NCBI GenBank assembly: GCA_025526995.1
Contig: JAHLKG010000035.1
Span: forward strand, 30,642 to 94,641
Direction: 5' to 3'
DNA from: Powellomyces hirtus
Taxonomy: Eukaryota; Chytridiomycota; Chytridiomycetes; Spizellomycetales; Powellomycetaceae
Length of the DNA stretch: 64,000 nucleotides
The notes under the pieces: generated by a model
Seen by the model: only the letters and a program-made list of their open reading frames with translations
The model's database searches: none
Told to the model about the DNA's origin: nothing
Program-made: the position numbers and the translations under genes
Shown: positions 1 through 64,000 of the stretch, one piece after another
Layout of the letters: every line of letters starts with the position of its first letter
Position numbering within the stretch: position 1 is the first letter of the stretch

Positions 1-2
1 GT

Positions 3-1541
3 GAAACATGGGAAGTCATTAACCCCAAATCCTTACCGCACAATCAACGGCCCATCCGCACTAAATGGGTATTCAAGATTAAGCGAGACCTGAATGGTCA
101 ACCCCAACAATACAAGGCCCGGCTTGTAGTGAAAGGCTTCGAACAACGCTACGGCATCGACTACAACGAAACCTATGCTCTGGTTGCCAAGATTGCTACC
201 CAACGCGTCCTTCTCGCTCTCGCCGCCAGTCTAGGCTTGAAATGCCATCAAATGGATGTAGTAACCGCATTCCTGAATGGGATTGTTACCGAGACCATCC
301 TAATCTATGCCCCTGAAGGCTCTGGCTTTCCGCCCGGGACCATCCTTTGACTCCGAAAGGCCCTGTACGGTCTGAAACAAGCCCCGCGCGAATGGTACTC
401 CCTACTTCACAAGGAACTGACCTCCTTGGGATTCAAGCGCCTGGCAAATGACAATGCCGTTTACATCAGAACTCTACCTGAAAGTGACTCATCGCAGTAC
501 ATCTCCGTCTACGTCGACGATCTCCTCATTTTCCCAAAGACCGAATCGGAAATCTCATCAATCAAGACATTCCTGCACAACGAGTTCAACATGACAGACC
601 TAGGCAAAGTCAACCACTACCTGGGAATGAGAGTTCGAGGCGACTACTCAAGGCACGTCATCTACCTCGATCAAGAGTCATATGTAAATGACATCCTTGA
701 GCGCTTTGGTATGCAAGATTGCAAGCCCGTCAACACTCCGATGGACCAGACCAAGCTCGAACCCTACGAAGTCGAAAATACAAAGACTTCACCTAATCCG
801 CAAGAAGGAGAATATCGCAAAATCGTTGGTTCTCTCATGTACCTGATGATATGCACGCGTCCTGACATCGCTGTCGCAGTCAGTATGCTTTCTCGCTTCG
901 CAAGCAACCCTTCGCCTCAACATCTGCAAGCTGCCAAGCGCGTTCTTTGCTACCTACGGGGAACATCAGATTACAGCCTCTGCATCGGCGGAAATAACAT
1001 CACCCTTCACGGCTACAGCGATGCCGATTGGGGAAACAATATCATTGATCGACGGTCAATCACTGGCTACCTTTTCTACATTGGAAATGCGGGCCCCGTT
1101 ACTTGGGCTTCGAAGCGCCAACCCACCGTTGCTCTCTCATCTACCGAAGCTGAATACATGGCACTTTCCTTTGCCACTCAAGAGACAATCTGGCTTCGCT
1201 CACTTCTGCAAGAACTCCAAATCCCCGAATATCTCGATGAAAATGCTCGACCTACAATGATCTACAAAGACAATCAGTCATGCATCTCGTTGGCAATGAA
1301 TCCCGTGCATCACGCCCGTACCAAGCACATTGACATTCGACATCACTTCATTTGTGATCACATCGACAAGGAGATTCACCTGGAGTACTTACCCACCGCT
1401 GAAATGGTAGCCGACTCACTTACGAAGCCTTTACCGGCCTTGGCATTCAAATACCATCGCGAAAACATGTGCATCAAGCACTACGACAACACCATCATGC
1501 CAATGACGAAAGCGTCCATGACGGAGCTCCCAAATGAGTAA
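3..1541 (+). pseudogene. Copia A pol fragment: reverse transcriptase and RNase H
   Basis: This is the C-terminal part of a copia polyprotein, which copies element RNA into DNA inside virus-like particles. It is open in one frame from base 3 except for a single TGA at 348-350. That stop replaces the CGA arginine codon found in A3, just before the YGLKQAP motif. The RT catalytic motif YVDD is intact (about 514-525). RNase H follows, with SDADWG, STEAEYMAL and the C-terminal block TKHIDIRHHF, then ADSLTKPLP. The stop codon is 38 bases before the LTR, the normal copia ending. With one nonsense mutation and an intact active site this is one of the better preserved copies, but its gag, protease and integrase lie outside the window. 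Confidence 0.92.
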
Positions 1542-1580
1542 AATCCCATCATCGCGGATCGATTGCTCGGACAGGGGGTG

Positions 1581-1949
1581 TATTGGAATGTTGAGACTTG
1601 CGCACTCAACGTTTGGTCCTTACATTAGATCCTTACTTGGATTCTCCGACTAGAACGCGTGACCACCATACCGGTAACGCTAAGAGCTGAATTGGATCAC
1701 GTGTGATCACGTGATCGGAGAAAAAGTAGATTAGAACGCTTGACAAGCGAGACATTACCGATAAGACTTTAAGACATAAAATTACATTCACATACATTAC
1801 ATCTCTGTGCATCTGACAATGCTACATCGTCAACTGCATCACAGAAGAGCTCTGTAAACCCCCTTTACGAAGTATACTGAAGGCCACATCGAATTCGGCC
1901 AATCCTCTGCATTTCCGATAAAGTACTGGAAACGCCGATATCTCCATTA
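1581..1949 (+). repeat. Family A 3' LTR
   Basis: This LTR of 369 bp starts TATTGGAATG, directly after the purine-rich tract GGACAGGGGGTG, and ends ATCTCCATTA. Other copies end CCAATA, giving a six-base inverted repeat TATTGG/CCAATA at the LTR ends instead of the usual TG/CA. It contains a hairpin GTTGAG...CTCAAC near its start and two CACGTG motifs. It abuts element D at 1950. Confidence 0.93.
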
Positions 1950-2519
1950 GCTCCCACTGGTTTGAACGCCCTTGGCAAGCTTGGTGAGCCTTCCAATGTC
2001 TGCAACGTTCAAATGGCCGAGTCTCTGATGCCATAGGGACAAGTCCTGACTTGTTGTGTCCCTTCCAACGTTGTGGGCAATCCCAGCATTTGCCTGCCCA
2101 TGTGTTGTCTCAAATGTGTAGACAAATTGGTTCTCTTTGGCAAGGAAAGCCGTCCCATCCTTTGCAATGATCCGAGCAGCCTGTGGTCCCACTTCAAAAC
2201 AAGCTCCAGCTTTGACAAGGTGAGCCAGTGATAGGAGGTTCTTGGTCATCTTGGGGACATGCCAGCAGTTCTGGATTTGCAGGGGCACTGTCTTCCCCTC
2301 TATGTTGATCACCCATGTGTGAAACGTTCCATGCCCCACAGCTTCCAATGTGTGATTGCCTGCCATCTCAATGGCGACAGGAGACATCTTCTCATAGTCC
2401 CTAAACAGCTCTCTGCGGCCAGTCATGTGCTGAGAGGCTCCTGAGTCCAAAATCCAAGTGTTGGATGTCAGGGATGGCATCTGAGTCCCAATGGTGATGA
2501 AAGCAAAGCCTCCAGGCAT
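1950..2519 (-). pseudogene. Copia D protease and GAG-pre-integrase, truncated
   Basis: This stretch continues the Gag frame after one stop codon. The aspartic protease active site is plain: WILDSGASQHMTG near its start. About 120 residues later comes the GAG-pre-integrase block LWHQRLGHLN, which normally precedes the integrase zinc finger. The reading ends at 1950 because the LTR of A0 cuts the gene. The nearest methionine (codon at 2519-2517) lies two codons after the upstream TAA, but copia protease is normally made as part of a Gag-Pol polyprotein, so an independent start is unlikely. The frame is shared with Gag, so a single nonsense change, or readthrough of TAA, links the two. Confidence 0.88.
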
Positions 2520-2522
2520 CTG

Positions 2523-3317
2523 TTAAGTCGAGTTGGCCTGGTTTAGGCCCTTCTTCTTGATTGCTGCCCTCCTGTGGCACTCCTTCTTGATGTGGCCCTT
2601 CTTGTTGCAGTAGTGACAGACTGCCTCCTTCTTCCAATCTGGCTTTCCCTCAGCCTTGTTGGTCTTCTGAGCATTCCCTTTGGCGTCAGCTTGTGTGGAG
2701 AAGGCTTTTGCTGCCTTTCCAGAGTTCTTCTTTCCATCTGCATGCCTCATTTCCTCCTGCAACAGCCTGGATGTCACAAAAGCCAAGTCCAGCTTCTCAC
2801 TGGTCGACTCCAGAGTCATCACAAGGGTGTCAAAGGCTTCAGGAAGGGAAGAGAGTAAGGAGAACACATGGTCCTCCTCAGAAACGGGAGCTCCAATGGC
2901 AGCAAGTTCCTGGGTCATCCTCTTGATCTTGTTGATGTGGATGGTCATGGATCCAGTTGGGTCCATTGTCACAGTGAGGAACCGACATCTCAGGGAGTGT
3001 CTGTTGGCAACCCCCTTTTTCTCATGCACCTCCCTCAGCTTTTCCCATGCTTCAAGGGCGGATTCGGCCTCATGAACATGCATCAATTGCTCATCATTCA
3101 AAGACATGATCAGCAGAGCCAGAGCTCTCTCATATCGACGTATCCAGTCGTCTGATGCTGTGTTGGTGGCCTTGGCAGTTCCAGAGCCGTCCTTGATGTC
3201 AATGGCATCCCAAAGTCCCTTCTCAATCAACAGCATCTTCATTTTCAACTTCCAAAGGTGAAAGTTCTCCCCAGTGAACCTCTCAATGGACACTTGGATG
3301 TCAGAGTCGCCAGCCAT
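2523..3317 (-). CDS. Copia D Gag (nucleocapsid polyprotein)
   Basis: This encodes a structural Gag of about 264 residues that packages element RNA. I place the start at the ATG at 3317 (MAGDSDIQVSIERF). The frame extends seven codons further upstream but begins there at a TTG. The N-terminal part (FTGENFHLWKLKMKMLL) is the typical copia Gag fold of the UBN2 type. The middle is helical with the pattern DEQLMHVHEAESALEAW. Near the C-terminus is a CCHC zinc knuckle, CHYCNKKGHIKKEC. The frame ends in TAA just after the knuckle, six bases before the protease methionine and in the same frame. The PBS lies about 265 bases upstream. Gag itself shows no internal damage. Confidence 0.85.
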   Translation of the reverse strand: MAGDSDIQVSIERFTGENFHLWKLKMKMLLIEKGLWDAIDIKDGSGTAKATNTASDDWIRRYERALALLIMSLNDEQLMHVHEAESALEAWEKLREVHEKKGVANRHSLRCRFLTVTMDPTGSMTIHINKIKRMTQELAAIGAPVSEEDHVFSLLSSLPEAFDTLVMTLESTSEKLDLAFVTSRLLQEEMRHADGKKNSGKAAKAFSTQADAKGNAQKTNKAEGKPDWKKEAVCHYCNKKGHIKKECHRRAAIKKKGLNQANST

Positions 3318-3581
3318 CTTGTGCAAAGAGTGTGGCAAAATGGGATAGTCCTGGTGTTCAACGGCAAGTGGTCAGAACCTGCTCCAGAAAATCCACTCCA
3401 GTCCAGTCCAGTCCAGACAATAGCTCGTTCAATGGTCAGACGCAGGTGTCCTATGCCTGCTATCTAGACTCTCGAGTGCTCAAACAGTTCTCCAAGTCCT
3501 CAGCAGTACCAGTGATAGGCACAGTGACGTGTTTCCCAGATAGAGATAGAGGTGGAGTCAGTAATGTTCAGACAGCTGTGT

Positions 3582-3595
3582 CAGGGCTCATAACC
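3582..3595 (-). promoter_or_regulatory. Element D PBS, half initiator tRNA-Met type
   Basis: Read on the minus strand, GGTTATGAGCCCTG follows the LTR end directly. It is complementary to the anticodon stem-loop of initiator tRNA-Met (GGGCTCATAACC), as in Drosophila copia and yeast Ty5, which prime from a cleaved tRNA. Confidence 0.8.
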
Positions 3596-4075
3596 TGTTG
3601 AGACGTCTTGACACCTACAAACAGGAACTCAGCATACCAGATAGGTTGCTAGGTTGTTGTCAAGACTTGCAGAGGGTCTGAAGGTGCTTCCTAAGGTAGG
3701 GAAGGTCACCTGCGGTGTTTGGCGCGGTGTACTAGACAAGTAGAGTGTGTTGGACTGTTATTGTATTGGTTGGGGATGCCCAGAGGGCATCCTTTTATAA
3801 CAATTTGGATCATAGTACATGTGCAGTGACAATCTAACTGTGCCCTAGCTTGGCCAAGACGGACCTGGCCTGGCCTAGTATTGTTCCCAATCACAGGGTG
3901 TCTTTTTGCCTTTTCTTGGCGCTTATATCAGCGCTCCGGATGTGTTCTAGGCCTTCCCAGGTCCTCTCCAGCTATTCTGGATTGTTCTAGACCATTCTGG
4001 ACACAAGTGGATGTCCTCCCACATGTCCTGTGTGCTCTCAGTCCTTCCAGAGGTGCCCACAGGTAGATTCCAACA
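3596..4075 (-). repeat. Family D 5' LTR
   Basis: On the minus strand this 480-bp LTR begins TGTTGGAATC and ends CTCAACA, a TGTTG/CAACA terminal inverted repeat, and is followed directly by the PBS. The outer edge at 4075 is where gypsy E integrase reading stops, which supports the boundary. No second copy is present for comparison, so the outer end is less certain than the inner end. Confidence 0.75.
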
Positions 4076-6600
4076 AAAACAAGCAGCATTTGGTGCAGGT
4101 ACGGACAAAGGAGCAAATATCCTGCTGCATTTTGGGCCAGAAGTATTGTTGCAGCATTTTGGCGTAAGTAACTAATGGCCCTTGATGTCTGCCGTTAGGA
4201 AGTTCATCATGGAATTCTCAAAGGACATATGGCCTGATAGTGTAAGGAACGTAGAGTTGTTTGCCTTCGTATGTAATGATTCCATCGGGTCGTATAGCGA
4301 ATCTTCGATAACGACCTGGGCGCTCATGTTCAGGTTTTTCAAGTATTTTGGTGATGTGAAGCGCATATTTGTCCTGACGTACTTCATGTTTCCATTCTTC
4401 AAATCTGAATGTAGTCGAGAATGGGTGCTTGTTGGTATTCATGTATGCTGTAACAATCAGTCGTTTTTGACATTCAATTAGGTGTGGCGCATATGTAGGT
4501 TTTCAAGAGAGCAGGTCGGCGATTGTGTTGAATTGGCTGGAAAGATATTGAATCGAGAAGTTGGATTCTTGTAGTGTTTCGCCCCATCCTGCTTGGCGTT
4601 TACTCAAATGTGGTTGCGTTTGTAGGTGCACGAGTGATCGGTGATCAACAAGAGCGATGAAGGGCCAATTGATAAGGTAAAACCGGTTTGTCTTGAGAAA
4701 CTTCACGAGGGCTAATAGCTCTTGCTCGTGTACTGGATATTGGGTCTCGGCTCTGTTCGTTTTACGTGAGAAGAATAGTACTGGACGAAGCTTAGGAAGT
4801 TGTTCCATGGCTCATACTCAGTGAATTGGTAGTGGCATGGGAAAGGATTTCCCATCACTTGTTTGCCCCGACCATCCCGAGATGGCATAGGCAGAAGAAT
4901 CGGTATGGACGTAGATTGGTTGATCAGGGTTGAACGTCGCTAGGACCGGAGCACTTGTGACGGCAGCCTTGAGGGCATCGAAGGCTTTTTGTTCTTTGAC
5001 CGTCCGTTCAAATGTGCTTTTGATGCCTTGTAAGGCTGATAATGGGGCGGCGATTTTGGCGTATCGTTCAATGTAATTGAGGAAGTAGTTGGTCAATCCA
5101 AGAAATTGCTGGATGTGCCGTGTGGTCCGCAGGGTTGGCCAATCTCGGACGGCTGCAATCTTGTCATCCACAATGCGCATGCCGTTGATGCTGAAAAGAT
5201 GTCCGCAAAACTCGATTTTGCGTTGGCCCCAATGGCATTTGGCAGCATTGACATAGAGGGAATGGTCTTGTAATCGCTGAAGGACTTTAGCCATATCTTG
5301 GCAATGTTTATTAGGATCAGGTGAGAGAGATAAGAATGTTGTTGAGGTAACAGATAACGCAGATGTTGTAGAGGTCACCTAGGACTTGATTCATCAGTCG
5401 TTGAAAGGCGCCAGGTGCGTTGCAGAGCCCAAAGGGCATGACGACATATTAAAAGAGTCCGAATCTGGTACAAATGGCCGTCTTCTCGTGGTCTTCTGGG
5501 GCGATAAGTAGTTGATGGTAAGCGTCTTTCAAGTCGATAAGGGTATAGAAGCAGGCGCCCAATAGCTGGTTTCCCATTTCGTTTAAGTTTGGAAGCGGAG
5601 TTCGGTCCTTGATTGTGACTGCATTCAATCCGCAATAATCCCAGCAAACGCGGATTCTGCCAGTCTTCTTGACGGCATATACCACGGAAGCGCCCCATGG
5701 GGACTTGGAGTGCTGTATCCATCCTTTCGAAAGCAGGTGATCGAGCTGCTCCCAGAGTTTGCCTAGTTGATCTTGTGATATAGGATGTAGAGCTTGGAAC
5801 ACCGGTTTAGATCTGGGAACGATATCAATATGGAAGTTATTGTCGCCTCGATTGGGGGGTAGGTCATTGGTTTCTTTGAAGAGTGTATTTTCGAATCGTC
5901 AAAGAACTGAATCGAGGAATTTAGGCCATGATGGATCGGTCTTGGCTTTGTTCTCTTCCGTAGTAGTATGTATGTGGACTGCAAATGCTTCACGATACTG
6001 TTTATGTCGGAGTTGTTTATTGAATCGTTTTGTCAAGACAGCGGCAATGCCTTGAAAAGGTTTCTGTCGTTCACGTTTGACGCTTTTGGCTGCTCTGTGA
6101 ATGGTGAATGTTTGGGCTTTCCTGATGAATGAATCGGGACTTTGAGCATGCCGCTTGGATGGAAGTGATGAGATGTTAAAGGGTTTTCCATCCAGAGTGA
6201 ACAAGATACGGTGCGGTCATTCAACGGTGATACAAGTAAAAGTGCCAATTAGTTTGAAGAACGGGAGTCCCAGGATGAGGGGGATTCCAATGGGTGCAAT
6301 TTCGAAATAAAAAGAAGTAAACGGAATCGTAGTTTTGTGAAGCATTGTTGAAGATCTGGATCGATTGAGTTGTAAGGGATGTGATTCAAATCGTTTGACC
6401 GGCACCAGCGGTATCGATGTCGTAGGGGTTGCTGAGAGGTTTCTTTTTGAGTTTCCGTTCTTTGGCAACGCGGTCTTGGACTATCATCGTGTTGCAGCCA
6501 GTATCTAGAAGGGCTATGATTGGCTCGGTACCCATCTTGACTCGGAAGACCCAACTGGGTGCACAAGGTCCATTTGTTGGATGGACGTGGGATTGCCCTT
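4076..6600 (-). pseudogene. Gypsy E pol: protease, RT, RNase H, integrase start
   Basis: The reading is scattered over several frames. The protease has ALLDTGCNTMIV near 6500 and the C-terminal ILGLPFFKL near 6260, with a frameshift between them. RT runs from about 5990 to 5300: it has WIQHSKSPWGASVVYAVKK, DLKDAYHQL and, across an in-frame stop near 5450, [14 protein letters not shown]. The catalytic YLDD reads YLNN, with both aspartates changed by G-to-A. RNase H (TDSSAYAISGW, then RKTNRAETQYPVHEQELLAL) and the HHCC zinc finger of integrase (FHDELPNG to CTKC) follow. The polymerase was therefore dead before, or became dead by, these changes. The gene ends at the D insertion. Confidence 0.88.
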
Positions 6601-6692
6601 AGGGCTTTCAGGTGGTTGATTGCATGTCATCCATGGGATATCGGATTCGGAGAAGATAATATGTCCCTTATTGGGCTGAGAGGAACCGATTT

Positions 6693-7901
6693 CTATTCCC
6701 AGCCGTCCAGAAAATCCTGGGAGTCTTGATCTTCTTCATCAGCTTTGATTTCGCTGATTCGACTGATTTGTCTGACTGGGTAGCTGCGGTCACTAGCAGG
6801 CTTCTCGATAGCTTTGCTGTTGACATCTCGTTTGGCGAAGCAATCTTGGATTGTGTGGTTGATTTGTCTGCATCGTTTGCAGAGCATAGCGCTTCCTTGT
6901 TTCATAGGCGTCTTGGGTGTGCCCGGAGTTCCAGTGAATGCTGGTCTCCGTGTGAGAGTCCTCTGAGAATTTGTGATTGATGTTGGCAGGCTAGGTTTCC
7001 TCCTTGGTGTTTGCGGAATTGCTTGCTTAGAGACTTGACCTTCAGTTGTTGATCTTTGAGGTGTAATCGGTGCAGGTTGAAATGCACGCTGAGGGGTACG
7101 AGAAGGGGCTTGTTCGATGCCCGAATAGGGATGGAATCATGCAGGGGCCTTGGCTTGTGTGCGTGCCGGAGTGGTAAGATAACCATTGACCAGATTACGA
7201 GAGGCTGCTGCATTTCGGATGCATAACACGGCTAGGGGCCAGACGACGTGTTGGCCAATGGTAAGTCTCATCGTCATGAAGCTTTGAAGGGCTTGGACAA
7301 GATAGAGGCCATAGGTTGGGTTACGTAGAAGGCCTGCATGGAAGATATCAATCATCTCGCTTTTAAGTAGAAGGCGTTCGGTAGCATTGCCATTGGCATG
7401 GACAGTGATGGTTGCGAGATGTTGACATCGTTCCAGTTTGCGAATGTAGTCTTCAAGCGAGTTCCCAAGTGAGAGGGCCGCCATTTCTTGATGTAGAGGG
7501 TTGGTAATGTTCCGAGACATCCATCGTTGATAGAATTGGGTGGCCCACCAGGCCGCGACACCTTTGACAGGGGTGGCAGGTTGTACACAGAGGGTATTCA
7601 TGATAGCTGTGTGCCATGCGACGACTGACAGATTCATGTTAGTTACGGCATATTTGTCGAAGTAGTTGAACTCATTGTAGGTAATGCCAGTGTAGGCCGT
7701 CATGAAATGGTTGCACGCTTTGACATTGGTAGTAAAGAAAAGATCGATCAACTCCATGTTGTGCTCATCGGAGAAGTACGGGGTCGTCTTCGTATTGGCG
7801 ACAAGAGTTGTATGCAAGGTGAGCTCATTGAGTCGATCAACGTTTTGTAGCGCAGGGCCGATGGGAGGTATGGTCCAGGCGGCAGGTCCTGGTGCAGCCA
7901 T
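6693..7901 (-). pseudogene. Gypsy E Gag with zinc knuckle
   Basis: Gag starts at an ATG at 7901 (MAAPGPAAWTIPP) and stays in one frame to 6693 apart from a single TGA at 7137-7139. The capsid-like middle contains AAWWATQFYQRW and LEDYIRKLERCQHLA, the pattern of fungal gypsy Gag. A proline- and threonine-rich hinge follows. The CCHC knuckle CKRCRQINHTIQDC lies near 6870 and binds RNA. With the stop ignored the protein is about 402 residues, a normal size. The tail is acidic (KADEEDQDSQDF) and the protease begins downstream in another frame. Confidence 0.85.
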
Positions 7902-8382
7902 TGTGGATCACTATGTTTCAATCAAAAAAGAACAAGAATAGATGAGTTTGACAGGAAAGAACGGGAGTGGCGCTACCATGTGAGGTGCCTATGTTTCGAG
8001 GCGGGAGAAGAAGTATGCTTCGAGCAGAGGATAGATGAGTGAGGAGTTGGAACAAGAGAGAAGTGATATTTTGAATGGTTGAGTGAGGAATGTTGATGTA
8101 TTGATGGATAATGATCTTCTGCCGAGAGGTTCTTTCCTTTCCGTTATATATGAGGTTCTTTGACGCTAATGTCTCTAGCTAACTTGTGGCGAACAGGGAG
8201 ATGATCTAGGGATCTATGGCAGTGTTGCTGTGCAGTACTGAGACCGCAAGGTAAACTTGTGGGGAGTTCTGCTTATGAGGAATTTGGTAATTGCTTATGA
8301 GGCGCGTCTGTCTTAACTTGGGATATGGCTTTTTACTAGCCGAAAATAAGTAAGTATAAATATGCCATGATGGCCATCTCAC
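7902..8382. other. Leader and possible 5' LTR of gypsy E
   Basis: No gene is seen in these 480 bases. They lie just upstream of gypsy E Gag, where leader, PBS and 5' LTR are expected. A TATA-like TTATATATGAGG lies near 8145. I could not find a second LTR copy or a convincing PBS, so the boundaries stay open. Confidence 0.35.
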
Positions 8383-8558
8383 ACATAATAATACTTTCCC
8401 ATACATTACATCTCCGTGCATCTGACAACAATACACCATCATCTGCATCACAGAAGAGCTTTGTAAAAACCCCTTTACGAAGTATACTGGAGACTGCATC
8501 GAAATTGCCAATCCTCTGCATTTCCGATAAAGTACTGGAAATGCCGATATCTCCAATA
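8383..8558 (+). repeat. Family A LTR, 5'-truncated
   Basis: This is the 3' half of an A-family LTR, from ACATAATAATAC to CCGATATCTCCAATA. It joins directly to the RNase H part of an A-family pol, so the PBS and most internal sequence are missing. It closely matches the LTR at 9363-9731. Confidence 0.88.
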
Positions 8559-9325
8559 GAAAATACAAAGACTTTGCCTAACCCACAAGAAGGAGAATAT
8601 TGCAAAATGGTTGGTTCTCTCATGTACCTGATGATATGCACGCGCCCTGACATCGCTGTCACAGTCAGTATGCTTTCTTGCTTCGCAAGCAACCCTTTGC
8701 CTCAACATCTGCAAGCTGCAAAGCGCGTTCCTTGCTACCTGCAAGGAACATCCAACTACAGCCTCTGCATTGGCGGAAACAACGTTACCCTTCATGGCTA
8801 TAGCGACGCCAATTGGGGAAGCAATATCATTGATCGACGGTTGATCAAAGGCTACCTTTTCTACATTGGAAATGCGGGCCCTGTCACGTGGGCTTCGAAG
8901 CGCCAACCCACCGTTGCTCTCTCATCTACCGAAGCTGAATACATGGCACTTTCTTTCGCCACTCAAGAAACAATCTGGCTTTGCTTACTTCTGCAAGAAC
9001 TCCAAATCTCCGAATATCTCGATGAAAATGCTTGGCCCACATCCATCTACAAAGACAACCAGTCATGCATCTCGTTGGCGATGAACCCTGTGCATCACGC
9101 CTGTACTAAGCACATCGACATTTGACATCACTTCATCCGTGATCACATCGACAAGGAGATTCACCTGGAGTACCTACCCACCACTGACATGGTCGCCGAC
9201 TCACTTACGAAGCCCTTACCGGCCCTGGCATTCAAATACCATCGCAAAAACATGTGCATCAAGCACTACAATAACACCATCACGCCAATGACAAAAGCGT
9301 CCATAACGAAGCTTCCAAATGAGTA
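8559..9325 (+). pseudogene. Copia A-like pol relic: RNase H
   Basis: Only the last quarter of pol is present, entered directly after an LTR end. RNase H is recognisable by GYSDANWGSNIIDRR, STEAEYMALSF and the C-terminal ADSLTKPLPAL. The first catalytic aspartate of SDADWG is asparagine here. A TGA at 9123-9125 replaces the CGA of HIDIRHH in other copies. The stop codon and 38-base spacing to the LTR are conserved. This is either an internal deletion of one element or the right half left after another A insertion. It is an older subfamily: its LTR reads GTTGAGCC where others read GTTGAGAC. Confidence 0.88.
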
Positions 9326-9362
9326 AAATCCCTTCATCGCAGATTGATTGCTCGGAGGGGTG

Positions 9363-9731
9363 TACTGGAATGTTGAGCCATGCGTACTCAACTTTAGTCC
9401 TTACATTAGATCCTAACTTAGAATATCCGGCTAGAACGTGTGACCGTCATACCGGTAACGCTAAGAGGTGAATTGAATCACATGTTGAATCACGTGATTA
9501 AAGAAATAGTAGATTAGAACGCTTGACAAGCAAAACATTACCGATAAGACTTAAGACATAATAATACTTTCCCATACATTACATCTTTGTGCATCTGACA
9601 ACGCTACACCGTCATCTGCATCACAGAAGAGCTCTGTAACCCCCTACAAAGGCAATACAAGCAGGCTGCATCAAATTTGTCCAACCCTCTGCATTCCCAA
9701 TAAAGTACTGGAAACACCGATATCTCTAATA
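9363..9731 (+). repeat. Family A 3' LTR, older subfamily
   Basis: This LTR of 369 bp begins TACTGGAATG after the purine tract CTCGGAGGGGTG and ends ATATCTCTAATA, so both termini are mutated relative to TATTGG/CCAATA. It closes the relic at 8559-9325. The paired CACGTG site is decayed: the first motif reads CACATG and one CACGTG remains. Confidence 0.88.
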
Positions 9732-9997
9732 TCATTATCACATGTCTCTTGAAACATGGAAAAGACGTGTCTTGTACTCAGTTACATTGTCGCTGTATCC
9801 ACTGTATCTGCGATGGAGAAAAGCAGCTTAATAGTTGTCGCAATAAGCGGGAGTAGGCGCAAAAAAAAAATAGTATAGCACTTCCCGCTCCCGTTTAAAG
9901 AAATATATGGTCTTCGGAACTCACACTTAGTTCATATTACTTGTCCTTCCTACCTAAGACACCAATATCTTGGAGTATATCACATGGTAGCTCTACA
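9732..9997. other. Unassigned sequence between LTR relics
   Basis: No coding region is seen. A run of A follows GGCGC near 9853, and a TATA-like GAAATATATGG lies near 9900 after a CCCGCTCCCG stretch. It may be part of an unrelated LTR or promoter, but nothing pairs with it in this window. Confidence 0.3.
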
Positions 9998-10082
9998 CAA
10001 TCCTCGGCATCTCCGATAAAGTACTGGAAACGCCAATATCTCCATAACTAATGTTGAGTATGCAAAGCTCAACATTCCAATA
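9998..10082. repeat. Two small family A LTR scraps, tail and inverted head
   Basis: Bases 9998-10046 match the last 49 bases of the A LTR (TCCGATAAAGTACTGGAAAC to ATCTCCATA). Bases 10047-10082 match the first 35 or so bases of the LTR in inverse orientation, ending AACATTCCAATA. A tail and an inverted head side by side indicate rearrangement after insertion. Confidence 0.75.
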
Positions 10083-10700
10083 CACTCAAAGTCTAATTGA
10101 GTTTCACTTATTTTTTGACAAGTGCATCTGATATTTTGATAGACAAAATTTACTTTGTCAATTTTCTTTGAGTTATATTCACTGATGACTGATGTGCCAT
10201 GATGACAAGGCAATCGCAATTGTGCGCAAAGAGTTGAAACTTTTGATTCCAAGATTCTTGAACAGCTGCAATGAAAGGGATAATTACAGGAAGTACATTA
10301 ATGTGTTCAAATTCAAAATTGGAATGTCTAAAAATAAATCATCATTCGTTTTTAAAAGCAAAAAGTTTAACACTTTCTGGATGTTCTAAAAAAGAAATAT
10401 CGTTGCAATAAGTTTGGAAGTGACAGTATTTTTTTCACAATTTTCAAAAAAGTTGATAGATATATTAATTATTTTTTAAAAAGTTCAAAAAAAACATTGA
10501 ACATTGTTTTTGATATAGTACAATAAAACCAGTCTTACAAAGATAAATTATCAAATTAATTTTTGAGCTGTGTTTTTGCATGAGTGAATTTATTCATATG
10601 CCAAACCGCATAAAAAATTTTGAATCTATATTACTACAGAGTCCTCCAATAAAGTCACGGACCTCCTTTGTATATATAATCTCAGTCACATGACACAGAA
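10083..10700. other. AT-rich unique sequence
   Basis: This is markedly more AT-rich than the surrounding elements, with many poly-A and poly-T runs between 10280 and 10620. No element motif is seen. A weak minus-strand open stretch near 10600-10790 could be a further exon of the gene at 10706-11220, but its splice signals are poor. Confidence 0.45.
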
Positions 10701-10705
10701 ATGCC

Positions 10706-11220
10706 TTATCCGCATATATCTTCACTGTTACAAATCCAGTCATGCTTGGCAGGGAACCACTTCTTGTCTCTCTCATTGTCGCACTCAAAATAAGCGAGAA
10801 TCATCTTGAGATTGCATTTCTGAAAGAAAAATGTGGATTCAGAGTTAATGTACATTAGGGAGTAAGTTGCATCCAGCCACAATGCGTTCTCGCCAGCAAG
10901 TGATGCCTCAAACTCACCTCATTGAGATTTCTTGCCACATGTTGCCAATTCTTAATTGTTGGCCAATTGGTGGGCTGACAATCTATGCCTTGTTCATCAA
11001 ACCATTTAAAGTGCTCAATGAGGATCTCGTCATTGAGATCTTCAAGCGGGGCGGGAGTGGTGGCTGAGGGCAATGAGGGCGGAAAGGAGTGGTGGCTGGG
11101 GACGATGCGGATGGAAGGGAGTGGTGGCTGGGGGCAATGTGGGCGGGGTGGGAGTGGTGGCCGGGGGCAATGCGGGAGCTTCCTTGTTGGTTCCGAGCAT
11201 ATCGATAGTAGTCGTATGTT
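10706..11220 (-). CDS. Putative spliced gene fragment, proline/histidine-rich N-terminus
   Basis: I do not recognise this gene. On the minus strand a ten-T tract and CAG (11233-11221) form a strong splice acceptor. An open stretch of 101 codons follows (11220-10918). A donor GTGAGT opens a 98-base intron (10917-10820) that ends in TTTTTCTTTCAG. A second exon of 37 codons runs to TAA at 10706. The reading frame is kept across the junction. The first exon is Pro/His/Ser-rich from a minisatellite and then turns into ordinary protein with many charged and aromatic residues (EHFKWFDEQGID, NWQHVARNLNE). The second exon has YFECDNERDKKWF. No upstream exon or start codon is clear, so this may be the tail of a host gene or a relic. 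Confidence 0.38.
11048..11177. repeat. Minisatellite, about 33-bp unit, four copies
   Basis: Four imperfect units of GGAGTGGTGGCTGGGGGCAA type lie head to tail. On the minus strand they encode the Pro/His-rich part of the putative gene at 10706-11220. Unit length is near a multiple of three, so copy changes would mostly keep a frame. Confidence 0.8.
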
Positions 11221-11250
11221 CTGAAAAAAAAAAGAGGGACAACAGCTCCA

Positions 11251-11304
11251 GGTGCCCAGACTTTATAGCAGATAGACGGCCCAGACTTTATAGCAGATAG
11301 ACGC
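11251..11304. repeat. Short tandem duplication of about 25 bp
   Basis: GCCCAGACTTTATAGCAGAT is found twice in direct succession. It is a simple local duplication with no function visible. Confidence 0.8.
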
Positions 11305-12113
11305 GTTTCAGCCTGACGCGTGTGATTCTTCTGAAGAGAAGGTATTTCTGGTGGCACAGCACGCGTCGAGATGAGATTTAAATGATACATAAGAGCATCT
11401 TCACCGGTTGGCTGAAAAGCCAGGTTTTTGCATGTTGCCTTTTTGAGGTACGCATTTGAAGCGATTTTCAACACCACCGGGACCTCAGAATCCAGCTGAA
11501 ACAAAGCGATTTGAGATTCTCATGCTCTAGGGACGGATAAACTTTTGAGACGCCAACATTCATATGGGGATACACAAGAGTTTTGCAGGTGGTTTTGCCA
11601 TCTGAATAGTTTTACGGTTACTTCTTCCCAAGGCGCTGGTAAATGTGTCCAATTGAAAGTTTATGAGATTGCACATTTTCTACATTTAGCGTAAATATCA
11701 GACAATCAGGCTACTTATGGGACCCAGTATTTTCGTGACATATACACGTGTGTTCTGTGTCGTGTTCTGTATGGTACAGTGCAATTGCACTTTGCAGAAG
11801 TGCACTCTCATAAATGCATGTTTGGGTGCACTTACCGATGTCTTGGAGCGTTTAGGAACCCAACGGTTGGAGCTGCGAGCTGAAGGTAAAATGCTACAGA
11901 TTCAGCGTCCAATCAAATCATGGCTGATGGCAGCAGCTATTGGATCAACTTCAAGTATTTCAGCCTACCGCTGGAAATGCTCTAAAGACCAGAATCACAA
12001 ATGGCGTAACTTTTGTGACTTTTCTGACCCAGAAAACACGTCACCAGAGGGTTGCAAATAACTAATCCATTTTACGCATAAGATAATGGAAAAAAAAATG
12101 TTGATGTACATTG
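11305..12113. other. Unique sequence without assigned gene
   Basis: An ATG-initiated 114-codon open stretch on the plus strand (11717-12061) has an odd cysteine-rich start and no motif I recognise. The minus-strand stretch above 11305 could hold upstream exons of the spliced gene. Nothing firmer can be said. Confidence 0.35.
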
Positions 12114-12369
12114 TGTTGTGCGTAGATCCGGTTGGGGTGTAGTGCAACAGAGGAAAGCTAGCTCGACACTCTCAATGACAATGGGATGATTGTATTGTTG
12201 TTAAGTGTAAATGATGGGTGAAAGAGATCTACACTACGAAGAAGAAAGGTGGCTGTGCAAGCTATCTAAGCATACGCGGTCAGATGAAGCACGATTGCGC
12301 AGCGGGGTCACGTGGAGTCTTGGAGCGCTGTCGATTTGACAGGTTTATCTCAAAAGTCCAATCTCAACA
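12114..12369 (-). repeat. Family C 3' LTR
   Basis: Read on the minus strand this 256-bp LTR begins TGTTGAGATTGG and ends CGCACAACA, with TGTTG/CAACA termini. It has one CACGTG at 12309-12314. Because the zinc-finger gene at 12394 reads away from it, the LTR may also act as that gene's promoter, on its antisense side. Confidence 0.92.
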
Positions 12370-12380
12370 CTCCCCCGACT
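12370..12380 (-). promoter_or_regulatory. Element C1 polypurine tract
   Basis: The minus strand reads AGTCGGGGGAG directly before the TGTTGAG start of the 3' LTR. This is the primer for plus-strand DNA synthesis. It ties the LTR at 12114 to this element even though the antisense gene lies between LTR and pol. Confidence 0.82.
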
Positions 12381-12393
12381 TTGGAGACCAAAC

Positions 12394-12834
12394 ATGCCAC
12401 AAAACGGTCGAGCTCCGAAGTGTCCCGTTTGTCTTTTTCGAGATGCCGAATTCTGTGGGGACTGCGGGCACCTGCTGTGCTTCCGGTGTTTGAAGTACAT
12501 TTGGGTGACACCTGACGACGCCGCACGCAGATGTGTTATTTGCAGGTGATGAAGGAGCCCCGTTGTGCTGGTTTCAGGGTATTGATATCTCGCATTGCAC
12601 AGAGAAGAATGGGTTAACCTCTTTGAAGGGGAAGTAACGAGAAGGCGGTGTGACAGGTGTTATGAAAGAAAAGACTGTCGGACACCGCACGCCTGTGGAG
12701 AGAGAAACCCCTGTTTTCTGTGTGAGAGCTGTTCACGGGGTCTGGTGCATCAAAGTGGAGAAATACGTTGCCTGAAATGCAACAAGTCGGACCGTCGATT
12801 GAGATGGTGGTTGCGGCGGGTGTATTTCAACTAG
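12394..12834 (+). CDS. Antisense two-exon RING-type zinc-finger gene inside C1
   Basis: Exon 1 (12394-12545) starts at ATG and encodes a complete C3HC4 RING finger: CPVC, then CGH, LLCFRC and, after 14 residues, CVIC. The spacing C-x2-C, C-x1-H-x2-C-x2-C, C-x2-C is canonical for E3 ubiquitin ligases. Without splicing it ends at TGA after 51 residues. A GT-AG intron of 57 bases (12546-12602) restores the frame into exon 2 (12603-12834). Exon 2 adds a second Cys-rich cluster (CDRC, HAC, CFLCESC, CLKC) and a basic tail, RRLRWWLRR, giving 127 residues. Exon 2 has no ATG of its own, which supports splicing. The gene starts 14 bases from the PPT and ends 18 bases from the pol stop, tail to tail. 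Function as a ligase is inference; no branch motif is obvious. Confidence 0.6.
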
Positions 12835-12852
12835 GCTTATAATGGGTGTATA

Positions 12853-15545
12853 TCAATGAGATTTGGCGTAATCTGATTTCGTTCGGAGTCCAGTTCGGTG
12901 TCGCAGATCATCAAGTAATGGGCGAGGTAGCGGTTTCGTCAGGGCATCAGCCAGCATGAGCTTGGACTCAATGTACTGTAGGTGAATGCGCTCGTTACCG
13001 ACGAGGTCTCGCAGGAAGTGATAACGGACATCGATGTGTTTGGTTCGTTGGTGATGCGTTGGATTGGCAGCAAGCTTGATAGCGGCCTGATTGTCCTCAT
13101 AGATGAGAACTGCTGTCTGCTCCGTTGCTGACAGTTCGGATAGGAGACCCTGGATCCAGAGTGCTTCCTTTGCACATTCCGCAAGTGCAATGTATTCTGC
13201 TTCTGCTGTGGATAGCGCCGTTGATTTTTGACGTTGAGACTTCCATGAAATGGCAGCTCCGTTGAGCATGAATACATAGCCGGAGGTTGAGCGACGCGTG
13301 TCCGTACAGCGTGCATAGTCGGCATCCGAATATCCGACAATATCTCCCCCATCTTTGAAGACAAGAGAGAGATCACTGGTTGTGTTTGCGTACGCGCAAA
13401 CTTTCTTTGCGGCCGTCATGTGTGCGGCCGTCGGTGCTGCCAGAAACTGAGACAAGCGAGAGACTGAGTAGGCCAGGTCAGGGGGAGTCCCTAACATCAG
13501 CTACATTGGTGTTCCAATGATCGACTGATATTCCTTGATTCCTGATGCGTCGAGGGCGTCGGCTCCATTGTGCGTGTTTAGATGTAAGGTCGGGTCCATC
13601 GGAATGTGATGCGGCCGCATGCCGTTAAGGTTAAACTTCTCGATCATGTCTTTGATGTACTTCTGTTGGCCGATGGTAATGCATCGCTTTGACCGGTCGC
13701 GCGTAATCTGAAGACCGAGAAGGAAAGAGATCTCCCCCATGTCCTCCATCTTGAAGCGTTCGGCAAGCGCGGATTTGAGAGCAAGCAGGTCATCAAGGTT
13801 TGATGCGAAAATCGTGAGATCATCCATGTAGACGGCAACAATCAGGATCTTTGTGTTGTCAGTCCGCTTAATGTAGAGCGCGGTGTCGAGTTCTGATACT
13901 GAGAACCCAAGCTGTTGAAGAAAAGAGTCGAGAACCTTGTTCCATAGGTGCTGCGATTGTTTAAGGCCGTAAAGGGAACGGCGTAGTTTGACAACGTCGT
14001 CAGTGACGCCGGCTGGGAGCCGCATCCAGATTTCTACGTCGAGATCTCCGTTGAGAAATGCGGTGATGACATCCATCTGATGGACGTGAAGGTCGAGCTT
14101 AGCGGCAAGCGCGAGTAGCGCCCGCAAGGTGTTAAACTTGACGACGGGCGCATATGTTTCGTTGAAGTCAATGCCTTCACGCTGCGTGAAGCCTCGGGCA
14201 ACGAGGCGGGCTTTGAACTTCTTGATGGAACCATCGGCGTTGCGTTTGACTTTGAAGACCCATTTAGAATCAACAAGGTGAGTGCCAGACGGTGTTTGCG
14301 TGGTGTCCGTGTCCCACGTCTTGTTAGTGCGGTGAGATGAGAGTTCAGCGTCGATCGCTTGTTTCCACTCTTTCGCGTACGGCGAGTTGATTGCCGCCTG
14401 GTAAGTGGCGGGCTCGTCAATGTCAGTGCTGCATGCGGCATGCAGCTCGGCGATTACGGGTGTGCCGTCATCTTCGATTCCGGTGAATTGCGTCAGGGCC
14501 TCTGAATCCTTGACGTTGTCGAGGGGTTCCCATGTTGGTTCGTCGTAGCCAAGCCACTTGACCAGGAATTCCTCTCCCCCTTCGCCGTTGCGAGAGAGTA
14601 AGATGCGCTCAACCACATATTCAGGAGTGGTGTCGCTCTGAGCGACAGGGCTGATGTAATCAGCCTCGTTAATTGTGACGTCTCGTGCGTCGATGATCGA
14701 ATCCGTCGATGCATCATAAAGGCGATAGTTGCCTTGTTTAGTGGGGTGATAACCCACTAGTCGGAACAGTCCGACAGCGCGAGCTCCGAGCTTGCGGTGT
14801 GTTCGACGGCGCACAGGTTGATGCATATAGGCCATGCTCCAGATGGTGCGGAGGTTCGATACATCGGCAGGGGTCCCAAACCAACGTTGGTATGGGGTCT
14901 CTCCGTTGAGAGACGTTGATGGCGTCCGTTGACGCAGGTAGGTGACGGCCATGGTGAGTTCTCCCCAAAGTTTGAAAGGAGCGCGGCTGTCATGAAGAAT
15001 CGCTTGGACCTGGTCCATGAGCGTACGGTTGAACCGTTCAGCAATGCCATTTTGCTGAGAGGAGTACGGGTGAGTAGGGTTTAACGTGATCCCATCGGCG
15101 AGCAGCTCAGCCTGTAGGGGATAGTATTCACCGCCGTTATCGCAGCGCAGCTTCTTGATTTTGGAGTCGAGATGGCGTTCAGCGTACGCGCGATAGTTTT
15201 GCCAATAATCGTTGGTTTGATCTTTGGTCTTGAGGAGGTAGATGACGGAATACCGTGTGTATTCGTCGATGAACGTGAGGATGTAGCGGGCGCCAGAGAG
15301 GGAGAGAAGATTGGCGTCCATGTCAAGAATGTCCGAGTGTATGCGATCAAGTGGTTTGGTTGCAGGTCGAGAGTTTTGCCCATTGAAGGGCAGCCGAGTG
15401 GATTTACCGAGGGAGCAGCCGGAGCACAGCGCGTGTTCCGGTTCGACGTTGTTTGGCAGATCGAGAGAATAGATCAGATTCGCAGCTTGAAGCGCTCGTT
15501 GTCCAATGTGCCCAAAGCATCGATGCCATAGTTTATAGACATTGC
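12853..15545 (-). pseudogene. Copia C1 pol: integrase, chromodomain, RT, RNase H
   Basis: This frame opens in GAG-pre-integrase (LWHRCFGHIGQRALQ, about 15525) and runs to 12853 with one stop, TAG at 13498-13500, in place of the tyrosine codon in the LMYLMLGT block. The integrase triad is complete: FIDEYTRYS, RCDNGGEY and NGIAERFNRTL. A chromodomain follows at about 14625-14490 (EYVVERILLSRNGEGGEEF, then LVKWLGYDEPTWEPLDNV). RT has FKARLVARGFTQREG, LYGLKQS and an intact YMDD. RNase H has YSDADYARC, STAEAEYIAL and the terminal ADALTKPLPRPL. The Gag-protease frame overlaps upstream in a different frame. Apart from the one nonsense codon and the frame change, the enzymes look competent. Confidence 0.92.
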
Positions 15546-17147
15546 GGTCCTTTGTTTTGCAGCTTCGTTTGCAAAAACAGCGGCGGTGGTTTCAACATAA
15601 CCATCAATAAATGGCAGGTTTCCGTTGTGGCGGAGCGGTAGGATAACGCGGCCGTTCTTTAAGATGGAGGAACCATTAGTTGAGAACGTGATTTCGTAAC
15701 CGTCCCGGTTCAGTGGCGATGTGGAAACCAAGTTGCGGCTTGCTTCAGGTATGTAGAGCACGTCGACGCAGACAATGGCTTCATCCGTGTCGTTATTGCT
15801 GATGGTGAGTGTGCCTGCATCGTGAGCGGTACGGTTTTCGCCGTTTGCGACGCTGATTTTGACTGCCGGGATGGGTCGCAGGTCAGTAAGGAGAATAGTG
15901 TCCTTGATAATGTGGTGCGTTGCGCAAGAATCAAGGGCGATTGAATGCGAGGACCTGTGGTTAGTTGCCAAAACGAGGTTTGCTTTGGCAGCAGGTTCTT
16001 GCTGATGTTGTTTAAGGAGCTCGCGCGCGTCCTTCATTTTCGGGCAGTCCTTCATCCAATGACCGGTTTGTTCGCAGAGGAGGCACGGAGATCCTGGAAC
16101 TGAGCGGCGGCATTGTTTTTTCCACGATTTTTGGGGCGCGTGTTCATTGGTGTTGGCGTCCGAATTGCCATGCATCACATGGGCTTCAACGTGAGACTCG
16201 GTTTTGGGCACACGAGCGCCCCGTTCTGAGGTAAGCTGTTCCTGTCGGATTGCGGCTTCCTGCATGGCGTCCAGATCCAAGAGATCCTTTGAGATGATGG
16301 CTGAGTAGATAGGGCGCTTGAGTCCCTTGAGATAGCGATGCTCGATTTCTCCTTTGTTCATGTCGGGAATCTGCATGACGAGTTTGTTGAACGCATTGTT
16401 GTATGCAATGACCGACGTGGTCTGCGAAAGATCATCCAGTTTATCACGGATCATCGAGCTGAACGCTGGTGGTGCGAATCTCAGGCGTAGCGTTGTTTTG
16501 AGGTGGTTCCATGTTCGAGGGGCGGTCCCCTGGCTTTCCTGGGTCCTCCACCAGATGTGAGCGGTAGATGTGAGTTTGCTTACCGCCATTTTTGCTTCGT
16601 GAAGTGGCGGAAGGTATGCAACCTCGAAAAAATTGTCCAGTTTTGCAATGAATTCGAGAAGTAATTGCGGACTACTCATATCACCATCGAAGTTGGGAAC
16701 TTGTTTAAGGAGCTCCTTTGCGACGGAATTCATTGAGGACGACATGGGAGAAGAATTCTCTAATGAGCGAGAGTGTGGGCGGTCCTCCGGGAAAACATGA
16801 GGGTTTGCAGCGGCGGCCGTCTGCATTTGCATTTGTGCAAAGGTAGAAATCATCTTTTCCATCATCTCTCGTTGGGATTCAGCCGCAAGGTGCTGAGACT
16901 CCCTTTGTGACTCGGCGGCAAGTTGCTGCGATTCCAGCAGCATGCGTTCCTGCATTTCGGCGATAATGCGTTGGGATTCCAACAGCGCCTTCTCCAAATA
17001 CTCCTTGGTGACGCTCTCGTCGTCAGGTCGAGCGGCTCGACTCTTGTCGTCCTCACTGTGAGGACCCTCATCTGCAGAATCCTGCGTCGGCGCAGGGGCG
17101 GTGTTTGTTCCGGACCAGGTCCGAATGGGGCTACGGGACAATGGCAT
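15474..17147 (-). CDS. Copia C1 Gag and protease
   Basis: This 557-residue frame starts at ATG 17147 (MPLSRSPIRTW), about 70 bases after the PBS. The N-terminus is acidic, then a long Q/E-rich coiled-coil with repeated ESQ-type heptads (residues about 45-110). Next is the capsid part (FDGDMSSPQLLLEFIAKLDNFF; WWRTQESQGTAPRTWNHLK). A CCHC knuckle CLLCEQTGHWMKDC lies near residue 360. The protease motif is LDSCATHHI: the usual DSG has cysteine in place of glycine. The degraded copy C2 has the same DSC, so it looks like a family trait. The frame ends 60 bases into the pol frame, without a join. Confidence 0.88.
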   Translation of the reverse strand: MPLSRSPIRTWSGTNTAPAPTQDSADEGPHSEDDKSRAARPDDESVTKEYLEKALLESQRIIAEMQERMLLESQQLAAESQRESQHLAAESQREMMEKMISTFAQMQMQTAAAANPHVFPEDRPHSRSLENSSPMSSSMNSVAKELLKQVPNFDGDMSSPQLLLEFIAKLDNFFEVAYLPPLHEAKMAVSKLTSTAHIWWRTQESQGTAPRTWNHLKTTLRLRFAPPAFSSMIRDKLDDLSQTTSVIAYNNAFNKLVMQIPDMNKGEIEHRYLKGLKRPIYSAIISKDLLDLDAMQEAAIRQEQLTSERGARVPKTESHVEAHVMHGNSDANTNEHAPQKSWKKQCRRSVPGSPCLLCEQTGHWMKDCPKMKDARELLKQHQQEPAAKANLVLATNHRSSHSIALDSCATHHIIKDTILLTDLRPIPAVKISVANGENRTAHDAGTLTISNNDTDEAIVCVDVLYIPEASRNLVSTSPLNRDGYEITFSTNGSSILKNGRVILPLRHNGNLPFIDGYVETTAAVFANEAAKQRTAMSINYGIDALGTLDNERFKLRI

Positions 17148-17214
17148 GATTGAGTATTGAACAACGTGAAGAAGGATGCAGGATGCTTGTCGTTTTAAGC
17201 GTTAAGCGGGCTAA

Positions 17215-17228
17215 CAGGGCTCATAACC
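17215..17228 (-). promoter_or_regulatory. Element C1 PBS, half initiator tRNA-Met type
   Basis: The minus strand reads GGTTATGAGCCCTG immediately after the LTR end ACAACA. It is complementary to the initiator tRNA-Met anticodon arm. The ATG within it opens a nine-codon upstream reading frame in the leader. Confidence 0.82.
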
Positions 17229-17485
17229 TGTTGTGCGTAGGTCCGGTTAAGGTGTAGTGCAACAGAGGAAAGCTAGCTCGACACTCTCAATGACAATGGG
17301 ATGATTGTGTTGTTGTTAAGTGTAAACGATGGGTGAAAGAGACCTTCACTACAAAGAAGAAAGGTGGCTGTGCAAGCTATCTAAGCATATGCGGTCAGAT
17401 GAAGCACCATTGCGCAGCGGGGGTCACGTGGAGTCTTGGAGCGCTGTCGATTTGACAGGTTTATCTCAAAAGTCCAATCTCAACA
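17229..17485 (-). repeat. Family C 5' LTR
   Basis: This 257-bp LTR has TGTTGAG...CACAACA on the minus strand and one CACGTG. It is about 96% like the 3' LTR by eye and also similar to the solo LTR at 18440-18695. Confidence 0.92.
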
Positions 17486-17802
17486 ACTTGGACACAATTT
17501 GGATGATTCTTGGCTGATCCTAGAGCCGGAAAATATTGCTGATATCTGCCAGAGGAGTTTCTCTCTGCCCAATTCCCGTGAAGTGATATGGTCAGTGGAT
17601 CACTTCATTTATTTGCATTGGACCCCAATTGGACGTGATTTGGATGATCCTTGGCTGATTCTAGCATAGGGTTTTGAGCCATTTTGGAGCACTTTTGGAT
17701 CTGCAGGTGTGCCGTTTGAGCCTGATTTGTGGACTTTTAGGGCTCTGCTGAGACATATTGCGAATGGCTGTAAAACCGAGCCCCTGAGCTGGTTTCAGCC
17801 AG
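17486..17802. other. Diverged repeat flank of C1
   Basis: No gene is seen. A roughly 35-bp motif around GGATGATTCTTGGCTGATCC occurs at about 17500 and again at about 17640. Bases 17530-17620 recur, inverted and diverged, at 18703-18805. Near 17680-17790 the text already resembles degraded units of the minisatellite that follows. Confidence 0.5.
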
Positions 17803-18127
17803 TTTTGGAGTGTTGTGGGAGAGTTCAAGTTGGAGGGTAAAACAGGGATCCTGAGGCAATTCCAAGGGGTTTTGGAACGTTCTGTGAAGTTTCAAGTTGA
17901 AGCATAAAACAGGGTTTCTGAGACGGTTTCAAGGGGTTTTGGAGCGTTCTGGGAGGTTTCAAGTTGGAGGGTAAAACAGGGGTCCTGAGACTGTTTCAAG
18001 GGGTTTTGGAGCATTCTGAGTTGGAGGGTAAAACAGGAATTCTGAGGCGGTTTCAAGAGGTTTTGGAGTGTTCTCGGAGGTTTCAAGTTGGAGTGTACAA
18101 CAGGGGTTTTGAGACGGTTTCAAAGGA
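17803..18127. repeat. Minisatellite, 67-bp unit, five copies
   Basis: Five units begin TTTTGGAGYGTTCTGGGAGG and end GGTTTCAAGGGG. Four are 67 bp and the fourth is 57 bp through a 10-bp deletion. A sixth unit starts at 18128 and fades. The units differ at 10-15% of positions, so the array is not recent. It lacks a continuous reading frame. Confidence 0.88.
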
Positions 18128-18439
18128 TTTTGGAACCTGTTTCAGAAACCCCTTTTTTGTCCTAAAGTGCTCTACTCTGTAGTCACACACAACACAGACA
18201 TGTTCCATAATATGCCCAGAATTCAACAGTATGAATTTTGTGAATTCCAAGTGCAAAACCAGTGACATACCAGTCAGATGGTGTCTAGTACATGGAGGGG
18301 CAATTCACACTGGGCCAAAGCAAAATAGGTGGGCGTCAATTTTCACCTTTCTCTTGAATTAGCAATGGAAAGAGCTTCTTTCGTTTCGATGGACACCTTT
18401 TTCTTTTGCTCATAGCTTGACAAACATTTGTTTTCAATG
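18128..18439. other. Unassigned sequence between minisatellite and solo LTR
   Basis: No gene, LTR edge or RNA gene is seen. A short imperfect palindrome around GAATTC occurs near 18220-18250. Confidence 0.4.
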
Positions 18440-18695
18440 TGTTGAGATTGGACTTTTGAGATAAACCTGTCAAATCAGCAGCGCTCCAAGACTCCACGTG
18501 ACCCCGCTGCACAATGGTGCTTCATCTGACCGCGTATGCTTAGATAGCTTGCACAGCCACCTTTCTTCTTTGTAGTGTAGATCTCTTTCCCCCATCATTT
18601 ACACTTAACAACAATACAATCATCCCATTGTCATTGAGAGTGTCGAGCTAGCTTTCCTCTGTTGCACTACACCTTAACCGGACCTATGCACAACA
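18440..18695 (+). repeat. Family C solo LTR
   Basis: A complete 256-bp C-family LTR lies in the opposite orientation to C1, from TGTTGAGATTGG to CACAACA. It has no PBS or PPT on either side, so it is the product of LTR-LTR recombination. Flanking bases are CAATG on the left and CAATT on the right, a near-match target-site duplication. Confidence 0.9.
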
Positions 18696-18815
18696 CAATT
18701 TGGTTCGAATGCAAATAAATGCAAAGGTCGGGAATCCTGACCACTGCACGGGAATTGGGCAGAGAGAAACTTCTGTGGCAGATATCCGCAACATTTTCCG
18801 GCTCTTATGAGGCCC
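18696..18815. repeat. Inverted diverged copy of the C1 flank
   Basis: The reverse complement shares AGAGCCGGAAAAT, GATATCTGCC, TTTCTCTCTGCCCAATTCCC and CATTTATTTGCATT, in order, with 17530-17620. The repeat is older than, and unrelated to, the C LTRs beside it. Confidence 0.72.
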
Positions 18816-18970
18816 CGGTGACCCCCACAATAGGCACACCTGGGCACCCCAGGGTCAAGACCCTGCAAGGGCCAGCGAAACAAAGTCCCGACCCTGCAAG
18901 TGACAGGATGCCGACCCTGTTTCTAGCGAGGCCCCGGGTTCAAACCTCGAAGATGGCAGTTGATTTTTCT

Positions 18971-19869
18971 TTACAAAGAACCTTTCTTTGCGTGAAGCCT
19001 TTTAGTCAACGGAATTTCAACATGAGAAAAGATGCGCCGCTGTATAGGTCGCACAGCTTGAATGTTCTGTACAGTAGACCGCAATCTTGCAGGCAACATG
19101 ATTGCAGGACGATCAAAGGCTGTTTGCAGCTTGGCAACATCACGGGCAACAGAGTGTTGATCTCGGGAAGGTTTCACCACTTTAGTGGGACGAGAGGTGT
19201 CTACAGCTGTTGCTGAGTGCATGTCTCCAACTTTCTGTAACTCATAGTAGGCATATCTTCTTGTTGGAAGATCATTGACAATAAGCTTGTAACCGTCCTT
19301 GTTCACAATATGATGGTCGGTAGTGCTAAATTGGGGGTCATAACCTTTGGCGAAGGTGTCTCTGTTGAGAAGCACACGTACACGGTCTCCCACATCAAAC
19401 TGCTGCAGGGCAGCCCCTGCCTCAATATTGTCCAGAGTATAGTCACCGTTTCTTACATGTTCAGATGCTTTGCCTAGGACAGAGTGGACTGTGCTGTTGT
19501 AGTTGGCCACAAGATCAGGAAGAACATTGATGAAGGTTTTTGTATGTCGTGCAGTCATGTACCTGGCTATGAGAGACTTGAGAGTGCGGTTGAAGCGCTC
19601 AACAATTCCCATCTTATTGTGATCTCCTACATCAGCAAAGAACTGTCTCACATTGTATTCCTTGATTAAAGCTCTCATTTCACTGTTGTTGAACTCACTG
19701 CTCAGGTTGCAGGTTAGATTATCGCACGTCTTTGCCTGAAACAGAGTCCTAAAGCATAAGGCAATTGTATGCTTGGCTTTTTTCTTCAACGGAAACACAT
19801 GTGCATACCGTGAATAGACGTCTACAACACAGAGAAGATATTTGACGCCCCGATTGGTTTTGGCATACC
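18971..19869 (-). pseudogene. Polinton/Maverick-like retroviral-type integrase, truncated
   Basis: This is a DDE integrase core in one frame (19869-18971), unlike those of the copia and gypsy elements here. It has GVKYLLCVVDVYSRYAHVFP, then SSEFNN, KMGIVERFNRTLKSLIARYM and YNSTVHSVLGKASEHV. The tail has FDVGDRVRVLLNR, FAKGYDPQFS and AYYELQ. That order (VERFNRTLK, then GD-V, then KGY) is typical of integrases from Polinton/Maverick elements and their relatives. The first D and the E are present, but the second catalytic D is replaced near SSEF. The N-terminus is cut by an A-family LTR at 19870. No capsid, ATPase or DNA polymerase B gene is in the window, so the element type rests on the integrase alone. 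Confidence 0.6.
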
Positions 19870-20037
19870 TAATGGAGATATCAGCGTTTCCACTACTTTA
19901 TCGGAAATGCAGAGGATTGGCAAATTCGATGCAGCCTCCAGTATACTTTGTAAGGGGGTTACAGAGCTCTTCTGTGATGCAGATGATGGTGTATTGTTGT
20001 CAGATGCACGGAGATGTAATGTATGGGAAAGTGTGAT
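19870..20037 (-). repeat. Inverted fragment of family A LTR
   Basis: This is the last 168 bases or so of an A LTR in inverse orientation, beginning TAATGGAGATATC on the plus strand. It meets a forward LTR start at 20038, head to head. Confidence 0.85.
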
Positions 20038-20215
20038 TATTGTAATGTTGAGCCTTGCGTACTCAACGTTAGTCCTTACATTAGATCCTAACTTGGAATC
20101 TCCGGCTAGAACGCGGGTGTATGGGAAAGTGTGATTATTGTAATGTTGAGCCTTGCGTACTCAACGTTAGTCCTTACATTAGATCCTAACTTGGAATCTC
20201 CGGCTAGAACACGGG
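20020..20215. repeat. 98-bp tandem duplication spanning two LTR fragments
   Basis: Unit 20020-20117 is repeated at 20118-20215 with one visible difference (AACGCGGG versus AACACGGG). Each unit holds the end of the inverted LTR fragment and the first 80 bases of a forward A LTR. The duplication therefore arose after the head-to-head junction. Confidence 0.9.
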
Positions 20216-20511
20216 ACCGTGATACCGGTAACGCTAAGAGCTGAATTGGATCACGTGTGATCACGTGATTGAAGCAAAGAGTAGATTAGAACGCTCGAAG
20301 CAAAACATTACAGATAAGACTTGAGACAAAAAAATACATTCACATACATTACATCTCCATGCATCTGACAACGATACACCGTCATCTGCATCATAGAAGA
20401 GCTCTGTAAACCCCCCCCCCCCCCCCTTACGAAGTTTACTGGAGGCTACCTCAAATTTGGCCAATCCTTTGCAATTCCGATAAAGTACTGGAAGTGCCGA
20501 TATCTCCAATA
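20136..20511 (+). repeat. A1 5' LTR
   Basis: This LTR of 376 bp runs from TATTGTAATG to ATCTCCAATA. Unlike other copies it holds a long run of about 17 C in place of a run of five or so near 20410. Two CACGTG motifs are present near 20250-20270. Confidence 0.9.
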
Positions 20512-20526
20512 GGTTATGAGCCCTGA
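20512..20526 (+). promoter_or_regulatory. A1 PBS, half initiator tRNA-Met type
   Basis: GGTTATGAGCCCTGA directly follows the LTR and is complementary to the initiator tRNA-Met anticodon arm. Confidence 0.82.
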
Positions 20527-20625
20527 GACCAGTCGAATTCGAATCATTCTCCCTTCGTAAAACCTGTAAACTACAAGTCTTCCGTCAAATTCAAGTGCCA
20601 AGAAAGTACTGAGCACACCGTCAAG

Positions 20626-23600
20626 ATGCCTACTGCAAGATCTCCCATTCTAGGAGTGCAGACCCGCCAACAAGCCCGTCAAGCCACACGAGAAGCCCAA
20701 CGGGGTCCTGACGCTGAAGAAGACGTTAATATCGATGCCTCGATCTATCATGATTCCCACGACGCAGATGCCGATGTGGATGAGATGAATCATGGAGAAA
20801 TTCATGCAGACTTGGCGATAGTACCGTCCGAAGTACCGACTGACATTGTCATGGAAATTCTGCAGAGGTTCAAGATGGAAATCCACGAAAAGCTCGACCA
20901 TCGGATGGACAGGTTGGAGAGGACTTTATAGACTAGTTCAAACCCGCTCGCTACATCAACTTCCCATCAACAACCCGAGAAGTACGAAAAGCCTCATATC
21001 GGTGGTCATCCTATGGCCGTTTCACCGATGAGAAGCCCAAAAGCGGGCCTTGAGTACCCTTTTCTACATCAACACATTACTCACAGCAAAGCTGAAGCCC
21101 CAGTTGCCTCTCACTTTCGTCCGTCTTCTCCAATGGAGAGCACTACAACTACGAACAGCCGAAAAAGCAAAGACCGTGAAGCCCAGCGCACATCATTCAA
21201 ATTCTTTGAATCAGCAATCAATGCAGTCATCACATTCGACGGAACGGGAAATCTCTCAAAACTCGTAGATTTCGTCAATCAAGTTGATGTGGTCTTTTGC
21301 CTCAAATCTGTACCTGGAGAAGAACAACTCGCATTCATCTTCAGTAAGCTCTCTGGCAATGCAAAGCAATGGTATCGAAACTACAGCAAAGAGGTCGAAA
21401 AAGGGAAGCATGATCCAATCACGAATTGGCAAACTTTCAAGCGACCTTTCCTCCGGCGTTATCAACCGACCAATCACAAGGAAGTCCTACTCACTCAACT
21501 CGAAAGACTATGACAAAGAAGCCATACCATCGCAGAGTATAAAACCTTGTTCACAAAGATTACCAGTCAGCTTGTCTTGGACATCCCGTTCCTAGTCTAC
21601 AAATGGTTTTACCTTCGAGGCATGAACAAACATTAAGCGGAGATCGTCAGAACCCAAAGTTTTGATGACCTCAAAGGCCTACACGTGGCTGCCAAACGCT
21701 TGGACAATGGAAGTAACAAGAGTAACCAAAACAACCATTTCGCCAAGAAGAGCGAAAACATTGCCCTCGAAGCCCAACCTTCAAAGAAAGGTGGCTCAAG
21801 TCACAAGAAGACCGACGCGAAGAAGACCACAGACTTGAAGAAGAGACAGAACTTCCCCTGTCGGTTATGCAATTCAAATGAACATACTCCATTCAATTGT
21901 CTCCTCAAAGCCAAGGCTGTCGAAGCCCTAAAACCCACTACTGATGCCAACATTGCAGAAGCACATAACGCCACTACATTGGCTTGCCTGGATTCGGGCT
22001 GCTCACAGCACACGACGAATGACATTTCCATTCTCAAATCCTACGAGGAGCACTCAACGCGCGTCAGATTTGGAAATAATGCCTTTGTCGATGCCGAAGC
22101 GAAAGGGAACGCTATCTTGAAGCTTCCAGATGGAGATGTACTTCTCACTGATGTTCTTTAAGTTCCGAAATTCGCCAAAACCCTTGTCGTGGTCTCCGCA
22201 CTCGCCAAAGATGGAAAGAGAGTTACCTTTGAAGATGAGAGCGCCGTCATTCAAGACTGCAATGGCACTACAAATGACATCACCATACCTCTCGTTCGAG
22301 GAATGTATCACATCTCGCCAACTCCGATGGCTTTTGCTACTCAAACTCGCTCAAGAACAGATGCGCCCAACCTGTCGACAGACGCTACCGGTATCTCAGT
22401 CACGCTTTCTACTCCAATCCAAGCCACAACGGAGGGGCCGGCCGTCCCAAATCAGGGCTGGTCGGCCCCATCGGGGAACGTTGGCCCCATTCTTGCTGAG
22501 GATGCCCTCCCCCCCTCCAAGAGCACCGAGGGGTCCTCCCCGCCGTCAACCAGAGCGGCGGGGGGGCCCCCCCCTTGGTGCTCTTGGAAAGGAGGGGGGG
22601 GGGGGCACGCACCCCTGCAGAACGGGCGGGGCACAAGCGCCGGTCGGGGCAGGCAGCTTTAGCACTGCCTCCGCTGCTGCTTTGGCGGCCTCTTCTGGGG
22701 CTTGTTCTGGTCCCTCTTCCCCTGTCAACGAAGGAATCCTCTGGCATCACCGTTTGGGCCATCCTGGCACTCACATCATGAAGCAACTCAAGCTCCCATT
22801 GACCAACGAGGTCTGCAAAGGTTGTGAGTTTGATAAGCACAAGCACTCACCATTCAACGGTACGATGACACGGTCCAAGACGCCACTCGATCACCTACAC
22901 TTCGACCTAAACGGTCCGCACATACCCACGGTTGGCGATGAGAAATATGCCCTCGTTGTGATCGATGACTATTCACGCTTCACATGGATCTTCTTCTTGA
23001 AGGTGAAGAGCGAATCTACTGCAAAATTGATTGAATTCATCAATTTCATCGAAAAACAGACCAACGAACGGGTCAGACAACTTCATTCCGATCGAGGGGG
23101 GGAGTTTGTCAATCACGATCTGAAAGAATTCATTTCAAAAAAGGGCATTCTGCACGAACTCACCGCTGCAGATTCCCCACAGTCCAACAGTGTAGCAGAA
23201 AGGTTCAACCTCACCCTGTTCGACACCATACGTTCTTTGGAACATTCATATGGCATCCCGAAACAACTCTGGACCGAGTTAGCGGCTACATCAGTCTACT
23301 TTCGGAATCACCTACCCCACAAGTCCAATAACAACATTTCGCCGTACGAACGGCTCAACGGCAAAGAGCCCTCACTTTCTCACCTTTGTGTGATTTGGGC
23401 CGATGCCTTTGTGCATCTCGTCAAGAGAAAACAAGCCTCAAAGTTGGCACCGTGCGCCACATGTCTCAAATTCATCGGTTACGAATTTGACGGTGCTTAC
23501 CGCTGTTGGGATGACAACCGTCAAGAAATAGTCGTTTCTCGCGATGTAACGTTTGACGAAACCTCAGCACTCGAACTAGCGAAAGACTACATCCCGCCTG

Positions 23601-24548
23601 AAGAACTCTACAAAGTCGAAGAGATTCTCGACTCACGTGATGGCCCAGAAGGCCCCGAATTCCTCTGCAAATGGCTAGGATTCGAAGACAAAGATAATAC
23701 ATGGGAACCGCTTGAAAATGTTGATCATTTGACAGTCTTTGCTGACTACATCAACGAGAAGACAGCGATCGCTCTTTCGGCTGCAAGTACCGAAGAACCC
23801 CAAACCTACAAACAAGCGCTCTCATCAGATGACGTGCCGAAGCGGACCGAGGCCATAAATGCCAAATTGAAGTCCCTTCATACCAATGAAACATGGGAAG
23901 TCATTAATCCCAAATCCTTACCGCACAATCAACGGCCCATCCGCACTAAATGAGTATTCAAGATTAAGCGAGATCTGAATGGTCAACCCCAACAATACAA
24001 GGCCCGGCTTGTAGTGAAAGGCTTCGAACAACGCTACGGTATTGACTACAACGAAACCTACGCTCCAGTTGCCAAGATAGCTACCCAAGGCGTCCTTCTC
24101 ACTCTCGCGCCAGCCTAGGCTTGAAATGCCATCAAATGGATGTAGTAACCGCATTCCTGAATGGGATTGTTACCGAGACCATCCTAATCTATGCCCCTGA
24201 AGGCTCTGGCTTTCCGCCTGGGACCATCCTTCGACTCTGAAAGGCCCTTTACGGTCTGAAACAAGCCCCGCACGAATGGTACTCCCTACTTCACAAAGAA
24301 GTTACTTCTTTGGGATTCAAGCGCCTGGCAAATGACAATGCTGTCTACATCAGAACTCTACCTGAAAGTGACTCATTGCAGTAAATCTCCGTCTACGTCG
24401 ACGATCTCCTCATTTTCGCAAAGACCGAATCGGAAATCTCGTCAATCAAGACATCCCTGCACAACGAGTTCAACATGACAGACCTAGGCGAAGTCAACCA
24501 CTACCTAGGAATGAGAGTTCGACGCGATTACTCAAGGCACGTCATCTA
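20626..24548 (+). pseudogene. Copia A1 Gag-Pol, degraded
   Basis: Gag starts at ATG 20626 (MPTARSPILGVQTRQQ). The frame is broken by stops at 20929 (TAG), 21511 (TGA), about 21634 (TAA) and 22159 (TAA, replacing a tyrosine of the VLYVPK block). The zinc knuckle CRLCNSNEHTPFNC and protease LDSGCSQHTTND lie near 21860-22015. A GC-rich spacer (22430-22690) precedes GAG-pre-integrase LWHHRLGHPG. Integrase DDYSRFTW, HSDRGGEF and NSVAERFN are complete. The chromodomain (about 23605-23750) has YKVEEILDSRDGPEGPEF and TWEPLENV. RT carries stops at 23951 (TGA for TGG), about 24238 and 24382 and a one-base deletion near 24108. Most of these defects are shared with A2. Confidence 0.9.
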
Positions 24549-24826
24549 TGTAACGTCAAAGGAAGCTTTGATAGTTGGTAGTAATAAATAGTGTGTATTA
24601 TCGTGTGTTGTAAGGTAACAAGCGGAGAAAGGCGACCAGCGGCTGACAGCTTTATATAAACGTGTCAGGGTGGCGCACACATAATTTATCCGGGAGGCGC
24701 TTTATTGCCTATGAGTCAGGAGTCATGTGTATCACCCATGAACGGGTGGCCAGCCCGAACAAAGGATCGCGTATAACATAATCAGAAAGTCACGAAAAAG
24801 TATAAGAATATGAGGTTTCCCCGACA
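24549..24826 (-). repeat. Gypsy G1 3' LTR
   Basis: This 278-bp LTR on the minus strand starts TGTCGGGGAAACC and ends GACGTTACA, with normal TG/CA ends. The PPT GGTCTGAGGGAGG (24838-24827) precedes it. A TATA-like TTTATATAAA lies near 24652. Confidence 0.88.
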
Positions 24827-24838
24827 CCTCCCTCAGAC

Positions 24839-25112
24839 CCTGAGGAAGCATCATAGATGAATGTGAAGGGGATGAATAGAAAGGGAGAGCTCATGTTCAT
24901 TTTAGACTGTTGACGCAGTGCTCAGTTCTTGCATTGGCGTGCAATGTTTGTGTATGCGACAGAGGCGTCCCTCGTGCCGAAGTATTTGTGTGTATGTGTA
25001 GGTCGGTTCTTGCGTCGCCGCGCATGTGATTATAGGCCGGTTCTTGCGTCGCCGCGCGTGATGTGAGGAGACGAGGCAAAGCCAATCCGTCTTTGTTGAG
25101 TAGTGATGAGAT
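24839..25112 (-). other. Gypsy G1 3' untranslated stretch with short repeats
   Basis: No gene is seen between the pol stop and the PPT. CGGTTCTTGCGTCGCCGCGC occurs twice in a row near 25000-25060, and a weaker third copy lies nearby. The same layout is present in G2. Confidence 0.6.
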
Positions 25113-27251
25113 CTATCTTTTCTTCGTATGTGGCTGAATTGCCAGAGAGTGAGGATGGGCTGTTCGCCATTGTTGGTATGCAGGTGTTTGTCGGAGTTCA
25201 GACTCAGGTTCCCATGTAGGGTCGGCCCATCCTGCCCATTTGACCAAGAGATTTTGCTTATGGCGCCGTTCATCAATGATGTCTTCGACAACCCATTCTT
25301 GTTCCCCACGAACTTCGATCGGTTCAGGTGGTTGTTCGACTTCGCATTGCGGATACTGGTCTGTTGCGTGAGGACGTAGGATATCAACGTGGAAGACAGG
25401 CCAAATGCCACTAATCTTTGAAGGTGAAAGGTTGAGTTCATAGGTGTCAGGGTGATCACCTTTGGCGATGACTTTGTAGGGTCCGATCCATATAGTAGAG
25501 AATCGAGGGCCTCTTCTTATGTCAACCTCGAGGTCTATACCCTTGCGATTGAGGTCAACGAGATCTCCAATATTGTAAGCGATAGGAGTGCGGCCTTTGT
25601 CATGTTGTTGGGCGTATTCATCTTGTGCTCGACGTAGATTTTCGCGTACGATTCGGGCTATCTCTTCTTGTCCTTTATGGTATCTTTCGAGCTTGGCCTT
25701 GTCGACTCCGCGTATACAAAGTTCTTGCCCTTCTAGGAGTGGATTCCATCCAGGTAAGATGACTGTACGGCCAAGGTCTACTTCGAATGGTGTCAGGCCT
25801 TCATATTCGCTTCTAGGGGCAGTGTTGAAGGCAAATTCCACAAGCGGGAGTAACTTCTTCCAATTGCTCTTATCGTAGTTGAGATACTGCTTAAAGATTC
25901 TCTTCAGTGTTTGAATGGCTCGTTCAACTTTCCCATCTGTTTGCTGATGTCGAGCCGTGGCAAATTCATGTTTAACGCCGAGTAAGATATCGAAAGCGAG
26001 GAAAAAATCTGAAAGTGCTCGAGGTTCACGGTCCATAACAAAGACTTTTGGAGTCCTGACATATTTCCATACTCGATCCAGAAAAATGGCAGCAAGTTCT
26101 TTACCGCCAATGTTCTTATTGACTGCTGAAAGGATAGCACGTCCTGATAGATAATCGATACAGGCGAGACATGCTTCATCTCCGATATAGAAGATATCAA
26201 ATCCAATGGTATGCCATCTTCCCAAAGGCACAGGAAGTGGTCGTAGAAATCCGTAACGGCGATGACCAGGTTTGAATTGTCGACAGGATTTGCATGTTCC
26301 GACATACTTCATGACGTCTTGTCTAACATTAGGCCAATAATAATTGACGAGAATTCGAGCGAGTGTTTTCTTAACGCCGAGGTGACCTCCAGTGGCTAAA
26401 TCATCATGAAATTGTCGTAAGACTTTTGGGCGTAGGCTTTCAGGTACGTAAAGACATCCTTCGTGGTGAGCGATTCCGCCTTGGAAAGTATACCGTCGTT
26501 CTTTTGCGGTCTTTTCGTGATCGGGTTTCTTACAAATCTCTTTGAGATATTCCGCGTAGGGATCAATAGCTAAAGCTTGTTTCCATTCTTCAATAGAATA
26601 CGTTGGTGTCGTGCAAAGATCAATTGTTGTTCCGACTATAGGAGGAATTCCATCCATCATATTATTGATCTGAGTATGCATATCGACACGTCTTTGACAT
26701 TTGACACAACGTGGAGCATAAATAGCACTTTGGGAGAGGATGTCCGCAATATGATTCCACCTCCCTGGAATGTACTGAATCGTAAAATCGTATTCTTGTA
26801 GAATTTCGACCCATCGAGCTTGTCTTCTGCTAAGGTGAGGTTGTGTTTGGATAAATTCTAAACCTTTGTGATCGCTGAAGCACCGAAACGGTTGTTTAAC
26901 CAGGTATGGTCTATTGGCTACAAGCATCTTGACTAATGTGAGTAGTTCTTGTTCGTGTGTCGGATACCGAGTCTCAGCACCCTTCATCCTGCGAGAGTAG
27001 AAAACGACAGGTCGGAGGCGAGGTAATTGTTTCCATCTGCCGACGAGACGAGGAAGATTAGTTGGTATAGTCTCGTCATCATATGGTTGTCCGATCCATC
27101 CAGCAATAGCGTAGCCAGACAAATCTGTGTAGATGTAGATAGGTTTACTTTCATCGATAGTTGCTAGAGCTGGCGCGTTGATAAGTGCTTCCTTCAGTTT
27201 CTGGAATGCATGCTCTTGATCGTATTGGAATGTTGAGACTTGCGTACTCAA
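25113..27251 (-). CDS. Gypsy G1 RNase H, integrase and chromodomain
   Basis: This intact frame of 712 codons is the C-terminal half of gypsy pol. RNase H has YTDLSGYAIAGWIGQP, SRRMKGAETRYPTHEQELL and HIADILSQSA. The integrase HHCC finger runs HHEGCLYVPE to CKSCRQF. The catalytic triad is IGFDIFY, VMDREP and DGKVERAIQTLKR. The GPY-type region and a C-terminal chromodomain follow (EWVVEDIIDERRHKQN, LVKWAGWADPTWEPE). Its first codons (MSTQVSTFQY) come from the antisense strand of the A2 LTR, so the ATG is borrowed and the true protein began upstream in RT. Six residues differ from G2. Absence of stops over 2.1 kb suggests young age. Confidence 0.9.
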   Translation of the reverse strand: MSTQVSTFQYDQEHAFQKLKEALINAPALATIDESKPIYIYTDLSGYAIAGWIGQPYDDETIPTNLPRLVGRWKQLPRLRPVVFYSRRMKGAETRYPTHEQELLTLVKMLVANRPYLVKQPFRCFSDHKGLEFIQTQPHLSRRQARWVEILQEYDFTIQYIPGRWNHIADILSQSAIYAPRCVKCQRRVDMHTQINNMMDGIPPIVGTTIDLCTTPTYSIEEWKQALAIDPYAEYLKEICKKPDHEKTAKERRYTFQGGIAHHEGCLYVPESLRPKVLRQFHDDLATGGHLGVKKTLARILVNYYWPNVRQDVMKYVGTCKSCRQFKPGHRRYGFLRPLPVPLGRWHTIGFDIFYIGDEACLACIDYLSGRAILSAVNKNIGGKELAAIFLDRVWKYVRTPKVFVMDREPRALSDFFLAFDILLGVKHEFATARHQQTDGKVERAIQTLKRIFKQYLNYDKSNWKKLLPLVEFAFNTAPRSEYEGLTPFEVDLGRTVILPGWNPLLEGQELCIRGVDKAKLERYHKGQEEIARIVRENLRRAQDEYAQQHDKGRTPIAYNIGDLVDLNRKGIDLEVDIRRGPRFSTIWIGPYKVIAKGDHPDTYELNLSPSKISGIWPVFHVDILRPHATDQYPQCEVEQPPEPIEVRGEQEWVVEDIIDERRHKQNLLVKWAGWADPTWEPESELRQTPAYQQWRTAHPHSLAIQPHTKKR

Positions 27252-27579
27252 CGTTTGGTCCTTACATTAGATCCTTACTTGGATTCTCCGACTAGAACGC
27301 GTGACCATCATACCGGTAACGCTAAGAGCTGAATTGGATCACGTGTGATCACGTGATTGGAGAAAAAGTAGATTAGAACGCTCGAAGCGAGACATTACCG
27401 ATAAGACTTTAAGACATAAAAATACATTACATCTCCGTGCATCTGACAACGCTACATCGTCAACTGCATCACAGAAGAGCTCTGTAACCCCCCTTTACGA
27501 AGTATACTGGAGGCCACATCGAATTCGGCCAATCCTCTGCAATTCCGATAAAGTACTGGAAGTGCCGATATCTCCAATA
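27223..27579 (+). repeat. A2 5' LTR
   Basis: This 357-bp LTR belongs to the younger subfamily that lacks the CATTCACATA stretch of other A LTRs. It has two CACGTG motifs 10 bp apart. Its left neighbour is truncated gypsy G1. Confidence 0.92.
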
Positions 27580-27594
27580 GGTTATGAGCCCTGA
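27580..27594 (+). promoter_or_regulatory. A2 PBS, half initiator tRNA-Met type
   Basis: GGTTATGAGCCCTGA lies directly after the LTR. Its ATG opens a 14-codon upstream frame ahead of Gag. Confidence 0.82.
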
Positions 27595-27693
27595 GACCGG
27601 TCGAATTCGAATCATTCTCCCTTCGTAAAACCTGCAAACTACAAGTCTTCCGTCAAATTCAAGTGCCAAGAAAGTACCGAGCACACCGTCAAG

Positions 27694-30600
27694 ATGCCTA
27701 CTGCAAGATCTCCCATTCAAGGAGTGCAGACCCGCCAACAAGCCCGTCAAGCCACACGAGAAGCCCAACGGGGTCCTGACGCTGAAGAAGACGTTAATAT
27801 CGATGCCTCAATCTACCATGATTCCCACGACGCAGATGTCGATGTGGATGAGATGAATCATGGAGAAATTCATGCAGACTCGGCGATAGTACCGTCCGAA
27901 GTACCGACTGACATTGTCATGCAAATTCTGCAGAGGTTCAAGATGGAAATCGACGAAAAGCTCGACCATCGGATGGACAGGTTGGAGAGGACTTTATTGA
28001 CTAGTTCAAACCCTCTCGCTACATCAACTTCCCATCAACAACCCGAGAAGTACGAAAAGCCTCATATCGGTGGTCATTCTACGGCCGTTTCACCGATGAG
28101 AAGCCCAAAAGCGGGCCTTGAGTACCCTTTTCTACATCAACACATTACTCACGGCGAAGTTGAAGCCCCAGTTGCCCCTCACTTTCGTCCGTCTTCCCCA
28201 ACGGAAAGCACAACAACTACGAGCAGCAGAAAGAGCGATGATCGAGACGCACAACGTACATCATTTGCATACTTCAAATCTGCGATCGATGCAGTATCTA
28301 CATTCGACGGGACGGGAAATCTCTCAAAACTCGCCGACTTCGTCGATCAACTTACCCTAGTCTTTTGCCTAAAACCTGTATCTGAAGAAGAACAACTCTC
28401 ATTCATCTTCACGAAGCTCTCTGGCGAAGCAAAACAATGGTATCGTAATCACCAGAAAGATGCCGAACAAGGGATGGTGGAGCCCATCACGGATTGGGAA
28501 TCCTTCAAGCCTCCTTTCCTCTCGCGTTACCAACCAAGCGATCACGAAGAAACTTTGCTCACTCAACTTGAAAGACTCCGACAAGGAAGTCATTCCATCT
28601 CGCAGTACAATACCTCATTCACGAAGATCACAAGTCAAATCCCCTTGAAGGTGCCGTTCGAAATCTACAAGTGGTTTTACCTTCGCGGAATGAATGAACA
28701 TCATGCAGAGCTCGTCAGAACTCAAAGTTTCCAGGATCTCCATGGCCTCATGGCAGCAGCCAAGCGTCTGGATAACGGTAGTAACAAGAGTAACCAAAAC
28801 AACCGTTTCGCCAAGAAGAGCGAAAACGTCGCGCTCGAAGCCCAACCTTCAAAGAAAGACGGCTCAAGTCACAAGAAGACCGACGCAAAGAAGACCACAG
28901 ACTCGAAGAAGAGACAGACCTTCCCCTGTCGGTTATGCAATTCAAATGAACATACTCCATTCAATTGTCTCCTCAAAGCCAAGGCTGTCGAAGCCCTAAA
29001 ACCCACTACTGATGCCAACATTGCAGAAGCACATAACGCCACTACATTGGCTTGCCTGGATTCGGGCTGCTCACAGCACACGACGAATGACATTTCCATT
29101 CTCAAATCCTACGAGGAGCACTCAACGCGCGTCAGATTTGGAAATAACGCCTTTGTCGATGCCGAAGCGAAAGGGAACGCTATCTTGAAGCTTCCAGATG
29201 GAGATGTACTTCTCACTGATGTTCTTTAAGTTCCGAAATTCGCCAAAACCCTTGTCGTGGTCTCCGCACTCGCCAAAGATGGAAAGAGAGTTACCTTTGA
29301 AGATGAGAGCGCCGTCATTCAAGACTGCAATGGCACTACAAATGACATCACCATACCTCTCGTTCGAGGAATGTATCACATCTCGCCAACTCCAATGGCT
29401 TTCACTACTCAAACTCGCTCAAGAACAAAAGCGTCCAACCTGCCGACAGACGCTACCGGTATCTCGGTCACACGTTCTACTCCGATCCGAGCCATGACGG
29501 AGGGGCCGGCCGCCCCAAATCGGGGCTGGTCGGCCTCATCGGGGCTGGTCGGCCTCATCGGGGAACGTCGGCCCCATCCTCACTGGGGATGCCCCCCCCA
29601 GAGCACCGCCCCCTCGGTGCTCTCGGAAAGGAGGGGGGGCACGCCCCCCTGCAGAGGGGGCTGGCAGCTTTAGCACTGCCTCCGCTGCTGCTTTGGCGGC
29701 TTCTTCTGGGGCTTGTTCTGGTCCCTCTTCTCCTGTCAACGAAGGAACCCTCTGGCATCACTGATTGGGCCATCCTGGCACTCACATCATGAAGCAACTC
29801 AAGCTCCCAATGATCAACAAAGTCTGCAAAGGTTGCGAGTTTGGTAAGCACAAGCGCTCACCATTCAACGGTACGATGACACGGTCCAAGACGCCACTCG
29901 ATCGCCTACATTTCGACCTAAACGGTCTGCACATACCCGCGGTTGGCAATGAGAAATATGCCCTCGTTGTGATCGATGACCATTCACGCTTCACATGGAT
30001 CTTCTTCTTGAAGACGAAGAGCGAATCTACTGCAAAATTGATTGAATTCATCAATTTCATCGAAAAACAGACCAACAAAAGGGTCAGATGACTTCATTCC
30101 GATCGAGGGGGGGAGTTTGTCAATCACGATCTGAAAGAATTCATTTCGAAAAAGGGCATTCTGCACAAACTCACCGCTGCAAATTCCCCACAGTCCAACA
30201 GTGTAGCTGAAAGGTTCAACCTCACCCTGTTCGACACCATTCGTTCATTAGAACACTCATACGGCATCCCAAAACAACTCTGGACAGAGTTAGCGGCTAC
30301 ATCAGTCTACTTACGGAATCGCCTACCCCACAAGTCCAATGACAACATTTCGCCGTACGAACGGCTCAACGGCAAAGAGCCCTCACTTTCTCACCTTCGT
30401 GTGATTTGGGCCGATGCCTTCGTGCATCTCGTCAAGAGAAAACAAGCCTCAAAGTTGGCACCGCGCGCCACACGTCTCAAATTCATCGGTTACGAATTTG
30501 ACGGTGCTTACCGCTGTTGGGATGACAACCGTCAAGAAATAGTCGTTTCTCGCGATGTAACGTTTGACGAAACCTCAGCACTCGAACTAGCGAAAGACTA

Positions 30601-31560
30601 CATCCCGCCTGAAGAACTCTACAAAGTCGAAGAGATTCTCGACTCACGTGATGGCCCAGAAGGCCCCGAATTCCTCTGCAAATGGCTAGGATTCGAAGAC
30701 AAAGATAATACATGGGAACCGCTTGAAAATGTTGATCATTTGACAGTCTTTGCTGACTACATCAACGAGAAGACAGCGATCGCTCTTTCAGCTGCAAGTA
30801 CCGAAGAACCCCAAACCTACAAACAAGCGCTCTCATCAGATGACGTGCCGAAGCGGACCGAGGCCATAAATGCCAAATTGAAGTCCCTTCATACCAATGA
30901 AACATGGGAAGTCATTAATCCCAAATCCTTACCGCACAATCAACGGCCCATCCGCACTAAATGAGTATTCAAGATTAAGCGAGATCTGAATGGTCAACCC
31001 CAACAATACAAGGCCCGGCTTGTAGTGAAAGGCTTCGAACAACGCTACGGTATTGACTACAACGAAACCTACGCTCCAGTTGCCAAGATAGCTACCCAAG
31101 GCGTCCTTCTCACTCTCGCCGCCAGCCTAGGCTTGAAATGCCATCAAATGGATGTAGTAACCGCATTCCTGAATGGGATTGTTACCGAGACCATCCTAAT
31201 CTATGCCCCTGAAGGCTCTGGCTTTCCGCCTGGGACCATCCTTCGACTCTGAAAGGCCCTTTACGGTCTGAAACAAGCCCCGCACGAATGGTACTCCCTA
31301 CTTCACAAAGAAGTTACTTCTTTGGGATTCAAGCGCCTGGCAAATGACAATGCTGTCTACATCAGAACTCTACCTGAAAGTGACTCATTGCAGTAAATCT
31401 CCGTCTACGTCGACGATCTCCTCATTTTCGCAAAGACCGAATCGGAAATCTCGTCAATCAAGACATCCCTGCACAACGAGTTCAACATGACAGACCTAGG
31501 CGAAGTCAACCACTACCTAGGAATGAGAGTTCGATGCGATTACTCAAGGCACGTCATCTA
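27694..31560 (+). pseudogene. Copia A2 Gag-Pol, degraded
   Basis: Gag and protease are open from ATG 27694 to a TAA at 29227-29229, 511 codons. They include the capsid part (FDGTGNLSKLADFVDQLTLV), the knuckle CRLCNSNEHTPFNC and protease LDSGCSQHTTND. The TAA is the same tyrosine-codon mutation seen in A1. The GC-rich spacer (29500-29680) differs from both neighbours and shifts frame. Integrase follows with a TGA at 30088-30090 (RLHSDRG block). Chromodomain (about 30615-30765) and RT follow, with TGA at 30961, TGA at about 31250 and TAA at about 31394, as in A1. The Gag half looks young and the Pol half old, as expected for a crossover product. Confidence 0.9.
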
Positions 31561-31838
31561 TGTAACGTCAAAGGAAGCTTTGATAGTTGGTAGTAATAAA
31601 TAGTGTGTATTATCGTGTGTTGTAAGGTAACAAGCGGAGAAAGGCGACCAGCGGCTGACAGCTTTATATAAACGTGTCAGGGTGGCGCACACATAATTTA
31701 TCCGGGAGGCGCTTTATTGCCTATGAGTCAGGAGTCATGTGTATCACCCATGAACGGGTGGCCAGCCCGAACAAAGGATCGCGTATAACATAATCAGAAA
31801 GTCACGAAAAAGTATAAGAATATGAGGTTTCCCCGACA
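31561..31838 (-). repeat. Gypsy G2 3' LTR
   Basis: It looks the same by eye as the G1 LTR, with minus-strand TGTCGGGG...GTTACA ends and the same PPT. Confidence 0.88.
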
Positions 31839-34234
31839 CCTCCCTCAGACCCTGAGGAAGCATCATAGATGAATGTGAAGGGGATGAATAGAAAGGGAGA
31901 GCTCATGTTCATTTTCGACTGTTGACGCAGTGCTCAGTTCTTGCATTGGCGTGCAATGTTTGTGTATGCGACAGAGGCGTCCCTCGTGCCGAAGTATTTG
32001 TGTGTATGTGTAGGTCGGTTCTTGCGTCGCCGCGCATGTGATTATAGGCCGGTTCTTGCGTCGCCGCGCGTGATGTGAGGAGACAAGGCAAAGCCAATCC
32101 GTCTTTGTTGAGTAGTGATGAGATCTATCTTTTCTTTGTACGTGGCTGAATTGCCAGAGAGTGAGGATGGGCTGTTCGCCATTGTTGGTATGCAGGTGTT
32201 TGTCGGAGTTCAGACTCAGGTTCCCATGTAGGGTCGGCCCATCCTGCCCATTTGACCAAGAGATTTTGCTTATGGCGCCGTTCATCAATGATGTCTTCGA
32301 CAACCCATTCTTGTTCCCCACGAACTTCGATCGGTTCAGGTGGTTGTTCGACTTCGCATTGCGGATACTGGTCTGTTGCGTGAGGACGTAGGATATCAAC
32401 GTGGAAGACAGGCCAAATGCCACTAATCTTGGAAGGTGAAAGGTTGAGTTCATAGGTGTCAGGGTGATCACCTTTGGCGATGACTTTGTAGGGTCCGATC
32501 CATATAGTAGAGAATCGAGGGCCTCTTCTTATGTCAACCTCGAGGTCTATACCCTTGCGATTGAGGTCAACGAGATCTCCAATATTGTAAGCGATAGGAG
32601 TGCGGCCTTTGTCATGTTGTTGGGCGTATTCATCTTGTGCTCGACGTAGATTTTCGCGTACGATTCGGGCTATCTCTTCTTGTCCTTTATGGTATCTTTC
32701 GAGCTTGGCCTTGTCGACTCCGCGTATACAAAGTTCTTGCCCTTCTAGGAGTGGATTCCATCCAGGTAAGATGACTGTACGGCCAAGGTCTACTTCGAAT
32801 GGTGTCAGGCCTTCATATTCGCTTCTAGGGGCAGTGTTGAAGGCGAATTCCACAAGCGGGAGTAACTTCTTCCAATTGCTCTTATTGTAGTTGAGATACT
32901 GCTTAAAGATTCTCTTCAGTGTTTGAATGGCTCGTTCAACTTTCCCATCTGTTTGCTGATGTCGAGCCGTGGCAAATTCATGTTTAACGCCGAGTAAGAT
33001 ATCGAAAGCGAGGAAAAAATCTGAAAGTGCTCGAGGTTCACGGTCCGTAACAAAGACTTTTGGAGTCCCGACATATTTCCATACTCGATCCAGAAAAATG
33101 GCAGCAAGTTCTTTACCGCCAATGTTCTTATTGACTGCTGAAAGGATAGCACGTCCTGATAGATAATCGATACAGGCGAGACATGCTTCATCTCCGATAT
33201 AGAAGATATCAAATCCAATGGTATGCCATCTTCCCAAAGGCACAGGAAGTGGTCGTAGAAATCCGTAACGGCGATGACCAGGTTTGAATTGTCGACAGGA
33301 TTTGCATGTTCCGACATACTTCATGACGTCTTGTCTAACATTAGGCCAATAATAATTGACGAGAATTCGAGCGAGTGTTTTCTTAACGCCGAGGTGACCT
33401 CCAGTGGCTAAATCATCATGAAATTGTCGTAAGACTTTTGGGCGTAGGCTTTCAGGTACGTAAAGACATCCTTCGTGGTGAGCGATTCCGCCTTGGAAAG
33501 TATACCGTCGTTCTTTTGCGGTCTTTTCGTGATCGGGTTTCTTACAAATCTCTTTGAGATATTCCGCGTAGGGATCAATAGCTAAAGCTTGTTTCCATTC
33601 TTCAATAGAATACGTTGGTGTCGTGCGAAGATCAATTGTTGTTCCGACTATAGGAGGAATTCCATCCATCATATTATTGATCTGAGTATGCATATCGACG
33701 CGTCTTTGACATTTGACACAACGTGGAGCATAAATAGCACTTTGGGAGAGGATGTCCGCAATATGATTCCACCTCCCTGGAATGTACTGAATCGTAAAAT
33801 CGTATTCTTGTAGAATTTCGACCCATCGAGCTTGTCTTCTGCTAAGGTGAGGTTGTGTTTGGATAAATTCTAAACCTTTGTGATCGCTGAAGCACCGAAA
33901 CGGTTGTTTAACCAGGTATGGTCTATTGGCTACAAGCATCTTGACTAATGTGAGTAGTTCTTGTTCGTGTGTCGGATACCGAGTCTCAGCACCCTTCATC
34001 CTGCGAGAGTAGAAAACGACAGGTCGGAGGCGAGGTAATTGTTTCCATCTGCCGACGAGACGAGGAAGATTAGTTGGTATAGTCTCGTCATCATATGGTT
34101 GTCCGATCCATCCAGCAATAGCGTAGCCAGACAAATCTGTGTAGATGTAGATAGGTTTACTTTCATCGATAGTTGCTAGAGCTGGCGCGTTGATAAGTGC
34201 TTCCTTCAGTTTCTGGAATGCATGCTCTTGATTG
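31561..34234 (-). mobile_element. Gypsy family G element G2, 5'-truncated
   Basis: This is the duplicate of G1 with the same two edges. 3' LTR 31561-31838 (278 bp), PPT, untranslated stretch and pol part are all present. G1 and G2 differ by scattered substitutions only. Confidence 0.93.
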
Positions 34235-34263
34235 TATTGGAATGTTGAGACTTGCGTACTCAA
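32125..34263 (-). CDS. Gypsy G2 RNase H, integrase and chromodomain
   Basis: This is a second 712-codon frame with the same domains as G1: RNase H, HHCC finger, D-D-E core and C-terminal chromodomain. The second catalytic block reads VTDREP here versus VMDREP in G1; the aspartate is kept in both. Differences are D/N, C/R, R/G, M/T, D/N and H/R, mostly transitions. The methionine start again comes from antisense A LTR sequence (here of A3). Reverse transcriptase is missing, so the frame cannot support retrotransposition alone, though an integrase made from it could in principle act in trans. Confidence 0.9.
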   Translation of the reverse strand: MSTQVSTFQYNQEHAFQKLKEALINAPALATIDESKPIYIYTDLSGYAIAGWIGQPYDDETIPTNLPRLVGRWKQLPRLRPVVFYSRRMKGAETRYPTHEQELLTLVKMLVANRPYLVKQPFRCFSDHKGLEFIQTQPHLSRRQARWVEILQEYDFTIQYIPGRWNHIADILSQSAIYAPRCVKCQRRVDMHTQINNMMDGIPPIVGTTIDLRTTPTYSIEEWKQALAIDPYAEYLKEICKKPDHEKTAKERRYTFQGGIAHHEGCLYVPESLRPKVLRQFHDDLATGGHLGVKKTLARILVNYYWPNVRQDVMKYVGTCKSCRQFKPGHRRYGFLRPLPVPLGRWHTIGFDIFYIGDEACLACIDYLSGRAILSAVNKNIGGKELAAIFLDRVWKYVGTPKVFVTDREPRALSDFFLAFDILLGVKHEFATARHQQTDGKVERAIQTLKRIFKQYLNYNKSNWKKLLPLVEFAFNTAPRSEYEGLTPFEVDLGRTVILPGWNPLLEGQELCIRGVDKAKLERYHKGQEEIARIVRENLRRAQDEYAQQHDKGRTPIAYNIGDLVDLNRKGIDLEVDIRRGPRFSTIWIGPYKVIAKGDHPDTYELNLSPSKISGIWPVFHVDILRPHATDQYPQCEVEQPPEPIEVRGEQEWVVEDIIDERRHKQNLLVKWAGWADPTWEPESELRQTPAYQQWRTAHPHSLAIQPRTKKR

Positions 34264-34591
34264 CGTTTGGTCCTTACATTAGATCCTTACTTGGATTCTC
34301 CGACTAGAACGCGTGACCATCATACCGGTAACGCTAAGAGCTGAATTGGATCACGTGTGATCACGTGATTGGAGAAAAAGTAGATTAGAACGCTCGAAGC
34401 GAGACATTACCGATAAGACTTTAAGACATAAAAATACATTACATCTCCGTGCATCTGACAACGCTACATCGTCAAATGCATCACAGAAGAGCTCTGTAAC
34501 CCCCCTTTACGAAGTATACTGGAGGCCACATCGAATTCGGCCAATCCTCTGCAATTCCGATAAAGTACTGGAAGTGCCGATATCTCCAATA
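34235..34591 (+). repeat. A3 5' LTR
   Basis: TATTGGAATG...CTCCAATA. CACGTG lies at 34352-34357 and 34362-34367, centres 10 bp apart, within a palindrome. A hairpin GTTGAG...CTCAAC lies at the start. Confidence 0.94.
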
Positions 34592-34606
34592 GGTTATGAG
34601 CCCTGA
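34592..34606 (+). promoter_or_regulatory. A3 PBS, half initiator tRNA-Met type
   Basis: GGTTATGAGCCCTGA follows the LTR with no gap and is complementary to the initiator tRNA-Met anticodon arm. Confidence 0.83.
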
Positions 34607-34705
34607 GACCGGTCGAATTCGAATCATTCTCCCTTCGTAAAACCTGCAAACTACAAGTCTTCCGTCAAATTCAAGTGCCAAGAAAGTACCGAGCACACCG
34701 TCAAG

Positions 34706-37700
34706 ATGCCTACTGCAAGATCTCCCATTCAAGGAGTGCAGACCCGCCAACAAGCCCGTCAAGCCACACGAGAAGCCCAACGGGGTCCTGACGCTGAAGA
34801 AGACGTTAATATCGATGCCTCAATCTACCATGATTCCCACGACGCAGATGTCGATGTGGATGAGATGAATCATGGAGAAATTCATGCAGACTCGGCGATA
34901 GTACCGTCCGAAGTACCGACTGACATTGTCATGCAAATTCTGCAGAGGTTCAAGATGGAAATCGACGAAAAGCTCGACCATCGGATGGACAGGTTGGAGA
35001 GGACTTTATTGACTAGTTCAAACCCTCTCGCTACATCAACTTCCCATCAACAACCCGAGAAGTACGAAAAGCCTCATATCGGTGGTCATTCTACGGCCGT
35101 TTCACCGATGAGAAGCCCAAAAGCGGGCCTTGAGTACCCTTTTCTACATCAACACATTACTCACGGCGAAGTTGAAGCCCCAGTTGCCCCTCACTTTCGT
35201 CCGTCTTCCCCAACGGAGAGCACAACAACTACGAGCAGCAGAAAGAGCGATGATCGAGACGCACAACGTACATCATTTGCATACTTCAAATCTGCGATCG
35301 ATGCAGTATCTACATTCGACGGGACGGGAAATCTCTCAAAACTCGCCAACTTCATTGATCAGCTTACTCTAGTCTTTCGCCTAAAACCGGTATCTGAAGA
35401 AGAACAACTCTCATTCATCTTCACGAAGCTCTCTGGCGAAGCAAAACAATGGTATCGTAATCACCAGAAAGATGCCGAACAAGGGATGGTGGAGCCCGTC
35501 ACGGATTGGGAATCCTTCAAGCCTCCTTTCCTCTCGCGTTACCAACCAAGCGATCACGAAGAAACTTTGCTCACTCAACTTGAAAGACTCCGACAAGGAA
35601 GTCATTCCATCTCGCAGTACAATACCTCATTCACGAAGATCACAAGTCAAATCCCCTTGAAGGTGCCGTTTGGAATCTACAAGTGGTTCTATCTTCGCGG
35701 AATGAATGAACATCATGCAGAGCTCGTCAGAACTCAAAGTTTCAAGGATCTCCATGGCCTCATGGCAGCTGCCAAGCGTCTGGATAACGGTAGTAACAAG
35801 AGTAACCAAAACAACCGTTTCGCCAAGAAGAGCGAAAACATCGCGCTCGAAGCCCAACCTTCAAAGAAAGACGGCTCAAGTCACAAGAAGACCGACGCGA
35901 AGAAGACCACAGACTCGAAGAAGAGACAGAACTTCCCCTGTTGGTTATGCAATTCGAATGAACATAACCCATTCAATTGTCCCCTCAAAGCCAAGGCAGT
36001 CGAAGCCTTAAAACCCGTTGCTAATACCAACATTGCAGAAGCACATAACGCCACTACATTTGCATACCTGGATTCGGGCTGCTCACAGCACATGACAAAT
36101 GACATTTCCATTCTCGAATCCTACGAAGAGCACTCAACGCGCGTCAGATTTGGAAATAACGCCTTTGTCGATGCCAAAGCGAAAGGGAACGCTATCTTGA
36201 AGCTTCCAGATGGAGATGTACCCCTCACAGATGTTCTCTACGTTCCGAAGCTCGCCAAGACTCTCATCTCGGTCTCCGCACTCGCCAAAGATGGAAAGAG
36301 AGTCACCTTTGAAGATGAAAGCGCTGTCATTCAAGACTGCAATGGCACTACGAACGACATCACCATACCTCTCGTTCGAGGAATGTATCACATCTCGCCA
36401 ACTCCGATGGCTTTCGCTACTCAAACTCGCTCAAGGACACACGCGTCCAATGTACCGACACACGCGTCGAAAATTACATCTACCGAATTGACAAAATGGA
36501 CAAACGCGTCCAATGTACCGACACACGCGTCCGATACATCGATTCAAGCACTCCACCTATCGACAGACGCTACCGGCATCTCGGTCACGCGTTCTACCCC
36601 GCTCCAAGCCACGTCGGAGGGGCCGGCTGCCCCAAATGGGGGGCCAGCCAGCCCCATACTCTCCAGTGAGGGGGCTGGCCGCCCCAATTTGGGGCTGGCC
36701 AGCCCCCCACTGGAGAGTGAGAGTTGTGGGTGCTGTGGTGGGGGGCCGGCCGCCCCAAAAGCATCGGATGATGCTGAGGATGGTGCCCCCTCGGGGGCAC
36801 CATCCGCCGATGGCGCCGCCGCCGCCGCCGCTGCTTTGGCGGCTTCTTCTGGGGCTTGTTCTGGTGCCTTTTCTCCTGTCAACGAAGGAACCCTCTGGCA
36901 TCACCGATTGGGCCATCCAGGCACTCACATCATGAAGCAACTCAAGCTCCCAATGACCAACGAAGTCTGCAAAGGCTGCGAGTTTGGTAAGCACAAGCGC
37001 TCACCATTCAACGGTACAATGACACGGTCCAAGACACCACTCGATCGCCTACATTTCGACCTAAACGGTCCGCACATACCCGCAGTTGGCGATGAGAAAT
37101 ATGCCCTCGTTGTGATCGATGACTATTCATGCTTCACATGGATCTTCTTCTTGAAGACGAAGAGCGAATCTACTGCAAAATTGATTGAATTCATCAATTT
37201 CATCGAAAAACAGACCAACGAAAGGGTCAGATGACTTCATTCCGATCGAGGGGGGGAGTTTGTCAATCACGATCTGAAAGAATTCATTTCGAAAAAGGGC
37301 ATTCTGCACAAACTCACCGCTGCAGATTCCCCACAGTCTAACAGTGTAGCTGAAAGGTTCAACCTCACCCTGTTCGACACCACTCGTTCATTGGAACACT
37401 CATACGGCATCCCAAAACAACTCTGGACCGAGTTAGCGGCTACATCAGTCTACTTACGGAATCGCCTACCCCACAAGTCCAATAACAACATCTTGCCGTA
37501 CGAACGGCTCAACGGCAAAGAGCCCTCACTTTCTCACCTTTGTGTGATTTGGGCCGATGCCTTCGTGCATCTCGTCAAGAGAAAACAAGTCTCAAAGTTG
37601 GCACCGCGCGCCACACGTCTCAAACTCATCGGTTACGAATTTGACGGCGCTTACCGCTGTTGGGATGACAACCGTCAAGAAATAGTCATTTCTCGCGATG

Positions 37701-39581
37701 TAACGTTCGACGAAAATTCAGCACTCGAACTCGCGAAAGACTACATCCCGCCCAAAGAACTCTACGAAGACGAAGAGATTCTCGACTCACCTGATGGCCC
37801 GGAAGGCCCCGAATTCCTCTGCAAATGGCTAGGATTCGAAGACGAAGATAATACATGGGAACCGCTCGAAAATGTCAATCATTTGACAGTCTTTGCTGAC
37901 TACATCAACGAGAAGACGGCGAGCGCTCTTTCGGCTGCAAGTACCGAAGAACCCCAAACCTACAAACAAGCGCTCTCATCAGACGACGCGCCGAAGTGGA
38001 CCGAGGCCATAAATGCCGAATTGAAGTCCCTTCATACCAATGAAACATGGGAAGTCATTAACCCCAAATCCTTACCGCACAATCAATGGCCCATCCGCAC
38101 TAAATGGGTATTCAAGATTAAGCGAGACCTGAATGGTCAACCCCAACGATACAAGGCCCGGCTTGTAGTGAAAGGCTTCGAACAATGCTACGGCATCGAC
38201 TACAACGAAACCTACGCTCCGGTTGCCAAGATTGCTACCCAACGCGTCCTTCTCGCTCTCGCCGCCAGTCTAGCCTTGAAATGCCATCAAATGGATGTAG
38301 TAACCGCATTCCTGAATGGGATTGTTACCGAGACCATCCTAATCTATGCTCCTGAAGGCTCTGGCTTTCCGCCTGGGACCATCCTTCGACTCCGAAAGGC
38401 CCTTTACGGTCTGAAACAAGCCCCGCGCGAATGGTACTCCCTACTTCACAAAGAACTGACCTCCTTGGGATTCAAGCGCCTGGCAAATGACAATGCCGTC
38501 TACATCAGAACTCTACCTGAAAGTGACTCATCGCAGTACATCTCCGTCTACGTCGACAATCTCCTCATTTTCGCAAAGACCGAATCGGAAATCTCGTCAA
38601 TCAAGACATCCCTGCACAACGAGTTCAACATGACAGACCTAGGCGAAGTCAACCACTACCTGGGAATGAGAGTTTCGACGCGACTACTCAAGGCACGTCA
38701 TCTACCTCGATCAAGAGTCATATGTAAATGACATCCTCGAGCGCTTTGGTATGCAAGATTGCAAGCCCGTCAACACTCCAATGGACCAGACCAAGCTCGA
38801 ACACTACGAAGTCGAAAATACAAAGACTTCACCTAATCCGCAAGAAGGAGAATATCGCGAAATCGTTGGTTCTCTCATGTACCTGATGATATGCACGCGT
38901 CCTGACATCGCTGTCGCAGTCAGTATGCTTTCTCGCTTCGCAAGCAACCCTTCGCCTCAACATCTGCAAGCTGCCAAGCGCGTTCTTCGCTACCTACGGG
39001 GAACATCAGATTACAGCCTCTGCATCGGCGGAAATAACGTCACCCTTCACGGCTACAGCGATGCCGATTGGGGAAACAACATCATTGATCGACGGTCAAT
39101 CACTGGCTACCTTTTCTACATTGGAAATGCGGGCCCTGTTACTTGGGCTTCGAAGCGCCAACCCACTGTTGCTCTCTCATCTACCGAAGCTGAATACATG
39201 GCACTTTCATTCGCCACTCAAGAGACAATCTGGCTTCGCTCACTCCTGCAAGAACTCCAAATCCCCGAATATCTCGATGAGAATGCTCGACCTACAACGA
39301 TCTACGAAGACAATCAGTCATGCATCTCGTTGGCAATGAATCCCGTGCATCACGCCCGTACCAAGCACATCGACATTCGACATCACTTCATTCGTGATCA
39401 CATCGACAAGGAGATTCACCTGGAGTACTTACCCACCGCTGAAATGGTAGCCGACTCACTTACGAAGCCTTTACCGGCCCCGGCATTCAAATACCATCGC
39501 GAAAACATGTGCATCAAGCACTACGACAACAACATCACGCCAATGACGAAAGCGTCCATGACGGAGCTCCCGAATGAGTAA
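34706..39581 (+). pseudogene. Copia A3 Gag-Pol polyprotein, nearly intact
   Basis: About 1,625 codons start at ATG 34706. Gag holds an acidic N-terminus and capsid. The knuckle CWLCNSNEHNPFNC lies near residue 412 and protease LDSGCSQHMTND near 455. A Pro/Ala/Gly-rich spacer (about 635-710) precedes GAG-pre-integrase LWHHRLGHPG. The integrase D-D-E is spread over VIDDYSCFT, HSDRGGEF and NSVAERFN. The chromodomain (37760-37905) has LYEDEEILDSPDGPEGPEF and TWEPLENV. RT and RNase H follow. Three defects are visible: TGA at 37232-37234 for the CGA of RRLHSDRG, an extra T near 38674, and YVDN instead of YVDD at about 38556. The last removes a catalytic aspartate, so this copy could move only with help. 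Confidence 0.93.
36598..36840. repeat. GC-rich palindromic spacer inside A3 pol
   Basis: Between protease and integrase lies a stretch of nested inverted repeats. ACTCTCCAGTG pairs with CACTGGAGAGT about 60 bases away, with GGGGCTGGCC/GGCCAGCCCC and CCCCAA/TTGGGG inside. GGTGCCCCC pairs with GGGGGCACC further on. It stays open in the Gag-Pol frame. The matching place in A1, A2 and A5 holds different GC-rich palindromes. Confidence 0.85.
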
Positions 39582-39620
39582 AATTCCATCATCGCGGATC
39601 GATTGCTCGGACAGGGGGTG

Positions 39621-39977
39621 TATTGGAATGTTGAGACTTGCGTACTCAACGTTTGGTCCTTACATTAGATCCTTACTTGGATTCTCCGACTAGAACGCGT
39701 GACCATCATACCGGTAACGCTAAGAGCTGAATTGGATCACGTGTGATCACGTGATTGGAGAAAAAGTAGATTAGAACGCTCGAAGCGAGACATTACCGAT
39801 AAGACTTTAAGACATAAAAATACATTACATCTCCGTGCATCTGACAACGCTACATCGTCAACTGCATCACAGAAGAGCTCTGTAACCCCCCTTTACGAAG
39901 TATACTGGAGGCCACATCGAATTCGGCCAATCCTCTGCAATTCCGATAAAGTACTGGAAGTGCCGATATCTCCAATA
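39621..39977 (+). repeat. A3 3' LTR
   Basis: This 357-bp LTR is preceded by the purine tract ACAGGGGGTG. It differs from the 5' LTR at one position seen (CAACTGC versus CAAATGC). It joins B1 protease sequence at 39978. Confidence 0.94.
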
Positions 39978-42900
39978 GACAAAACATCACTACCCTCTAC
40001 AGTTCGAGGTACGGTACGAGTAGAAGTTAACGACTATCCGAATCCGCTCGAGTTGGGCGGAGTCCTGCATGTGCCAGGATTACGACGAGATCTCGTATCG
40101 GTAGCAAAATGCAACGATCAAGGCGTTGACGTGCTCTTCAAGTCGAATGGAGACGTCATTTTCACGCGAGACGGCAAAGATATCGCCAAAGGCGTACGCC
40201 GCAACAACGCGTATTACCTGCAAGGTACGCTGCTGTCTGAAAGTCTATGGACGGATTCAGAAGCATGCACTGTTGAAGTATCTCCTACACTCGCTCATGC
40301 TCGTCTTGGACACGTTGGCAAACACGTCCTTGAGAAGATGGCATCGGTTACGGACGGTTGGTCCGTAGTGGGGGATCTAAGCGACTTCAAAGATTGTGAA
40401 GCCTGCGTGTTAGGAAAAGCCGCTCGTCTTCCATTCTCCCTTGGTAACGTTGAAACCAGGGAGATCTGCGAGCTGATTCATTCAGACCTACAAGGACCAT
40501 TTCGCATCCCTGGTTACGAAGGATCACGCTATTCGCTGGAGTTCATTGAACACGCATCCAGATACGTGACTGTTTCCCCTATTCCTTCAAAGGATTCAGC
40601 AGTCATACTCGACAAGTTTCTCATTTACAAGGCGTGGATTGAGAAACAGACTGACCGACAAATCAAGATCCTACGCACGGATCGAGGCACCGAATACTTT
40701 GGCGAGGTTCTAGAGTACCTATTGCAAAATGGTATCACTCATCAAAAGTCCGCGGCCTATTCGAGTCAGCAAAACGGGATTGCCGAACGATGGCATCGCA
40801 CGGCGCTGGACAGGGTCCGCGCCACCTTCGCGGGTACGAAACTACCTCGAAGATTCTGGCCTGCTTTACTGGTAGCGGCTGGATACATCTATTCCCTTAC
40901 GTACAACCGCATCAACAAGAAGACGCCGCATGAAATACTGTTTGGCCGGCGTCCTGATGTTGCCCATCTTAGGCGTATCGGTTGGGTGGCGTATTCCGTT
41001 CTAACAAGCAAAGGACGCGATAAAATGGGAAATCGAGCAAAGAAAGCTTACTTGGTAGGCTATGCTCAACCCTCAGGTACCAAGGGGTATCTGGTTTGGG
41101 ATCCTATCACTGACAAGGTCGAAGTGTCACGAGACGTGATCTTCAAAGAAGACTTGGGACTCGAACCCAAATATCAGCAGGATCCAGCACATCTTGACCT
41201 CCTAGATGAGGAGAGTCAGGAGGACGACGTCGAATACACCGTGGAGGCGATTATCAACGAGCGCCGCAGTAAGGTGCACACAAAGGAGTACTTGGTTAAG
41301 TGGGAGGGATATCAAGAACCTACGTGGGAGTCCCGACTTTCACTACTCGATACTACCGCATTGGATGACTGGGAAAATCGAGTAGCCACGTACGATGTCG
41401 GCACACGTCGAAATGACCCCATTGCTGCATACGCCGCCCGCGCGCGGACTCAAGCAACGATCAACAAAGACGCCATGACATGGAAGCAAGCGATGAAAAC
41501 ACCTCAGAAGGAGGAATTTCTCAAGGCTGCACGCATCGAGTACCAATCCCTGGTCGACAACGGCACATGGGAGCTCACCAAGCGTCCACGTAACAAGCGC
41601 GTGATCGGCACAACATGGGTCTTTCGAACGAAGGTCAATCCCGATGGCACCTTTAACAAGTTTAAAGCCAGAGCAGTGGCTCAAGGCTTCTCTCAACAAC
41701 CCGGTCGCGACTTTGGTGATACATACTCACCGACGCTACCATTCACTGCGCTACGCCTCTTCTTGGCATATTGTGTCCAGCACGGGCTGGACATCCACAG
41801 TATGGACGCTGTCACCGCCTTCCTTAACAGTGATATTGATAAGGATATCTATATCGAGCAGTTTGAGGGATTCGAAGATCCGGATCACCCCAAAGGCAAA
41901 TGGGTCCTGAAGCTACTGAAAGCTCTCTACGGCCTGAAGCAATCACCTCTTCTTTGGTATGAGACCTTGAAGACTACACTGTTGAAGCTCGGCTACGAAG
42001 CGGTTTCTGTATGCCTGTGTATCTTTTTCAAGTACGCGACAGACGACCGTACACCTTCGTCGAACGATAACTTGGTCCTTATTCTCGTCTTCGTTGACGA
42101 CCTGCTGATTGCAGCGAAGGATTCGGAGATACTGGCGAACAGCAAAATGGAGCTACATTCGAAGTTCAAGTTTACGGAACAAGGTCGCGTAACCAGTCAC
42201 CTTGGTCTCGTCTACAAATATGACTTCGACTCTCCTGTTCGTACCCTCAAAGTCTCAAATGTCAAGTACATCGACGACGCTCTCGAAGAATTCGGCATGA
42301 GCGACTGCCATCCTGTCTCCACTCCGTACACCGTGTCAGCGCGTAACCAACAACCGGAGGATTCGACACCATTCACAAATCTCAAAATGTATCAGGAAGC
42401 AGTGGGGGTCCTCACTTGGGCCTCCATCACATGGCGATGGGATATCGCCACTGCAGTCGGTTACGTTGCGCGCCGCGTGGCCGCACCTACCAACTCCGAC
42501 TGGAACAATGTTAAGCGCATTTTCCGCTATTTGAAGGGTACCCGCGATTATGCCCTCAAGTTTACATCCGAACGAAATGACCCGCGTGGCCTACTCGTAT
42601 TCACGGATGCGGATTATGCAGGAGAACTCACCGACTGGACGTCCACTACAGGTATTTTGGCCCTTTACAATGGGTTTCCTGTTCTGTGGAAAAGCAGCAA
42701 GCAGAAGTGCACCGCCCAAAGTACGACCGAAGCGGAGTATATAGCTGCCAGTACCAGCCACAACGAAGCCAAATGGCTACGCCAACTCTTGGCGGAAGTC
42801 TTGGGACCTCAACCGGATTACAAATCTCGACCGGTCCCTCTCCATGTCGATAATCAGAGCGCTGGGGCCTTGATTCAATCTAAGGCTATCAACCAACGCA

Positions 42901-43580
42901 CCAAACACATCGACGATCGGTACCACGCTATACGCGATTCGTTCGCGAAGCAAATTATCGAAATCATCGACACCAATACGGACGATCAACTGGCGGACAT
43001 CTTTACGAAGCCTTTTCCCACTGTGAAACATAAGGACACTGTCCTGAGGATTACGAACGGGACTCATATATTTGATGAACGAATACGCAATGAGGGCGCG
43101 TCTACGGAAGCAGACCGAGCTCAAGTGTTACTCGCTGAATGTCAGGAGAATTACTCACAACACTGGCTTACCTTGGCATCTACACCGCAATTGGGGAACC
43201 CGAAGCAATGCCTCCCAAGGAGGATGGGCCTGCCCCTCCTCCATCATCCTCATCGCTTGAGGGTGAGCGTCGGCTTGAAGAACCCGATGGTCCCTCCAAC
43301 TCCTCGGCTGCCCCCTCCTCCTCCTCTTCCTCATCATTATATGGAGCTTCACGCTCCAGGATGTCCCACATCCTCTTCACCTCCGCTGCAGACTTCTTGT
43401 CCGCAAGTCCTCTTCTTTGCCTGGGCCGTATCCTTGCCCTTCCCAACCGCCAGTTTCCGGCTCCGCCGGTCCTCTAGTATGGACCTCAGTCCATCAAGCG
43501 TCCCGGTCGCCCGTGCGCGACCCAGAGGCGTACCAGACCTCGCCCGGTCTTTCACCCGGTCTTTCGCCTGCTCGATGTGA
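39978..43580 (+). CDS. Copia B1 pol: integrase, chromodomain, RT, RNase H
   Basis: About 1,200 codons are open without a stop. The first residues of the frame come from the A3 LTR, so the true N-terminus is lost together with the protease active site. GAG-pre-integrase ARLGHVGKHVLEKMA leads into integrase, whose triad positions read IEHASRYVTV, RTDRGTEYF and NGIAERWHRTAL. A chromodomain lies at about 41228-41370 (EYTVEAIINERRSKVHTKEY, LVKWEGYQEPTWES). RT has FKARAVAQGFSQQPG, LYGLKQSP and FVDD. RNase H has FTDADYAGELTD, STTEAEYIAAS and ADIFTKPFP. Normal copia products end soon after the last motif, near 43070. The remaining proline-rich reading to 43580 runs through the antisense gene and may be accidental. 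This is the best preserved pol in the window. Confidence 0.93.
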   Translation, partial: DKTSLPSTVRGTVRVEVNDYPNPLELGGVLHVPGLRRDLVSVAKCNDQGVDVLFKSNGDVIFTRDGKDIAKGVRRNNAYYLQGTLLSESLWTDSEACTVEVSPTLAHARLGHVGKHVLEKMASVTDGWSVVGDLSDFKDCEACVLGKAARLPFSLGNVETREICELIHSDLQGPFRIPGYEGSRYSLEFIEHASRYVTVSPIPSKDSAVILDKFLIYKAWIEKQTDRQIKILRTDRGTEYFGEVLEYLLQNGITHQKSAAYSSQQNGIAERWHRTALDRVRATFAGTKLPRRFWPALLVAAGYIYSLTYNRINKKTPHEILFGRRPDVAHLRRIGWVAYSVLTSKGRDKMGNRAKKAYLVGYAQPSGTKGYLVWDPITDKVEVSRDVIFKEDLGLEPKYQQDPAHLDLLDEESQEDDVEYTVEAIINERRSKVHTKEYLVKWEGYQEPTWESRLSLLDTTALDDWENRVATYDVGTRRNDPIAAYAARARTQATINKDAMTWKQAMKTPQKEEFLKAARIEYQSLVDNGTWELTKRPRNKRVIGTTWVFRTKVNPDGTFNKFKARAVAQGFSQQPGRDFGDTYSPTLPFTALRLFLAYCVQHGLDIHSMDAVTAFLNSDIDKDIYIEQFEGFEDPDHPKGKWVLKLLKALYGLKQSPLLWYETLKTTLLKLGYEAVSVCLCIFFKYATDDRTPSSNDNLVLILVFVDDLLIAAKDSEILANSKMELHSKFKFTEQGRVTSHLGLVYKYDFDSPVRTLKVSNVKYIDDALEEFGMSDCHPVSTPYTVSARNQQPEDSTPFTNLKMYQEAVGVLTWASITWRWDIATAVGYVARRVAAPTNSDWNNVKRIFRYLKGTRDYALKFTSERNDPRGLLVFTDADYAGELTDWTSTTGILALYNGFPVLWKSSKQKCTAQSTTEAEYIAASTSHNEAKWLRQLLAEVLGPQPDYKSRPVPLHVDNQSAGALIQSKAINQRTKHIDDRYHAIRDSFAKQIIEIIDTNTDDQLADIFTKPFPTVKHKDTVLRITNGTHIFDERIRNEGASTEADRAQVLLAECQENYSQHWLTLASTPQLGNPKQCLPRRMGLPLLHHPHRLRVSVGLKNPMVPPTPRLPPPPPLPHHYMELHAPGCPTSSSPPLQTSCPQVLFFAWAVSLPFPTASFRLRRSSSMDLSPSSVPVARARPRGVPDLARSFTRSFACSM

Positions 43581-43867
43581 CGTTCCAGGACCCCTTGACG
43601 GTCCTTATGGTGGAACTGTCGGGCATGCGCTGCCGACATCGTTCGAATCTCCGCTCGGGACAACCCCGCAGCGGGTGCGCCTCCCTGTGGCGCAGAGGGC
43701 ACCACTGACGACGGCACAGCAGGAGCTGTGGTTGTCGCAGGAGCGGTTACCGGCGGTCCCGTCTTTCTCCCTGTCTGCTTCGCTTTGCCCGACCCTGACA
43801 ACTACACCGGCACATAGTTAGAGCTTACGCCTCATTTGCGCGGATCTCATAGACGTACCCTAGCCAT
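43180..43867 (-). CDS. Antisense two-exon accessory gene of B1
   Basis: I do not recognise the family. Exon 1 (43867-43859) is ATG GCT AGG. A 57-base intron (43858-43802) opens with GTACGT, has the branch motif CTAAC, and closes in GTGTAG. Exon 2 continues in frame (LSGSGKAKQTGRKTG). The N-terminal third is basic, Pro/Ala-rich. The middle is helical and strongly charged (HHKDRQGVLERHIEQAKDR). The C-terminal third is acidic (YNDEEEEEEGAAEELEG, SSDEDDGGG). A one-base insertion near 43400 breaks the frame here, while copy B3 is open across that point. Unbroken length would be about 210 residues. It lies between RNase H and the 3' LTR, reading against pol. A chromatin or nucleic-acid binding role is only a guess from its charge. 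Confidence 0.62.
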
Positions 43868-43973
43868 TCCTCGTATTCTCAAAGTGTAATAAATGGGGGT
43901 GTTTGGGGGTGTGCGCGGGGCTGTGTAGTAAAAGTAGATAGAGCAACTCTCTCACTGCCAGACTGACAGGTCT

Positions 43974-43982
43974 GAGTGGGGG
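43974..43982 (+). promoter_or_regulatory. Element B1 polypurine tract
   Basis: GAGTGGGGG directly precedes the TGTTAGCACG start of the 3' LTR and would prime plus-strand DNA. Confidence 0.82.
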
Positions 43983-44222
43983 TGTTAGCACGTACAGACT
44001 CTGTCATCGAGTCACAACTGCGCCATCGCAGGGCGTATCACGCGATCACGTGAACCCACGTGATCAACTCCGATATAAGTAGTTTTCCTTCCATACTTAA
44101 TATATCGGTGGGGACTTTTCTCTTTTTCTCCAATAGAGCGGGATTAAGTTACTTCGTTGTTCTGCTCAGTCAACTACCCTAAAGCTTCCTCAATTATCTA
44201 CTCAGATACTCTCAGACCAACA
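43983..44222 (+). repeat. Family B 3' LTR (B1)
   Basis: This 240-bp LTR runs from TGTTAGCACG to CAGACCAACA. CACGTG lies at 44047-44052 and 44057-44062, spaced 10 bp, in the palindrome GATCACGTG-AACC-CACGTGATC. A TATA-like GATATAAG follows at about 44072. The right edge joins B2 integrase sequence. Confidence 0.93.
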
Positions 44223-44887
44223 GGATCCCATACCAGATACCCCTTGGTACCTGAGGGTTGAGCATAGCCTACCAAGTAAGCCTTCTTTGCTCGATTTCCC
44301 ATTTTATCGCGTCCTTTGCTTGTTAGAACGGAATACGCCACGCAACCGATACGCCGAAGATGGGCGACATCAGGACGCCGGCCAAAAAAGATTTCATGCG
44401 GCGTCTTCTTGTTGATGCGGTTGTATGTAAGGGAATAGATGTAACCAGCCGCTACCAGTAGAGCAGGCCAGAACCTTCGGGGTAGTTTCGTATCCGCGAA
44501 GGTGGCACGGACCCTGTCCAGCGCTGTGCGATGCCATTGTTCAGCAATCCCATTTTGCTGACTCGAATAGGCCGCGGACGTTTGATGAGTGATACCATTT
44601 TTCAATAGGTACTGTAGAACCTCGCCAAAGTATTCGGTGCCTCGATCCGTACATAGAATCTTGATTTGTCGGTCAGTCTGTTTCTCAATCCAAGCCTTGT
44701 AGATGAGAAACTTTTCGAGTATGACTGCTGAATCCTTTGAAGGAATAGGGAAAACAGTCACATATCTGGATGTGTGTTCAATGAACTCCAGCGAATAGCG
44801 TGATCCTTCATAACCAGGGATACGAAATGGTCCCTGTAGGTCTGAATGAATCAGCTCACAGATCTCCCTGGTTTTCAACATTACCAA
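44223..44887 (-). pseudogene. Copia B2 integrase, truncated
   Basis: The integrase core is open for about 220 codons (REICELIHSDLQGPFRIPG to YLVWDPV) with HTSRYVTVFP, CTDRGTEYF and NGIAEQWHRTAL. The usual ERWHRT or ERFNRT reads EQWHRT. The frame differs from the upstream protease frame because of an extra A in the run GTTGAAAACC near 44876. B1 has three A there. B3 carries the same extra base. The gene ends where the B1 LTR enters. Confidence 0.9.
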
Positions 44888-45735
44888 GGGAGAATGGAAG
44901 ACGAGCGGCTTTTCCTAGCACGCAGGCTTCACAATATTTGAAGTCGCTTAGATCCCCCACTACGGACCAACCGTCCGTAACCGATGCCATCTTCTCCAGG
45001 ACGTGTTTGCCAACGTGTCCAAGACGAGCATGAGCGAGTGTAGGAGAGACTTCGACAGTGCATGCTTCTGAATCTGACCACAGACTTTCAGACAGCAGCG
45101 TACCTTGCAGGTAATACGCGTTGTTGCGGCGTACGCCTTTGGCGATATCTTTGCCGTCTCGCGTGAATATGACGTCTCCATTCGACTTGAAGAGCACGTC
45201 AACGCCTTGATCATTGCATTTCGCTACCGATACGAGATCTCGTCGTAATCCTGGCACATGCAGGACTCCGCCCAATTCGAGCGGATTCGGATAGTCGTTA
45301 ACTTCTACTCGTACCATACCTCGAACTGTAGAGGGTAGTGATGTTCTGTCAGCAAGCATAACAGCTCTGACATCACTGTACACAGTTGAGTGATCCAAGG
45401 TCGCTTTGTGAGGTGTCATGTGGTCCGTAGCGCCAGAGTCAATGAGGGCTTCATACGGTTGTTCTTGGCGGACCCAGACGTGTAATGCTTCCACAGCATT
45501 TGTGCTAACAGCACCATCAGACGACTGCTTCGTCTTGTTCTTCTCCATCTCGGATTTGAACTTCTTTAACACTTCGCACTCCTGTGTTCGGTGTTTAGGA
45601 TCTCCACAGGCCCAACAACCCGACTTTTGGGTTTGGCCTTTGTTTGATGGAGTAGATTCCTTGTCCTTCTTGCCGTTCGTTGACTTATCCCCGTGGTTCT
45701 TGCCACCCTTTTGTTTCTTAGAGGCCGCGTATCTG
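44888..45735 (-). pseudogene. Copia B2 zinc knuckle, protease and GAG-pre-integrase
   Basis: This frame holds the knuckle CWACGDPKHRTQEC (about 45610) and a lysine-rich stretch. The aspartic protease has YEALIDSGATDHMTPHK (about 45455), with the substrate-cleft region and VPGLRRDLVSVAKC following. GAG-pre-integrase ARLGHVGKHVLEKM and the CEACVLGKAARLPFS block come last. It ends at the extra-A frameshift near 44876. The join to Gag upstream is also out of frame: relative to B3, B2 lacks about 20 bases near 45737. The active site is intact. Confidence 0.88.
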
Positions 45736-47002
45736 TTGTGGTCCCGCTAGGTTTCTTAGCCATGTTGGCGGCAATCCTGGATGCAGCGGCCTGTAAACTG
45801 CTCAAATCAGTTATGTTTTCTTCATTAGCCTGAACCAAGGCCGCAAGGTCTGGTGTTAGCGCGTTGATGAAGTAATCCTGAAGGATGTAAACCGGTGTCT
45901 TCAGCAGAGAAAATGCCAGCATGTTAAACTGAGTGATGTACTCATCCATGCGGCCTTTGGGACGCAATTCCCGTAATTTCTGCAGCAAATCCCTAGTGTG
46001 GTTTCGTGGCGCGAACCGCACCAGAAGGGCGGACCTAGGACCGGTGTTGGTTCTGCCTGAATCAACGTCTTCAAAGTCATGCCACGTTGTAATTTCGTTC
46101 CTTTTATTTGGTGAGAGCGACTGCCACCAAGTGTATGCCCATCCTGTGAGTTTCGTAGCCACAAAATCTACAAGAAACTCGGGCGGAACCATTTCGTACT
46201 TCACAACTGTCTCACTCTTGTCGATGAACGTTCGAAGTTTGACCATATTGGCTTCCCCGTTATAAGATCCAATATCTTTCAGCGTCCCATCCACGAACGC
46301 CTTCGCACCTCGACTGTCGACGATTTTGGTCGTCACGCTGTGTATGCTCGATGTCGGTGATGTAGGGCGGCGTTCGAATGGAGAACGTTGGTATTCCTGT
46401 TGAGCTCCAATCTCCTGATTGTACTCTGTCCACGGTGCAGCGAACCCGTCGTTGCGAGTGGGTGATGGTGTGCGTACGCGCCGTTGCGCCATACGCACCT
46501 GAGGGTTGATCGGGACGTTCACATCCTGATCCATGCGCCATTTCATTTGGAGCATTTCCGTTAGTTGGGCTAGAGAATTCTCAAGCCGATCTATCCTATC
46601 CACGTCCGCCTCACGCGGGCGGACATGCACGGTGTTCGCTGATTCCCCACTTAGGAATGCCGCTGGAGTACTGTAGTTGATCGTTCTGTGATCATCTGTA
46701 CTGCTTGATAGGGGACGGGTATCGACCTTGCCATCGCGTCGGTCGATGTTTCGGGTACGCCCTTCCAATGCGTCGTCGCCCTCGTTGGCGTCAACACTCA
46801 CAGGCGTTGGCTCTGCCAGTGTATCGTCACCAGCAGATTTCCCTCCATTGTCTGGTGATGTCCATTCACCAGGCACTCGTGCGCTTTTCTTTGTGGCACG
46901 TTCTACGGCTCGTTGTAGCATATTGGACCCTGGGGTCTGTCGACCCGTTAGGCGTCTTAACATACTACGAGTGTACCGGGTGCTTGTTTCGTTGCCTACC
47001 AT
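45566..47002 (-). CDS. Copia B2 Gag
   Basis: Gag is open for about 478 codons from an ATG at 47002 (MVGNETSTRYTRSML). The frame extends four codons upstream to the ATG that lies within the PBS (MSPE), so a slightly longer product is possible. The N-terminal half is polar and disordered (NEGDDALEGRTRNIDRRDGK). The capsid part has YNGEANMVKLRTFIDKSE, LTGWAYTWWQSLSPNKR and DEYITQFNMLAFSLL. Retrotransposon Gag of this pattern is widespread in fungi and plants. The last 50 or so residues are out of frame after the deletion near 45737, so the zinc knuckle is read in another frame. Confidence 0.85.
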   Translation of the reverse strand: MVGNETSTRYTRSMLRRLTGRQTPGSNMLQRAVERATKKSARVPGEWTSPDNGGKSAGDDTLAEPTPVSVDANEGDDALEGRTRNIDRRDGKVDTRPLSSSTDDHRTINYSTPAAFLSGESANTVHVRPREADVDRIDRLENSLAQLTEMLQMKWRMDQDVNVPINPQVRMAQRRVRTPSPTRNDGFAAPWTEYNQEIGAQQEYQRSPFERRPTSPTSSIHSVTTKIVDSRGAKAFVDGTLKDIGSYNGEANMVKLRTFIDKSETVVKYEMVPPEFLVDFVATKLTGWAYTWWQSLSPNKRNEITTWHDFEDVDSGRTNTGPRSALLVRFAPRNHTRDLLQKLRELRPKGRMDEYITQFNMLAFSLLKTPVYILQDYFINALTPDLAALVQANEENITDLSSLQAAASRIAANMAKKPSGTTTDTRPLRNKRVARTTGISQRTARRTRNLLHQTKAKPKSRVVGPVEILNTEHRSAKC

Positions 47003-47004
47003 TT

Positions 47005-47018
47005 CAGGGCTCATAACC
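47005..47018 (-). promoter_or_regulatory. Element B2 PBS, half initiator tRNA-Met type
   Basis: The minus strand reads GGTTATGAGCCCTG right after the LTR end CCAACA. The ATG in the PBS is in frame with Gag in this family. Confidence 0.83.
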
Positions 47019-47258
47019 TGTTGGTCTGAGAGTATCTGGGTAGATAGTTGAGGAAGCTTTCAGGGTAGTTGACTGAGCAGAACAACGAAGTAACTTAATC
47101 CCGCTCTATTGGAGAAGAAGAGAAAAGTCCCACCGATATTTTAAGTATGGAAGGAAAACTACTTATATCGGAGTTGATCACGTGGGTTCACGTGATCGCG
47201 TGATACGCCCTGCGATGGCGCAGTTGTGACTCGATGACAGAGTCTGTACGTGCTAACA
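47019..47258 (-). repeat. Family B 5' LTR (B2)
   Basis: This 240-bp LTR on the minus strand begins TGTTAGCACG and ends CAACA. It is nearly the same as the B1 3' LTR and has the same paired CACGTG. Confidence 0.93.
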
Positions 47259-48803
47259 GATTCCGACCACGCATCTTTCAACAATTGCTCATTCCCAACG
47301 GTCTACGACGTAAGGCGATTGAGTCATGCCACGATGACCTACTAGCTGGACACCTGGGGAGAGACGGAAGACTTCAGAAGGTGCAAGAGTCTTACTGGTG
47401 GCCAGGCTGGCATTCAGATGTAGTCAACCACGTCAAGTCATGTGCGAAATGTTTAGAACACAAACCATTACCAAAGAACCGAGTAGGACCATTAATGCCA
47501 ATCATTGTCAACGACCCATGGGAGAAGATTGGTATAGACATCATTGGGAAGCTACCAACAACTGCAAGAGGCAACAACTACATCGTCATACTGATGAACT
47601 ACATGACTAAGTGGGTTGAAGCCTTTGCGGTCCCCCACATCACGGCGAATCGCGTGTCAGGACGGCTAGTAGAGGATGTATTCTGTCGCTTCGGCATACC
47701 AGGAAGCATCGTCACTGACAGAGGGCAACCCTTTATCAGCGACTTGCAACATCGAATCCTGAGTCTGCTCACGGCGCACCCCGCTTTCACCTCGCTGTAC
47801 CACCCAGAAGCCAGTGGTTTGACAGAACAGTTCAACGGTACACTGGTAAGAATGCTGCAAACGTACATGAATAAATACTCACACGACAATTGGGACACGC
47901 AATTACCATACAACCTGCTTGCTTACCACACGGCTATGCACCAATCCACACACGAGTCCCCTTTCTTTCTCATGTTTGGACAGGACCCCCAGCTGCCAAA
48001 GGACCTACTACACCCACTGACAACCTGGAAGAAGCACCAACAAGCATTGAGATGTGCGACTACAGAGTGGAAACGCAGTTTCGATTACAAAAAGCCTGGG
48101 CGCTAGCAAGAGAAAACATTAAGAATGCCGAAAAGACACAGAAGACCTGGTACAACAGGGTCTCTCACATGAAGGACTACGGTTTCCGCATCAGTGACAA
48201 AGTGTGGCCTGCCGTACCGCAATTCACCAAGTCTGCTCGAAAAGAGAATGAAACAGCAGTGGAAAAAATGGCAGTCAAATGGACTGGTCTGCACCGCATT
48301 ATATCCTGCAACGGACCAACCTTTAAACTACTGGAAACCCTCAGCCCTACCGAAGTAATCTAACGCCAGGCCCACGCACGCAGACTACGATATTGGACTG
48401 AAAGGCGACCTGTCGATTCCAACGAAATCCCCTCACTAACGCAACAGGAGATCCTCGAGGAAGAACTCAAACTTGCAGAGACAGCCAACAAATTAACCTG
48501 CCAACCATTCAGACCGAAAGCGTGCGGGACTTCTCAAGAACTGACCTGCCGCAGAATTGACCTGGACGAAGATTCCAACCACAAAATTGACAAACTCGAA
48601 GGGGAGAACGCATACGAAGTCGAGAAGATCTTAAACCACCAAGACACTAAAGATGGCCGGGAGTTTCTTGTGAAGTGGAAATACTGGCCGGCAAAGCACA
48701 ACACCTGGAAGACACAGGAGAACTTACAACGCACTCCTGAGGCCATACAAGCCTACAAAATGACGGTAGCATGGCCGGTTCCTGCCCACAAGCCCCGCGG
48801 GTA
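47259..48803 (+). pseudogene. Gypsy F integrase and chromodomain
   Basis: The HHCC finger (CHDDLLAGHLGRDGR to CAKCLEH) leads into a complete catalytic core: GIDIIGKLPTT, VTDRGQPFISD and GLTEQFNGTLVRML. The first ATG available (47234) lies in the B2 LTR and is not the true start. A frame change occurs near 48000-48100, after which DYRVETQFRLQKAW continues the integrase tail. A TAA at 48361-48363 interrupts the GPY-like region. The chromodomain at about 48610-48765 has AYEVEKILNHQDTKDGREF and LVKWKYWPAKHNTWKTQENL. The third aromatic-cage region is slightly unusual (KYWPAKHNTW). The frame ends at TAG 48801-48803, just before a purine-rich tract. Confidence 0.88.
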
Positions 48804-48815
48804 GCGGCATCCTCT

Positions 48816-48838
48816 TCCAAAAAGGGGGGAGGGGGAAC
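48816..48838 (+). promoter_or_regulatory. Internal PPT-like tract of F
   Basis: CCAAAAAGGGGGGAGGGGGAA lies 13 bases after the pol stop. The last twelve bases of the terminal PPT (AAAAAGGGGGGA) are shared with it. It may mark the original end of the element before the extra region was gained. Confidence 0.5.
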
Positions 48839-48839
48839 G

Positions 48840-49886
48840 GCACAAAAATAGGATTCCGAACGTCAGTCCACAACGGCCAAGGGAGAACAGAAGCGATTTC
48901 AAAGGAAACAAACAAACAGTATAGTCCCAGTGGCGACTGGGACACCACAAAATGGGAGTGACAGACGCAAAAGTCCACAAACAATGTGCCGCTGATAGTG
49001 GCTAAAAGGCGACTGAGAAGCAGCGATAAACGGAAAAAGCCGTATCCGCCAAACCGTTGAGCCGAACGAAGCAACCAAACACTGATAAACTCGGGCCAGG
49101 AATCAGATGGTAAAAGGAGAAGCATAACTCCTGCCTGCTCACACAAAAATCTCCGGCAGTAAAGAGAAGACTCGCTTACAGCGCACGCATAGCAACTCAA
49201 AAACAACTACCTGACACCAAACTTAGCAACAAGCAATGTCAGCACCAACGGACCCCTGGGGAGGCACAGGCAGCTGTGCAATTGCCCGAAGTTCACAATA
49301 CCTCACAAGCACCGAAAGAAGCCTCAGGTCTGGGACAGTCAGAGCAAGAACATCCTTAAGCTCCATATTCCCTGGCCTAGCAGAAACTACGATACAAGCA
49401 GGACCCTCCATGCGACTTCCCCGGCGAGCAAAAAACAGGACATCCACTGGCATATCCCCGCTAGAACAGGATCTCATCGACATGACCGGACCGGCTTTCC
49501 CGCACAACAACAAATTCTGCTTCTGCAAGAGAATAGAAGACCTAGATGTTTACGGACCAATGATTGAATGCGACAACCCGGATTGCGACCGGAAATAGTT
49601 CCACATGATTTGCATTGACATTGATGTTGACAAACAGGATCTGGAGTACATACAATGGTTCTGCCCCGTGTGTGACTGCCTCAGGGAACTTGGCATTCAA
49701 ACCACGAGCTCAGCTGGCAGAGTAGGAACAGTGACCCTCTCGCCCCCACCACCGCTTCTGTGGCCAGTGCCTACAATCATCACTACGGGACAAAGAGACA
49801 CCCCCTGGATGGCAATACACCGTCCGAAATGGTCAAATGCATTTGCAACCTGGTTTGACACCATAGCCGCCCCCAACGCCATATGA
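48840..49886 (+). pseudogene. PHD-finger part of the F accessory gene
   Basis: The 5' part (48840-49235) reads as a basic, polar protein broken by several TGA and TAA codons. The PHD finger lies at 49518-49673: CFCKR, then ECDNPDC, the FHMIC block and WFCPVC. The spacing C-x-C, C-x4-C, H-x2-C and C-x2-C is canonical for this zinc-binding histone reader. The aromatic residue before FH is lost to TAG at 49596-49598, where a TGG tryptophan codon is expected, so the finger itself is split by a nonsense change. The nearest ATG is at 49236 but may not be the true start. The oxygenase region follows on the same strand about 250 bases later, which suggests one original protein. Confidence 0.68.
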
Positions 49887-49922
49887 TTCCGGGGTCCCCC
49901 ACCCGCTGATGAGCGGTGCCAA

Positions 49923-50642
49923 ATGGAGAAAGAGGCGATTGCACCCATGGAACGTCGGAAGTACCTGCAATTCTACCTAGTGGACAGCGACGCATGGATA
50001 GAAGACACCCCTCTTGTTCTTTATTAGGGACCCCACAGTAGGCGCGACCAAGCACATGGACGACTACATGACCCGTGTCTATGACAATCTCTACTACACG
50101 AACCTGACAATGATGGATACCAGGATGGCCATGAAGAATGCCTGCGACACGAAAACGGGTGCCATCCTCCACGCTGGAGCCTGGGTCTCGCAGGGCTCAA
50201 TGTCACGCTTGCCTGTCATTCCAAACATCGCAGCAGCCGGATCCTTCTTATGGGACCATGCCAAGATGGCGAACGAGCAGTGTGGCCTCTACGCACGCAT
50301 GGCAGCCATCAAGGACAACATCCACAGTACAAACTGGCGACACTGGATTGCAGATGCTCCCAAACAAATCCGTGATGCCATGCTCACCCCCAACGCACCC
50401 GGGAACCTCATGACGAACAACTTCAACGCAATTTCCGGCTCCCACTTTGATGTCAACAACCACAAGTGGGCTATCATGGCGGTCCACGGTAACTTCACTC
50501 CCGGGCACAGTGGCGACCTCATCCTCCCCAACCAAGAGATTAGGGTGCACACCCGTCCTGGAGACATAGTCATTGCCCGGTTCGAACGAATGCGACACAA
50601 AGTGACCCGGTTGGAATTGCCCCGTGAGGAACGGTACACTTA
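49923..50642 (+). pseudogene. 2OG-Fe(II) oxygenase (TET/JBP-like) part of the F accessory gene
   Basis: An ATG-led stretch (49923, MEKEAIAPMERRKYLQFYLV) shifts frame near 50020 into a 200-codon open frame. The core of a double-stranded beta-helix oxygenase is visible: NFNAISGSHFDVNNHKWAIM with the iron-binding HxD at 50443-50451. HSGDLILP and TRPGDIVIARF come next, then the distal histidine in RMRHKV (50596-50598) and an arginine at 50632, near the place of the usual 2OG-binding residue. HxD-N, GGxLxLP, GDxV and H-x-V in this order are typical of fungal TET/JBP-type and related dioxygenases, which oxidise methylated bases in nucleic acid. The frame ends at TAA 50641 and similar-quality reading continues for 56 more codons. 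Substrate cannot be told from sequence. Confidence 0.65.
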
Positions 50643-50976
50643 AGTCGTATCTGAGCAGGAGACATTTTACAAAGCCCATGATACCGGGTATCGCCTCAGG
50701 CAATGGGAAGGACCTCGAATGCTATGGCCCATTGGCGGCATCCAGACTCCGGCCGCTGATGGCTCAATGCAAACTTCCAAAGGCCGTCCCCAAGATGCAC
50801 AAAATCCACCGGAGTAACATCTTTCCTCCCAGGCCCGCGCCCGAGGAAATGAAGTTGAGTGAGCGACCCACAATTGAAAGAGCTAGATGCGGAAAGAAAC
50901 ATTTTTACAACCGTGCCAAGCACTATGGCAGACTGAATTCTTACAGCACTAGACATGGGACTTGGTGCAGGAAGGT

Positions 50977-50992
50977 CAAAAAGGGGGGAGGA
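50977..50992 (+). promoter_or_regulatory. Gypsy F terminal polypurine tract
   Basis: AAAAAGGGGGGAGGA directly precedes the LTR start TGTGAAAGGG, the expected arrangement for plus-strand priming. Confidence 0.85.
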
Positions 50993-51411
50993 TGTGAAAG
51001 GGACGGTACTTAAGGGTCCTTTAGTTAGTTAGTTAGTTAAGTACACGTGTTTGTAATCACTCTCCATGCATGATGCCAGATGTACAGAGACTGGATGGCA
51101 CATGGCCGTATTCTCTGCTATGGCAATGCATGAGGTATAAACGGGTGAAGAACAGGAGTTGTATACACCCCATTACTTTGGTACACTGGAGGAACAATTC
51201 TCCTAGGTCTAGATGCAGAGGCCTGGTAGTCTAGTACTAAGGATAGAGTATTCATCAGAGCAGCACTTCGACTCTTGCCCTGAGCACTAGGCAAACTAGC
51301 ACACCTCCAGGCACATAGAGCCAGAACTCACCTGAAAAGGCCACGTCGTACCAAGACGCCATATAGCGTATATTAGTGCCTATAACCCCACCCGACCAGC
51401 ACCCTTTCACA
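50993..51411 (+). repeat. Gypsy F 3' LTR
   Basis: This LTR of 419 bp begins TGTGAAAGGG and ends CCCTTTCACA, a perfect 10-base terminal inverted repeat. It holds GTTAGTTAGTTAGTTA, one CACGTG at 51044-51049 and a TATA-like GGTATAAACGG near 51132. The right edge meets C2 RT sequence. Confidence 0.87.
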
Positions 51412-54400
51412 TCGTTCCAATGATCGACTGATATTCCTTGATTCCTGATGCGATCAAGAGCGTCGGCATTCATCGTTCGCGATTTAGATGTAGTTTGGGT
51501 CCATCGGGATCGTGATGCAGCCGCAACGCCGTTAAGGTTAAACTTGTCGATCATAGTCTTTGATGTACTATCTGTTGGTCGGACAGTGATGCAAGCGCTT
51601 GACCGGTCGCGTGGTAATCTAAAGACCGAGAAGGGAGGAGATCTCCCCAATGTCCTCCATCTTGAAGCGTTCAGCAAGCGCGGACTTGAGAGGCGGACAG
51701 GTCATTGAGGTCTGATGCAAAAATTGTGAGATCATCCACGTAGACAGCAACAATCAGAATCTTTGTGTTGTCAGTCCGCTTGATGTAGAGCGCGGTGTCA
51801 AATTCTGATACTGAAAACCCGAGCTGTTAAGGAAGGAGTCAAGAACCTTGTTCCATAGGCGCGACGATTGTTTAAGGCCGTAAAGGGAACGGCGTAGTTT
51901 GACGATGTCGTCCGCGACGCCGCTGGAAGCCGCATCCAGATCTTTACATTGAGATCTCCGTTGGAAATGTGGTGATTACATCCATCTAATGGACATGAAG
52001 GGTCGAGCTTAGCGGCAAGCACGAGTAGCACCTGCAAGGTGTTAAACTTGATGACGGGGGCATACGTTTTGTTGAAGTCAACGCCTTCACGCTGCGCAAA
52101 GCCCTCAGGCGATGAGGCGGGCTTTGAACTTCTTGATAGAGCCAGTCGGCATTGTGTTTGACTTTGAAAACCCATTTAGGAATCAACAAGATGAATGCAG
52201 GACGGTGTTTGCATGGTATCCGTGTCCCACGTCTTGTTGGTGCAGTGAGATGAAAGTTTGGCATCGATTGCTTTTTTCCACTCTTTCGTGTACGGCGAGT
52301 TGACCGCCGCCTGGTAAGTGACGGGCTCGTTGATATCAGTGCTGCATGCGGCATGCAATTCGGCAATTACGGTATGTGCCGTCATCTTCGACTCCGGTGA
52401 ATCACGTCAGGGCCTCTGAATCCTTGACTGTTGTTGAGAGGTTTCCCATGTTGGGTTTGTCGTAGCCAAGCCGCTATGACCAGGAATTCCTCTCCTCCAC
52501 TCACCGTTGCAAAAGAGTAAGACTGCGCTCAACCACGTATTTGGGGATGGTGTCGCTCTGAGCAACAGGGCTGATGTAATCAGTCTCATTATTGTGACGT
52601 CTCGTGCGTCAATGATCGAATCCGTCGATGCATTGTAAAGGCAATAGTTGCTTTGTTAGTAGAGTGGTATTCCACTAGTCAGAATGGTCCGACAGCGCAA
52701 GCTCCGAGCCTGCAGTGTGTGGGACGGTGCACAGGTTGATGCATATAGGTCTCGCTCTAGATGGTGGCAGAGGTTCGATACATTGGCAGGGGTCCCCAAA
52801 CCAACGTTGGTATGGGGTCTCTTCCGTTGAGAGATGTTGATGGCGTCCGTTGACGCATATAGTTGAACAGCCATAGCGAGCTCGCCCCAAAGTTTGAAAG
52901 GAGCCCAGCTGTCATGAAGAACCGCTCGGACCTGGTCCATGAGCATACGGTTGAAACCGTTCAGCAATGCCATTTTGCTGAGAGGAGTACGGGTGAGTAG
53001 GGTTTAACGTGATCCCATTGGTGAGCAGCTCATCCTGTAGGGAATAGTATTCACTGTCCGTTATTGTAGCGCAGCTCCTTGAACTTGAAGTCGAGATGAC
53101 GTTCAGCATACGCGCGATAGTTTTTGCCAATAATTGATGGTTTGATCTTCGGTCTTGGAGGAGGTAGATGACGGAATACCGTGTTGTATTGGTCAGGGTT
53201 AGGGAGAGAAGATTGGCGCCCATGTCAAGAATATCCTAGTGTATGCGATCCAGTGGTTTGGTTGCAGGTCAAGAGTTTTGCCCATTGAAGGGCAGCTGGG
53301 TGGATTTACCAAGGGAGCAGCCAGAGCACAATGCGTCCTCTGGTTTGATGTTGTTTGGCAGATCAAGAGAATAGATCAGATTTGCAGCTTGAAGCGCTTG
53401 TTGTCCGATGTGCCCAAAGCGTTGATGCCATAGTTTATAGACATTGCAGTCCTTTGTTTTGCAGCTTTGGTCGCAAAGGCAGCGGCGGTGGTTACAAACA
53501 TAGCCATGATAAATGGCAGGTTTCCGTTGTGGCAGAGCAGCAGGATAACGCGGCCGTCCTTTAAAATAGAGGAACTGTTGGTCGAGAATGTGATTTCATA
53601 ACCCTCCCTTGTTTAAGGGCAATGTGGAAACCAGGTCCGCGGCTCGCTTTCAGGTACTTAGAGCACGTCAATGCAGACTATAGCTTCGTCCATGTTGTTA
53701 TTGCTGATAACGAGCGTGCCTGCTTGACAACAATGAGGTTTGTTGCCGTTTGTGACGCTGAATTTGAACTGCTGGGAGGGGTCGCAGGTCGGTGAGAAGG
53801 ATAGCGTCCTTGATGATGTATGCGATGCGCAAGAGTCCCAGAGCAATTGAATGCGAGGATCTGTAGTTAGTTGCCAAAACGAGGTTTGCTTTGGCAGTGG
53901 GTTCTTGCTGATGTTGTTTGAGGAGCTCACGTGCGTCCTTTCATTTCGGGCAGTCCTTCATCCAATGACCGGTTTGTTCACAGAGGAGACAGGGAGACCC
54001 TGGAACTGAGAGACAACATTGTTTTTTCCATGATTTTCGATGCATGTGTTCATTGGCATTGGCTTCCCGGGTTTGCGGTGCATCACATGAGCCTCAACGT
54101 GAGACTCGGTTTTGGACACATGGGCGCCCCGTTCTGAGGTAAGCTGTTCCTGACGAATTGCAGCTTCCTGCATGACTTCCAGATCCAAGAGATCCTTCGA
54201 GATGATGGCCAAGTAGATAGGACGTTTGACTCCCTTGAGATAGCGGTGTTCGATCTCTCCTTTGTTCCCATGTCAGAGATCGGCATGACAAGCTTGTTAA
54301 ACGTATTGTTGTATGCAATAACCATACGTGGTTTGCAAGAGATCATCCAGCTTATCACGGATCATCGAACTGAATGCTGGTGGTGGGAACCTCAGGTGTA

Positions 54401-54795
54401 GCGTTGGTTTTGAGATGGTTCCATGTTCTAGGGGCAGTCCCCTGGCTTTCCTGGGTCCTCCACCAGATGTGAGCGGTGGATGTGAGTTTGCTTACCGCCA
54501 TTTTTGCTTCGAGAAGTGGTGGAAGGTATGCAACCTCAAAGAAGTCGTCCAGTTTGCAATGCATTTGAGAAGTAGTTTGCGGACCTACTCATATTGCCAT
54601 CGAGTTGGGAACCTGCTTAAGAAGCTCCTTTGCGATGGGATTCATTGAGGGCAAAGCGGGAGTGGAATTCTCCAACGAACGAGAGGGTGGGTGGTCTTTT
54701 GGGAAGGCCTGAGAGTTTGCAGCGGCGGCCGTCTGCATTTGCATTGTGCAAAGTGGAAATCATCTTTTCCATCATCTCTGGTTGGGATTCAGCTG
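51412..54795 (-). pseudogene. Copia family C element C2, heavily degraded Gag-Pol
   Basis: All C1 domains except RNase H are recognisable on the minus strand, with dozens of single-base insertions and deletions. Gag capsid (TWNHLK, about 54410), knuckle (CCHC near 53980) and protease WDSCAS (about 53835) are followed by GAG-pre-integrase near 53420. Integrase blocks NGIAERF (about 52975) and a chromodomain remnant near 52500 follow. RT has FALKLNARRGFT-like text broken by indels, and an intact YVDD near 51750. The left end at 51412 is the F LTR and the right end is the B3 LTR in the Gag coiled coil. The DSC protease motif agrees with C1. Damage is mostly indels, unlike A and B copies to the left. 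Confidence 0.88.
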
Positions 54796-55055
54796 TGTTG
54801 GATCTGAGAGTATCTGGGTAGATAGTGAGGAAGCTTTCAGGGTAGTTGACTAGGCAAACAACGAAGTAGCTTAATCCCGCTCTATTGGAGAAAAAGAGAA
54901 AAGGTCCCTCCGATATATTAAGTATGGAAGGAAAACTACTTTATCGGAGTTGATCACGTGGTTTGCACGTGATCGCGTGACTCATCATAGTGGCGTAGCA
55001 TACGCCCTGCGATGGCGCAGTTGTGACTCGATGACAGAGTCTGTACACGCCAACA
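54796..55055 (-). repeat. Family B 3' LTR (B3)
   Basis: This 260-bp LTR has TGTTG/CAACA ends on the minus strand. Relative to the B1 and B2 LTRs it has about 20 extra bases near 54980-55000. Its two CACGTG motifs are now 11 bp apart owing to small changes. Confidence 0.9.
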
Positions 55056-55070
55056 CCCCCACTCAGACCT
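55056..55070 (-). promoter_or_regulatory. Element B3 polypurine tract
   Basis: The minus strand reads GGTCTGAGTGGGGG directly before the LTR, as in B1. Confidence 0.82.
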
Positions 55071-55171
55071 GGCAGTCTGTCAGTGAGAGAGTTGCTCTAT
55101 CTACTTTTACTACACACACCCACGGACACACCCCACACAACCCATTTATTAAATTGTTAAGAATACGAGGA

Positions 55172-55806
55172 ATGGCCAAGGTACGTCGATGAGATCTGCG
55201 CAAATGAGGCGTAAGCTCTAACTATGTGCCGGTGGAGTTGTCAGGTTCGGGCAAGAAGAAGAAGATGACAGCGAGAAAAACGGCACCGCCGCCAAACTGC
55301 TCCTTCCTGCTGCGACCACGGCTCCGGCTGTGCCATCGGCAGTGGTGCCCTCTGCGCCATTGGGAGGAGCACCCGCTGCTGGGTTTGTCACGAGCGGAGA
55401 TTCGAACATGTCGGCCTGGCGTATGCCCGACAGTTCTACCGCAAGGACCATCAAGAGGTCCTTGAACGCCATATCTAGCAAGCGAAAGACCGGGTGAAGG
55501 ACCGGTCGAGATCTGGTATGCCTCTTGGTCGCTGCACGGGTGCCCGGGATGCTTGATGGACTGAGATCCGTGCTAGAGGACCGGCAGGACTGGAAGATGG
55601 CTGTTGGGAAGGGCAAGGGTAAAGCCCAGGCAAAGAAGAAGGCTGCAGACAAGAAGTCAGCAGCGGAGGTGAAGAGGATGTGGGACATCCTGGAGCGGGA
55701 GGGCCTCCCTATAATGATGAGGAAGAGGAGGAGGAGGAGGGGGAAGCGAGGAGTTGTGAGGGATCACCGATCTCTCCAAGCCGACGCTCACACCTCAAGC
55801 GATTAG
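55172..55806 (+). pseudogene. Antisense two-exon accessory gene of B3
   Basis: This is the second copy of the antisense gene in family B. Exon 1 (55172-55180) is ATG GCC AAG. The intron (55181-55237) is again 57 bases with donor GTACGT and branch CTAAC; the acceptor reads GAG where B1 has TAG. Exon 2 starts LSGSGKKKK and then suffers several frameshifts between 55270 and 55520. From 55525 it is open through LDGLRSVLEDRQDWK and KKSAAEVKRMWDILERE, the point where B1 is broken. A new shift near 55700 spoils the acidic tail. The two copies are damaged at different places, so their ancestor is likely to have had an intact gene. Position and orientation are the same as in B1. Confidence 0.62.
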
Positions 55807-55984
55807 GATGATGGAGGAGGGGCAGGGCCATCCCTCCTGGGGGGGGCATGGGTTCGGGTGGGTTCCGCAATTGCGGTGTAGATGCCAAGGTAAGCCAGTG
55901 TTTGGGAGGAATTCTCCGACATTCAGCGAGTACCACTTGGGCTCGGTGTGCTTCCGTAGGCACGCCCTCATTGCGTAGTTCTCT

Positions 55985-58900
55985 CCTCTCATCAAATATA
56001 TGAGTCCCGTTCGTAATCTTCAGGACAGTGTCCTTATGTTGACAGCTGGAAAAGGCTTTGTAAAGATGTCTGCCAATTGATCTTCCGTATTGGTGTCGAT
56101 GATTTCGATAATTTGCTTCGCGAACAAATATCTATAGCGTGTACAGAACGTCAATGTGCTTTGGTGCGCTGGTTGATAGCCTTAGACTGAATCAAGGCCC
56201 CGGCGCTCTGATTATCAACATGGAGAGGGACCGGTCGAGATTTGAAATCCAGTTGAGGTCCCAAAACTTCCGCCAAGAGTTGGCGTAGCCATTTGGCTTT
56301 GTTGTGACCGGTACTGGCAGCTATATACTCCGCTTTGGTGTACTTTGGGCGGTGCACTTCTGCTTGCTGCTTTTCCACAGAACAGGAAACCCATTGTAAA
56401 GGGCCAAATACCTGTAGTGGACTTCCGGTCGGTGAGTTCTCCTGCATAATCCACATCCGTGAATACGCGTAGGCCACGCGGATCATTTCTTTCGGATGTA
56501 AACTTGAGGGCATAATTGCGGGTACCCTTCAAATAGCGGAAAATGCGCTTAACATTGTTCCAGTCGGAGTTGGTAGGTGTGACCACGCGTCGCGCAACGT
56601 AACCGACTGCAGTGGCGATATCCCATCGCCATGTGATGGAGGCCCAAGTGAGGACCCCCACTGCTTCCTGATACATTTTGAGATTCGTGAATGGTGTCGA
56701 ATCCTCCGGTTGTTGGTTACGCGCTGACATGGCGTACGGAGTGGAGACAGGATGGCAGTCGCTCATGCCGAATTGTTTGAGAGCGTCGTCGATGTACTTG
56801 ACATTTGAGACTTCGAGGGTACGAACAGGAGAGTCGAAGTCATATTTGTAGACGAGACCAAGGTGACTGGTTACGCGACCTTGTTCCGTAAACTTGAACT
56901 TCGAATGTAGCTCCATTTTGCTCTTGCCAGAATCTCCGGATCCTTCGCTGCAATGAGCAGGTCGTCGACGAAGACAAGAATAAGGACCAAGTTGTCGTTC
57001 GACAGAGGTGTATGGTCGTCTGTCGCGTACTTGAAAAAGATACATGGGCATACAGAAACCGCTTCGTAGCCGAGCTTTAACAGTGCAGTCCTCAAGGTCT
57101 CATACCAAAGAAGAGGTGATTGCTTCAGGCTGTAGAGAGCTTTCAGTAGCTTCAGGACCCAATCGCCTTTGGGGTGATCCGGATCTTCGAATCCCTCAAA
57201 CTGCTCGATATAGATATCCTTATCAATATCACTGTTAAGGAAGGTGGTAACAGCGTCCATACTGTGGATGTCCAGCCCGTGCTGAACACAATATGCCAAG
57301 AAGAGGTGTAGCGCTGAATGGTAGCGTAGGTGAGTATGTATCACCAAAGTCGCGACCGGGTTGTTGAGAGAAGCCTTGAGCCACTGCTCTGGCTTTGAAC
57401 TTGTTAAAGGTGCCATCGGGATTGACCTTTGTTCGAAAGACCCATGTTGTTCCAATCACGCGCTTGTTACGAGGACGCTTGGTGAGCTCCCATGTACCAT
57501 TGTCGACCAGGGATTGGTACTCAATGCGTGCAGCCTTGAGAAATTCCTCCTTCTGAGGGGTTTTCATCGCTTGCTTCCATGTCATGGCGTCATCGTTGAT
57601 CGTTGCTTGAGTCCGCGCGCAGGCGGCGTATGCAGCGATGGGGTCATTTCGTCATGTGCCAACATCGTACGCGGCTACTCGATTCTCCCAGTCATCCAAT
57701 GCTGTAGTGTCGAGTAGTGAAAGTCGGGACTCCCAGGTAGGTTCTTGATATCCCTCCCACTTAACCAAGTACTCTTTGTGTGCACCTTACTGCAGTGCTC
57801 GTCGATAATCGCCTCCACGGCATATTCGACGTCATCCTCCTGACTCTCCTCATCTAGAAGATCAAGATGTGCTGGATCCTGCTGATATTTGGGTTCGAGT
57901 CCCAAGTCTTCTTTGAAGATCACATCTCGTGACACTTTGACCTTGTCAGTAACAGGATCCCATACCAGATACCCCTTGGCACCTGTGGGTTGAGCATAGC
58001 CTACCAAGTAAGCCTTCTTTGCTCGATTCCCCATTTTATCTCGTCCTTTGCTAGTTAGAACAGAATACGCCACGCAACCAATACGCCGAAGATGGGCGAC
58101 ATCAGGACGCCGGCCAAAAAAGATTTCATGCGGCGTCTTCTTGTTGATGCGGTTGTATGTAAGGGAATAGATGTAACCAGCCGCTACCAGTAGAGCAGGC
58201 CAGAACCTTCGGGGTAGTTTCGTATCTGCGAAGGTGCCACGGACCCTGTCCAGCGCTGTGCGATGCCATTGTTCAGCAATCCCATTTTGCTGACTCGAAT
58301 AGGCCGCGGACGTTTGATGAGTGATACCATTTTTCAATAGGTACTGTAGAACCTCGCCAAAGTATTCGGTGCCTCGATCCGTACGTAGAATCTTGATTTG
58401 TCGGTCAGTCTGTTTCTCAATCCAAGCCTTGTAGATGAGAAACTTTTCGAGTATGACTGCTGAATCCTTTGAAGGAATAGGGAAAACAGTCACATATCTG
58501 GATGTGTGTTCAATGAACTCCAGCGAATAGCGTGATCCTTCATAACCAGGGATACGAAATGGTCCCTGTAGGTCTGAATGAATCAGCTCACAGATCTCCC
58601 TGGTTTTCAACATTACCAAGGGAGAATGGAAGACGAGCGGCTTTTCCTAGCACGCAGGCTTCACAATATTTGAAGTCACTTAGATCCCCCACTATGGACC
58701 AACCGTCCGTAACCGATGCCATCTTCTCCAGGACGTGTTTGCCAACGTGTCCAAGACGAGCATGGGCGAGTGTAGGAGAGACTTCAACCGTGCATACTTC
58801 TGAATCTGACCACAGACTTTCAGACAGTAGCGTACCTTGCAGGTAATATGTGTTGTTGCGGCGTACGCCTTTGGCGATATCTTTGCCGTCTCGCATGAAA

Positions 58901-59600
58901 ATGACATCTCCATTCGATTTGAAGAGCACATCAACGCCTTGATCGTTACATTTCGCTACCGATACGAGATCTCGTCGTAATCCTGGCACATGCAGGACTC
59001 CGCCCAACTCGAGCGGATTCGGATAGTCGTTAACTTCTACTCGTACCGTACCTCGAACTGTAGAGGCTAGTGATGTTTTGTCAGCAAGCATAACAGCTCT
59101 GACATCACTGTACACGGTTGAGTGATCCAAGGTCTCTTTGTGAGGTGTCATGTGGTCCGTAGCGCCAGAGTCGATGAGGGCTTCATACGGTTTTTCTTGT
59201 GGACCCAGACATGTTATGCTTCCACAGCATTTGTCCTAACAGCACCATCAGACAACTGCTTCGTCTTGTTCTTCTCCATCTCGGATTTGAACTTCTTTAA
59301 CACTTCGCACTCCTGTGTTCGGTGTTTAGGGTCTCCACAGGCCCAACAACCCGACTTTTGGGTTTGGCCTTTGTTTGATGGAGTAGATTCCTTGTCCTTC
59401 TTGCCGTTCGTTGACTTCTCCCCGTGGGTCTTGCCACCCTTTTGTTTCTTAGAGGCGTCAGTGTGCGGCACCTGGTCGCGTATCCGTTGTGGTCCCGCTA
59501 GGTTTCTTAGCCATGTTGGCGGCGATCCTGGATGTAGCGGCCTGTAAACTGCTCAAATCAGTTATGTTTTCTTCATTAGCCTGAACCAAGGCTGCAAGGT
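55985..59600 (-). pseudogene. Copia B3 pol and Gag tail, degraded
   Basis: In minus-strand order: knuckle CWACGDPKHRTQEC (about 59320), protease (about 59190-59100, frame broken just before the active site) and GAG-pre-integrase. Integrase is open at 58619-57675 with RTDRGTEYF and NGIAEQWHRTAL, then a broken chromodomain near 57800-57730. RT begins near 57590 (FKARAVAQGFSQQPG) and has an intact FVDD near 56970. RNase H (TDVDYAGELTDRKS; ADIFTKPF region near 56080) follows in shifting frames. The frame between GAG-pre-integrase and integrase is broken by the extra A shared with B2. The many small indels mean no functional product. Confidence 0.9.
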
Positions 59601-59610
59601 CTGGTGTTAG

Positions 59611-59976
59611 TATTGGAATGTTGAGACTTGCATACTCAACGTTTGGTCCTTACATTAGATCCTTACTTGGATTCTCCGACTAGAACGCGTGACTGTCATA
59701 CCGGTAACGCTAAGAGCTGAATTGGATCACGTGTGATCACGTGATTGGAGAAAAAGTAGATTAGAACGCTCGAAGCGAGACATTACCGATAAGACTTTAA
59801 GACATAAACTACATTCACATACATTACATCTCCGTGCATCTGACAACACTACATCGTCAACTGCATCTCAGAAGAGCTCTGTAACCCCCCTTTACGAAGT
59901 ATACTGGAGGCCACATCGAATTCGGCCAATCCTCTGCATTTCCGATAAAGTACTGGAAACGCCGATATCTCCAATA
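59611..59976 (+). repeat. A5 5' LTR
   Basis: This LTR of 366 bp runs from TATTGGAATG to CTCCAATA. It cleanly interrupts B3 Gag sequence that is continuous in B2, which fixes TATTGG as the true LTR start. Confidence 0.94.
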
Positions 59977-59991
59977 GGTTATGAGCCCTGA
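59977..59991 (+). promoter_or_regulatory. A5 PBS, half initiator tRNA-Met type
   Basis: GGTTATGAGCCCTGA directly after the LTR, as in all A elements. Confidence 0.83.
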
Positions 59992-60090
59992 GACCGGTCG
60001 AATTCGAATCATTCTCCCTTCGTAAAACCTGTAAACTACAAGTCTTCCGTCAAATTCAAGTGCCAAGAAAGTACCGAGCACACCGTCAAG

Positions 60091-63000
60091 ATGCCTACTG
60101 CAAGATCTCCCATTCTAGGAGTGCAGACCCGCCAACAAGCCCGTCAAGCCACACGAGAAGCCCAACGGGGTCCTGACGCTGAAGAAGACGTTAATATCGA
60201 TGCCTCGATCTATCATGACTCCCACGACGCAGATGCCGATGTGGATGAGATGAATCATGGAGAAATTCATGCGGACTCGGCGATAGTACCGTCTGAAGTA
60301 CCGACTGACATTGTCATGGAAATTCTGCAGAGGTTCAAGATGGAAATCGACGAAAAGCTCGACCATCGGATGGACAGGTTGGAGAGGACTTTATTGACTA
60401 GTTCAAACCCTCTCGCTACATCAACTTCCCATCAACAACCTGAGAAGTACGAAAAGCCTCATATCGGTGGTCATCCTACGGCCGTTTCACCGATGAGAAG
60501 CCCAAAAGCGGGCCTTGAGTACCCTTTTCTACATCAACACATTACTCACGGCGAAGTTGAAGCCCCAGTTGCCCCTCACTTTTCCGTCTTCCCCAACGGA
60601 GAGCACAACAACTACGAGCAGCAGAAAGAGCGATGATCGAGACGCACAACGTACATCATTCGCATACTTCAAATCTGCGATCGATGCAGTATCTACATTC
60701 GACGGGACGGGAAATCTCTCAAAACTCGCCGACTTCATCGATCAACTTACTCTAGTCTTTCGCCTAAAACCTGTATCTGAAGAAGAACAACTCTCATTCA
60801 TCTTCACGAAGCTCTCTGGCGAAGCAAAACAATGGTATCGTAATCACCAGAAAGATGCCGAACAAGGGATGGTGGAGCCCATCACGGATTGGGAATCCTT
60901 CAAGCCTCCCTTCCTCTCGCGTTACCAACCAAGCGATCACGAAGAAAACTTTGCTCACTCAACTTGAAAGACTCCAACAAGGAAGTCATTCCATCTCGCA
61001 GTACAATACCTCATTCACGAAGATTACAAGTCAAATCCCCTTGAAGGTGCCGTTCGAAATCTACAAGTGGTTTTACCTTCGCGGAATGAATGAACATCAT
61101 GCAGAGCTCGTCAGAACTCAAAGTTTCAAGGATCTCCATGGCCTCATGGCAGCTGCCAAGCATCTGGATAACGGAAGTAACAAGAGTAACCAAAAAACTG
61201 ATTCGCCAAGAAGAGCGAAAACATCGCGCTCGAAGCCCAACCTTCAAAGAAAGATGGCTCAGGTCACAAGAAGACCGACGCGAAGAAGACCACAGACTCG
61301 AAGAAGAGACAGAACTTCCCCTGTTGGTTATGCAATTCGAATGAACATACCCCATTCAATTGTCCCCTCAAAGCCAAGGCAGTCGAAGCCTTAAAACCCG
61401 CTGCTAATGCCAACATTGCAGAAGCACATAACGCCACTACATTGGCTTACCTGGATTCGAGCTGCTCACAGCACATGACGAATGACATTTCCATTCTCGA
61501 ATCCTACGAAGAGCACTCAACGCGCGTCAGATTTGGAAACAACGCCTTTCTCGATGCCGAAGCAAAAGGGAACGCTATCTTGAAGCTTCCAGATGGAGAT
61601 GTACCTCTCACTGATGTTCTCTACGTTCCGAAACTCGCCAAACTCTCATCTCGGTCTCCGCTCTCGCCAAAGATGGAAAGAGAGTCACCTTTGAAGATGA
61701 GAGCGCCGTCATTCAAGACTGCAATGGCACTACGAATGACATCACCATACCTCTTGTTCGAGGAATGTATCACATCTCGCCAACTCCGATGGCTTTCGCT
61801 ACTCAAACTCGCTCAAGGACAAACGCGTCCAATGTACCGACACACGCGTCGAAAAATACATCTACCGAATTGACAAAATGGACAAACGCGTCCAATGTAC
61901 CGACACACGCGTCCGATACATCGATTCAAGCGCTCAACCTGTCGACAGACGCTACCGGCATCTCGGTCACGCGTTCTATCGATCCAAGCCACGTCGGAGG
62001 GGCCGGCCGCCCCAAATGGGGGCCAGCCGGCCCATACTCTCCAGTGAGAGTTGTGGGTGCTGTGGTGGGGGGCCGGCCGCCCCAAAGGCATCGGATGATG
62101 CCGAGGATGGTGCCCCCTCGGGGGCACCATCCGCCGATGCCGCCGCCGCCGTGTTTCGGCGGCTTCTTCTGGGGCTGTTCTGGTCCCTCTTCTCCTGTCA
62201 ACGAAGGAACCCTCTGGCATCACCGATTGGGCCATCCTGGCACTCACATCATGAAGCAACTCAAGCTCCCAATGACCAACGAAGTCTGCAAAGGTTGCGA
62301 GTTTGGTAAGCACAAGCGCTCACCATTCAACGGTACGATGACACGGTCCAAGACGCCACTCGATCGCCTACATTTCGACCTAAACGGTCCGCACATACCC
62401 GCGGTTGGCGATGAGAAATATGCCCTCGTGTGATCGATGACTATTCACGCTTCACATGGATTCTTCTTGAAGACAAAGAGCGAATCTACTGCAAAATTGA
62501 TTGAATTCATCAATTTCATCGAAAAACAGACCAACGAAAGGGTCAGACGACTTCATTCCGATCGAGGGGGGGAGTTTGTCAATCACGATCTGAAAGAATT
62601 CATTTCGAAAAAGGGCATCTGCACAACTCACCGCTGCAGATTCCCCACAGTCCAACAGTGTAGCTGAAAGGTTCAACCTCACCCTGTTCGACACCATTCG
62701 TTCATTGGAACACTCATACGGCATCCCGAAACAACTCTGGACCGAGTTAGCGGCTACATCAGTCTACTTACGGAATCGCCTACCCCACAAGTCCAATAAC
62801 AACATTTCGCCGTACGAACGGCTCAATGGCGAAGAGCCCTCACTTTCTCACCTTCGTGTGATTTGGGCCGATGCCTTCGTGCATCTCGTCAAGAGAAAAC
62901 AAGTCGCAAAGTTGGCACCGCGCGCCACACGTCTCAAACTCATCGGTTACGAATTTGACGGCGCTTACCGCTGTTGGGATGACAACCGTCAAGAAATAGT

Positions 63001-64000
63001 CATTTCTCGCGATGTAACGTTCGACGAAATCTCAGCACTCGAACTCGCGAAAGACTACATTCCGCCCGAAGAACTCTACGAAGTCGAAGAGATTCTCGAC
63101 TCACGTGATGGCCCGGAAGGCCCTGTCCTCTGCAATGGCTAGGATTCGAAGACGAAGATACATGGGAACCGCTCGAAAATGTCAATCATTTGACAGTCTT
63201 CGCTGACTACATCAACGAGAAGACGGCGATCGCTCTTTCGGCTGCAAGTACCGAAGAACCCCAAACCTACAAACAAGCGCTCTCATCAGACGACGCGCCG
63301 AAGTGGACCGAGGCCATAAATGCTGAATTGAAGTCCCTTCATACCAATGAAACATGGGAAGTCATTAACCCCAAATCCTTATCGCACAATCAACGGCCCA
63401 TCCGCACTAAATGGGTATTCAAGATTAAGCGAGACCTGAATGGTCAACCCCAACGATACAAGGCCCGGCTTGTAGTGAAAGGCTTCGAACAACGCTACGG
63501 CATCGACTACAATGAAACCTACGCTCCGGTTGCCAAGATAGCTATCCAACGCGTCCTTCTCGCTCTCGCCGCCAGTCTAGGCTTGAAATGCCATCAAATG
63601 GATGTAGTAACCGCATTCCTGAATGGGATTGTTACCGAGACCATCCTAATCTACGCACCTGAAGGCTCTGGCTTTCCGCCCGGGACCATCCTTCGACTCC
63701 GAAAGGCCCTCTACGGTCTGAAACAAGCCCCGCGCGAATGGTACTCCCTACTTCACAAAGAACTGACTTCTTTGGGATTCAAGCGCCTGGCAAATGACAA
63801 TGCCGTCTACATCAGAACTCTACCTGAAAGTGACTCATCGCAGTACATCTCCGTCCGTCGACGATCTCCTCATTTTTGCAAAGACCGAATCGGAAATCTC
63901 GTCAATCGAGACATCCCTGCACAACGAGCAAAATGACAGACCTAGGCGAAAGTCAACCACTACCTGGAAATGAGAGGTCCGATGTGATTACTCACAGCAC
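60091..64000 (+). pseudogene. Copia A5 Gag-Pol, indel-degraded
   Basis: Gag starts at ATG 60091. Domain order is as in A3: capsid, knuckle (about 61320), protease with LDSSCSQHMTND, GC-rich spacer (61980-62170), GAG-pre-integrase, integrase, chromodomain (about 63080-63205) and RT. In the protease the conserved DSG reads DSS. Frameshifts of one or two bases occur near 60582, 60955, 61195, 61640, 62430, 62620, 63125 and 63855. The last deletes part of the YVDD motif. Substitution nonsense codons are rare compared with A1 and A2. The damage style differs from the copies at 20-40 kb. RNase H and the 3' LTR are beyond the window. Confidence 0.9.

Follow-up and report, generated by a model that had tools for sequence, protein, structure and literature searches.

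The 64,000-nucleotide stretch of Powellomyces hirtus DNA analysed here (the window) includes a Ty3/Gypsy chromovirus copy reduced to its 3′ part, with a decayed third gene, ORF3, behind its chromodomain (Table 1). Fifteen Zn_clus matches, a family with no match in any of 14 control genomes, mark the genome as fungal; hydrophobin gave no match there, nor in its controls. We read ORF3 as a selected gene of a chromovirus family that probably encodes (at a rough probability of 0.6) a TET/JBP-like oxidase, which a PHD finger would aim and which would delay silencing. The first-pass annotation had described a decayed copy with a 2.1-kb same-strand region between the chromodomain stop and the polypurine tract (PPT) and long terminal repeat (LTR), holding a PHD finger and the HxD and distal His of an oxygenase; all of this stands, with the motifs exactly where they had been placed. 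The chromodomain frame ends at TAG 48802–48804, and the integrase ahead of it is recognized by Pfam (Integrase_H2C2, 4.6e-19; rve, 4.1e-5, under its cut-off). The left edge of this pol part adjoins a Copia fragment ending at 47258, a repeat edge. The copy lacks its 5′ half: upstream of the integrase, only the LTR of a relative with open ORF3 (C1) matches the window (matches longer than 80 bp), and the 419-bp LTR has no second copy within the window. Stop codons at 49596, 49884 and 50641 interrupt the ORF3 frame, which is also shifted near 50000 and one or more further times 3′ of 50640; the first of these stops (TAG 49596–49598) cuts the PHD finger, replacing a Trp codon beside FH. The oxygenase motifs comprise HFD (His-Phe-Asp, 50443–50451) followed by V-N-N, the distal His (50596–50598) and E-E-R-Y-T (50626–50640).

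Table 1. Features of the chromovirus copy in the window (forward strand, +).
Feature	Position	Strand	Basis or remark
3′ part of Ty3/Gypsy chromovirus	47260–51411	+	order integrase, chromodomain, 2.1-kb module, PPT, LTR
Decayed 3′ end of pol, with zinc-binding and core integrase domains followed by the chromodomain	47260–48804	+	Pfam
Chromodomain	48610–48762	+	Pfam Chromo 8.2e-18
Internal purine tract	48818–48837	+	14 nt 3′ of chromodomain stop
Decayed third gene (ORF3), homologue of the open C1 reading frame	49236–50850	+	ATG at 49236; 3′ end approximate, frame broken
ING-type PHD finger	49515–49673	+	Pfam PHD and PDB ING4 match
Open 213-codon piece with putative 2OG-Fe(II) oxygenase core	50002–50640	+	HxD, distal His, EERYT
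Polypurine tract AAAAAGGGGGGAGGA	50978–50992	+	directly 5′ of 3′ LTR
3′ LTR, 419 bp, TGTGAAAGGG...CCCTTTCACA	50993–51411	+	directly 3′ of PPT

The C1 copy presents the gene open for 563 codons between stops and 560 from the first ATG (L025:1587–3278, minus strand), within a 10.55-kb element bounded by two 434-bp LTRs (9 of 434 positions differ) with TG...CA ends and a CTAC target-site duplication on both sides. Its domain order by Pfam is zf-CCHC (6.2e-6), RVT_1 (1e-27), RT_RNaseH (4.6e-26), rve (2.7e-10) and Chromo (7.7e-16); a protease DTAA, seen by eye only, is without a Pfam match, and TTTGGGGGCTCAGCCGAG, directly 3′ of the LTR, is a candidate tRNA primer binding site. In 9 of 11 insertions the integrase is followed on its own strand by module sequence, and 8 of the 11 have coding sequence of ORF3; the insertions were grouped by hand from 14 integrase places (C35 equated with two places on C4; C29:64k and C29:70k taken as one split element), themselves counted among the 86 of 544 candidates that were scored, and the family may therefore have further members. 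C7 retains just the non-coding front of the module (equivalent to window 48850–49146), C17:116k has ORF3 adjacent yet inverted, and C8:408k is without ORF3 within 15 kb. Other insertions with the module at this position are 72–88% identical to C1. ORF3 is a regular, integral part of this chromovirus family, seated between the chromodomain stop and the PPT and LTR. The outcome set beforehand as counting against such a reading, that no other copy would carry the region, did not occur, because other members have it at the same place.

ORF3 has evolved under purifying selection. Eight comparisons with C1 over whole comparable pieces give dN/dS values of 0.08–0.27, calculated over open pieces between stops only, which favours conserved parts and leaves out codons elsewhere. 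Between C1 and the window, dN/dS is 0.18 in frame, against 1.29 and 1.49 when the two wrong frames are read, with 0.14 for the integrase–chromodomain part. The gene is beyond chance, since C1 holds 563 open codons and the purifying selection is confined to that frame; low dN/dS in this frame only, together with the nine module-bearing insertions, makes ORF3 an integral, selected gene. The earlier proposal that the module belongs to an LTR retrotransposon is upheld, and selection has kept it there. Outside the family, P0001 is the sole relative among the best 8,000 candidates scored in protein searches (46% identical by alignment, 44% by search), and it retains the PHD finger, HxDxxN, His and Arg. 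None of 11 pattern stretches in viral contigs encodes a relative, phage records and NCBIfam gave no match, and PHROGs gave one, to a DNA endonuclease family (E 0.24).

ORF3 encodes three parts in one chain: a PHD finger of ING type, a linker, and a domain bearing 2OG-Fe(II) oxygenase motifs (HxD...H and a trailing Arg). The finger scores 25.4 bits in C1, slightly above the Pfam PHD cut-off of 24 (the second half of the window copy alone reaches 18.4), and a profile of C1 and P0001 matches ING4 in the PDB (E 1.3e-11) with the Trp column retained. Its YGEMI and WFH segments align with ING-family fingers (ING4, 2VNF and others). ING proteins are subunits of acetyltransferase and deacetylase complexes, whereas the ORF3 finger belongs to a retroelement oxygenase chain. 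In the column that we take to be the first aromatic of the ING cage (Tyr), C1 has Phe, and P0001 and the window have Tyr.

The oxygenase half is favoured as a divergent TET/JBP-like DNA base dioxygenase, an assignment made from motifs and profiles. The residues of an HxD...H iron triad are present in C1, P0001 and the window, with HFN instead of HxD in the C28/C8 copies. Arg 469 (C1 numbering), 12 residues behind the distal His, is identical in P0001 and present in the window EERYT; we take it to be the basic residue for 2OG. Three residues after the HxD Asp lies an Asn (Asn 411 in C1; also in P0001, C11, C28/C8, C15 and the window pieces). According to the accessible text of PMC11040006, this position holds Asn1387 in hTet2, Asp234 in NgTet1 and Asp350 in CMD1, whose side chains bond N4 of 5mC. 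A five-row oxygenase profile aligned by hhalign with NgTet1 (4LT5) scores 29.35 (z 7.0; 0 of 200 shuffles reach this score), distal His on distal His; HH-suite itself gives this match, over 42 columns, a probability of just 12% (E 0.0025 when a single comparison is counted). P0001 alone also finds NgTet1 (z 6.2, 0 of 60 shuffles), and both HxD and His coincide in that alignment. C1 by itself does not tell NgTet1 (z 2.7, 1 of 60 shuffles as good) from YbiX (z 2.7, 0 of 60). Against Pfam Tet_JBP (PF12851), P0001 reaches E 0.064 and 12.9 bits, far under the cut-off of 34.9; C1, C11, C28/C8 and the window pieces gave no Tet_JBP match, the window oxygenase part gave no Pfam match at E 1 or E 10, and a PDB sequence search with the oxygenase returned none. 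The earlier assignment to TET/JBP is favoured by the NgTet1 profile and the Asn, but falls short of the Pfam cut-off and is not recovered from C1 alone. Two AlphaFold runs of the oxygenase gave mean pLDDT values of 33.9 and 39.2 (64–73 for the PHD part of the first run), a confidence too low to establish a double-stranded beta-helix core. A six-frame Tet_JBP search of the genome yielded no matches among five scored candidates, and PF20515 2OG families none in the same genome; control genomes likewise gave none in either search, so these results do not amount to absence from the host.

The oxygenase might instead act on RNA, like the AlkB-type m6A demethylase of an orchid Gypsy element, or on a histone or other protein. 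A Gypsy-borne 2OG oxygenase with m6A RNA demethylase activity is known (PMC9289625, accessible part), the TET match is remote, and C1 by itself fits the prolyl-hydroxylase-like YbiX equally. The same five-row profile, however, gives z values of 2.8 for YbiX (4 of 200 shuffles as good), 1.1 for AlkB (26 of 200) and 0.6 for TauD (52 of 200), set against 7.0 for NgTet1, and the Asn occupies the 5mC-contact position. We consider an RNA or protein substrate unlikely. An AlkB or TauD type was tried and rejected, as neither gives a profile signal and AlkB has no Pfam match.

Another reading makes ORF3 mainly a targeting or tethering factor, whose ING-like finger directs either the element or the complex that integrates it to chromatin with H3K4me3, the oxygenase half being secondary. 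The PHD finger is the best-supported domain and evolves slowly (of four comparisons, three give a dN/dS of 0.07–0.09 and one is saturated). Yet the oxygenase half is constrained too (0.11–0.32 over six comparisons) and keeps its triad and Arg in both C1 and P0001, and we hold a mainly tethering function to be improbable.

Under the favoured interpretation, a TET/JBP-like oxidase joined to a histone reader, the finger would hold it to active nucleosomes, those with H3K4me3, such as ones at a transcribed LTR promoter; there the enzyme would oxidize 5mC deposited by the host, and this oxidation would slow both silencing by CpG methylation and CpG decay of the element. Such an eraser or counter-silencing role is plausible, because old copies are CpG-decayed (observed/expected 0.22–0.45 in five of them versus 0.89 in C1) and the host genome has C5-methyltransferase matches. 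As the old copies have decayed despite the gene, ORF3 gives them no lasting protection.

Many fungal DNA transposons carry TET/JBP genes (Kyakuja, Zisupton, hAT, EnSpm, Plavaka, Helitron and others), and the accessible text of a December 2025 survey (Kojima 2025, PMC12730594) reports none in retrotransposons, with high copy number as one possible reason. ORF3 resembles these genes in that a mobile element of a fungus carries a TET/JBP-like oxygenase, with a proposed role against methylation silencing, but sits in an LTR retroelement; it also has HxD where the PE type of that survey has HxE, and Asn at the third position after the Asp where the Kyakuja AG type has Gly or Ser. Judged by the available portion of its description, the nearest precedent is the AlkB-bearing Ty3/Gypsy of Phalaenopsis orchids (PMC9289625), which likewise has an additional reading frame; the 2OG-Fe(II) dioxygenase that it encodes has been proposed to work against surveillance by the host. 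That enzyme is of AlkB type, demethylates m6A in RNA and belongs to a plant element some 25 kb long, whereas the ORF3 oxygenase resembles TET by profile, shares its chain with a PHD finger and comes from a fungal chromovirus of 10.55 kb. Other retrotransposons, with C5-cytosine methyltransferases (Symbiodinium LINE/DIRS and Klebsormidium KnitGypsy; PMC5890265, whose main text mentions neither TET, PHD nor dioxygenase) offer a captured DNA-methylation enzyme under purifying selection, although a writer rather than a putative eraser. If our interpretation is right, a Gypsy family with a selected TET-like gene fused to a histone reader would end an apparent boundary to DNA transposons, and would allow the idea of a retroelement that supplies an enzyme against its own silencing to be tested. 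ORF3 further suggests a targeting route (PHD to H3K4me3) and a preferred base (Asn at the 5mC-contact position).

Between gag and RT, the C1 element also has a Dam-like domain that contains the motif NPPW (PF05869, E 1.9e-5, 24.8 bits, below the cut-off of 28.1), with matching places on C11 and C15 in unchanged order. DIRS retrotransposons with a Dam-like N6-adenine methyltransferase (PMC3783388) similarly have a Dam (PF05869) domain in a retroelement polyprotein, but use a tyrosine recombinase and are without PR and DDE integrase; C1 is an LTR chromovirus with a DDE integrase, and its domain precedes RT. One might suppose that the oxidized base stays, marking or protecting element DNA, perhaps together with this domain, and the accessible part of the Kojima survey allows for activities beyond removal (PMC12730594). 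The Asn favours cytosine, not adenine, and the Dam match is sub-threshold, which leaves base hypermodification very improbable. Coupled instead to the TET-like eraser reading, the Dam-like domain would give the element a natural pairing of writer and eraser. We tentatively extend this, at odds somewhat below even, to a family with an epigenetic kit: a Dam-like methyltransferase domain within the polyprotein, a chromodomain on the integrase reading silent marks and a separate gene fusing an H3K4me3 reader to a TET-like 5mC oxidase. Such a family would be the first case of a TET-like eraser in a retrotransposon, and its writer, eraser and two opposite histone readers would jointly choose the landing site and keep the promoter open.

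The first 15 nt of the internal purine tract copy the terminal PPT exactly (48818–48832 and 50977–50991), and a tract occupies the equivalent spot in C1, C29 (L037) and C7 (L042), being absent there from C15 (L027) and C6 (L036). This repeated PPT around the module suggests that an ancestral PPT was already there when the module arrived behind it. Chance insertion of a separate transposon, or of a host gene fragment, into the window copy might also leave a 15-nt exact direct repeat on both sides (48818 and 50977), but this repeat is the PPT itself with its second copy adjoining the LTR, 48790–50995 holds no inverted repeat of 14 nt or more, and the equally placed modules of other family copies contradict such an event, which we reject as exceedingly remote. 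Two places on C4 (C4:525k and C4:606k) were rejected as independent copies; shared flanks make them duplicates of one insertion with the window, C4:520400–524450 being 100% identical to window 43324–47374 with flanks 3′ of the LTR matching too, and C4:606k sharing its flank at 98.4% overall. The 3′ LTR of these duplicates is only about 93% identical to that of the window, whereas their module is 99–100% identical.

The module, the 2.1-kb stretch from the chromodomain stop to the polypurine tract (PPT) and LTR, is an integral part of this Ty3/Gypsy chromovirus family and not a later insertion. A DNA search of the 29.26-Mb genome (60 contigs), marked as fungal by 15 Zn_clus matches, returned 23 pieces that match it. 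Among the best 86 of 544 candidates scored, integrase–chromodomain sequence of at least 52% identity lies at at least 14 places, and the remaining Gypsy integrases in those 86 are clearly apart (25–32% over the core, at most 44% over a short zinc-binding piece). Our own grouping reduces 14 places to 11 insertions, with the window (C35) and two places on contig C4 counted as one and C29:64k and 70k as a single split element. Same-strand module sequence lies downstream of the integrase in nine of the 11, so that other family copies carry it where the first-pass annotation had described it for one. Coding sequence of ORF3, the family's third gene, is present in eight (C1, C11, C6, the C35/C4 group, C15, two on C29, and C3), the C7 insertion holding only the module's non-coding front. 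On C17 an ORF3 match adjoins the integrase in inverted orientation, and at C8:408k no ORF3 match was found within 15 kb. On C1, C11 and C15, matches to the Dam-like domain, the integrase and ORF3 come in this order along a single strand. Within the module there is no inverted repeat of at least 14 nt.

ORF3 belongs to the regular make-up of the family and evolved under selection. Measured over open pieces only, its dN/dS against the reference copy on C1 is 0.08–0.27 in eight comparisons; by part, values are 0.07–0.09 for the PHD finger (three comparisons, a fourth being saturated), 0.28–0.40 for the linker (four) and 0.11–0.32 for the oxygenase (six). A frame control on one pair, C1 and the window, gives 0.18 in the ORF3 frame versus 1.29 and 1.49 in the two others, with 0.14 for the integrase–chromodomain of the same pair.

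The C1 copy, 85% identical to the window copy in the DNA search, has ORF3 open over 563 codons stop to stop (560 when counted from its first ATG). The surrounding element spans ~10.55 kb (C1:1828591–1839141), with CTAC at either edge and a pair of 434-bp LTRs showing 9 differences, and is ordered gag with zinc knuckle, Dam-like domain, RT, RNase H, integrase, chromodomain and ORF3; its pol also looks interrupted. The Dam-like domain matches PF05869 at E 1.9e-5 (24.8 bits, below the cut-off of 28.1). Matches to this Dam-like ORF also occur on C11, C15, C17, C4, C6, C10 and other contigs. The window holds the 3' part of an element (47260–51411) without its left half: its neighbour on that side is a Copia fragment ending at 47258, and nothing that precedes the integrase in the C1 element, except the LTR, has a match in the window. 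Its oxygenase motif residues, HxD (50443–50451) and distal His (50596–50598), lie exactly where they were first placed, and the module copy is decayed, as had been noted, by TAG, TGA and TAA stops and by frameshifts.

Features of the window element, the C1 Dam-like domain and the methyltransferase fusions (window positions unless a contig or extracted locus piece, L0xx, is named)
Feature	Position	Strand	Remarks
Integrase	within 47260–48804	+	Integrase_H2C2 4.6e-19, rve 4.1e-5
Chromodomain	upstream of stop 48802–48804	+	8.2e-18
Chromodomain-frame stop	48802–48804	+	
2.1-kb module	between chromodomain stop and terminal tract/LTR	+	
Repeat tracts	48818–48837 and 50977–50992	+	exact 15-nt repeat
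Broken ORF3, ATG	49236	+	
PHD finger	49515–49673	+	TAG 49596 inside
ORF3 stop TGA	49884	+	
ORF3 frameshift	near 50000	+	
Oxygenase piece	50002–50640	+	open, 213 codons
ORF3 stop TAA	50641	+	then at least 1 more frameshift
Terminal tract AAAAAGGGGGGAGGA (PPT)	directly before LTR	+	
LTR, 419 bp	50993–51411	+	
Dam-like N6-adenine methyltransferase domain	L045:2678–4378 = C1:1835382–1837079	-	PF05869, NPPW motif; between gag and RT
Dam-like half (FNTPEWLCDLIEQFTGG...) + PF00145 fusion ORFs	C13:797.8–798.6k, C50:20.5–21.3k, C30:121.4–122.2k (L046, L047)		uninterrupted, 698–736 codons; fusion read by eye

The PHD finger named in the first-pass annotation is upheld by the C1 copy, which scores 25.4 bits with the Pfam PHD model, above the cut-off of 24. 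A profile of C1 and P0001, the sole outside relative found among the best 8000 candidates of each protein search, retrieves the PDB entry of ING4 with E 1.3e-11, with other ING proteins next and the YGEMI and WFH segments aligning with ING4. ING PHD fingers read H3K4me3 through an aromatic cage; the first cage aromatic is Phe in C1 and Tyr in P0001 and the window, where TAG replaces a Trp codon of the finger.

Behind a linker, ORF3 probably encodes a TET/JBP-like DNA oxygenase (probability about 0.7). P0001 (469 aa, from a 2056-bp metagenome contig; 44% identity in the search, 46% by alignment) shares with C1 the motifs HxDxxN, G-N-aromatic, G-G-x-L, P-G-D, R-H and E-x-R-Y-x-Q-V. Its best non-PHD Pfam match is Tet_JBP, at E 0.064 and far under the cut-off; pieces from C1, C11, C28/C8 and the window give no match to that model. 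By hhalign, a five-row profile scores 29.35 against Naegleria NgTet1 (4LT5; z 7.0, maximum of 200 shuffles 20.3), versus z 2.8, 1.1 and 0.6 against the control enzymes YbiX, AlkB and TauD; the NgTet1 alignment spans 42 columns and sets His over His, at an HH-suite probability of only 12% and E 0.0025. P0001 alone reaches z 6.2 (probability 7%; YbiX -1.1), aligning HxD over HxD, Asn over Asp234 and His over His. The earlier TET/JBP assignment is favoured by the profile likeness to NgTet1, but the Pfam cut-off is not reached and C1 alone does not discriminate (z 2.7 against both NgTet1, equalled by 1/60 shuffles, and YbiX, by 0/60).

C1, P0001, C11, C28/C8, C15 and the window all have Asn three residues after the HxD Asp; in C28/C8 the Asp itself is lost (HFN). 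According to PMC11040006, the residue at the Asn position, which is Asn1387 of hTet2, Asp234 of NgTet1 and Asp350 of CMD1, forms a bond to N4 of 5mC and would clash with 6mA. In CcTet, which is bifunctional, Gly331 stands there. From this Asn and the role of its position in known TETs, a preference for 5mC is predicted.

CpG observed/expected is 0.92 for the whole window, 0.89 for C1 ORF3, 0.84 for C2 and 0.71 for the window copy, and low in C15 (0.40), C28 (0.35), C17 (0.45), C6 (0.22) and C29 (0.26). Transitions at C1 CpGs run at 0.19–0.37 versus 0.06–0.18 at other C/G, an excess in 7/7 comparisons; in the reverse direction, from copy CpGs to C1, it is small in five (0.07–0.17 versus 0.06–0.11) and larger only in C15 (14/56 sites) and C6 (5/18). 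PF00145 is matched 14 times in the genome, at nine separate places, of which C11:77k looks, by eye, like a spliced DNMT1-type gene, and C13/C50 and C30 are unusual Dam-like/C5-methyltransferase fusions, possibly mobile or viral in origin. Depletion, transition excess and PF00145 genes together argue that decay of the kind caused by 5mC acts on the family.

We propose, at roughly even odds, that the PHD half would hold the ORF3 protein on H3K4me3 nucleosomes, for example at a transcribed LTR, where 5mC oxidation would slow silencing and decay; a copy would be lost to CpG mutation in the end, as old copies show. A 2025 survey (Kojima, PMC12730594) places TET/JBP-like oxygenase genes in fungal DNA transposons and reports none in a retrotransposon, naming high copy number among the possible reasons. 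Other published work describes an AlkB-type m6A RNA demethylase carried by an orchid Gypsy lineage (PMC9289625), C5-methyltransferases acquired by LINE, DIRS and Gypsy elements (PMC5890265) and other ORF3 kinds in rotifer LTR elements (PMC5408684); Dam-like domains are typical of DIRS (PMC3783388). Among the matches listed from open-licence full texts, there was no retrotransposon with TET, PHD or oxygenase. A chromovirus that carries an additional gene is a known kind of element; the combination of PHD and TET-like domains seen here did not occur in print among those matches.

An exact 15-nt direct repeat, CAAAAAGGGGGGAGG, flanks the module; its downstream copy is the PPT and its upstream copy begins 14 nt after the chromodomain stop. 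The internal tract, seen at the matching place in C1, C29 and C7 but not in C15 or C6, may be what remains of an ancestral PPT, the gene having been added after it, or may serve as an additional primer for the plus strand within the element.

The copies in the window and on C4 go back, as duplicates, to a single insertion, because C4:520400–524450 is 100% identical to window 43324–47374. Window 43324–52516, which is transposon-rich, is near-identical to two opposite-strand places on C4, C4:520400–529568 and C4:604174–609352; either a segmental duplication or a retained haplotype contig would account for this. The 3' LTRs of the duplicates differ by ~7% (~93% identity), odd for near-identical stretches. 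At C28:7.6–23.6k and C8:384.9–392.4k, ORF3 remnants repeat at a spacing of mostly ~6.64 kb and adjoin sequence that recurs elsewhere in the window, which suggests that a nested block was duplicated in tandem on both contigs.
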